Shown: piece after piece, positions 1 through 32,308 of the stretch
Position numbering within the stretch: the first letter of the stretch is position 1
Layout: the number at the start of each line of letters is the position of its first letter
Origin: SAR86 cluster bacterium
Lineage (GTDB): Bacteria > Pseudomonadota > Gammaproteobacteria > Magnimaribacterales > TMED112
Reading direction: 5' to 3'
NCBI GenBank assembly: GCA_016779525.1
Contig: JADHNL010000012.1
Span: 1 to 32,308 of the forward strand
DNA length: 32,308 nucleotides
Notes under the pieces: model-generated
Seen by the model: only the letters and a program-made list of their open reading frames with translations
Databases searched by the model: none
What the model was told of the DNA's origin: nothing
Position numbers and translations under genes: made by a program

Positions 1-467
1 CTTATAAAGCAGTAGCAAAATTAATCTTTAATAAAAATAGCGCATTATTTTTAGGTCGTGGGATGTATTTTCCAATAGCCAGAGAGGGCGCACTCAAACT
101 TAAAGAAATTTCTTACATACATGCCGAAGCGTACCCAGCTGGGGAATTAAAGCATGGACCTTTGGCATTAATTGATAAAAACATGCCCGTTATAGCAGTG
201 GTACCAGATAACGAACACCTAGATAAGATTCTTTCTAACTTACAGGAAGTGTCAGCTCGAAAAGGCAAGGTTTTTTCTATCGGCCCTCTGGGCAAAACAA
301 AAATTAGCAAAGATGGTGGGCACATCAAAATACCTAAAACCATTGATCTTCTCAATCCAGTAATAAGCATAGTACCCATGCAATTAATTTCATATTTCTC
401 AGCAATTTATAAAGGCACGGATGTGGACAAGCCTCGAAATCTCGCAAAAAGCGTGACCGTCGAATAA
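1..467 (+). CDS. glmS: Glutamine-fructose-6-phosphate aminotransferase, C-terminal part (5' end outside window)
   Basis: GlmS makes glucosamine-6-phosphate from fructose-6-phosphate and glutamine, the first step towards UDP-GlcNAc for peptidoglycan and LPS; it is cytosolic. The frame is open from base 3 with no stop, so the gene enters from the left and the ATG at 63 is internal. The residues are the end of the second SIS (isomerase) domain: LFLGRG, then EGALKLKEISYIHAEAY, GELKHGPLALID, and the invariant C-terminus NLAKSVTVE carrying the catalytic lysine. Only about the last 154 residues are present, so the glutaminase domain cannot be judged. The spacing and sequence match the family closely. 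The stop is followed by a weak hairpin and then small genes of unknown function. Confidence 0.96.
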   Translation, partial: YKAVAKLIFNKNSALFLGRGMYFPIAREGALKLKEISYIHAEAYPAGELKHGPLALIDKNMPVIAVVPDNEHLDKILSNLQEVSARKGKVFSIGPLGKTKISKDGGHIKIPKTIDLLNPVISIVPMQLISYFSAIYKGTDVDKPRNLAKSVTVE

Positions 468-500
468 GATTTCGCCACATTTCATTTCTTGAAGATTTAA

Positions 501-523
501 AAAATTCTTGAGAGAATATTTTT
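501..523 (+). terminator. Weak possible terminator after glmS
   Basis: A five-base-pair stem (ATTCT, loop TGAG, AGAAT, bases 504-517) is followed by ATTTTT. The stem is short and almost all A-T, so it would be a weak intrinsic terminator at best. It lies 37 bases after the glmS stop, the expected place. Confidence 0.3.
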
Positions 524-575
524 ATGAGAAATTTAATGAATATAGGTTGGGTTAAGAACAATCCGTTACAGTCGA

Positions 576-743
576 ATGAGTAAATTAGTACAAATTATTA
601 ACTCGCCATTTTGGGCAGCGGGAATATTAACAGTTATTTTATTAACAGCAGGCAACTATAAGTGGTGGTTGTTTGGAATTTATGTTTTACTCGCTTTTTT
701 TGGCAAACTTTATATTAAAAACAATGAAAAAGGGTCGGGTTAA
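576..743 (+). CDS. Small membrane protein of unknown function, 55 aa
   Basis: An ATG-to-TAA frame of 55 residues (MSKLVQIINSPFWAAG..., ending KNNEKGSG). Two hydrophobic stretches, about residues 13-25 and 31-45, are separated by a short polar turn (GNYKWW) and followed by a lysine-rich tail, which fits a two-helix inner-membrane hairpin with a cytosolic C-terminus. It lies on the same strand as the neighbouring genes and fills the otherwise empty gap between glmS and the next gene 20 bases away. No Shine-Dalgarno sequence precedes it. I do not recognise a family. The topology and strand agreement make it plausibly real; it is too short for certainty. Confidence 0.5.
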   Translation: MSKLVQIINSPFWAAGILTVILLTAGNYKWWLFGIYVLLAFFGKLYIKNNEKGSG

Positions 744-763
744 TTCCACTTCGTTACTGTAGG

Positions 764-970
764 ATGATAGAAAAGATTAAGAATTCAATACAGCAAGATA
801 CAGCAACAAATAAAGTTAGTGCTTTTTCTACTTTTGTTATAAACACAATTTTACTCACTCAAATCACTAGAAGTGATGTCTTTAATGAAATTATTTTTTG
901 GTTGTGTGTTGTCTTGGAGGCATTAATTATTCTTTATATCGCAGCAATGATTTATTACAAAGTAAAATAA
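764..970 (+). CDS. Small membrane protein of unknown function, 68 aa
   Basis: The protein begins with a polar, lysine- and glutamine-rich stretch (MIEKIKNSIQQDTATNK), then a moderately hydrophobic segment (about residues 18-33) and a strong C-terminal transmembrane helix (about 42-66, rich in L, I, A), ending YYKVK. It is likely an inner-membrane protein with one or two helices. It sits in a run of small same-strand genes between glmS and ald, and the next gene starts four bases after its stop, suggesting co-transcription. I recognise no family, and no catalytic motif is visible. Confidence 0.55.
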   Translation: MIEKIKNSIQQDTATNKVSAFSTFVINTILLTQITRSDVFNEIIFWLCVVLEALIILYIAAMIYYKVK

Positions 971-974
971 AATT

Positions 975-1445
975 ATGAAATTCAAACACCTTCTTTTCCT
1001 GTTAATAATATTATTGCCACTATTAGGCAAAGGCGATGAAACTCTCGATGCTATTGATAGGCTTTTAGATGGTCTTCATCAAGATGCACACGAAGGTAAT
1101 TTTAAGAGCTATTTTGATCGCTATACCTCAGACGCAATCTTTCTAGGGACAGACAAAACCGAGCGCTGGACAATAGAAGAATTCAAAGCTTATGCTAAGC
1201 CAGCATTTGCGGACGGCAATGGTTGGACTTATTCAGTTGTTGAGCGTAACTGGGAGGGAGTTGGAGATACACGTTGGTTTGATGAAATTCTTTTTAATGA
1301 AAAGCTAGGACATTGTAGAGGTACAGGTGTTGTACAGCTAATCGAAGGAGAATGGAAAATTCTTCATTATGCTTTGACGATGTTAGTTCCCAATGAAATT
1401 GCTGCAGAGGTTGGCGCCCAAACCCAAGAAGCTGAAAATAAATAA
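975..1445 (+). CDS. Exported SnoaL-like / nuclear-transport-factor-2 fold protein
   Basis: The first 20 residues (MKFKHLLFLLIILLPLLGKG) are a lysine start plus a hydrophobic core, a signal peptide or membrane anchor. The rest (about residues 21-145) has the pattern of the SnoaL-like/DUF4440 group of the NTF2 superfamily: an amphipathic helix with HQDAHEGNFKSYFDRYTSDAIFLGTD, a WTIEEFKAYAKP helix, and alternating beta strands ending VVQLIEGEWKILHYALTM. Members with this architecture are often called ketosteroid-isomerase-like, but many have no known substrate, and I see no residue set that would fix a reaction. The next gene starts six bases downstream. Periplasmic location is inferred from the leader. 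A strand-order comparison supports the fold, not a function. Confidence 0.72.
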   Translation: MKFKHLLFLLIILLPLLGKGDETLDAIDRLLDGLHQDAHEGNFKSYFDRYTSDAIFLGTDKTERWTIEEFKAYAKPAFADGNGWTYSVVERNWEGVGDTRWFDEILFNEKLGHCRGTGVVQLIEGEWKILHYALTMLVPNEIAAEVGAQTQEAENK

Positions 1446-1451
1446 AAAGTT

Positions 1452-1721
1452 ATGAGTAAATTCTATATAGTTTTATCGACACTCTTGTTAATAGTCTCTG
1501 TCTACTTAATAGTTGTTGACAATTATTTTGCATCTTTAAGTTTATTTTCTATGGGCATCATGTACGTAATCATGGCCTGGCAAACCAAAACAAACGACCC
1601 CAAAAACGCAAAAATATTCTTTATTCTTGGGCTTTTTATAATGTCAGTTACTTTTTTAGGTGATTCAATATCCGGGTACATTAATTTAGAAACCCTAGAT
1701 ATCTATCAGTCTCAAGAATAG
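1452..1721 (+). CDS. Small multi-spanning membrane protein of unknown function, 89 aa
   Basis: Three hydrophobic segments are visible (about residues 4-21, 27-43 and 54-72), separated by short polar loops including KTKTNDPKNAK, with an acidic tail. This suggests a three-helix inner-membrane protein. It follows the SnoaL-like gene by six bases and precedes ald by 19 bases, so the run from 764 to ald could be one transcript. I recognise no family. Confidence 0.58.
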   Translation: MSKFYIVLSTLLLIVSVYLIVVDNYFASLSLFSMGIMYVIMAWQTKTNDPKNAKIFFILGLFIMSVTFLGDSISGYINLETLDIYQSQE

Positions 1722-1740
1722 AGAGTTAAAATATACCCAT

Positions 1741-2826
1741 ATGAAGTTGGGTGTTCCAAAAGAGATAAAAAACAACGAACATAGGGTAAGCCTTACTCCG
1801 CAATCCGTCGGCCGTCTTGCAAAATTGGGAGCCGATGTTCTTGTTGAAAAATCTGCTGGCCTGGAAATAGGTTTTACGGACGAGATGTTTGTTAATAATG
1901 GTGCAACTATTCTTGATACTGCAGCAGAAATATTTTCAAATTCCGAATTAATTATTAAGGTAAAGGAGCCGCAAGAAGAAGAGCTTAAATACCTTACGCC
2001 AGAAAAGACACTGTTCACTTATTTGCACTTAGCTGGCGACAAACAACAAGCAAAAAAACTGCTTGAGACTGGCGTCACGGGTATAGCATATGAAACTGTT
2101 ACAGCCTCAGATGGCTCTTTGCCCCTTTTGTCCCCCATGAGCAAAATAGCTGGAAAGATAAGCATCGTTGTTGGTCAGTACTACTTACTTAAACCAAACA
2201 AAGGCATAGGCACATTGTTGGGCAGCGTTGATCAAATAGAACCAAGAACAGTAACAGTAATAGGGGCAGGCGTAGCAGGCAAAGAAGCAATAAAAAAGGC
2301 CATTTCAACCGGCGCAAAAGTTAATATTCTTGACTTATCCCCACCCAAACTTTCTGACCTAGAAGCTGAATTTGGTTCTACCAATATCAATTATTTAATC
2401 TCATCTCAGGAAAGAATTGTTGAATGCATTTCATCTTCAGATCTCGTTATTGGTTCAGTTTATGTTGTTGGTAAAGAAGCGCCTAAGGTGGTAACCAAAG
2501 AGATGTTGTCTGAGATGAAATCAGGAAGTGTCATGGTTGACATTTCTATTGACCAAGGGGGATGTTTTGAGACCAGCAAGCCTACAACTCACGATGACCC
2601 AATTTATAAAGTTGAGGACGTCACACATTATTGTGTAACAAATATGCCTGGAGCTGTGCCACTTACTTCAACCCTTGCTCTAAATGAAGCTACCCTGCCA
2701 TTCATTGAAGAGATTGTTAAAAGTGGTCTTAGCAAAAGTCTTAGTGACAATGAGCATTTGGCTGCTGGGGTAAACATAATGGGTGGCAAAATTATCCATC
2801 CAGCAATTAAGGAGGCGCTCAATTAA
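1741..2826 (+). CDS. ald: Alanine dehydrogenase
   Basis: Catalyses reversible NAD-dependent oxidative deamination of L-alanine to pyruvate and ammonium; a soluble enzyme, usually hexameric. The 361 residues match the family length (about 370). Visible residues agree with the characterised enzymes: R15 in KNNEHRVSLTP, K75 in KVKEP, H96 in YLHLAGD and D271 in ISIDQGG. The Rossmann fingerprint VTVIGAGVAG lies at about 171-180, and the C-terminus has the usual GVNIMGGKIIHPAI. The start is set by the family N-terminus MKLGVPKEIK. No Shine-Dalgarno sequence is seen. The next gene's ATG follows the stop codon directly, so ald probably leads or belongs to the operon that continues to 4919. Related transhydrogenase alpha subunits lack this motif set. 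Confidence 0.95.
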   Translation: MKLGVPKEIKNNEHRVSLTPQSVGRLAKLGADVLVEKSAGLEIGFTDEMFVNNGATILDTAAEIFSNSELIIKVKEPQEEELKYLTPEKTLFTYLHLAGDKQQAKKLLETGVTGIAYETVTASDGSLPLLSPMSKIAGKISIVVGQYYLLKPNKGIGTLLGSVDQIEPRTVTVIGAGVAGKEAIKKAISTGAKVNILDLSPPKLSDLEAEFGSTNINYLISSQERIVECISSSDLVIGSVYVVGKEAPKVVTKEMLSEMKSGSVMVDISIDQGGCFETSKPTTHDDPIYKVEDVTHYCVTNMPGAVPLTSTLALNEATLPFIEEIVKSGLSKSLSDNEHLAAGVNIMGGKIIHPAIKEALN

Positions 2827-3111
2827 ATGGTGAAGATTCTTTTTATCATTGTTGTTTTCCTTGTAACGTCTTGTATAGCTATTCTTAAAGCAAAAAATTT
2901 TAAGGCAACTTGGATGTTTGCTATTAGATGGGTTTTTGGACTGTTTGTTTTGTTTGCCCTGAATCTTTTTAATGAGGCTTTTCTCTTTGAGTGGCTGGGC
3001 TGGAATGGCACAAATAAAAATGACTGGGTTTTTGTGCTATGGTGGGGATTGGTATTTTCATGGTTTATATATGGCTTTGGAATGCTATTTAGAAAATTAC
3101 GTGATAAATAA
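2827..3111 (+). CDS. Small membrane protein next to membrane hydroxylase, 94 aa
   Basis: The 94 residues carry three predicted transmembrane helices (about 3-20, 29-47 and 66-85), with aromatic-rich boundaries such as EWLGWNG and WVFVLWWGLVFSW, and a basic tail (RKLRDK) that should face the cytosol. The ATG directly abuts the ald stop codon, and its own TAA overlaps the next ATG as TAATG, so translational coupling to the sterol-desaturase-like gene is likely. I recognise no family. A role as a small partner of the hydroxylase is inference from position only. Confidence 0.65.
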   Translation: MVKILFIIVVFLVTSCIAILKAKNFKATWMFAIRWVFGLFVLFALNLFNEAFLFEWLGWNGTNKNDWVFVLWWGLVFSWFIYGFGMLFRKLRDK

Positions 3112-3935
3112 TGAGACCTGAAACTTTATTTTTGCTTGGTGTTTGGTTGGTTTTTGTCATTCTAGAAATCTACCAAAAGAAATTCTTCAACAAACCAAGA
3201 GAAAAGTCGTCAGATGGCATAGTTGAGATAGTTACGGGTGTGATGTTGTTATTTTTTATCCAGCCCTTTGTTGTTGCTTCAGGATATTTTCTTACCTCTC
3301 AAGTAGCGCCTGATGCCCAAGACTTAATTTTAAATTGGCCATTTCTTGCTGTCTTCGGTTTGCTGTTGTTGCTTGATGATTTAACACAGTATTGGTGGCA
3401 TCGAACTGTACACAACGTTCCTATGCTTTATCATTTGCATAGACCTCATCACGAAGCTGAATACTTATCGGTGAGAATTGTTTATCGCAATAATCCATTT
3501 TATTACTTATTCATGCCAAGCTTATGGTTTTCTGGCATGTTGCTTTTCTTGGGTTCTGGATGGGTCTACGTTGTTTACATATGCATGAAAATGACGGTGA
3601 TCTATGGTGCACACTCAGACATCAGATGGGACAAGCCTTTGTATAAAATTAAATGGCTTTCTCCTTTGATGTGGTTTGTCGAACGCACTATATCTACTCC
3701 AGCAACTCATTTTGCCCACCATGGAAAATATAAATCAGACCCAAACACTAACTATAAAGGCAATTATGGCAACTTTTTATTTCTATGGGATGTTATTTTT
3801 GGCACAGCGATAATCACCAGAGATTATCCTAAGGAGTTTGGAGTAGAAAATTTAAAATCTGCTCCGATGTTTTACCAAATCTTTTGGCCATTTGTGCAGC
3901 CACCTAAAGAGTTAATTCAGAATAGCAATGAATAA
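3111..3935 (+). CDS. Fatty acid hydroxylase / sterol desaturase family membrane protein
   Basis: A 274-residue integral membrane protein of the di-iron superfamily that hydroxylates or desaturates lipids, sterols or carotenoids with O2. The histidine boxes are all present: H97 and H101 (WWHRTVH), H110 with H113-H114 (HRPHH), H168, and H200 with H203-H204 (HFAHH). Hydrophobic segments at about 5-20, 41-63, 75-90 and 132-165 supply the membrane part. The histidine spacing fits the superfamily, so an active metal site is likely. The substrate cannot be read from sequence; the closest general type is the bacterial sterol-desaturase-like group, which also includes alkylglycerol monooxygenase-like proteins. 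It overlaps its upstream neighbour by one base (TAATG) and the downstream one by eight, placing it in the middle of a coupled operon with an alpha/beta hydrolase. Confidence 0.9.
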   Translation: MRPETLFLLGVWLVFVILEIYQKKFFNKPREKSSDGIVEIVTGVMLLFFIQPFVVASGYFLTSQVAPDAQDLILNWPFLAVFGLLLLLDDLTQYWWHRTVHNVPMLYHLHRPHHEAEYLSVRIVYRNNPFYYLFMPSLWFSGMLLFLGSGWVYVVYICMKMTVIYGAHSDIRWDKPLYKIKWLSPLMWFVERTISTPATHFAHHGKYKSDPNTNYKGNYGNFLFLWDVIFGTAIITRDYPKEFGVENLKSAPMFYQIFWPFVQPPKELIQNSNE

Positions 3936-4221
3936 AGCAGGCCTATATTTTGCCTATATACTAATTTACACATCACCCATTCAAGCGGGCTTCATCTTAT
4001 GGCAACTATGGATAGTTTTAACCTCAGATTACACTTTTTTTGGTTTATCAACCAAAGAGTTTCTGGTTGATAACCTTAAATTTCTACATGATTGGATATA
4101 TTCTTGGTTTTGGAACGCTTTGCTTGATTTCTTTTATCAATTTCCTGCAGTGGTTATGACTACTTTGAAGCTGGTTGTTAATACCTGGCTTGGTTACTGG
4201 TTGCTCGCAAAATATAAATGA
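3928..4221 (+). CDS. Small membrane protein following the hydroxylase, 97 aa
   Basis: The ATG lies inside the last codons of the hydroxylase gene (eight-base overlap). The 97 residues have hydrophobic helices at about 6-32 and 74-93, plus an aromatic-rich amphipathic centre (FLHDWIYSWFWNALLDFFYQF) that may lie along the membrane. The stop overlaps the next start as ATGA. The chain of overlaps implies co-translation with the hydroxylase and the hydrolase. I recognise no family, and no catalytic residue pattern is visible. Confidence 0.6.
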   Translation: MNKAGLYFAYILIYTSPIQAGFILWQLWIVLTSDYTFFGLSTKEFLVDNLKFLHDWIYSWFWNALLDFFYQFPAVVMTTLKLVVNTWLGYWLLAKYK

Positions 4222-4919
4222 AACAACTTCTTTTTATCTTATTTTTTGTTCAATTTTTTTTCTATCCAAATAGCCTTGACCTAATAAACAGCAAAAAAAA
4301 TGTTTTCGAATCTGGCCTAGTTTTAGTTCAACTAAAAAATGGGTTGCATTTTTTAGAGGAGGAACAAGAGGCCCAGAAAGAGCTAGTTATTGCCATTCAT
4401 GGCGGCGGCACACTTGGATACGAATGGGTCTATCCACTCAACCAACTTAATTCCGAACGCACAAGGGTTGCTTTTTTTCGATGGAATCCAATTTCAGCAA
4501 CATGCGCTAACGAAGAGCTTCGTTATTTGAAATCATTTATTGGCGATATCAGCAGTCAGTATGAAAAGATTACTATTTTAGGACATAGTTTGGGTGGCAT
4601 TCTCCTGGCTAGGTTGATTGAAGATTTAGAAACCAATGCACCTGTAGAGGCGCATATTATTGCGTCGCCACTAAAAGGCATTGAGCCAACAAATAGCCTA
4701 TGCGATTATCAGCCACCTATGAAAGTTAGTAACAATGTTGTTCTCTACGAATGGCGAACACAAAAAAAACTGGATGGTATATTTATGGCCCTTCCATACG
4801 ACCCTCAGATAGTAGAAATTGAAAATAGCACTGTAACAAGACTTCCAGAAAAGTATAAGGAAAACAAACTTGGCCATAACTGGTCAATTAGCTGGGTTGT
4901 TGACAAAATTAGTAATTAG
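4218..4919 (+). CDS. Membrane-anchored or exported alpha/beta hydrolase
   Basis: After an N-terminal hydrophobic leader (about residues 3-17, anchor or signal peptide), the 233-residue protein shows the alpha/beta-hydrolase pattern: LVIAIHGGG at about 57-64 (oxyanion loop), the nucleophile elbow GHSLGG with Ser124, and a likely catalytic His220 in LGHNW near the C-terminus. The acid is less clear; D186 or D195 are candidates. Related proteins are esterases, lipases or thioesterases, but the substrate is not evident. It is the last gene of the overlapping run from ald and begins in an ATGA overlap. A function in cleaving or releasing a lipid handled by the hydroxylase is inference from neighbourhood. 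Confidence 0.75.
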   Translation: MKQLLFILFFVQFFFYPNSLDLINSKKNVFESGLVLVQLKNGLHFLEEEQEAQKELVIAIHGGGTLGYEWVYPLNQLNSERTRVAFFRWNPISATCANEELRYLKSFIGDISSQYEKITILGHSLGGILLARLIEDLETNAPVEAHIIASPLKGIEPTNSLCDYQPPMKVSNNVVLYEWRTQKKLDGIFMALPYDPQIVEIENSTVTRLPEKYKENKLGHNWSISWVVDKISN

Positions 4920-4944
4920 CTTTTTAACTCTCTTTTGTTAGAAT
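4916..4944 (+). promoter_or_regulatory. Candidate sigma-70 promoter for the nitronate monooxygenase-like gene
   Basis: TTAGCT (4916-4921), a 17-base spacer and TAGAAT (4939-4944) lie 21 bases before the ATG at 4966. The -35 is weak and the -10 is good; the 46-base gap is one of the few here that could hold a promoter. Confidence 0.4.
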
Positions 4945-4965
4945 CTTATTTTTCCACATTAAAAA

Positions 4966-5940
4966 ATGTTGCCAGATATTCTAAAAAATAATCTAAGCAT
5001 CCCAGTTGTTGCTGCACCACTATTTATTATCTCACGACCAAACCTTGTAATCGCTCAATGCAAAGCGGGCGTTGTGGGGTCTTTTCCAGCACTTAATGCA
5101 AGGCCTCAAGAATTGCTATCAGACTGGATCAAACAAATTAAAGATGAGCTGGGTGAATACCAAGAACAAAACCCTGGCAAGAAAGTTGCCCCTTTTGCCG
5201 TAAATCAAATTTGTCACTTATCAAACGATAGACTGTTGGCTGATGTTGAGACATGCGTTAAGCACCAAGTGCCAATTATCATTACATCTTTACGACCACC
5301 AGCTGACCTTGTGAAAGCAATACACTCATACGGCGGTCTTGTCTTTCATGACGTCATCAACACAAGACATGCCCAGAAAGCAGTTTCCGAAGGTGTCGAT
5401 GGTTTAATTCTTGTTTGTGCTGGTGCTGGTGGCCATGCTGGTGCCCTGTCGCCATTTGCACTATTAAGAGAAACTAGAGAGTGGTACGATGGCACAATTT
5501 TATTGTCTGGAGCAATTTCAGATGGTTACTCAGTAGCAAGTGCTTTAGCTATGGGTGCAGATCTTGCCTACGTTGGCACAAGATTTATTGCCACCCAAGA
5601 ATCAGAAGCTGAGGATGAATACAAACAAATGCTGATCGACTCTTCTGCAAAGGATGTGGTCTATACCAATTACTTTAGTGGTGTGCATGGCAATTATTTA
5701 TCACCATCGGTTATTAAGTCAGGCATGGATCCAGACAACTTACCAGAGGCAGATAAGACAAAAATGAATTTCAATTCAGGTGGCAATGCATCAAAAAAAG
5801 TTTGGAAAGACATTAAAGGTTGTGGCCAAGGCCTAAGTCCAATTAAAGATTCACCAGCAGTTACTGACTTGGTGGATAATATGAGGAACGAGTTTCTAGA
5901 GGCATCAAAAGCTTTTGCATCAAAAAGTTCTTCTTATTAA
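4966..5940 (+). CDS. Nitronate monooxygenase-like FMN enzyme (2-nitropropane dioxygenase family)
   Basis: A 324-residue TIM-barrel flavoenzyme of the family that oxidises alkyl nitronates such as propionate-3-nitronate to the carbonyl and nitrite; related proteins include FabK enoyl reductases. Seen in the sequence: PVVAAPLF near the N-terminus, GVVGSFPALNARP, the phosphate- and FMN-binding end of the barrel (GADLAYVGTRFIAT), and AGAGGHAG with H157 at the position of the family's catalytic histidine. Because family members are often annotated broadly, nitronate oxidation is probable, not proven; it may be a detoxification enzyme. The gene stands alone with its own candidate promoter and runs tail to tail into the next gene, overlapping it by four bases. 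Confidence 0.85.
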   Translation: MLPDILKNNLSIPVVAAPLFIISRPNLVIAQCKAGVVGSFPALNARPQELLSDWIKQIKDELGEYQEQNPGKKVAPFAVNQICHLSNDRLLADVETCVKHQVPIIITSLRPPADLVKAIHSYGGLVFHDVINTRHAQKAVSEGVDGLILVCAGAGGHAGALSPFALLRETREWYDGTILLSGAISDGYSVASALAMGADLAYVGTRFIATQESEAEDEYKQMLIDSSAKDVVYTNYFSGVHGNYLSPSVIKSGMDPDNLPEADKTKMNFNSGGNASKKVWKDIKGCGQGLSPIKDSPAVTDLVDNMRNEFLEASKAFASKSSSY

Positions 5941-6668
5941 ATCTGTAGCTGAAACCCAAGAAAAACTTCGTTTTCTAAATATTGAGAAGTTTTAAGGCCC
6001 ATTAAAATGCCAAAGTTTTTTGTTGCGTTGTAGGTAATATCTAAGACAGCTTTTATGTCTGTGTCGTCAGAAAACTCTATAACCAAGTCATCAACCAAAC
6101 AGACTTCGACATCAGGTGCACAAGGCTCATAGTTGATTAAAGTTTCCTCGTTCTCAACTTCTTTAGAAAGATCAAAATAGATACGCCCTTCCCAATCATT
6201 GGCATCACCAAATCTTAGTCCAGCAACTACGCTGCCAAATGATTCGTCATTATCAAATGAGGTATCAAATGAAAAGCTTTTTACACCACCCTCAACAAAG
6301 ACATCAACTACGTTTTGAAGGTTTAATGATACAGATCCTACCGATATTGAATTCAAAAGATCGCCTATACCAACATGAACTCCAAGTCTTAATGTATTTA
6401 CGGTCTTCTCAAATTCAGCGTCTTCGGCATCAAGGCTGCGCAGATTTGTCCCATAAGCTACTCTAGAAGCTGTGACATACAAGGGCCCCGGCAAAGGTAA
6501 GCTACCATAAAAGCCTATATTGTCCTCTTCGTTGTAAGACAAGAGCAAACCAAGATGGCCATATGAATAATCATTTGGCTCTTTTCCAAATCTGCCATCT
6601 TTTGCATTTAGGACACCAGAAGATAGCAATAAAGATAGAATGATTAATAGAAATTTTTTATGGATCAT
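5937..6668 (-). CDS. Putative outer-membrane beta-barrel protein
   Basis: The N-terminus (MIHKKFLLIILSLLLSSGVLNAKDG) is a typical signal peptide with likely cleavage after LNA. The rest of the 243 residues alternates hydrophobic and polar residues in short strands separated by acidic loops (for example GHLGLLLSYN, TLRLGVHVGIG, AVLDITYN, FGILMGLKT, VFLGFQLQI), as in small outer-membrane barrels. The last residue is Ile and not the usual Phe/Trp. C182/C189-region cysteines (EPCAPDVEVCLVDD) could form a loop disulphide. No specific family is recognised; function is unknown. It converges with the nitronate monooxygenase gene with a four-base overlap. Confidence 0.65.
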   Translation of the reverse strand: MIHKKFLLIILSLLLSSGVLNAKDGRFGKEPNDYSYGHLGLLLSYNEEDNIGFYGSLPLPGPLYVTASRVAYGTNLRSLDAEDAEFEKTVNTLRLGVHVGIGDLLNSISVGSVSLNLQNVVDVFVEGGVKSFSFDTSFDNDESFGSVVAGLRFGDANDWEGRIYFDLSKEVENEETLINYEPCAPDVEVCLVDDLVIEFSDDTDIKAVLDITYNATKNFGILMGLKTSQYLENEVFLGFQLQI

Positions 6669-6677
6669 CTTGAGTTA

Positions 6678-6706
6678 AGTATAAACATTATTATTAACTT
6701 AAATAA
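6678..6706 (-). promoter_or_regulatory. Candidate promoter for the barrel protein gene
   Basis: On the minus strand, TATACT (6678-6683) lies nine bases before the ATG at 6668, with a weak -35 (TTATTT, 6701-6706) at 17-base spacing. The predicted transcript would start only about 3 bases before the codon. A six-base inverted repeat, TTAAGT (6675-6680) and ACTTAA (6697-6702), overlaps the box and might be an operator. Confidence 0.35.
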
Positions 6707-6727
6707 GATTTAAACAATCTAGCATCT

Positions 6728-6756
6728 TTAATAATTGCTAATGTTTTCAGTATAAT
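6728..6756 (+). promoter_or_regulatory. Candidate leaderless promoter for the prolyl-4-hydroxylase-like gene
   Basis: A perfect -10 TATAAT (6751-6756) is followed by exactly six bases and then the ATG at 6763. A partial -35, TTAATA (6728-6733), stands at 17-base spacing. Transcription would start at or next to the A of ATG, leaving no room for a ribosome binding site. Confidence 0.5.
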
Positions 6757-6762
6757 AATCAC

Positions 6763-7554
6763 ATGGATGTAGCCGGTTTTGTAATAGCAATCTTTGCACT
6801 AATATTTTCCATTATTGCTTTGGGGCTTGCGATGCGAGCTTTATATATTATTGGTGTAAATGCTGGACTTGATAAGAAAGTTTCGCAAAACAACCCAGTA
6901 CCAGCAGTTAAGTCACCAGCCTCTGTTAAAAAGTTTAAAGATCCCATAAGAACTGAAGACAATAAAATTATCTACAACGAAGACCCGTTAATTTATGTCA
7001 TTGAAAATTTTATTTCCGAAGAAGAGTGTCAGCACTTTGTTGATGAATCCCGAAGCAAGCTTGAGAGAGCTAAAACCATTGGCGGCAAAGACGGCATTTA
7101 CCATGAAAACAGAACAGGTATGAACTGTTGGGTGCACCATGGACATTCAACTATATCAAAAGCAGTTGGCGACAGAATAGCTGATCTAATCGGTTTTCCA
7201 CTCAAGAATGCTGAATCGTTTCAGGTTGTTTACTATACTGGCGGCACGCAGTACAACGATCATCACGATGCTTTCAACCATGAAACAGATGAAGGCAAGA
7301 AGCACCTTAAAAGAGGTGGACAAAGAATCTATACAGCTCTTGGTTATCTTAATGATGTTGAAGAAGGCGGCTCGACAGAATTTAGAGATTTAAATATTTC
7401 GGTAAAACCAAAAAAAGGTAGCCTTCTAGTTTGGAAGAATGTCTTACCTGGTACAACAAAAGTTCATCCCGATTCACTCCATGCGGGACGTCCTGTAACA
7501 AAAGGAGAAAAGTTTGCTTTTAATCTATGGTTTAGAGAAAACAAGTTTGTTTAA
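6763..7554 (+). CDS. Prolyl 4-hydroxylase-like Fe(II)/2-oxoglutarate dioxygenase
   Basis: A 263-residue protein of the P4H alpha-subunit type: an N-terminal transmembrane helix (about 4-30), a linker to 60, then a double-stranded beta-helix domain. The iron ligands are H167 and D169 in NDHHDAF and the distal H240 in SLHAGRPV, and K250 in GEKFAFNLWF fits the 2-oxoglutarate carboxylate contact. These enzymes use O2 and 2-oxoglutarate to hydroxylate proline or other residues; bacterial substrates vary. The hydrophobic N-terminus suggests inner-membrane anchoring, with the catalytic domain presumably cytosolic, where 2-oxoglutarate is available. It heads a plus-strand unit with uvrD three bases after its stop. 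The substrate is not inferable from this window. Confidence 0.85.
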   Translation: MDVAGFVIAIFALIFSIIALGLAMRALYIIGVNAGLDKKVSQNNPVPAVKSPASVKKFKDPIRTEDNKIIYNEDPLIYVIENFISEEECQHFVDESRSKLERAKTIGGKDGIYHENRTGMNCWVHHGHSTISKAVGDRIADLIGFPLKNAESFQVVYYTGGTQYNDHHDAFNHETDEGKKHLKRGGQRIYTALGYLNDVEEGGSTEFRDLNISVKPKKGSLLVWKNVLPGTTKVHPDSLHAGRPVTKGEKFAFNLWFRENKFV

Positions 7555-7557
7555 ATC

Positions 7558-9729
7558 ATGGATGTCTCCTTCATTCTTGATGACCTTAATGACGAGCAGC
7601 GCCAAGCCGTAACATCTGAGTCAAAGAAACTCCTGGTTTTAGCAGGCGCTGGGTCAGGAAAAACAAAAGTTTTAGTACACAGGATAGCCTGGCTAATAAA
7701 AGCATTAGGCTATTCAACTCACAGCGTTCTGGCTGTAACTTTTACTAATAAGGCAGCAAGTGAAATGACTGGCAGAATTGAACTGATTCTGGAGCAGCCA
7801 ATTCCAGAATTGTGGTGTGGAACCTTCCACTCAATTTCAAACAAAATCCTAAGAAGGCACTATAAAGAAGCTGGACTAGAAAGAGATTTTTCTATTCTAG
7901 ATAGCGATGACCAACTTCGTATAATTAAGAGAGTTCTTAAAAGACTAGAAATTGACGATGAACAATGGCCTGCGGAAAAGGTTCGTTGGCAAATAAATAA
8001 CTGGAAAGATGATGGGTTAAGGCCTAATGACATCGACGACAAAGGAGATTTTAATCTTGAAATTTTGAAAAAAATATATCTTGAGTATGGTAATTATTTG
8101 GATAGCGAAAATCTTCTTGATTTTGGTGAGCTGATTTTAAGGTCTTACGAATTAATTAAAAATAATGCAGAACTACAAAGAGTTTATCGCAGCAAATTTC
8201 AAAACATTCTTATTGATGAGTTTCAAGACACCAATACAATCCAATTCAAATGGATAAATAATCTTGTTGGCGAGCGTTCAAATGTTACGGCTGTGGGTGA
8301 CGATGACCAGTCCATCTATGGTTGGCGAGGTGCAAAAATAGAAAATATAAATAAATTTGCAAAGGGAAAAGAAACAGAAATGGTTCGACTAGAACAAAAC
8401 TATAGATCAACTGAAAATATTTTGAATGCAGCAAACGCTGTTATCGGAAAAAATTCAAATAGGTTAGGTAAAAAGCTTTGGACAGCTGGCAACAAAGGAG
8501 AGCTAATAGAGGTATTTGAAGCATATAGTGAACAAGAGGAAGCAAGTTTTATATCAGATAAAGTAATCAAGATCTCACAAGAAGGCGATCAGTACAAAGA
8601 CATAGCAGTACTCTATCGATCAAATGCCCAATCGCGAGTAATTGAGGAATTTTTACTACGGGAAAATCTACCATATGTTATCTATGGCGGCGTAAGGTTC
8701 TACGAACGTCTTGAAATAAAAAATGTCCTTAGTTACTTGAGGCTTTGTGTTAATTTCAGTGATAATTCAGCATTTGAAAGAGCCATTGGAGCACCAACTA
8801 GAGGGATTGGCGAGAAAACGCTCGCCATGATACGAGAACATGCTACTCAGTCAAATACATCGCTTTTTGCTGCCTCCAAACAACTGCTTACTAATGATTT
8901 GATTAAAGGTAAGGGTGGTTCGTCTTTGGGTGGTTTTATCTCTTTCATAGAAAAAGCCTCTGAAACAATTCCTGAAATGCCTCCACATGAATTTGTTGAA
9001 ATGGTCATAAACCAAAGCGGACTCATTGAACATCATCTTAAAGAAAGAGGCGAAAAAGGAAAAATAAGAATAGAAAATATTAACGAGTTAATTTCCGCAG
9101 TTAAATCATTTGATACTCTGAATAAGGGCGAAGATCTTTCAGAGTTTGGGTCGGTAATTGCTGCATTTTTAAGCTCAGTGTCATTGGATATGGGAGAAAC
9201 ACAAGCTCACAAAGCCGATGATGCTGTGCAGCTAATGACATTGCACTCAGCTAAAGGACTTGAATTTAAGTATGTATTTATGGTGGGCATGGAAGAATCC
9301 ATATTCCCGCATTCAAGGTCTTCAGAAAACATTTCAGAACTAGAAGAAGAACGACGGCTGTGCTATGTGGGTATAACTAGAGCCAGAGCTAAACTACATC
9401 TAACATATGCGGAATTCAGAAGACTCTATGGTCAAGATTCTTATAACCCACCCTCAAGGTTCATAAATGAAATCCCAAACGATCATTTAGAATTTGTTCG
9501 ACCAAGACAAAATTATTCCACCAGCTATTATGGAACAGTGTCTCAAATTAAAGAGGAGCATAACGACTTTGAATTTAATCTCGGCGATAACGTGCGCCAT
9601 AAAACCTTTGGTGATGGGGTTGTTCTTAGCATGGAAGGAAGCGGTGATGCTGCTCGCATACAGGTAAACTTCTATGAGGTAGGAACAAAGTGGTTGGTAG
9701 CGGCTTATGCCAATCTACAAAAAATATGA
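7558..9729 (+). CDS. uvrD: DNA helicase II (UvrD)
   Basis: A 723-residue superfamily 1A 3'-to-5' helicase of nucleotide excision and mismatch repair. Motifs in order: QRQAV (Q motif region), AGAGSGKT (Walker A, about 31-38), TFTNKAASEM (Ia), LIDEFQDT (II), GDDDQSIYGWRGA (III), LEQNYRST (IV), LMTLHSAKGLEF (V) and VGITRARAKL (VI). The C-terminal GDNVRHKTFGDGVV... QVNFYEVGTKWL is the UvrD-type tail, which separates it from Rep, and the length equals E. coli UvrD (720). It follows the hydroxylase gene by three bases and overlaps lipB by four bases (ATGA). All motifs are intact. Confidence 0.96.
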   Translation: MDVSFILDDLNDEQRQAVTSESKKLLVLAGAGSGKTKVLVHRIAWLIKALGYSTHSVLAVTFTNKAASEMTGRIELILEQPIPELWCGTFHSISNKILRRHYKEAGLERDFSILDSDDQLRIIKRVLKRLEIDDEQWPAEKVRWQINNWKDDGLRPNDIDDKGDFNLEILKKIYLEYGNYLDSENLLDFGELILRSYELIKNNAELQRVYRSKFQNILIDEFQDTNTIQFKWINNLVGERSNVTAVGDDDQSIYGWRGAKIENINKFAKGKETEMVRLEQNYRSTENILNAANAVIGKNSNRLGKKLWTAGNKGELIEVFEAYSEQEEASFISDKVIKISQEGDQYKDIAVLYRSNAQSRVIEEFLLRENLPYVIYGGVRFYERLEIKNVLSYLRLCVNFSDNSAFERAIGAPTRGIGEKTLAMIREHATQSNTSLFAASKQLLTNDLIKGKGGSSLGGFISFIEKASETIPEMPPHEFVEMVINQSGLIEHHLKERGEKGKIRIENINELISAVKSFDTLNKGEDLSEFGSVIAAFLSSVSLDMGETQAHKADDAVQLMTLHSAKGLEFKYVFMVGMEESIFPHSRSSENISELEEERRLCYVGITRARAKLHLTYAEFRRLYGQDSYNPPSRFINEIPNDHLEFVRPRQNYSTSYYGTVSQIKEEHNDFEFNLGDNVRHKTFGDGVVLSMEGSGDAARIQVNFYEVGTKWLVAAYANLQKI

Positions 9730-10319
9730 GCATAGAAATCATCAATAAAGGACTCATGGACTACCAAGAATGTCATCAGGAGATGTTGGAGCTAGTTAAA
9801 TCGACCTCGCGCAAGAATCAAATATGGCACCTAGAACATTTTCCAGTATTCACCATTGGCATTAGTGAAAAACTTATAAAAGAGAATAAAAACGAAAGGA
9901 TTCCAATTCTAAAAACTGATCGTGGCGGCAAAATTACCTATCATGGCCCAGGCCAGCTCGTGTTTTATTTTATGCTGGACTTAAAAATAATGCCTTTTAG
10001 ACCTACTGACTTGACGAAAACGATATTAAATAAAACATCTCAAGTTTTTAAAAGCATTAGCCTTGATCATGAACTAAATTTCACAGATCCAGGCATTTAT
10101 ATTGAAGAACAAAAAATTGCATCTATTGGTATGAGGATAAAGAACAACTTTTCATACCATGGTATCAGCATAAACTATAATACAGACTTAAAAGCCTTTA
10201 ACAGCATCAACCCCTGCGGTTTGAATGTAAAAGCTTGCAATTTGCTGGAATATATAAATATTAATAAAGAAGATCTACATAAAAAGTTAATTAAAGAATA
10301 CCTAGAACTAGATAAATAA
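9726..10319 (+). CDS. lipB: Octanoyl-[acyl-carrier-protein] protein N-octanoyltransferase
   Basis: LipB moves the octanoyl group from acyl carrier protein to lipoyl domains of 2-oxoacid dehydrogenases and GcvH, the first step of de novo lipoylation. At 197 residues it fits the family. Seen: DRGGKITYHGPGQL (residues 65-78), the catalytic lysine K130 in QKIASIGMR, and the catalytic C164 in INPCGL. A longer reading frame from 9690 exists, but the ATG at 9726 overlaps the uvrD stop as ATGA and gives the normal LipB N-terminus. Its TAA overlaps lipA's ATG (TAATG), so LipB and LipA are probably coupled, as their successive reactions suggest. N-terminal spacing is slightly variable among homologues. 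Confidence 0.94.
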   Translation: MSIEIINKGLMDYQECHQEMLELVKSTSRKNQIWHLEHFPVFTIGISEKLIKENKNERIPILKTDRGGKITYHGPGQLVFYFMLDLKIMPFRPTDLTKTILNKTSQVFKSISLDHELNFTDPGIYIEEQKIASIGMRIKNNFSYHGISINYNTDLKAFNSINPCGLNVKACNLLEYININKEDLHKKLIKEYLELDK

Positions 10320-11287
10320 TGAAAGATATTATCCCAACTGTAAAAATAGTTAATCATGCAGGAGTCTCATCAGTCAAAGACGGCATGAAAGGCAATTTAT
10401 ATTCACAGGTAGAGAGAGAACAGAAACCAAAGTGGATACGCATTACAGCAAATCATGCAAATAAAAATTTTGAGCTAATAAAATCTAAAGTTAACAACCT
10501 GCAACTAAGCACTGTATGTGAAGAAGCTAAATGCCCAAACCTTTCAGAATGCTGGTCGAGAGGGACAGCCACATTTATGGTTATGGGTGATACTTGTACA
10601 AGAGCTTGCCAATTTTGTTCCGTTAATACAGGCAATCCCAAAGGATGGCTTGATGCAGATGAGCCAAGAAAAATAGCGGAAACCGTTGAGCTTATGGGCA
10701 TTAAATATGTTGTACTTACCTGTGTAACTAGAGATGATTTGTCCGACGGTGGAGCAGCACACTTTGCAGAAACCGTCGCAGAAATTAAAAATAAAAATCA
10801 GCTTATCGAGGTAGAGGTGCTTACCTCAGACTTCAATGGCAATGATGAAGCAATATCAACCATAGTGAGTTCACCTATAAAGGTTTTTGCTCAAAATATT
10901 GAAACAGTTGAAAGGTTAACCCATCCTATTAGGGATCCCCGTGCAGGCTATCAGAAGACGCTAACAGTTTTACAAAGAGCCAAAGAATTCAATCCAAACA
11001 TACTAACAAAATCAAGCATCATTCTTGGTATGGGAGAAACAGATGAAGAAATCAATCAGACATTTAGTGATCTTAAAGATCATAACGTTGATATTGTTAC
11101 CCTCGGTCAATACTTAAGACCAACGCTAAATCACCACCCTATTGATAGGTGGGTTACGCCAGAAGAGTTTGAAGAATACAGAATCCAAGGTCTAAAATAT
11201 GGGTTTCTTGAAGTTGTATCTGGTCCTATGGTAAGGTCTAGCTATAGAGCTGAAAGAGCACTGGATTTTAATAACGCAGGATTATAA
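10319..11287 (+). CDS. lipA: Lipoyl synthase
   Basis: A radical SAM enzyme that inserts two sulfur atoms into the octanoyl chain made by LipB. The 322 residues carry both clusters: C67, C72, C78 (CEEAKCPNLSEC, auxiliary cluster) and C93, C97, C100 (CTRACQFC, SAM cluster). The serine of RSSYR (306-310) fits the auxiliary-cluster ligand. The length equals E. coli LipA (321). The ATG overlaps the lipB stop by one base. It is followed three bases later by yaaA. Every residue needed for activity is present. Confidence 0.97.
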   Translation: MKDIIPTVKIVNHAGVSSVKDGMKGNLYSQVEREQKPKWIRITANHANKNFELIKSKVNNLQLSTVCEEAKCPNLSECWSRGTATFMVMGDTCTRACQFCSVNTGNPKGWLDADEPRKIAETVELMGIKYVVLTCVTRDDLSDGGAAHFAETVAEIKNKNQLIEVEVLTSDFNGNDEAISTIVSSPIKVFAQNIETVERLTHPIRDPRAGYQKTLTVLQRAKEFNPNILTKSSIILGMGETDEEINQTFSDLKDHNVDIVTLGQYLRPTLNHHPIDRWVTPEEFEEYRIQGLKYGFLEVVSGPMVRSSYRAERALDFNNAGL

Positions 11288-11290
11288 AAA

Positions 11291-12034
11291 ATGATTTTAA
11301 TTTCACCAGCCAAAAGACTTATCGATAGAGAAAATATCAGCAACTTAAAGGTTAGCCAACCAATTTTTCAGTCTGAGGCAAACAAGCTGGCTAAGCAAAT
11401 GGCAAAATTAAGCAGCAAAGAGTTGCAGTCTTTAATGGGAGTTAGCGAAGACATTGCCAAACTTAATCAACACAGATACAACAATTGGAACAATACTAAT
11501 AATCTTGAAAATAGAGCAATCTTTCAGTTTGAGGGCGATGTCTATAAAAACTTAGATGCATCTAGTTTAAGCAGCGAAGAACAAGATTATTTAAACAAAA
11601 ATTTAAGAATCTTATCGGGCATATATGGAGTATTGAAACCTTCAGATGCCATGAATCCATACCGGCTAGAAATGGGCACAAAGCATGATTTTTTAGGAAA
11701 CAAAGATTTGTATGAATTTTGGGGCAGCAAGATAGCTGATGCTATCAATAAAGAACTTGGCGACAATTATTTGTTTAATTTGGCGTCAGAAGAATACTAT
11801 GCGGCAGTGAAAAAACACCTTAACTCAAATAGAGTGATAGATTTTAAATTTGCATCACTTAAGGACGAGAAGTTAAGAGTGATTGGAGTTATTGCCAAAA
11901 GGGCCAGAGGTGAGATGGCAAGGTTTCTTGTGAAAAATAAAGTCAACTCTCTTGATCCAATCAAAAAATTTTCAGCGCTCGGGTTTAGTTTTCAAGAATT
12001 TAAAGATAACGAATTCATTTTTGTGCAGAAATAG
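11291..12034 (+). CDS. yaaA: YaaA peroxide-stress protein (DUF328)
   Basis: A 247-residue member of the YaaA family; in E. coli, YaaA lowers intracellular unincorporated iron and limits damage during H2O2 stress (OxyR regulon), and it has a DNA-binding HhH-related fold. Seen: ILISPAKRLID at the N-terminus, then LMGVSEDIAKLNQHRY, ILSGIYGVLKPSDAMNPYRLEM and NLASEEYYAAVK, as expected. The start is four bases after the lipA stop. Its place after LipA, an oxygen-sensitive Fe-S enzyme, suits a protective role, but linkage may be chance. Its stop is three bases from the end of a small minus-strand frame. Confidence 0.93.
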   Translation: MILISPAKRLIDRENISNLKVSQPIFQSEANKLAKQMAKLSSKELQSLMGVSEDIAKLNQHRYNNWNNTNNLENRAIFQFEGDVYKNLDASSLSSEEQDYLNKNLRILSGIYGVLKPSDAMNPYRLEMGTKHDFLGNKDLYEFWGSKIADAINKELGDNYLFNLASEEYYAAVKKHLNSNRVIDFKFASLKDEKLRVIGVIAKRARGEMARFLVKNKVNSLDPIKKFSALGFSFQEFKDNEFIFVQK

Positions 12035-12037
12035 TGC

Positions 12038-12190
12038 TTAAGAACTTTCTTGATCTAAAAGTTCGTCAACTATCTCTAAAAGCTCATCAACCATTTCAAA
12101 TGTCTCGTGAAATGACAGCACGACTTCTCTATCTTTGCTAAGTAGCACCAAGCCTTTTCGAAGTTTTTGTAGTTTATCTATATTGCTCAT
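12038..12190 (-). CDS. Possible small acidic protein, 50 aa
   Basis: An ATG-to-TAA frame on the minus strand, MSNIDKLQKLRKGLVLL... ending VDELLDQESS, fills the space between yaaA and the rpoH promoters. The N-terminal half is basic and the C-terminal half strongly acidic, with leucines in a heptad-like pattern (LLEIVDELL), which suggests a helical, perhaps coiled-coil protein. No Shine-Dalgarno sequence or convincing promoter is visible upstream. It is too short for family recognition and could be a chance frame; the regular amphipathic pattern favours a real gene. Confidence 0.4.
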   Translation of the reverse strand: MSNIDKLQKLRKGLVLLSKDREVVLSFHETFEMVDELLEIVDELLDQESS

Positions 12191-12241
12191 CGTAAGCGTG
12201 TATTCTAATGAACTTTTCTCTCAAAGTAACGTCAAATTTAT

Positions 12242-12271
12242 TTGAAAAATAGCATTTTTTAGTGCTAATAT
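12242..12271 (+). promoter_or_regulatory. Second candidate promoter upstream of rpoH
   Basis: TTGAAA (12242-12247), an 18-base spacer and TAATAT (12266-12271) lie upstream of the stronger promoter at 12281-12309. Multiple promoters for rpoH are usual in enteric bacteria, which makes a second one reasonable; the site itself is only moderate. Confidence 0.35.
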
Positions 12272-12280
12272 ATTTACCCG

Positions 12281-12309
12281 TTGCTATAAAGATAAACAAT
12301 CTTTATAAT
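12281..12309 (+). promoter_or_regulatory. Sigma-70 promoter for rpoH
   Basis: TTGCTA (12281-12286), exactly 17 bases, and a perfect TATAAT (12304-12309) lie 18 bases before the rpoH ATG at 12328. The implied 5' leader is about 12 bases, so it is too short for the long structured thermosensor known in E. coli rpoH. Confidence 0.65.
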
Positions 12310-12327
12310 TACATATAAGAATTTGTT

Positions 12328-13176
12328 ATGAGTTACGCATTAGCTTTAGCAAACCCAGGGTCAGACATAGATAAATATTTGGCCCAGGTTTATACAATAC
12401 CTGTTCTATCAAGAGAAGAGGAGCTCGAGCTCACCCAAGAATTCTTTAAAACAGAAGATGTAAAACTTGCACATAAGTTAGTTATTTCTCACCTTAGGTT
12501 CGTTGTGCACATCGCAAAATCTTATGCTGGCTATGGTTTGCCGCTGGCAGATATTATTCAGGAAGGCAATGTTGGTCTCTTGAAGGCAGTCAAGAAATTT
12601 GATCCAGATAAAGGGGTTAGGCTTGTTTCATTTGCCGTTCACTGGATTAGAGCTGAGATACATGAATTTATTCTAAAAAACTGGAGAATAGTCAAAATTG
12701 CAACAACAAAAGCTCAAAGAAAATTGTTTTTCAATCTAAGAAGTAAAAAACAATCCACTGGTTGGCTTACTGATGCTGAAGCCAAAAAGATAGCTGAGGA
12801 TTTGGATGTTTCTGTTAAAGAAGTTATGCATATGGAAAATAGACTTAACTCAACAGATTCTGCATTTGATCTTGGTGTTGATGATGAAGATGATGAGAGA
12901 GCCTTCTCTCCAAGCCAATATTTAGAGGATCATTCATTCAGCCCAGAGCAAATTGTTGAGCAGGAAAACTATGAACAGATTAATCATGGTGCTCTTTTGA
13001 AAGGGGTGGCAAATTTAGACAGAAGATCTCAAGAAATTGTTAGATCAAGATGGCTGGATGATGAAAAGCTAACACTCAATGAATTGGCAGACAAGTTTGA
13101 TGTATCAGCAGAAAGAATTAGACAAATTGAGGCAACGGCATTTAAAAAGCTTAAAGCCAGTCTTTGTAATGTCTAA
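12328..13176 (+). CDS. rpoH: RNA polymerase sigma-32 factor RpoH
   Basis: The heat-shock sigma factor, directing RNA polymerase to chaperone and protease genes. At 282 residues it matches E. coli RpoH (284). The regions are in order: region 1.2 (about 14-45), 2.1-2.4 with DIIQEGNVGLLKAV and SFAVHWIRAEIHEF (75-114), the RpoH box QRKLFFNLR (130-138), which identifies sigma-32 as opposed to sigma-70 or sigma-S, and region 4.2 with the helix-turn-helix LTLNELADKFDVSAERIRQIE near the end. Two candidate sigma-70 promoters precede it. The very short predicted leader argues against the E. coli-type mRNA thermosensor; control may rely more on protein turnover. No Shine-Dalgarno sequence is visible. 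Confidence 0.96.
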   Translation: MSYALALANPGSDIDKYLAQVYTIPVLSREEELELTQEFFKTEDVKLAHKLVISHLRFVVHIAKSYAGYGLPLADIIQEGNVGLLKAVKKFDPDKGVRLVSFAVHWIRAEIHEFILKNWRIVKIATTKAQRKLFFNLRSKKQSTGWLTDAEAKKIAEDLDVSVKEVMHMENRLNSTDSAFDLGVDDEDDERAFSPSQYLEDHSFSPEQIVEQENYEQINHGALLKGVANLDRRSQEIVRSRWLDDEKLTLNELADKFDVSAERIRQIEATAFKKLKASLCNV

Positions 13177-13224
13177 AAACCTCTTTCATTTTCAATCACA
13201 CTTCTCCTTCGATTAATTTCTCCA

Positions 13225-13230
13225 TAAAAT
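13225..13230 (+). promoter_or_regulatory. Candidate -10 box for trmB, leaderless geometry
   Basis: TAAAAT (13225-13230) ends exactly six bases before the trmB ATG at 13237. No good -35 stands at the normal distance, so this is a -10-only candidate. It has the same spacing as the box before the gene at 6763. Confidence 0.3.
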
Positions 13231-13236
13231 CTTAGG

Positions 13237-13854
13237 ATGATAAGAACCTATAGTTCACGTGCTGGAAGACTATCAGATACTAATAGAAAGTATTTAGATC
13301 TGTCATCAAAATGCTTGGTAGAGCTTGGCTATGTTCCAAAATCAGCTAGACCTTGTGCGCTTGATATTGGTTTTGGTGATGCAAAATCGTTCTCAGAGGA
13401 TGTGCTTGTAAACCAAGATATAATTTTTATCGGCGTTGAGCCATATAAAAAAGGCTTTGCTCGGGCAGTTGAGTTCTATGAGAAGCATTTGCCAAAAAAT
13501 TTGTTCCTCTACAATGGATGCTCAATAGGGTATCTGAAGGCAGCAAAACAAAGATTCAATTTTATAAGGATCCATTTTCCAGACCCATGGCCAAAGAAAA
13601 AGCACGCAAAGAGAAGATTAATATCAAAGGAGTTTTTACAACTTTTATCTAAAAGGATTGTTAAGAAAGGTCAAGTACAAATAGTAACCGACTCAGCCAT
13701 TTATCAAGACCACATTGAAGAGGTAATCAAAGCACAAGATAGTTTGGTGTTAGCCGAAAATAGTTTTCCTATTTCATACAAAGTATCCACTTTTCATGAC
13801 AAAGGGCTGAAGAAAGGGCATACAATTAAAGAATACAATCTGGCAAAAATTTAA
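13237..13854 (+). CDS. trmB: tRNA (guanine-N7-)-methyltransferase
   Basis: Methylates N7 of G46 in the variable loop of tRNAs using SAM. The 205 residues show RTYSSRAGRLS at the N-terminus, the SAM loop ALDIGFGDAKS (41-51), the acidic VEPYKKG end of strand 2, and the family signature RIHFPDPWPKKKHAKRRL (111-128). It is slightly shorter than E. coli TrmB (239), mostly through the N-terminus. It lies 60 bases downstream of rpoH and one base before the acylase gene. All signature residues are present. Confidence 0.93.
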   Translation: MIRTYSSRAGRLSDTNRKYLDLSSKCLVELGYVPKSARPCALDIGFGDAKSFSEDVLVNQDIIFIGVEPYKKGFARAVEFYEKHLPKNLFLYNGCSIGYLKAAKQRFNFIRIHFPDPWPKKKHAKRRLISKEFLQLLSKRIVKKGQVQIVTDSAIYQDHIEEVIKAQDSLVLAENSFPISYKVSTFHDKGLKKGHTIKEYNLAKI

Positions 13855-13855
13855 T

Positions 13856-15856
13856 ATGAAAAAATTACTTTTGACATTCTTGGCTACAAGTTTTTGCTTA
13901 TCTGCTAACTACAACTATGAAGTATCAATAAAAAGAGATATATGGGGAGTGCCACATATTTATGGCGATAGCAATAAAGATGTAGCATTTGGTCTTGCGT
14001 ATGCTCAGGCTGAGGATAATTTAGAAAATATGTTGTTCCATATTTATCTTGGCAGGGGCGAGTTAGCGAAGAAATATGGTAGAAACTTAGCTATATCTGA
14101 CTTTATTGTTAAAGCTTACGATCTGCCGTTGAAGGCTAAAGAAGCATTGAATCAAATATCTCCAGAAACGCTTTCAGTTCTAGAGGGGTTTTCTGCTGGC
14201 ATCAATTACTGGGCAGAAAGAAATAACTATAAGAACAAATTACTACCAATTAAACCAGAAGACATTATCGCGGGATTCGCAATGCAGTCCGTATTTATGT
14301 ATGGACTAGACGAAACCATAGACGAGTTTTTTAGTGCTGATTTGCCTCAAGCGGACTCAAGAGGATCAAACGCTTACGCAATTAATAAAGCTAAATCATC
14401 GGATGGTTCAACTATGATTATGATTAATTCTCATCAGCCACTTGAAGGCCCTGTCACTTGGTATGAAGCACGATTAAAAAGCAATGCAGGTTGGGACATA
14501 ATGGGAGGGATTTTTCCCGGCTCACCATTTATGTTTATTGGTTTCACACCAAATATAGCTTGGGGCGCAACTGTTAATAAGCCTGACTTGGTCGACTTCT
14601 TCAAGCTAGAGGTAAACGATGACGCTACCAAGTATAGATTAAATGGAGAGTGGAAAGACTTTCAATCAAAAGAGATCAAAATCGAAACTAAAATTTTGAA
14701 TCTTTTTTCATTCCCAATTAAACGAGAAGCAAAATTTACAGAACATGGTTTGGTTTTAGAAAGGGGCGATGGTTTTTATGCTGTGAAATTTGTTGGTTTT
14801 GAGAATCTAAAACAAACACAACAGTGGCTTGAAATGAATTTGGCTACTAATTTAGATGAATGGCTAAAAAGCTTTGAAACACAAGCAATACCCTCCATAA
14901 ATTTTGTTTATGCAGACAATCAAAACAATATTAGTTATGTTCACAACAACGTGACTCCTAAGAGATTAAAGGGCTTGAATTGGCAGGATCCAGTTGATGG
15001 CACTAATTCGGAATACATATGGAATTCATACCTGCCAACAAACTCGTCCCCAAAAATTATCAACCCGTTGGATGGCTATGTGTATTCTGCAAACCAGTCC
15101 CCTTTCTTCACAGCTTCTAAAAAAGACAATTTAGCAAGATCCGCTTTTGATGCTGAAATTGGTTTTCAGGAAAACCTGACCAACAGATCAGTTGTGCTAG
15201 GTAGTTTACTTGCAAACAATCAATTTATTACGGAAGAAGATTTTATTGGATTTAAATTTAATAATGAATATTCAAAAGAATTTAAGTTATACAACTACAT
15301 TGAACTAATTAAAGAATCATCGAATCAAAACTCACAGTTTTTACAAGCAAAAAAATTACTCCTGTCATGGGACCTAAAAACGAACATTGAAAATACTGTT
15401 GCACCACTTGGTGTTTGCTACCTTAGAGACTCTTGGGACAATAACAAAGACTTTGATTTGCAAAAATCGGATGAAATTTTGCTGTCTTGCTCCAAAAAAT
15501 TTATAAAAAAAAATTTACAGTGGGGCGACGTCAATAAGTTGGTTAGAGGCAATAAAGAATTAGCCATAAGTGGTGGGCCAGACATTTTACGAGCTGTCTA
15601 CGGCATCCCCTATAAATCCAATAAATTAAAAGCAGTTGCCGGCGATGGTTTGGTTATATTTGTTAAGTGGGATAAGAACGGCAACCAAACGACGAAAAGC
15701 ATACACCAATATGGCAACAGCGAAGATCAGAAATCTTTTCATTACGATGACCAAATGGAGTTATTTGCTCAAGAAAGGTTTAAAGAAACATTTTTTGTAA
15801 CTTCTGAGTTAAGCAATAATTTGAGTTCAGAGTTAAATATTAATGTAGTTAGATGA
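13856..15856 (+). CDS. Secreted penicillin-acylase-family (Ntn) amidase
   Basis: A 666-residue Ntn hydrolase of the penicillin G acylase/AHL acylase family, made as a precursor and cut into alpha and beta chains in the periplasm. The N-terminus (MKKLLLTFLATSFCLSAN) is a signal peptide. The alpha chain has KRDIWGVPHIYGDSNKDV and the glutamate/tyrosine context of the substrate pocket; the autocatalytic site is RG before Ser171 (SNAYAINKAKSS), the predicted nucleophile and start of the beta chain. PFMFIGFTPNIAWGATVNKPDL is the conserved segment after it. Known substrates include penicillins, acyl-homoserine lactones and N-acyl amino acids; which applies is not clear here. It begins one base after trmB and its last 24 bases overlap the convergent yggT-like gene. 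Confidence 0.87.
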   Translation: MKKLLLTFLATSFCLSANYNYEVSIKRDIWGVPHIYGDSNKDVAFGLAYAQAEDNLENMLFHIYLGRGELAKKYGRNLAISDFIVKAYDLPLKAKEALNQISPETLSVLEGFSAGINYWAERNNYKNKLLPIKPEDIIAGFAMQSVFMYGLDETIDEFFSADLPQADSRGSNAYAINKAKSSDGSTMIMINSHQPLEGPVTWYEARLKSNAGWDIMGGIFPGSPFMFIGFTPNIAWGATVNKPDLVDFFKLEVNDDATKYRLNGEWKDFQSKEIKIETKILNLFSFPIKREAKFTEHGLVLERGDGFYAVKFVGFENLKQTQQWLEMNLATNLDEWLKSFETQAIPSINFVYADNQNNISYVHNNVTPKRLKGLNWQDPVDGTNSEYIWNSYLPTNSSPKIINPLDGYVYSANQSPFFTASKKDNLARSAFDAEIGFQENLTNRSVVLGSLLANNQFITEEDFIGFKFNNEYSKEFKLYNYIELIKESSNQNSQFLQAKKLLLSWDLKTNIENTVAPLGVCYLRDSWDNNKDFDLQKSDEILLSCSKKFIKKNLQWGDVNKLVRGNKELAISGGPDILRAVYGIPYKSNKLKAVAGDGLVIFVKWDKNGNQTTKSIHQYGNSEDQKSFHYDDQMELFAQERFKETFFVTSELSNNLSSELNINVVR

Positions 15857-16381
15857 AATCCTTGGGATTATTTCCAACAAAAGTATGCTTAGCGCTCTTT
15901 CTGAAAGCTGCAATATAAAAAAAGCTATCAAAGGACTTAAATCAAACCCGGCTGTTGGAGGAATAATATTTCTAAATACCGAAACTATTGCTTCGTATAG
16001 TTGCTGTAGCAAAGCAGTGAAAGAATTGCTTACATACATCCCAAACATATAAACCCAACTTAAAATCACACCGCCAATAATTAAAAATTTCATAATACCG
16101 ATTAGAGTCATGCAAACCTTAAAAACAGCAAGATTTAGTGTGCCCAAAAAACCAAGATCGGGAATCATATAGAATGAGAAGGCCCAGTATAACAAGATGG
16201 CTGCAAGCAGAAGTCCTATATTAAGATTTTTGAAGTACATTCTGTCAAACAAAAGCAAAACAGGAAGTAAAATCATCTTGATTGCCCTAGCAACCTTGTT
16301 GTACCTATCTGACTTGGTTAAATCAACGATAAATAGGAATAATATTAAATACATAAATATGTTAACAACTTGCACTATCAT
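15833..16381 (-). CDS. yggT: YggT-family inner-membrane protein
   Basis: A 182-residue protein with several hydrophobic segments (about 5-20, 33-45, 54-75, 84-125 and a C-terminal stretch), laid out as two related halves, each a hydrophobic hairpin followed by a polar linker. The second half ends in FRNIIPPTAGFDLSPLIAFFILQL, the YggT signature. The family is implicated in membrane or osmotic functions, and a conserved link with yggS and cell-division/envelope genes is known, but the biochemical role is unresolved. The ATG overlaps the yggS stop by four bases (ATGA). Its 3' end overlaps the acylase gene by 24 bases on the opposite strand. Confidence 0.87.
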   Translation of the reverse strand: MIVQVVNIFMYLILFLFIVDLTKSDRYNKVARAIKMILLPVLLLFDRMYFKNLNIGLLLAAILLYWAFSFYMIPDLGFLGTLNLAVFKVCMTLIGIMKFLIIGGVILSWVYMFGMYVSNSFTALLQQLYEAIVSVFRNIIPPTAGFDLSPLIAFFILQLSERALSILLLEIIPRISSNYINI

Positions 16382-17016
16382 CTTCTGTTTCCAAAAATTA
16401 CTGTCCCAAGCCTAATCATATTAGAGCCGCTCTGGATTGCTAAATTATAATCCGATGACATCCCAATCGACAAAGTAGAAATATTCTCATCTTTACTTTT
16501 GAGCTCATTATAAAGCTGAGCTATTTCTTCAAATTGTTTTTGTGTTCTTTTCTCCTCGGTTGAATTTTCAGCAATTCCCATTAAACCAATTATTCTTAAC
16601 GAATTTGAATCTCTATATCTTTCATGGATTTCTATTAGTTCAGCCTTACCAAATCCAGACTTGGTATTTTCATTACCTAGCTTGTATTGCAGCAAGATAT
16701 TTACTGCTTTGTTGTCATTTAAGTTAATTAGCTTATCCAAAATTTTTTTTCTTGATACTGACTGAATTAAATAGCTCGATGACGAAACTTTTTTTAACTT
16801 ATTCGTTTGTATGTTCCCTAAAAAATGCCACTTAATGTCGTTGGGAAGGTTCTCTTTTTTATGTGTAAGTTCTTGTTCAAAATTTTCACCAAAATGTCTT
16901 TGGCCCGCGTTGTAAAGCTCAAGAATCTTGTCGGTGGACTGCCCTTTGGAGACAGCTATCAGTCTGACACTTTTGGGTAATTTTGAAACAATCTTATGAT
17001 AAATATCAAGATCCAT
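16378..17016 (-). CDS. yggS: PLP homeostasis protein YggS
   Basis: A 212-residue PLP-binding protein (PLPBP family) of the type III fold that buffers pyridoxal phosphate and affects amino-acid and keto-acid pools; it has no confirmed enzyme activity. Seen: LIAVSKGQS with the PLP lysine K24, AGQRHFGENFEQE, IKWHFLGNIQTNK, LMGIAE, and SIGMSSDYNLAI...G...MIRLGTVIFG, which are the phosphate- and ring-binding elements. It is close to the usual length (about 230). It overlaps the SPOR gene by 11 bases upstream and yggT by four bases downstream, the common yggS-yggT order. Confidence 0.94.
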   Translation of the reverse strand: MDLDIYHKIVSKLPKSVRLIAVSKGQSTDKILELYNAGQRHFGENFEQELTHKKENLPNDIKWHFLGNIQTNKLKKVSSSSYLIQSVSRKKILDKLINLNDNKAVNILLQYKLGNENTKSGFGKAELIEIHERYRDSNSLRIIGLMGIAENSTEEKRTQKQFEEIAQLYNELKSKDENISTLSIGMSSDYNLAIQSGSNMIRLGTVIFGNRR

Positions 17017-17497
17017 TTTCTATTTTTGTGCACACTGGAATTTCAATTGAATCCATATTCAATTGCCTGAATATCTCTCTAGCATTGTTGGTTTGTGACC
17101 GGTTCTCAAAAGGTCCAACAATTACTTTGAAGTTGTATCCATTGCTGCTATTAACGTTTTCTATTGAAGCCTTATAGCCCAGGTTATTAAGTTGGTCGAC
17201 TTGACTTTGTGCAGCTCTTTCAGTTCTAAAACTACCTGATTGAGCATAGTATTCGCACTGTTCAATAGCTTTTAGCTCTAGGCTTTCTAATTCTTCAAAA
17301 TTGTTAGTTTCTAGAATGGTTTGAAATTCATATTTTATTTCTTCGCTTTCAAATAAGGATAGATCTAAAAAATCAGGATTATCCTGAAGCAAAAGATTAG
17401 CTCCAATTGTAACTGTGAATGAGGTTAGGGCAGTTATTAAAACAGTTGGCACTGCTTTTAAAGGAAATTTTTTATTTTTATAGGAGAAACCAGCCAT
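17006..17497 (-). CDS. SPOR-domain membrane protein
   Basis: A 163-residue protein: a basic start (MAGFSYKNKKFPLK), one transmembrane helix (about 16-34), an acidic linker, and a C-terminal SPOR domain (about 83-160) with YAQSGSFRTERAAQSQVDQL and FKVIVGPFENRSQTNNA. SPOR domains bind denuded peptidoglycan glycans at the division septum; FtsN has this layout. Members next to argS occur widely, so this may be an FtsN-like or DedD-like protein; it lacks a long Pro/Gln linker, so I do not assign ftsN. The gap to the argS stop is one base, and it overlaps yggS by 11 bases. Confidence 0.85.
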   Translation of the reverse strand: MAGFSYKNKKFPLKAVPTVLITALTSFTVTIGANLLLQDNPDFLDLSLFESEEIKYEFQTILETNNFEELESLELKAIEQCEYYAQSGSFRTERAAQSQVDQLNNLGYKASIENVNSSNGYNFKVIVGPFENRSQTNNAREIFRQLNMDSIEIPVCTKIENGS

Positions 17498-17498
17498 A

Positions 17499-19211
17499 TT
17501 ACATTTCTTTTAATGGCTTGACTCCTAGGATCAACAGACCACGATTTATAACGATTTGGGTAGCTTTTGTAAGAGCAAGGCGCGACTCTTGAATGCTGCT
17601 GTCATCAGACAAGACTGAAAAATTTTCATAAAAAGAATGATATAGGCTTGATACCTCCTTTAGGTAATGCACTAGTGAATGTGGTGATCTCTCTTTGGTG
17701 TAATCCTTAAGCAAGCTCGGGAAATTTATTAAATTGTTTATTAAGTTAAAGTTGTTATTAATATCCTCATCAAGAATTTTAGGGCTTTTGCCAAGCTTGG
17801 CTTTTGAAAGAATAGAAGCACATCTTACATGAGCATATTGCGTATAAAAATATGGGTTATTTTTGTTTGCCTCTTTGGCCATATTAATATCGAAATCCAT
17901 GGTGTGGTCAGATTTTTTTTCTAGAAAGAAGAATTTTATTGCATCCGAGCCTAATTCTTCATACAAGTCTTTAAGTGAATAAAATTCACCCCTTCGAGTA
18001 GACATTTGCTTTTGTTTACCATCCTCATACAGGTTGACTAGCTGGTAAAGTATGACTTCTAATTCTTGTGAATCACTTTTTAGCGCATTAAAAGCACTAG
18101 ATAGCCGAGAAACATAACCATGATGATCAGCACCAAAAATATTTACACATAAGTCATACCCTCTTTTAATTTTATTATTGTGGTATGCAATATCCGTCAT
18201 AAAGTAGGTTGGTTCGCCGTTATCTCTGACTAAAACTCGATTCTTGTCATCCCCAAAGTTGGTCGACCTAAACCATGTAGCCCCATCCTTTTTGAAAGTT
18301 AATTTTTTACCTCTCATAGCAGACAAACCATTGTTAAGGAGTGATCCTGTCTCATCTATTTTTCCGACACTACTTTCAAAAAACCACTCATCATGGATGA
18401 CATTGAAATTTTTTAAATCTGACTTTATTAATTGAATGATTTCATCAACAGAAAAATTTTTGGCTTTCTCCCAATGATCAGGGAAATCGTTCGATAGCTG
18501 CTCAATTATCTTATCCAGTCTTTGATCTTTCTCTAATTGGTCTAATTTATCATCGAGATCTATAGCAATGCTGCTAACTGTTTCTTTAAATGATTTTGAA
18601 AGAGACTTTATATATTCTCCCTCATACGTACCCTCGCTCTCAAATTTTGAACAAAATGCATTCAACAAAACGCTAGCAGATAAAATGCTAATTTGTCTGC
18701 CAGCATCATTAACGTAATACTCTTTTGTGACATCACAGCCTGAGTTCTTGAATAAATTTGCTAAGGCATTGCCTAGAATAGCTCCTCTACCGTGACCAAC
18801 ATGCAAAGGGCCCGTTGGGTTAGAGGAAACAAACTCAACCAGAACCCTTTTGTTGTTACTTGATTCGGCACCGTAAGTCTCAGGATTAGCAATAATTTCA
18901 TTTAAAAGAGCAGCTTTTGTGTTGGGTGTAAGAAAAACATTTAAGAAACCAGGGCCTAAAACTTCTACTTTGGCAATTACCTCATTTTGAAGGCTTGTTT
19001 TTATAGACTCAGCAATTTCTCGAGGATTTTTTTTTAGCTGTTTTGAAAGCTTAAGCGCAAAGCTTGAAGAAAAATCACCATGTTCTGGGTTTGTGCCTGC
19101 TTCAAAACATATACCATCTAAAGAATCTTTATCTAAATTCTGATATGCATCTTGATAATTTTTTGATAGAGCTGCATGCAAATTAGAATCTAATTGTTTA
19201 ACAATATTCAC
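17499..19211 (-). CDS. argS: Arginyl-tRNA synthetase
   Basis: A class I aminoacyl-tRNA synthetase of 570 residues (E. coli ArgS has 577). Seen: the N-terminal ArgRS add-1 domain, the HIGH-like HVGH (137-140) in SNPTGPLHVGHGRG, NIFGADHHGYVSRL, QMSTRRG for the second signature, which is normal in ArgRS, and the DALR-type anticodon-binding end (HVRCASIL...). The start is GTG at 19211, overlapping the efp stop as GTGA, with GGAAGAG upstream as a modest ribosome binding site. All core elements are intact. Coupling to efp links two translation genes. Confidence 0.96.
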   Translation of the reverse strand: MNIVKQLDSNLHAALSKNYQDAYQNLDKDSLDGICFEAGTNPEHGDFSSSFALKLSKQLKKNPREIAESIKTSLQNEVIAKVEVLGPGFLNVFLTPNTKAALLNEIIANPETYGAESSNNKRVLVEFVSSNPTGPLHVGHGRGAILGNALANLFKNSGCDVTKEYYVNDAGRQISILSASVLLNAFCSKFESEGTYEGEYIKSLSKSFKETVSSIAIDLDDKLDQLEKDQRLDKIIEQLSNDFPDHWEKAKNFSVDEIIQLIKSDLKNFNVIHDEWFFESSVGKIDETGSLLNNGLSAMRGKKLTFKKDGATWFRSTNFGDDKNRVLVRDNGEPTYFMTDIAYHNNKIKRGYDLCVNIFGADHHGYVSRLSSAFNALKSDSQELEVILYQLVNLYEDGKQKQMSTRRGEFYSLKDLYEELGSDAIKFFFLEKKSDHTMDFDINMAKEANKNNPYFYTQYAHVRCASILSKAKLGKSPKILDEDINNNFNLINNLINFPSLLKDYTKERSPHSLVHYLKEVSSLYHSFYENFSVLSDDSSIQESRLALTKATQIVINRGLLILGVKPLKEM

Positions 19212-19774
19212 TTATTTACTCTTCCGGCATAGGAGCTGTCCCTAGTATCTATCTTGATAACATCTCCTTCATTGATAAATAGTGGAACTTGTATTTCTTT
19301 TCCGGTGGATATTGATGCCGGCTTAAGTGTATTTGATACGGTATCACCTTTTAAACCAGGCTCAGTATTAATAACTTCTTTCTCCACAAATGTTGGTGCT
19401 TCCAGTCGTAAAACCTCTCCATTCCAGAACAACATTTTGCATATCTCTTCTCCTTCTAACCAATACATGGTCTCCCCAACAATCGAAGCATCTACCTCAA
19501 TTTGTTCGAAACTTTCTTGATCCATAAAAATGAAGTTAGCTCCTTCTGAGTAGAGATACTGATATTCTCGTTCCAATATATCTGCAGCTTCAACAGCTTC
19601 CCCAGACTTAAAAGTTCTTTCCCAAACTTTTTCAGTTCTTAGGTTGTAGAGCTTGGTTCGCATTACTGCCTGACCTTTTCCAGGCTTATGGAATTCATAT
19701 GAATTGATAGAGCATGGTTCGCCATCAATTAAAATTTTTAAGCCTTGCTTGAACTGGTTTGTTGAGTACTTCAT
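19208..19774 (-). CDS. efp: Translation elongation factor P
   Basis: EF-P helps the ribosome form peptide bonds at polyproline stretches. The 188-residue protein has the three beta-barrel domains: KOW-like GLKILIDGEPCSINSYEFHKPGKGQA, with the modified lysine K33 in KPGKGQ (E. coli K34), then the S1-like OB domains ending DTRDSSYAGRVNK. The lysine context KPGKGQ is the EpmA/beta-lysylation type found in gammaproteobacteria; no epm genes lie in the window. It precedes argS with a four-base overlap. A TATAAA (19785-19790) lies upstream but its -35 is weak. Confidence 0.95.
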   Translation of the reverse strand: MKYSTNQFKQGLKILIDGEPCSINSYEFHKPGKGQAVMRTKLYNLRTEKVWERTFKSGEAVEAADILEREYQYLYSEGANFIFMDQESFEQIEVDASIVGETMYWLEGEEICKMLFWNGEVLRLEAPTFVEKEVINTEPGLKGDTVSNTLKPASISTGKEIQVPLFINEGDVIKIDTRDSSYAGRVNK

Positions 19775-19821
19775 ATTTTAATCATTTATACTAATTGTTA
19801 TTATCATTTCGGGGCACAGTA

Positions 19822-20709
19822 ATGGCAAAATCTATTTTACAACCTTTAACTAATCTTGCTATCTCAGCATTTACATTTATTTTATGCTTCCTTCTTGGAA
19901 GCCTTGTAGACGTAGAGACAACTATGGGCGGCGATATTTCACTAATTATGACGGCCCTGTTTATTTCATTTGGCATACATTGGCTATTATTTATTCCATC
20001 TTACGTCTTTCAAACAGAAAAGTTTTACGACCTTACAGGATCTTTGACTTATATCACGGTCATTGTCTATGTCTTGTACCAGTTAGTTCAATTAAATAGT
20101 TCGATAGATTTTAGGTCAGTAATTATTGCTGCCTGTGTTTTGGTATGGACGATTCGTCTTGGCAGTTTCCTATTTTGGCGCGTTCTTAAAGATGGTGAAG
20201 ATAAGAGGTTTAGATCAATTTTGCCAAGCTTTACTCAACTATTTATGACTTGGAGCCTTTCAGCGGCCTGGGTATTTATTCAGCTCTTATCGGCTTTGGT
20301 AGCTATTACAGCCATAACTAAGGTGCCCTATGACATTCTTGGTATTGTTGGTTTAGCTGTATGGGTTTTTGGTTTTGTTTTTGAAGTAGTTGCCGACCAA
20401 CAGAAAACCAAATTTAAATCAGATAAAAACAATGAAGGTAAATTTATAACTGAAGGCTTGTGGTCAAAATCAAGACACCCCAATTATTTTGGCGAGGTTG
20501 TCTTGTGGATAGGGATATCTATCATGGCTTTGCCGGCTATGAGTGGCATGCAGTACTTTTCATTAATTTCTCCAATTTTTACATTTTTGCTTATTTACCA
20601 TGTTAGTGGAGTGAGAATGTTGGAGGCAAGATCAAATAAGAAATGGGGCAAAGATCCAAAATATCAGGAGTATTTAAGAAAAACCCCAATTTTTTTGCCA
20701 AAATTCTAA
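19822..20709 (+). CDS. DUF1295 (steroid 5-alpha-reductase-like) membrane protein
   Basis: A 295-residue polytopic protein of the DUF1295 branch of the steroid 5-alpha-reductase/isoprenylcysteine methyltransferase fold. The conserved C-terminal motif is GLWSKSRHPNYFGEVVLW (about 222-239), followed by a membrane segment and GVRMLEARSNKKWG...YLRKTPIFLPKF, all expected in the family. At least six hydrophobic segments are visible. An NADPH-dependent reductase role is plausible but unproven; the natural substrate is unknown. I chose ATG 19822 over the TTG at 19795 because it follows the divergent efp start with a usable gap and gives a normal N-terminus. It does not belong to an obvious operon. Confidence 0.86.
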   Translation: MAKSILQPLTNLAISAFTFILCFLLGSLVDVETTMGGDISLIMTALFISFGIHWLLFIPSYVFQTEKFYDLTGSLTYITVIVYVLYQLVQLNSSIDFRSVIIAACVLVWTIRLGSFLFWRVLKDGEDKRFRSILPSFTQLFMTWSLSAAWVFIQLLSALVAITAITKVPYDILGIVGLAVWVFGFVFEVVADQQKTKFKSDKNNEGKFITEGLWSKSRHPNYFGEVVLWIGISIMALPAMSGMQYFSLISPIFTFLLIYHVSGVRMLEARSNKKWGKDPKYQEYLRKTPIFLPKF

Positions 20710-20747
20710 ATTTTTCAGCATTTATATTAATAATGCAGAATAAAATA

Positions 20748-20775
20748 TTGCTGTATAATGAATATTGTTTATATT
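20748..20775 (+). promoter_or_regulatory. Candidate promoter region of the TonB-type operon
   Basis: In the 100-base gap before 20810, TTGCTG (20748-20753), 16 bases and TATATT (20770-20775) form one candidate; a separate perfect TATAAT (20754-20759) lacks a good -35. AATATTG occurs twice (20744-20750 and 20761-20767), 17 bases apart, and may mark a regulator site. No clear Fur box is visible. Confidence 0.4.
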
Positions 20776-20795
20776 AAACGGTCAAGTTTATTATT

Positions 20796-20801
20796 AAGGG
20801 G
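20796..20801 (+). promoter_or_regulatory. Strong Shine-Dalgarno site of the first TonB-operon gene
   Basis: AAGGGG lies eight bases before the ATG at 20810. Most genes in the window have no such site, so this decides the start and marks the operon as efficiently initiated. Confidence 0.75.
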
Positions 20802-20809
20802 TAAAAATA

Positions 20810-21553
20810 ATGAGAAATTATTTAGCGATTCTCTTGCTAATAGCTGGGTTAGCCGTACCGAAAGACGGCGAATTAGACCAGATATTGAAGGAGAATAACA
20901 ACAGCATAAACCTATCTGAGACATCTCAACAACAGGTTGATTCGTTATCTACTGAAAAAGATTCATTGCTAGCGGAATGGAAAGTAGTTGTGAAACAGGT
21001 TGAAGGTTTAAAGATATATAACGAACAGAAGAGGCAACAAATCAAAGCCCAGGAAGAAAGACTGGTTACTTTAGCCGAGCAAACGAAACAAGTAGTAGTT
21101 ATCCAAAGACAAATTCCACCACTTATGGAAAGAATGGCTGACAGTCTTGAGCAGTTTGTTAGCTTAGATGCACCATTCTCATTGGATGAAAGAACCAAAC
21201 GAATTAACCAAGTAAGGGCAACGTTATCTGATCCAAAGGTAACGGCATCTGAACAAGTTAGACAGGTTCTGGAGGCCTATAACATCGAAAGAGAGTATGG
21301 CAGAACAATAGAAACTTATGAAGATTCAATAGAGCTTGATGGAGAAGAAAAGGTAGTAAACATTCTTCGTATCGGAAGGCTTGCACTAATGTATCAACTT
21401 AAAGATCAAAGTGAAGCTGGCATATGGAATGGTTCTGATTGGCAGGAAGTTGATGGCTACAGGCTACCTGTGAGAGACGGAATTCGTATGGCAAGCAAAA
21501 CAGCCCCATTAGATCTATTGGCAGTGCCTGTACAAGTTAAGGGAGGTGAGTAA
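20810..21553 (+). CDS. DUF3450-family periplasmic protein of the TonB2-type system
   Basis: A 247-residue exported protein: a signal peptide (MRNYLAILLLIAGLAVP), then a long coiled coil (about 30-110) with LLAEWKVVVKQVEGL and KRQQIKAQEERLVTL, and a folded C-terminal part with REYGRTIETYEDSIELDGEEKVVNILRIGRLALMYQ, typical of DUF3450. Such genes stand immediately upstream of ttpC-exbB2-exbD2-tonB2 in marine gammaproteobacteria, so it is likely an accessory to the energy-transducing complex, but its exact role is undefined. It starts after a clear AAGGGG site and its TAA overlaps the next ATG (TAATG). Confidence 0.87.
   Translation: MRNYLAILLLIAGLAVPKDGELDQILKENNNSINLSETSQQQVDSLSTEKDSLLAEWKVVVKQVEGLKIYNEQKRQQIKAQEERLVTLAEQTKQVVVIQRQIPPLMERMADSLEQFVSLDAPFSLDERTKRINQVRATLSDPKVTASEQVRQVLEAYNIEREYGRTIETYEDSIELDGEEKVVNILRIGRLALMYQLKDQSEAGIWNGSDWQEVDGYRLPVRDGIRMASKTAPLDLLAVPVQVKGGE
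21542..21546 (+). promoter_or_regulatory. Shine-Dalgarno site for the TtpC-like gene
   Basis: GGAGG within GGGAGGTGAG, six bases before ATG 21553, lies in the 3' end of the DUF3450 gene and fixes the start at the TAATG overlap. It is the closest match to the anti-Shine-Dalgarno sequence in the window. Confidence 0.75.
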
Positions 21554-22929
21554 TGAAATTCTATAATTACATATTGGCGTTACTACTCATAACTTCTTCA
21601 ATTCTTTTTGCGCAAGAAGCAGAAACTCCAGCCCCTTCAAATTTAGATAAACTTCTTGAGCTAGTAAAAGAGGGAAAGACAAAAGAACAGGCAGAAAATG
21701 CTGATAGAGAAGCTAGATTTGTTAGAGCACGAAATCAGCAACAAGAGATTCTTAGAGAAGAGCAGAGAGAGCTTGCTCGTCAAGAAAGAATAGCCGATGA
21801 GCTAGAAAAAGTTTTTACACAAAATCAAGAGAAATTGAGAGTTGCTGAAGAAGCTTACTTAAAGCAGCTTGGTTCTTTAAATGAACTTTTTGGCCATATG
21901 CAAAGTATAAGCACAGACTCAAGAGTTACATTTGAAACTTCACTTACCGCTGCAGAGTTTGGTAAAGATAGAGAGTTTTTCCTTGGTGATCTTACTAAAA
22001 AGATGGGCGAATCAACAGAACTTCCAACAATCGAAGAAATCGAGAGAGTTTGGTATGAAATCATGAGAGAGATGAAGGCAACTGGTGAAGTTGTCAGGTT
22101 CTCTACCGATGTTATCAACGTTGACGGCACTCAAGTAAGTTGTGATGTTGTAAGGGTTGGTGTTTACAATGCAGTTTGTGGCAATAAGTATCTTGAATAC
22201 GTTCCTGCAAAAGGCCAGTACCAATTCCTTGCACGACAGCCTGCAAGCCGATATACAAGTTCAGCTGGCAGAATTAGCGATGCAAACGAAGGCGCTGGTT
22301 ATGTTAGTTTTTCTGTTGACCCAAGCGGTCCATCAGGAGGAGCGCTTTTAGCTAATTTGATTCAGAATCCATCTCTACTTGAAAGGATTGATCAAGGTGG
22401 TTTGATTGGTTATATCATTCTTGCCATTGGTGCAATTACAATGATATTTGCCATTTACAAATACACAATGCTTTGGATTACTAGCAGGGCTGTTCAGGAG
22501 CAGTTAGTTAATGAAAAGCCTGATGAATCGAATCCACTTGGTAGAGTCTTAGCAGTTGGTCAACAACATATGAAAGAAGAAATAGACAGACTTGAATTAA
22601 AGCTTGCTGAAGCAATTATGGGTGAAAGACCTTCAATTGAAAGAGGCATTAGCTTTGTAAAAATTGTCTCTGTCGTCGCACCATTGGCTGGTCTATTAGG
22701 AACAGTTACAGGGATGATTATTACCTTCCAACAAATTACTTTGTTTGGTACTGGTGATCCAAAAATCATGGCTGGAGGTATTTCACAGGCACTTGTTACA
22801 ACAGTGCTTGGTCTTGTAGTCGCTATACCAACAACACTTGCACACTCATTCTTGCAGTCATCTGCTAGATCTGTTGTGGATGTTTTAGAAGAACAAGCAA
22901 CTGGTATTGTTGCTGAAAAAGCAAAATAA
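21553..22929 (+). CDS. TtpC-like large MotA/TolQ/ExbB protein
   Basis: A 458-residue protein with a signal peptide (MKFYNYILALLLITSSILFA), a periplasmic coiled-coil-rich part (about 30-130, many Arg/Glu), a small beta-rich part, and a C-terminal MotA/TolQ/ExbB domain (about 270-450): transmembrane helices around IDQGGLIGYIILAIGAITMIFA, APLAGLLGTVTGMIITFQQITLFGTG and SQALVTTVLGLVVAIPTTLAHSFL. In Vibrio the homologue TtpC is required for the TonB2 system but not for TonB1. Its presence before a second ExbB gene is therefore diagnostic of the TonB2-type system. It is probably an inner-membrane channel component with a large periplasmic extension. Two bases separate its stop from the next ATG. 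Confidence 0.92.
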   Translation: MKFYNYILALLLITSSILFAQEAETPAPSNLDKLLELVKEGKTKEQAENADREARFVRARNQQQEILREEQRELARQERIADELEKVFTQNQEKLRVAEEAYLKQLGSLNELFGHMQSISTDSRVTFETSLTAAEFGKDREFFLGDLTKKMGESTELPTIEEIERVWYEIMREMKATGEVVRFSTDVINVDGTQVSCDVVRVGVYNAVCGNKYLEYVPAKGQYQFLARQPASRYTSSAGRISDANEGAGYVSFSVDPSGPSGGALLANLIQNPSLLERIDQGGLIGYIILAIGAITMIFAIYKYTMLWITSRAVQEQLVNEKPDESNPLGRVLAVGQQHMKEEIDRLELKLAEAIMGERPSIERGISFVKIVSVVAPLAGLLGTVTGMIITFQQITLFGTGDPKIMAGGISQALVTTVLGLVVAIPTTLAHSFLQSSARSVVDVLEEQATGIVAEKAK

Positions 22930-22931
22930 CT

Positions 22932-23474
22932 ATGTATTGGCTTACTGAGCTTTATATTTCTCTTAGAGATTTTATGGAACAAGGTGGGCCAGTTCTATGG
23001 TATATAGCTATCCTAGTTACTTTCATGTGGGCCTTAATCTTAGAAAGGATTTACTATTTTCTATTTGTGCATGACGAATTTGCTGCAGATATAAAAAAAA
23101 GATATCTTTCACTAAAATTTAAGTCACCCTGGCATAAGTATCAAACTAAAACCAGATTTATTTCTGAAGGCAAGATATCAATTAGTAGAAATATTCAACT
23201 TATACAGGTTTGTATAGCCTTATGTCCACTTTTTGGATTAATGGGAACTGTTACAGGCATGATCGAAGTTTTTCAGGTAATGGCTTTTACTGGTGGTGGT
23301 GATGCAAGGTCAATGGCAGGAGGTGTGTCAAAAGCAACTCTTCCAACAATGGCTGGCATGGTATCATCATTATCAGGAGTTTTAGCAATGATATGGGTTA
23401 AAAACCAAGTTGAATCCAGAGAATTGATGATGGTTGATTATGTAACTGGGTCAAGCAAACAAGGAGAAAAATAA
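22932..23474 (+). CDS. exbB: ExbB-type proton channel protein (TonB2-type)
   Basis: A 180-residue inner-membrane protein with three transmembrane segments: about 17-38 (GPVLWYIAILVTFMWALILE), 90-118 (VCIALCPLFGLMGTVTGMIEVFQV) and 135-158. The MotA/TolQ/ExbB signature LFGLMGTVTGMI and the GGVSKATLPTMAG stretch are intact. It forms the pentameric channel that couples proton flow with ExbD to TonB. It is shorter than E. coli ExbB (244), as are other TonB2-type ExbB proteins. The stop overlaps the exbD ATG. No ribosome binding site is clear before its own ATG, which suggests translational coupling to the TtpC gene. Confidence 0.92.
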   Translation: MYWLTELYISLRDFMEQGGPVLWYIAILVTFMWALILERIYYFLFVHDEFAADIKKRYLSLKFKSPWHKYQTKTRFISEGKISISRNIQLIQVCIALCPLFGLMGTVTGMIEVFQVMAFTGGGDARSMAGGVSKATLPTMAGMVSSLSGVLAMIWVKNQVESRELMMVDYVTGSSKQGEK

Positions 23475-23884
23475 TGAGAAGAAATGCTATAAGTGCAGCT
23501 GCTCGTGAAGAAGAAAGTGAAATAAATTTAACACCAATGCTTGATGTTGTTTTCATCATGCTTATCTTCTTTATTGTTACAGCTAACTTCATTAAAGAAC
23601 CTGGACTTGAGGTAAATCGACCTGATTCAGATACTTCAGAAATTCAAGAAAATGCAGCCATCCTTATTGCAATAGGTGGAAATGATGAAATTTATATGGA
23701 TGGAAGAAGGATTGATGTAAGACAGGTTAAGGCCAATGTGCTTAAACTCTTAGCAGACAACCCTCAAGGCTCTGTAGTTATTCAAGCAGATGAAACTGCT
23801 AGTGCGGATGCAATCATTCAAGTGATGGATGGAGCAAGAGATGCAGGAGTGTTTGATATATCTCTCGCTGCTGAACCAAATTAG
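23474..23884 (+). CDS. exbD: ExbD-type energy-transducing protein
   Basis: A 136-residue membrane protein with a short basic N-terminus, one transmembrane helix (about 22-43) starting INLTPMLDVVFIMLIFF, and a periplasmic domain ending VMDGARDAGVFDISLA. D24 in PMLDVVF corresponds to the essential proton-carrying aspartate D25 of E. coli ExbD. AAGGAG precedes the ATG by 8-9 bases inside the exbB end. The spacing to TonB is 20 bases. Confidence 0.94.
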   Translation: MRRNAISAAAREEESEINLTPMLDVVFIMLIFFIVTANFIKEPGLEVNRPDSDTSEIQENAAILIAIGGNDEIYMDGRRIDVRQVKANVLKLLADNPQGSVVIQADETASADAIIQVMDGARDAGVFDISLAAEPN

Positions 23885-23904
23885 AAGGAGTAAGTCAAAA
23901 AGTT

Positions 23905-24543
23905 ATGGCAAACAATTTTGTGCTCACTAAAAAGCATCTCTTTATGGGAGCTGCACCACTTGCAGGGTTTCTATTGTTTGTTTTTATGGTTGCACTAATT
24001 AGCACTGGAGATGCTGGCGATGTCACCAAAGGCAGGAAGATCGGTGATGTCATCATGCCGGAACGAGAAATTGAAACTCTAACCAATGATGAAGTTGAGC
24101 CTCCAGAGGAGCCAGAAATTGCACCGCCTGATATTGCACCACCTCAGCTCGATGTAACGCCAATTGCTGTGTCTGCAACACAAAGCAAGCCTCAAATTAA
24201 TTTTAATTCAGGTTCTGGCAGCATGTTCAGAGATGGAGAATATATTCCTCTATTTAAAGTTCAGCCAGTTTACCCAAGAAGAGCACAAGAGAGAGGCACA
24301 GAAGGCTATGTTATTGTGGCTTTTACAATTACTGAGTCAGGTACTATCAGTGATCCATTCGTTATTGAAGGTAAGTGTAGATCCGCAAATAACAGAGATG
24401 GTGATTATAGTGACTGCACCATGTTCAATAGTGCAACACTAAGAGCGGCTACGAAGCTTAAATATAAACCAACTGTCAGAGATGGTAGACCAGTAGCAGT
24501 TGAAGATGTGCCACATAAATTTACTTTTGAACTGGAGGAATAA
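23905..24543 (+). CDS. tonB: TonB-family energy transducer
   Basis: A 212-residue protein with an N-terminal transmembrane anchor (about 11-32), a short proline-rich region (about 65-85, EPPEEPEIAPPDIAPP) and a C-terminal TonB domain (about 118-210) with PVYPRRAQERGTEGYVIVAFTI and YKPTVRDGRPV. The short length and modest Pro-rich span match Vibrio TonB2, not the longer E. coli TonB. C158 and C171 could form a disulphide. AAGGAG (23885-23890) is 14 bases before the ATG, longer than ideal. It is expected to energise outer-membrane TonB-dependent receptors, none of which is encoded here. Confidence 0.93.
   Translation: MANNFVLTKKHLFMGAAPLAGFLLFVFMVALISTGDAGDVTKGRKIGDVIMPEREIETLTNDEVEPPEEPEIAPPDIAPPQLDVTPIAVSATQSKPQINFNSGSGSMFRDGEYIPLFKVQPVYPRRAQERGTEGYVIVAFTITESGTISDPFVIEGKCRSANNRDGDYSDCTMFNSATLRAATKLKYKPTVRDGRPVAVEDVPHKFTFELEE
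24534..24538 (+). promoter_or_regulatory. Shine-Dalgarno site deciding the TPR-protein start
   Basis: GGAGG lies six bases before ATG 24545, inside the end of the tonB gene, and so favours that codon over an upstream ATG at 24500 in the same frame. Confidence 0.7.
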
Positions 24544-24544
24544 T

Positions 24545-26113
24545 ATGAGATTTTTATTAGGACTTATTATTTTACTTTCATTTAATTTTAATGCTGATGA
24601 AAAAGATGGTTTGCCAGAATTGGCTACTGAAGAGCAAAAAAGAGAGCTGCAAACAAGAAGAGCAAAAGTATTAACAGCCTCTACTGCTCGAAGAGTTCAA
24701 AGCATTGTTGAAGGTCTCGATGAGGCAGGCCAATTAGAGGAAGCTAAGACATTGCTTTTAAAAGACAAGAAAACAGCCGAGGCAAATTTAAAAGATAAGC
24801 AGATAGATTCTGTTATAAAAGAGACAGAGTCAGAATTAGCACAATTAAGAAACAGAGTTTCAAGCCTTAACTCTTACGATAGGTCAATGTTCTATTACTA
24901 TCAGGCATACGTAAATCTGGCTTACAAAGATAATTTAGTTGCAGCAAGAAACGATTATTTGAACCTCATCAAAGAGCAAGATGCACAACCGAGAATCAAG
25001 CTATCTGCTTACTATACCGTTGCACAGCTTTATTTATCCGATGAAGATTTTGATAATGGCATTAAATATTTAAAGCTATGGTTCAAGACTACAGATGAGG
25101 TGACAGCACAAGCGTATGTTTTATTAGGACAGGCATACTTCTTACAAGACCAATTTCAAAAAGCTTATAACGTCATGATGGAGGCAAAAAGAATTTCTGA
25201 TGAAACAGGCACCACATTTAGAGAGAACTGGTACTCAATCTTGTTAGCCACAATGGGGGAGCTAAACTTAAAAAGAGAGCAGGTTCCTTACTATGAAGAA
25301 GTTTTAGAACTCTATCCAAAGAAAAGATACTTTGTTAATTTAGCTGGCTTATATAATGAGCTTGATAGAAGCAGAGATTATACCTCGCTATTAAAAACTG
25401 CTTACCAAAAAGAGCTGCTTGATAAAAGCACAGAATTTCAATCACTTTCTCAGATGCTATTGGCTGCTGGAAACCCTTATTGGGCAGCAGAAGTTATATT
25501 AACAGGCATGACATCTGTTGCAGGCATCAAAGTAATTGATCAAGAGTGTGCCCTAGGAAAAGTTTTAGACGTAGATGGGAATTTGGTCGTTGACAATGAT
25601 GGCATTCCTGTAGAAGAAATGATTTGTGAAGATGTTTTAGGGCCAGCATTTGTTAAACCTGGGTCCGCTGAAGCTCTTGACAAGAACGCAGCACCGATCT
25701 TGGATGAAAGCGAAAGAAACTTAACCATATTAGCTGAATCACTTAGAGCTGCACAAGAAAGAGAAGCAGCCATTGATGTCTATGAAAGACTCGATAAAGT
25801 TATCAGCAATGGTGAGGCACAAATTGCCATTGGCAACCTTTACTACTTAGATAACGATATAAGTAAAGCAATTGAAGCAATAAACAAAGGCATTAAAAAA
25901 GGTAGCCTTAAGAACCCGGGCTTTGCTCAATTAACGCTAGGGCAAGCACTATTTGAGTTACAAAGATTTGATGAAGCTAGAGATGTTTTCACCAAAGCAT
26001 CACAGAGCGAGAAAGATTCCGTTAAGAAATCTGCACGAGCTTGGTTGCAATACACGGATAATGAGCAGGAGAGAGTTAGAAACTTAAATCTCAGAAGAGA
26101 GTCTATTTCTTAA
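24545..26113 (+). CDS. TPR-repeat periplasmic protein of the TonB2-type operon
   Basis: A 522-residue protein with a signal peptide (MRFLLGLIILLSFNFNADE), a coiled coil (about 78-108), and many TPR-like helical pairs, for example IKLSAYYTVAQLYLSDEDF, AYVLLGQAYFLQDQFQKAY and FAQLTLGQALFELQRFDEARDVF. Between about 328 and 385 the repeats are interrupted by a loop with C335, C361 and DVDGNLVVDNDGIP. In several Vibrio and other marine genomes a TPR gene closes the TonB2 cluster, and it is thought to assist the transport complex. The ATG at 24545 follows a GGAGG site; the 3' end overlaps folA, on the opposite strand, by 11 bases. Confidence 0.87.
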   Translation: MRFLLGLIILLSFNFNADEKDGLPELATEEQKRELQTRRAKVLTASTARRVQSIVEGLDEAGQLEEAKTLLLKDKKTAEANLKDKQIDSVIKETESELAQLRNRVSSLNSYDRSMFYYYQAYVNLAYKDNLVAARNDYLNLIKEQDAQPRIKLSAYYTVAQLYLSDEDFDNGIKYLKLWFKTTDEVTAQAYVLLGQAYFLQDQFQKAYNVMMEAKRISDETGTTFRENWYSILLATMGELNLKREQVPYYEEVLELYPKKRYFVNLAGLYNELDRSRDYTSLLKTAYQKELLDKSTEFQSLSQMLLAAGNPYWAAEVILTGMTSVAGIKVIDQECALGKVLDVDGNLVVDNDGIPVEEMICEDVLGPAFVKPGSAEALDKNAAPILDESERNLTILAESLRAAQEREAAIDVYERLDKVISNGEAQIAIGNLYYLDNDISKAIEAINKGIKKGSLKNPGFAQLTLGQALFELQRFDEARDVFTKASQSEKDSVKKSARAWLQYTDNEQERVRNLNLRRESIS

Positions 26114-26609
26114 GCAGATACTCTTTTATAACAAAGTCATAATCATTATCTGCATTTTTTTTAAAAGGTTTTTGCGATTGCTCAACCCAGTTTTCTAAAC
26201 TAAAACTAGGATAGTAGACATCACCAACCAATTCATTGGCCTCTACCCAAGTGATTACCAGTTTATTAATCATATCTTTTGCTAGAGCAAAAATTTTGGC
26301 ACCACCAATGATAACAATTTCATCTTGATTGTTTTCTATACAGTATTTTTTTGCAGCTTCTATAGCATCAGGCAAGTTATTTACAACTACAGCACCATCT
26401 ACCTTATTAAAGGTAGTGCTTATAACTATGTTGTATCGATTCGGCAGTGGTCTTCCAATTGATTCATAAGTATTTCTCCCCATTACTATCGGTTTGTTCA
26501 TGGAATAATTTTTGAAATGAGCTAAATCGTCTTTAAGATGCCATGGCAAATCATTGTCTTTACCAATCAGTAAAGTTCTATTCATTGCTACAAGACTTGA
26601 GATGATCAT
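26103..26609 (-). CDS. folA: Dihydrofolate reductase
   Basis: Reduces dihydrofolate to tetrahydrofolate with NADPH, restoring the cofactor used up by ThyA. The 168 residues show [32 protein letters not shown], with D28 at the position of the substrate-binding D27 of E. coli, the NADPH elements [16 protein letters not shown] and [12 protein letters not shown], and a normal C-terminus. The start codon overlaps the thyA stop as ATGA. It is the classic thyA-folA pair. Confidence 0.95.
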
Positions 26610-27394
26610 ACTGCTACTGGTGCCGCAATATGAGGATGATGTTCATAGCCGATCAATTCAAAATCTTCATAGACGTAATCATCTATGTTTTGTTTTTTTG
26701 CTAATTTAATTTGAGGCGGTAACAGGGGTTGTCTAGTGAGTTGCTCATCAGCCTGTTCGAGATGATTTGTATAGAGATGCACATCACCAAATGTATGCAC
26801 AAAGTCACCAACTTCTAAGTTACATACTTCAGCAATCATATGTGTCAACAAGGCATAAGATGCAATATTAAAAGGGACACCAAGAAAGATATCTGCACTA
26901 CGTTGATAGAGCTGACATGAGAGCTTATTATCTTGCACATAGAACTGAAACATATTGTGGCATGGTGCTAAAGCCATGCTTGGGATATCGCCAACATTCC
27001 ATGCACTTACAATATGCCTTCTACTGTTGGGGTTTGATTTAATTTGTTCAATAACTTCGAGTATTTGATCATAGGATTTACCATCCGACTCCCAATTACG
27101 CCATTGTTTCCCATAAACTGGTCCTAAGTCTCCGTTATCGTCTGCCCATTCATCCCAAATTCTGACGCTATTTTCTTTTAGAAACTTTATGTTTGTTTCA
27201 CCCCTTAAAAACCAAAGCAGTTCGTATGCAACAGATTTAAAATGAACTTTCTTTGTGGTAACAAGAGGAAAGGATTCTTGAAGATTAAATCGCATTTGAT
27301 GACCAAAAATAGATAAGGTTCCTGTCCCTGTCCTATCTCCTTTAAGAGAGCCTTCAGTGCGTACTTGTTTTAATAGATCAAGGTACTGTTGCAT
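26606..27394 (-). CDS. thyA: Thymidylate synthase
   Basis: Makes dTMP from dUMP with methylene-tetrahydrofolate. The 262 residues (E. coli 264) include the catalytic C145 in [12 protein letters not shown], the phosphate-binding RRH (125-127), and [24 protein letters not shown]. The C-terminal PVAV end is the usual PVAI-type closure over the active site. The gene overlaps lgt by 17 bases upstream and folA by four downstream, so the block lgt-thyA-folA is compact and co-transcribed. Confidence 0.97.
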
Positions 27395-28196
27395 TATTTT
27401 TTCTTAATATGAAGACCCCTAATATTATCATAGGAATGCATAATAATTGCCCTTGAGTTATGAAACTAAACAATAAAAAATCATTCCCATAAACAAAATC
27501 TGGCGTTCTAAAAAATTCTGCTATTGACCGAAGCACGCCATAACCAATTAGAAAAAAAGCGGTATGCCTGCCATGATAGCCTCTTCTTTTAACGAATAGA
27601 TTAAGGAAAATAAATAGAACTATGCCCTCTAGAAAGGCTTCATATAATTGGGATGGATGTCTTACAATTTGCAAAGGATCTGTAGGAAAAATCATGCCCC
27701 ATGGCATTTCGGTTGCTCTGCCATAGAGTTCTGCATTAATGAAATTGGCAATTCTACCAAGAAAAAGTGCTATTGGTATTGATGGCACCAACCAATCAGT
27801 AATTGCTAGAAATTTTAAGTTATGTTTCTTTGCAAATATAAACATGGTTACCATTACTCCAATCAAACCACCATGAAATGCCATACCACCCTGCCAAATT
27901 TTAAAAACATAAAAGGGGTCTTGTAGCTGTAGATGAAGATCATAAAATAATACGCTACCTAACCGTCCACCAACCACTGCGCCTAAAAACAACCCATAGA
28001 AAAAAACGAGGTCTTCCGTTTGGTTTTTGTCAAGGTCGATGCCAAATTGAAATCTATTAGTAACCATATGCCAATAGACAAGGTATGCACCCAAAACATA
28101 AGAAATTCCATACCATGCAATGTCAATTGTATCTCCCCAAAAGCCTGCAATTGGAATAGAAATAGCGATTGGATTAATAAATTCAGGATATTCCAT
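27378..28196 (-). CDS. lgt: Prolipoprotein diacylglyceryl transferase
   Basis: Lgt transfers a diacylglyceryl group from phosphatidylglycerol to the lipobox cysteine of prelipoproteins; it acts in the inner membrane. The 272 residues carry [11 protein letters not shown] with H108 (E. coli H103), and the signature [16 protein letters not shown] (147-162). Seven hydrophobic segments are expected. I chose the ATG at 28196 over a TTG at 28211, because it overlaps the upstream gene's stop as TAATG and gives MEYPEF, the usual N-terminus. The 3' end overlaps thyA by 17 bases. Confidence 0.95.
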
Positions 28197-28987
28197 TATG
28201 CTAACAACCAATAAATAAATACCGGTAGGAGTTGTATAGCGTAGAGAGTCTGGTAAACATTATCATTAACTTTTTGTGTCAGTTGTGCCCCAATTCTTGA
28301 AAATATTGAACTAAATATTGCTATAAAAAATAAACTTAGATAGTTTACATAGCCAACTGAATAATCAGGTAAATCTTGTGTATTTATTCCTAGATACATA
28401 TACGACAATGCTCCAATGATGCCGACAGGAAGAGTGCACACCAGTGAGGTGCCAGCAGCTCTTTTAATGTTTTCCCCCATGAAACGTAAAAATGGGCCAA
28501 TAAAGATCCCTCCTCCAACTCCAAATAGTGAAGACAGAGCTCCTACAACCCCACCAAATGGCAATGCGACTGTGTACGAAATATTCTTCTCTGTTTTGGA
28601 TTCGCTAGATTTAAAGAAAAGTCGCAATGAAATTAGAAAGATAAATAAAGCAAATATTTTTTTAAATAATTCTTTATCTAGCTCAACAGATATAAGGGCA
28701 CCCATAACAGGACCGACAACTATTCCAAGTAAAAGTTTGCGAAAATTGCTCCAAGATATTGTGCCACTCTTGTGGTGTATGGGTATTGCTGAAAGAGCAT
28801 TTACTATAATGCATGCTAAAGCAGTTCCGAGAGAAATTGGGATAGCAATTTCATCTGAGTAGCCCAAACTTTTATAGAGGAAGTGCAACGATGGAACAAT
28901 GATTATTCCACCACCAACACCAAAAAATCCAGATAAAAATCCTGATAAAATTCCTATTAGCGGATACAAGAAAAACTCAATTGTCAT
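28196..28987 (-). CDS. TauE/SafE family sulfite/organosulfonate exporter-like protein
   Basis: A 263-residue polytopic membrane protein with the TauE/SafE pattern: two repeated units beginning GFLSGFFGVGGGIIIVPSLHF and ALSSLFGVGGGIFIGPFLRF, each with a FGVGGG turn. Family members export or import sulfite, sulfoacetate or similar anions, but most are uncharacterised; the substrate cannot be read here. Its stop overlaps the lgt start, and its start overlaps rmuC by 11 bases. Confidence 0.88.
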   Translation of the reverse strand: MTIEFFLYPLIGILSGFLSGFFGVGGGIIIVPSLHFLYKSLGYSDEIAIPISLGTALACIIVNALSAIPIHHKSGTISWSNFRKLLLGIVVGPVMGALISVELDKELFKKIFALFIFLISLRLFFKSSESKTEKNISYTVALPFGGVVGALSSLFGVGGGIFIGPFLRFMGENIKRAAGTSLVCTLPVGIIGALSYMYLGINTQDLPDYSVGYVNYLSLFFIAIFSSIFSRIGAQLTQKVNDNVYQTLYAIQLLPVFIYWLLA

Positions 28988-30095
28988 GTTTTATTTTCTC
29001 TGATTCTTTTTTCCCAATTGAAATTAATTTGTTTACTCTTGCTTCAATGGAACCTTTTCCAGTTGACAGCTTATTCATTGCATCTTCAAATTTCTTTTGT
29101 GAAAGTTCTATTGAATGTCCAAGGCTGTTCACAGTTTCAATAAATCCTCCAAGTTTATCAACTAGTTTTTGAGCTTCCTCATAAATGACCTTTGCGCCCT
29201 CTCTTTGTCCATCTATGCGCCATAAGTTTTCAATCATTTTTATCGATATATGAAGTTGGGTTGGGCTGAGTAAAGCTATACGTTTTTTGGTTGCATATGA
29301 CAAAAGCTCTTGATCGTACTTAAGTGCAACATTTAATGCATCATCAATTCCTAAGAATAAGAAAGTCATATCCGGCGAGTTTAGATCGGCAATGTCATTA
29401 TATTTTGTATCACTTAATTCTTTAATGCGTTCTTTAACATTCACAACGTGTTGTTTGCCATTCCTGTCTTTATCTTCAGCTTTTTCACTGCTGCTGTAAT
29501 CGTGGTACGCTCTAAAAGAAAACTTGGAATCAATAATTATTTGCCTATCATCTGGTAAATACACTATGGCATCCGGTCTTTTATTCTTTAATCCATCCTC
29601 TCCCTTAACAACAAAATTTTCTTGCAATTTATAGTGAATATTCTCCTGTAATCCTGAGTTTTCAAGCAACATGCGAAGCTTCATTTCTCCATAATCGCCT
29701 TGTGTCTTACTGTCTCCTCGTAAAGCATCGGCAAGGTTAGCGGTATCGCTAGTGATTTGATTTGTTTTTTCTATTAATCCATCAATCGTAGTTTTAGTTT
29801 CAACATGCAGCTTAAGTTGTTGTTCTGTATTTTTCTTTACCTCATCCTCAAATTCCTTAATCCTTGTCCTGAATGGATCGATAATTTTTTCAATGCTGTC
29901 TTTAGATGATGTTTTAAACTCAGCTTCACGTTCTTTGTAAACCATTTCAATTGTTTTTTTAATCTCTTCAGTGAGCGAAGAAGTATCTTCTTGAGAGTTA
30001 GAGCTTTGGCTTTTGATTAATTTAAGAATTAAAAAAGTTAACAAGCCCAAAGATATAGTTAAAAAAATTGATAGAATTAATACTGTTGAATCCAC
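28977..30095 (-). CDS. rmuC: DNA recombination protein RmuC
   Basis: A 372-residue RmuC family protein that limits inversion at short inverted repeats, and is predicted to be a membrane-anchored nuclease-like protein. Seen: an N-terminal transmembrane helix (about 4-25), a coiled coil (about 40-120), then the core GDSKTQGDYGEMKLRMLLENSGL, KNKRPDAIVYLPDDRQIIIDSKFS (the PD-(D/E)XK-like element) and IENLWRIDGQREGAKVIYEEAQKLVDKLGGF. The start appears to be GTG at 30095; the next ATG would lose the transmembrane helix and coiled coil. It is head to head with the aminotransferase gene with two bases between start codons. Confidence 0.9.
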   Translation of the reverse strand: MDSTVLILSIFLTISLGLLTFLILKLIKSQSSNSQEDTSSLTEEIKKTIEMVYKEREAEFKTSSKDSIEKIIDPFRTRIKEFEDEVKKNTEQQLKLHVETKTTIDGLIEKTNQITSDTANLADALRGDSKTQGDYGEMKLRMLLENSGLQENIHYKLQENFVVKGEDGLKNKRPDAIVYLPDDRQIIIDSKFSFRAYHDYSSSEKAEDKDRNGKQHVVNVKERIKELSDTKYNDIADLNSPDMTFLFLGIDDALNVALKYDQELLSYATKKRIALLSPTQLHISIKMIENLWRIDGQREGAKVIYEEAQKLVDKLGGFIETVNSLGHSIELSQKKFEDAMNKLSTGKGSIEARVNKLISIGKKESEKIKHDN

Positions 30096-30097
30096 TA

Positions 30098-31294
30098 ATG
30101 AGTATTTTAGACCAAATCAAAGAAGAACTCCCCTGGTTAGGAAATAATAAAATATATGATTTAACTCGAGGTAAGCCTTCTCCAAATCAATTGCTTTTAT
30201 CTCAGAAATTAATAGAAAGCATAAGTCAGCCATTTGAAATGGATGGAGTTGATCTCAGAAACTACGGCACTCCGGAGGGCATTAAATCAGCTAGAAATCT
30301 TGGCAGCACAATACTGGGTACAGAAGAAGAGAAAACATTAGCGCTTGATAATTCTTCCTTAACCTTAATGCACCAAATATTGGCATGTTCATATTTTTTA
30401 GGTTTCAACTCATCTAAGTTAACTCCAGAAAGTAAATTTATTTGTCTAGTGCCTGGATACGATAGGCACTTCAAGCTTCTGGAAAATTTTGGGATTGAAA
30501 TGATTAGTGTGCCTTTTCTTGAGAATGGCCCTGATATTGGAAAAATTGAAGAATATATTGCAAAGGATAGTAGCATTCATGGCATAGTATGCGTTCCTCG
30601 ACACTCGAATCCAACAGGCCATACATTTACCGACGAACAGGTCGATCAACTATTTAAGGCTGTTCAACCAAATAAAGAAAACTTTATGATCATCTGGGAC
30701 AATGCCTATGCCTGTCACGATTTAAAAGAAACAATCGAACAAAGCTCTGCAAGCATTATTGCCAGTAGTAATGGAGTTGAGGACAACCTATTTATTCTCG
30801 GATCAACGTCAAAAATAACTCTAGCAGGCGCTGGAATTTCATTTATATCATCGACTACTGAGAATCTAGATCAATTTATAAGCTACCGCAACTCGCTTAC
30901 TCCTGCACCCAATAAGATGAATCAAGGTTTGCATGCAAAGATTTTCTCTCAGTTATCAGTATTCGATCATATGGCAGAACTAAAAAAACTTATATTGCCA
31001 AAATTTGAATTGGTTGAATCCTATTTATTGAATTTAAAGAAAATGAATCTCTGTGAGTTTACCTCACCTTCCGGAGGTTACTTTTTTTCATTTGAATCTT
31101 CTAACAATAATGCCGAGGAGATTATAAATGCTTGCGGAGAGGTTGGTTTAAAGCTCCTACCTGTCGGTTCCTGCTTTCCTTATTTAAGAGATCCTAATAA
31201 CTCTAATATCAGGCTAGCTCCTACCTTTCCTAATATAGAGGACTTAGAGAAATGCATGGAAATTTTTTCTAAAGTCGTAATTAAGTTGAACTAA
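30098..31294 (+). CDS. Aspartate aminotransferase, Rv3722c-like (class I, PF12897-type)
   Basis: A PLP enzyme of 398 residues. Its motifs follow those of the mycobacterial aspartate aminotransferase Rv3722c: YDLTRGKPSPNQL, RNYGTPEG, CLVPGYDRHF, NPTG (171-174), WDNAYACHDL with D201 for the pyridine nitrogen, and STSKITLAGAG with the PLP lysine K239, then GGYFFSFES and SCFPYLRDPNNSNIRLAPTFP. It probably transfers the amino group between aspartate and 2-oxoglutarate. It differs clearly from the usual AspC. I chose the ATG at 30098 over one at 30068, as the latter lies inside rmuC. The two-base head-to-head gap leaves no room for promoters outside coding sequence. Confidence 0.88.
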   Translation: MSILDQIKEELPWLGNNKIYDLTRGKPSPNQLLLSQKLIESISQPFEMDGVDLRNYGTPEGIKSARNLGSTILGTEEEKTLALDNSSLTLMHQILACSYFLGFNSSKLTPESKFICLVPGYDRHFKLLENFGIEMISVPFLENGPDIGKIEEYIAKDSSIHGIVCVPRHSNPTGHTFTDEQVDQLFKAVQPNKENFMIIWDNAYACHDLKETIEQSSASIIASSNGVEDNLFILGSTSKITLAGAGISFISSTTENLDQFISYRNSLTPAPNKMNQGLHAKIFSQLSVFDHMAELKKLILPKFELVESYLLNLKKMNLCEFTSPSGGYFFSFESSNNNAEEIINACGEVGLKLLPVGSCFPYLRDPNNSNIRLAPTFPNIEDLEKCMEIFSKVVIKLN

Positions 31295-31321
31295 TTCTGT
31301 TAGCAACGGTCAAAACCTATT

Positions 31322-31741
31322 ATGAGAAATATATTTTTGATTGTATCTATCTTTTTTTGCACTGGTTTATTTTTTGCTGATCACCATGGTGAAAAAATGA
31401 AGCAAAAAGCGGGAATGGAAAATTGGGCTATGATGGCAAGGCTGAAATTAGATCTTGCCGAACTTAAAGGACCACCATCGGTAGCAGAGGTTGCTGAGAA
31501 AAAAGCAGAGAAATTATCCGATCTTGATCTATTAATTGCCTCTGGCAAATACGAAGGTATGAGATTAAGAAGGCTAGAAATGATGCGCAACAAGATTGCT
31601 AACGAAGAAATTCCAAGCCAAGAAGCTATAAACCAGCGACATCAAGAAAGATTAAAAAAAGCCAATAAGAAGCTGCAAAAAAACAACAAAAGACAAGAAA
31701 AGGCTCGAAAGCAAAAACGCAAATATAGAAAAAAAGATTAA
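31322..31741 (+). CDS. Small exported lysine-rich protein of unknown function
   Basis: A 139-residue protein with a signal peptide (MRNIFLIVSIFFCTGLFFADHHG), a helical, glutamate-rich middle (about 45-75) and a strongly basic C-terminal third (from about 100, KKANKKLQKNNKRQEKARKQKRKYRKKD). The exported location and charge suggest a nucleic-acid- or envelope-binding protein, but no family is recognised. It lies 27 bases after the aminotransferase stop and its stop abuts the end of the convergent glycosylase gene. Confidence 0.6.
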   Translation: MRNIFLIVSIFFCTGLFFADHHGEKMKQKAGMENWAMMARLKLDLAELKGPPSVAEVAEKKAEKLSDLDLLIASGKYEGMRLRRLEMMRNKIANEEIPSQEAINQRHQERLKKANKKLQKNNKRQEKARKQKRKYRKKD

Positions 31742-31742
31742 T

Positions 31743-32308
31743 TTAGTCGTAATCTGCCCATAAGATATTTGCTGCAATTGACCTGAAAGGACGCCAGTCA
31801 CTTGCTATCGAAGTCATATCCTCAATGGTTGGACGTTCTTTCAGGTGTTTAAGTCTTCTTACTCCTTCTTGCAAGCCAATGTCGCCTACTGGCCAGATAT
31901 CTGGTCGTCCTAAACATGCCATAAGGTAACAATCTGCCGTCCATGGACCTATGCCTTTAAGTTTACATAGTTCTTTTTGTGCATCAGTGTCAGACATTAT
32001 TGAAATTACTTCGTAATTTAGATCCCCTTTAATCTCAGCGTTAGCAACTATGCCAAGGTAGTTAATTTTTTGGCGACTGAGACCACAAGCTTTTAATGAA
32101 TTCTGTGATAAGTTGAGGTAATTTTTACTATCTATTTTTGTCATTAAGGCAAAGACTCTTTTTTTAATCGTGTTCGCTGCTTTAACAGAAAGTTGTTGCT
32201 CAATAATCAGCGAAGCCATTCCCTCAAAACCTTCTGGTCGCAAAAAAAAAGAAATTTTAGTTTTAGGAATAATGCTTTTAAAAGCAGGCTCAACTTTTAG
32301 AAGATGTT
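31743..32308 (-). CDS. DNA-3-methyladenine glycosylase II-like HhH-GPD protein (5' end outside window)
   Basis: A base-excision repair glycosylase of the helix-hairpin-helix GPD superfamily, removing alkylated purines. The frame stays open past the right edge, through residues ...PKTKISFFLRPEGFEGM, so the start is missing and a TTG at 32243 is internal. Seen: FEGMASLIIEQQLS, the hairpin LKGIGPWTADCYLMACLGRPDIWPVGD with the catalytic aspartate in PVGD, and the LKHLKERPTIEDM end. It resembles the second half of AlkA, but the visible part also fits shorter stand-alone glycosylases, so the exact subtype is open. Confidence 0.87.
   Translation of the reverse strand, partial: HLLKVEPAFKSIIPKTKISFFLRPEGFEGMASLIIEQQLSVKAANTIKKRVFALMTKIDSKNYLNLSQNSLKACGLSRQKINYLGIVANAEIKGDLNYEVISIMSDTDAQKELCKLKGIGPWTADCYLMACLGRPDIWPVGDIGLQEGVRRLKHLKERPTIEDMTSIASDWRPFRSIAANILWADYD

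Follow-up and report, generated by a model that had tools for sequence, protein, structure and literature searches.

The four overlapping genes at positions 2827-4919 of the window, by which we mean the whole 32,308-nucleotide stretch of SAR86 DNA that was analysed, are probably explained by ordinary gene turnover in a streamlined genome, where a constant sp2-abh pair is preceded by a slot of exchangeable genes, in this case the membrane hydroxylase gene hydA. The window is contig C3 of the genome labelled G000 (827 kb, 24 contigs, 74.5% complete). We use hydA for the 274-aa hydroxylase, sp1 and sp2 for the two small ORFs, abh for the hydrolase-like gene and nmo for the nitronate monooxygenase-like gene; G numbers are genomes of a SAR86-order sample (n=203), L numbers are loci and f2, f3 and f4 are families.

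Layout of the locus and its proteins

The features of the locus are as follows.

1741..2826, + strand: alanine dehydrogenase, upstream border of the proposed variable slot (TIGR00518, 415.4 bits, cut-off 391.85)
2827..3111, + strand: sp1, a hydrophobic protein of only 94 aa with a sporadic distribution in SAR86 (no family over cut-off)
3111..3935, + strand: hydA, 274-aa FA_hydroxylase (PF04116, E=2e-22), histidine boxes intact
3110..3926, no strand: 817-bp block present in G000 and absent in G020 (alignment gap and junction strings)
3928..4221, + strand: sp2, 97-aa Trp/Tyr/Phe-rich helical protein of an orphan family (SAR86-order homologues)
4218..4919, + strand: abh, 233-aa alpha/beta hydrolase-like protein with a hydrophobic leader, usual partner of sp2 (weak Abhydrolase_6)
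4966..5940, + strand: nmo, nitronate monooxygenase/FabK-like gene, downstream border (PF03060, E=3.4e-22)

The original prediction placed four chained ORFs at 2827-4919 with TAATG, eight-base and ATGA overlaps, and both the coordinates and the overlaps (1, 8 and 4 bases along sp1-hydA-sp2-abh) are exact. The chain extends upstream, with the alanine dehydrogenase stop at 2826, 0 bp from sp1. Overlaps are routine across the window, where 14 of 31 same-strand neighbour pairs overlap, 17 of 31 are spaced by -10 to +5 bp and the coding density of the picked ORFs is about 94%, so tight chaining alone says little. The ORFs were picked as the longest frames, hence the starts given for relatives are approximate.

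Both small ORFs encode genuine proteins that are under purifying selection against the related genome G020, with dN/dS of 0.23 for sp1 and 0.055 for sp2. They had been described as two unrecognised membrane proteins. They are real and belong to no library family: neither had a match over cut-off in Pfam or NCBIfam or a PHROGs match at E<=0.1, and the sub-cut-off Pfam matches (DUF5883, BofA, DUF5848) were dismissed as chance. The membrane part of the description is less secure for sp2, in which no 19-residue Kyte-Doolittle window exceeds 1.6. Since clear transmembrane segments are lacking, calling it a membrane protein rests on the Trp/Tyr/Phe-rich helices of a model predicted from the single sequence with no alignment (four helices, pLDDT 77.5, pTM 0.45). 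The description of abh as an alpha/beta hydrolase with a leader likewise holds in part. The G-x-S-x-G motif is the nucleophile elbow of alpha/beta hydrolases and the GHSLGG of abh fits it, and there is one hydrophobic N-terminal stretch at residues 5-23, but the Abhydrolase_6 match in Pfam (E=5e-5, 24.4 bits) is under the cut-off of 26.3. No relative of abh was found among PDB sequences, and neither abh nor hydA had a PHROGs match at E<=0.1.

The prediction of a sterol desaturase-like enzyme with complete histidine boxes was borne out. In Pfam, hydA matches PF04116 with 80.4 bits (gathering cut-off 31), and histidines H97/H101, H110/H113/H114, H168 and H200/H203/H204 are invariant in 18 aligned sequences, the window's included. 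Conserved histidine boxes are the metal site of the FA_hydroxylase family. While hydA shares the domain match and the boxes with the PF04116 superfamily, no substrate-defining subfamily was found for it in NCBIfam; the sole match there, the ornithine lipid hydroxylase OlsE (NF052566), was rejected at 37.5 bits, far under its cut-off of 475. The predicted fold (pLDDT 78.7, pTM 0.80) has no strong structural match. Among Foldseek's matches the best by VIA-align is yeast Scs7p, a fatty acid 2-hydroxylase (4zr0/4zr1; Z 3.9, rmsd 4.8-5.5 over 155-168 residues). Scs7p also comes first in Foldseek, weakly (E=1.6, TM 0.24); the likeness is at superfamily level at most and does not by itself exclude other families. 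Searching PDB sequences with phmmer gave no relative of hydA, Scs7p included, and the only row, a 7S globulin at E=0.27, was judged to be chance.

We infer the biochemical roles of all the proteins at the locus. From knowledge of the family, hydA is most likely a membrane hydroxylase or desaturase that acts on its own and needs neither sp1 nor sp2, a histidine-box oxygenase that would hydroxylate or desaturate an acyl or alkyl lipid chain with electrons supplied by general carriers. The abh protein, with its sub-cut-off Pfam score, may be a serine hydrolase that cleaves an ester and is either exported or anchored. The adjacency of sp2 and abh suggests that sp2 would be the partner of this hydrolase; neither sp2 nor sp1 would be a subunit of hydA. 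Most likely sp1 is a co-resident, sporadic small inner-membrane protein that would be unrelated to hydA catalysis.

The sp2-abh pair and the genes in front of it

As judged from gene content and order, the constant part of the locus is apparently the sp2-abh pair. At strong E (E<=6e-8) sp2 is present in 67 of the 203 order genomes, where rows at E>=0.0015, many of them short or with stops, were dropped, two half-matches in G181 were counted as one place and the match in G190 is partial. Outside the order, the sp2 profile found no credible member in a 321-genome class sample. It matched three of these genomes, namely G000, G020 and a third whose copy has four stops, and the order members G022 and G023 in this sample had no match. 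We found abh in 109 of the 203 genomes (E<=0.001), of which 107 were kept for co-occurrence after dropping the rows of G046 (1e-5) and G041 (8e-4). The two genes lie within 80 bp of each other in 16 genomes, all of the window's genus and all with sp2 before abh, and of the 35 cases with both genes on one contig, the 32 in which they are less than 20 kb apart all have sp2 first. Against expectations that are plain counts over the 203 genomes and ignore kinship and genome completeness, co-occurrence was above expectation for sp2-abh (56 genomes seen, 35.3 expected), sp1-sp2 (15 and 6.9) and sp1-hydA (6 and 2.3, adjacent only in G000), and below it for sp2-hydB (27 and 36.3) and sp2-hydA (2 and 7.3). 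Of the lipid-modifying module in the original prediction, the part that sp2 and abh belong together is supported.

The slot before sp2-abh would be the exchangeable part. Within the genus, sp2-abh is usually followed by an nmo-like gene, and members other than G000 carry hydB, a ceramidase-like protein, a cupin, sp1 or others ahead of sp2. In 21 mapped stretches, the window included, the alanine dehydrogenase (cluster c8) is upstream of the slot in 8 and nmo (cluster c2) follows abh or sp2 in 14. The most frequent name in this list, hydB, is a common 280-aa PF04116 enzyme of SAR86 (L136:6361-7206), for which we listed 110 genomes at E<=4e-99, with the weaker rows coming mainly from a 400-430-aa PF04116 enzyme. 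It shares the PF04116 domain and the position before sp2 with hydA, but hydA is a separate subfamily, the two being 26% identical over 190 residues. In six genus members (G005, G006, G016, G002, G010 and G017) hydB is within 10 bp upstream of sp2, and in two more genomes it is 378-381 bp upstream. In G003 and G008 a cupin is directly before sp2 with hydB behind the cupin, and in G001, G012 and G013 a ceramidase-like protein takes the place directly before sp2. Copies of the ceramidase-like protein (PF05875) directly before sp2 or hydB were seen at L134 7959-8900, L135 7647-8588, L144 8140-9078 and others. Among the 19 genus genomes with sp2, hydB is on the same contig within 4 kb upstream in 10, on a different contig in 2 (G009 and G011) and not found in 7 (G000, G020, G013, G001, G019, G015 and G007), some of which are incomplete. 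The link of sp2 to a PF04116 enzyme in the original prediction is not supported for hydA, and the place of the different subfamily hydB next to sp2 in six genomes speaks against dismissing it outright.

We compared G000 with G020, a genome of the same genus (97% complete) and the nearest relative compared, whose nmo is 96% identical. The gene order in G020 is alanine dehydrogenase-sp1-sp2-abh-nmo, with sp1 and sp2 head to tail and the flanks aligned. The absence of hydA shows as one gap of 817 bp, which the aligner put after 3102, and the missing block spans from an AATGA at 3110 to just before the next AATGA at 3927. In the 14 kb compared there are three larger indels (after 463, at about 1454-1668 and after 3102), all before sp2; from 3920 to 13910 no indel reached 20 bp. 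G020 also lacks most of the 89-aa ORF that precedes the alanine dehydrogenase at 1452-1721, with gaps of 194 and 32 bp in the alignment. Close to the hydroxylase junction, a stretch in the 3' half of sp1 (2977-3096) has 2 mismatches in 120 bp between the genomes, against a mean of 13.4. We did not rely on this near-identity as a sign of recombination at the junction because a longer identical run exists at 11192. In a 14-row nmo tree, G003 and G008 are the nearest kin of G000 and G020 (99/97 for the four).

Compared with sp2, sp1 is sporadic, occurring in 21 of the 203 order genomes (E<=3e-18, G000 included; rows at E>=0.006 were dropped), with internal stops in some copies. It neighbours sp2 in G020, where sp1 is first, and in G171 of family f3, where sp2 is first. 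The G171 pair, at L138 8398-8914, is adjacent in the reverse of the G020 order, and its sp2 is 62% identical to that of the window, against 46-49% for three other f3 copies. This identity pattern may hint at a transfer of the sp1-sp2 pair.

Orthologues and neighbourhoods of hydA

Besides G000, hydA was found in 21 of the 203 order genomes, all of family f3 and 56-60% identical to the window's protein except for one contig-end fragment at 50%. This makes a list of 22 genomes including G000, from which G021 (31% identity) was left out. Within the genus, the 20 genomes examined besides G000 all lack hydA. Orthologues that are 46-61% identical occur in Sphingomonadaceae, Parvularculaceae, Hyphomonas, Paraglaciecola and others. 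The slot of G000 would hold a gene from another PF04116 branch than hydB, with orthologues in an f3 operon and in other Proteobacteria.

These orthologues do not keep the company seen in the window. In 24 loci fetched with the hydroxylase from named genomes, neither sp1 nor sp2 was found in any (tblastn at E<0.01 over flanks of at most 6 kb, less at contig ends), so that the four genes, which had been proposed for comparison across distant genomes, do not stay together there. When the window proteins were searched against 72 loci at the same threshold, sp1 turned up in the locus of G000 alone, and every locus with sp2 came from a genus member. Outside G000, the closest sp1 is 8.4 kb from hydA and the closest sp2 15.4 kb. 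Together with the retention of sp1-sp2-abh without hydA in G020 and the deficit of sp2-hydA co-occurrence, this means that the proposed role of the small proteins as hydroxylase subunits mostly fails.

The SAR86-type hydA loci have partners of their own. In our neighbourhood map, which covers 36 of the 72 loci and counts some SAR86 genomes twice, once from each of two collections, an Mpo1-like gene precedes hydA in 25 of 25 mapped loci of this type and a HODM-like gene follows it in 24 of 25, missing in L067.

L003, L004, L033-L042, L044-L047, L055, L056, L059, L061, L062 and L067-L070: f3-type Mpo1-like - hydroxylase - HODM-like loci

The Mpo1-like (PF06127) and HODM-like (PF11927) genes were identified on the copies of L002, as the Pfam names of the neighbour clusters rest on one member each, or two for a Crp/Fnr-like regulator. 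That regulator is divergent beside the hydroxylase in 5 of 10 non-SAR86 loci (L031, L032, L049, L052 and L053). The hydroxylase of this triad is orthologous to that of the window, but both partner genes are absent beside the window's hydA, and the Mpo1-like gene of G000 is on a different contig. From the triad, a possible function is the 2-hydroxylation with alpha-oxidation of a fatty acid.

In an unrooted hydA tree the SAR86 copies including the window's group together (98/96), as do the f3 copies without it (99/97), and the window's hydA sits in between, with the f3 clade on one side and the remaining Proteobacteria on the other. Other genes of G000 that were compared with f3 span a range of identities (nmo 65-66%, sp2 46-62%) into which that of hydA falls. 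A tree with an outgroup (hydB and L005), in which the window's hydA went with non-SAR86 rows, unstarred (86/86), was set aside for the unrooted tree on account of branch lengths of about 10. The hydroxylase of L051 was left out of both trees. The GC3 of hydA, 0.375 against 0.288-0.367 in ten neighbours, is slightly high and not decisive for transfer.

Alternative readings and biological meaning

We infer that hydA was gained in G000 by transfer or recombination; transfer is the shorter story given that the gene is lacking in G020, in G003/G008 and in the other genus members. The event could also have gone the other way, if hydA were old in SAR86 and most lineages had since lost it. The fuller version of this, in which hydA is ancestral, was kept in G000 and was lost in the other genus members including G020, draws on the SAR86 copies, the window's included, forming one side of a branch and on the f3 genomes, where hydA follows hydB on one strand at a distance of 4-8.7 kb in 10 of 10 same-contig cases, so that a place for hydA near the hydB/sp2 region could be old. 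However, hydA would have had to disappear independently from G020, G003/G008 and the remaining genus members, as well as from f2, f4 and many f3 genomes, and neither f3 partner gene adjoins hydA in the window, which leaves this version rather unlikely in our judgement. It concerns the origin of hydA only and is compatible with the exchangeable slot.

Another possibility is that the locus is a modular one for lipid tailoring, with a constant sp2-abh core that works with an exchangeable hydroxylase. Roughly half of the genus members would use hydB for this, and in G000 it would have been displaced by hydA as a non-orthologous replacement. Two facts that count against the turnover slot speak for this. 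The two PF04116 subfamilies share the place before sp2, hydB in the six genomes with tight spacing (and at the wider spacing in two) and hydA in G000, a pattern that a functional link would also produce; and in all 24 genomes, from two families, that carry hydB and sp2 on one contig, hydB comes first on the same strand at a distance of no more than 20 kb, so the region is not random. Moreover, hydB was found in neither G000 (74.5% complete) nor G020, while it is present in their kin G003 and G008, and hydA fills its place in G000. On the other hand, sp2 and hydB co-occur below expectation, G020 and G001 keep sp2-abh with neither hydroxylase, hydA and hydB are as distant as noted above, and G000 is a single case whose lack of hydB may be an assembly gap. 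We therefore think a modular locus unlikely, and it is quite improbable that sp2 is a SAR86-specific helical partner coupling the exported hydrolase to whichever hydroxylase, hydB or hydA, is present. The original idea of a dedicated module, in which hydA has sp1 and sp2 as small subunits and abh is the lipid-releasing enzyme, could appeal to the overlapping same-strand genes and to the excess co-occurrence of sp1 with sp2 and with hydA. This becomes highly improbable given the orthologue loci free of sp1 and sp2, the distances of 8.4 kb and more outside G000, the presence of both small genes in G020 with no hydA and the commonness of overlaps in this genome. We take the excess co-occurrence as clustering in one variable region, although it also holds the seeds of the bolder, modular reading.

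No literature on the sp1-hydA-sp2-abh gene set was found by titles and abstract starts. Reading the locus as a turnover slot guards against inferring too much from overlapping genes in a compact genome. It also names a conserved unit, the SAR86 pair sp2-abh, the smaller protein of which had no family match in the libraries searched, and it provides a clean, gene-sized presence and absence of a hydroxylase between close relatives. For the function of the hydroxylase, the f3 triad is a better lead than its neighbours in the window. SAR86 bacteria are described as among the most abundant of the surface ocean (PMC11582366), which makes it useful to tell their core lipid enzymes from those whose presence varies. 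If the coupling role of sp2 were true, the locus would be a plug-in site for lipid tailoring, at which lineages swap the oxidising enzyme and keep the core.
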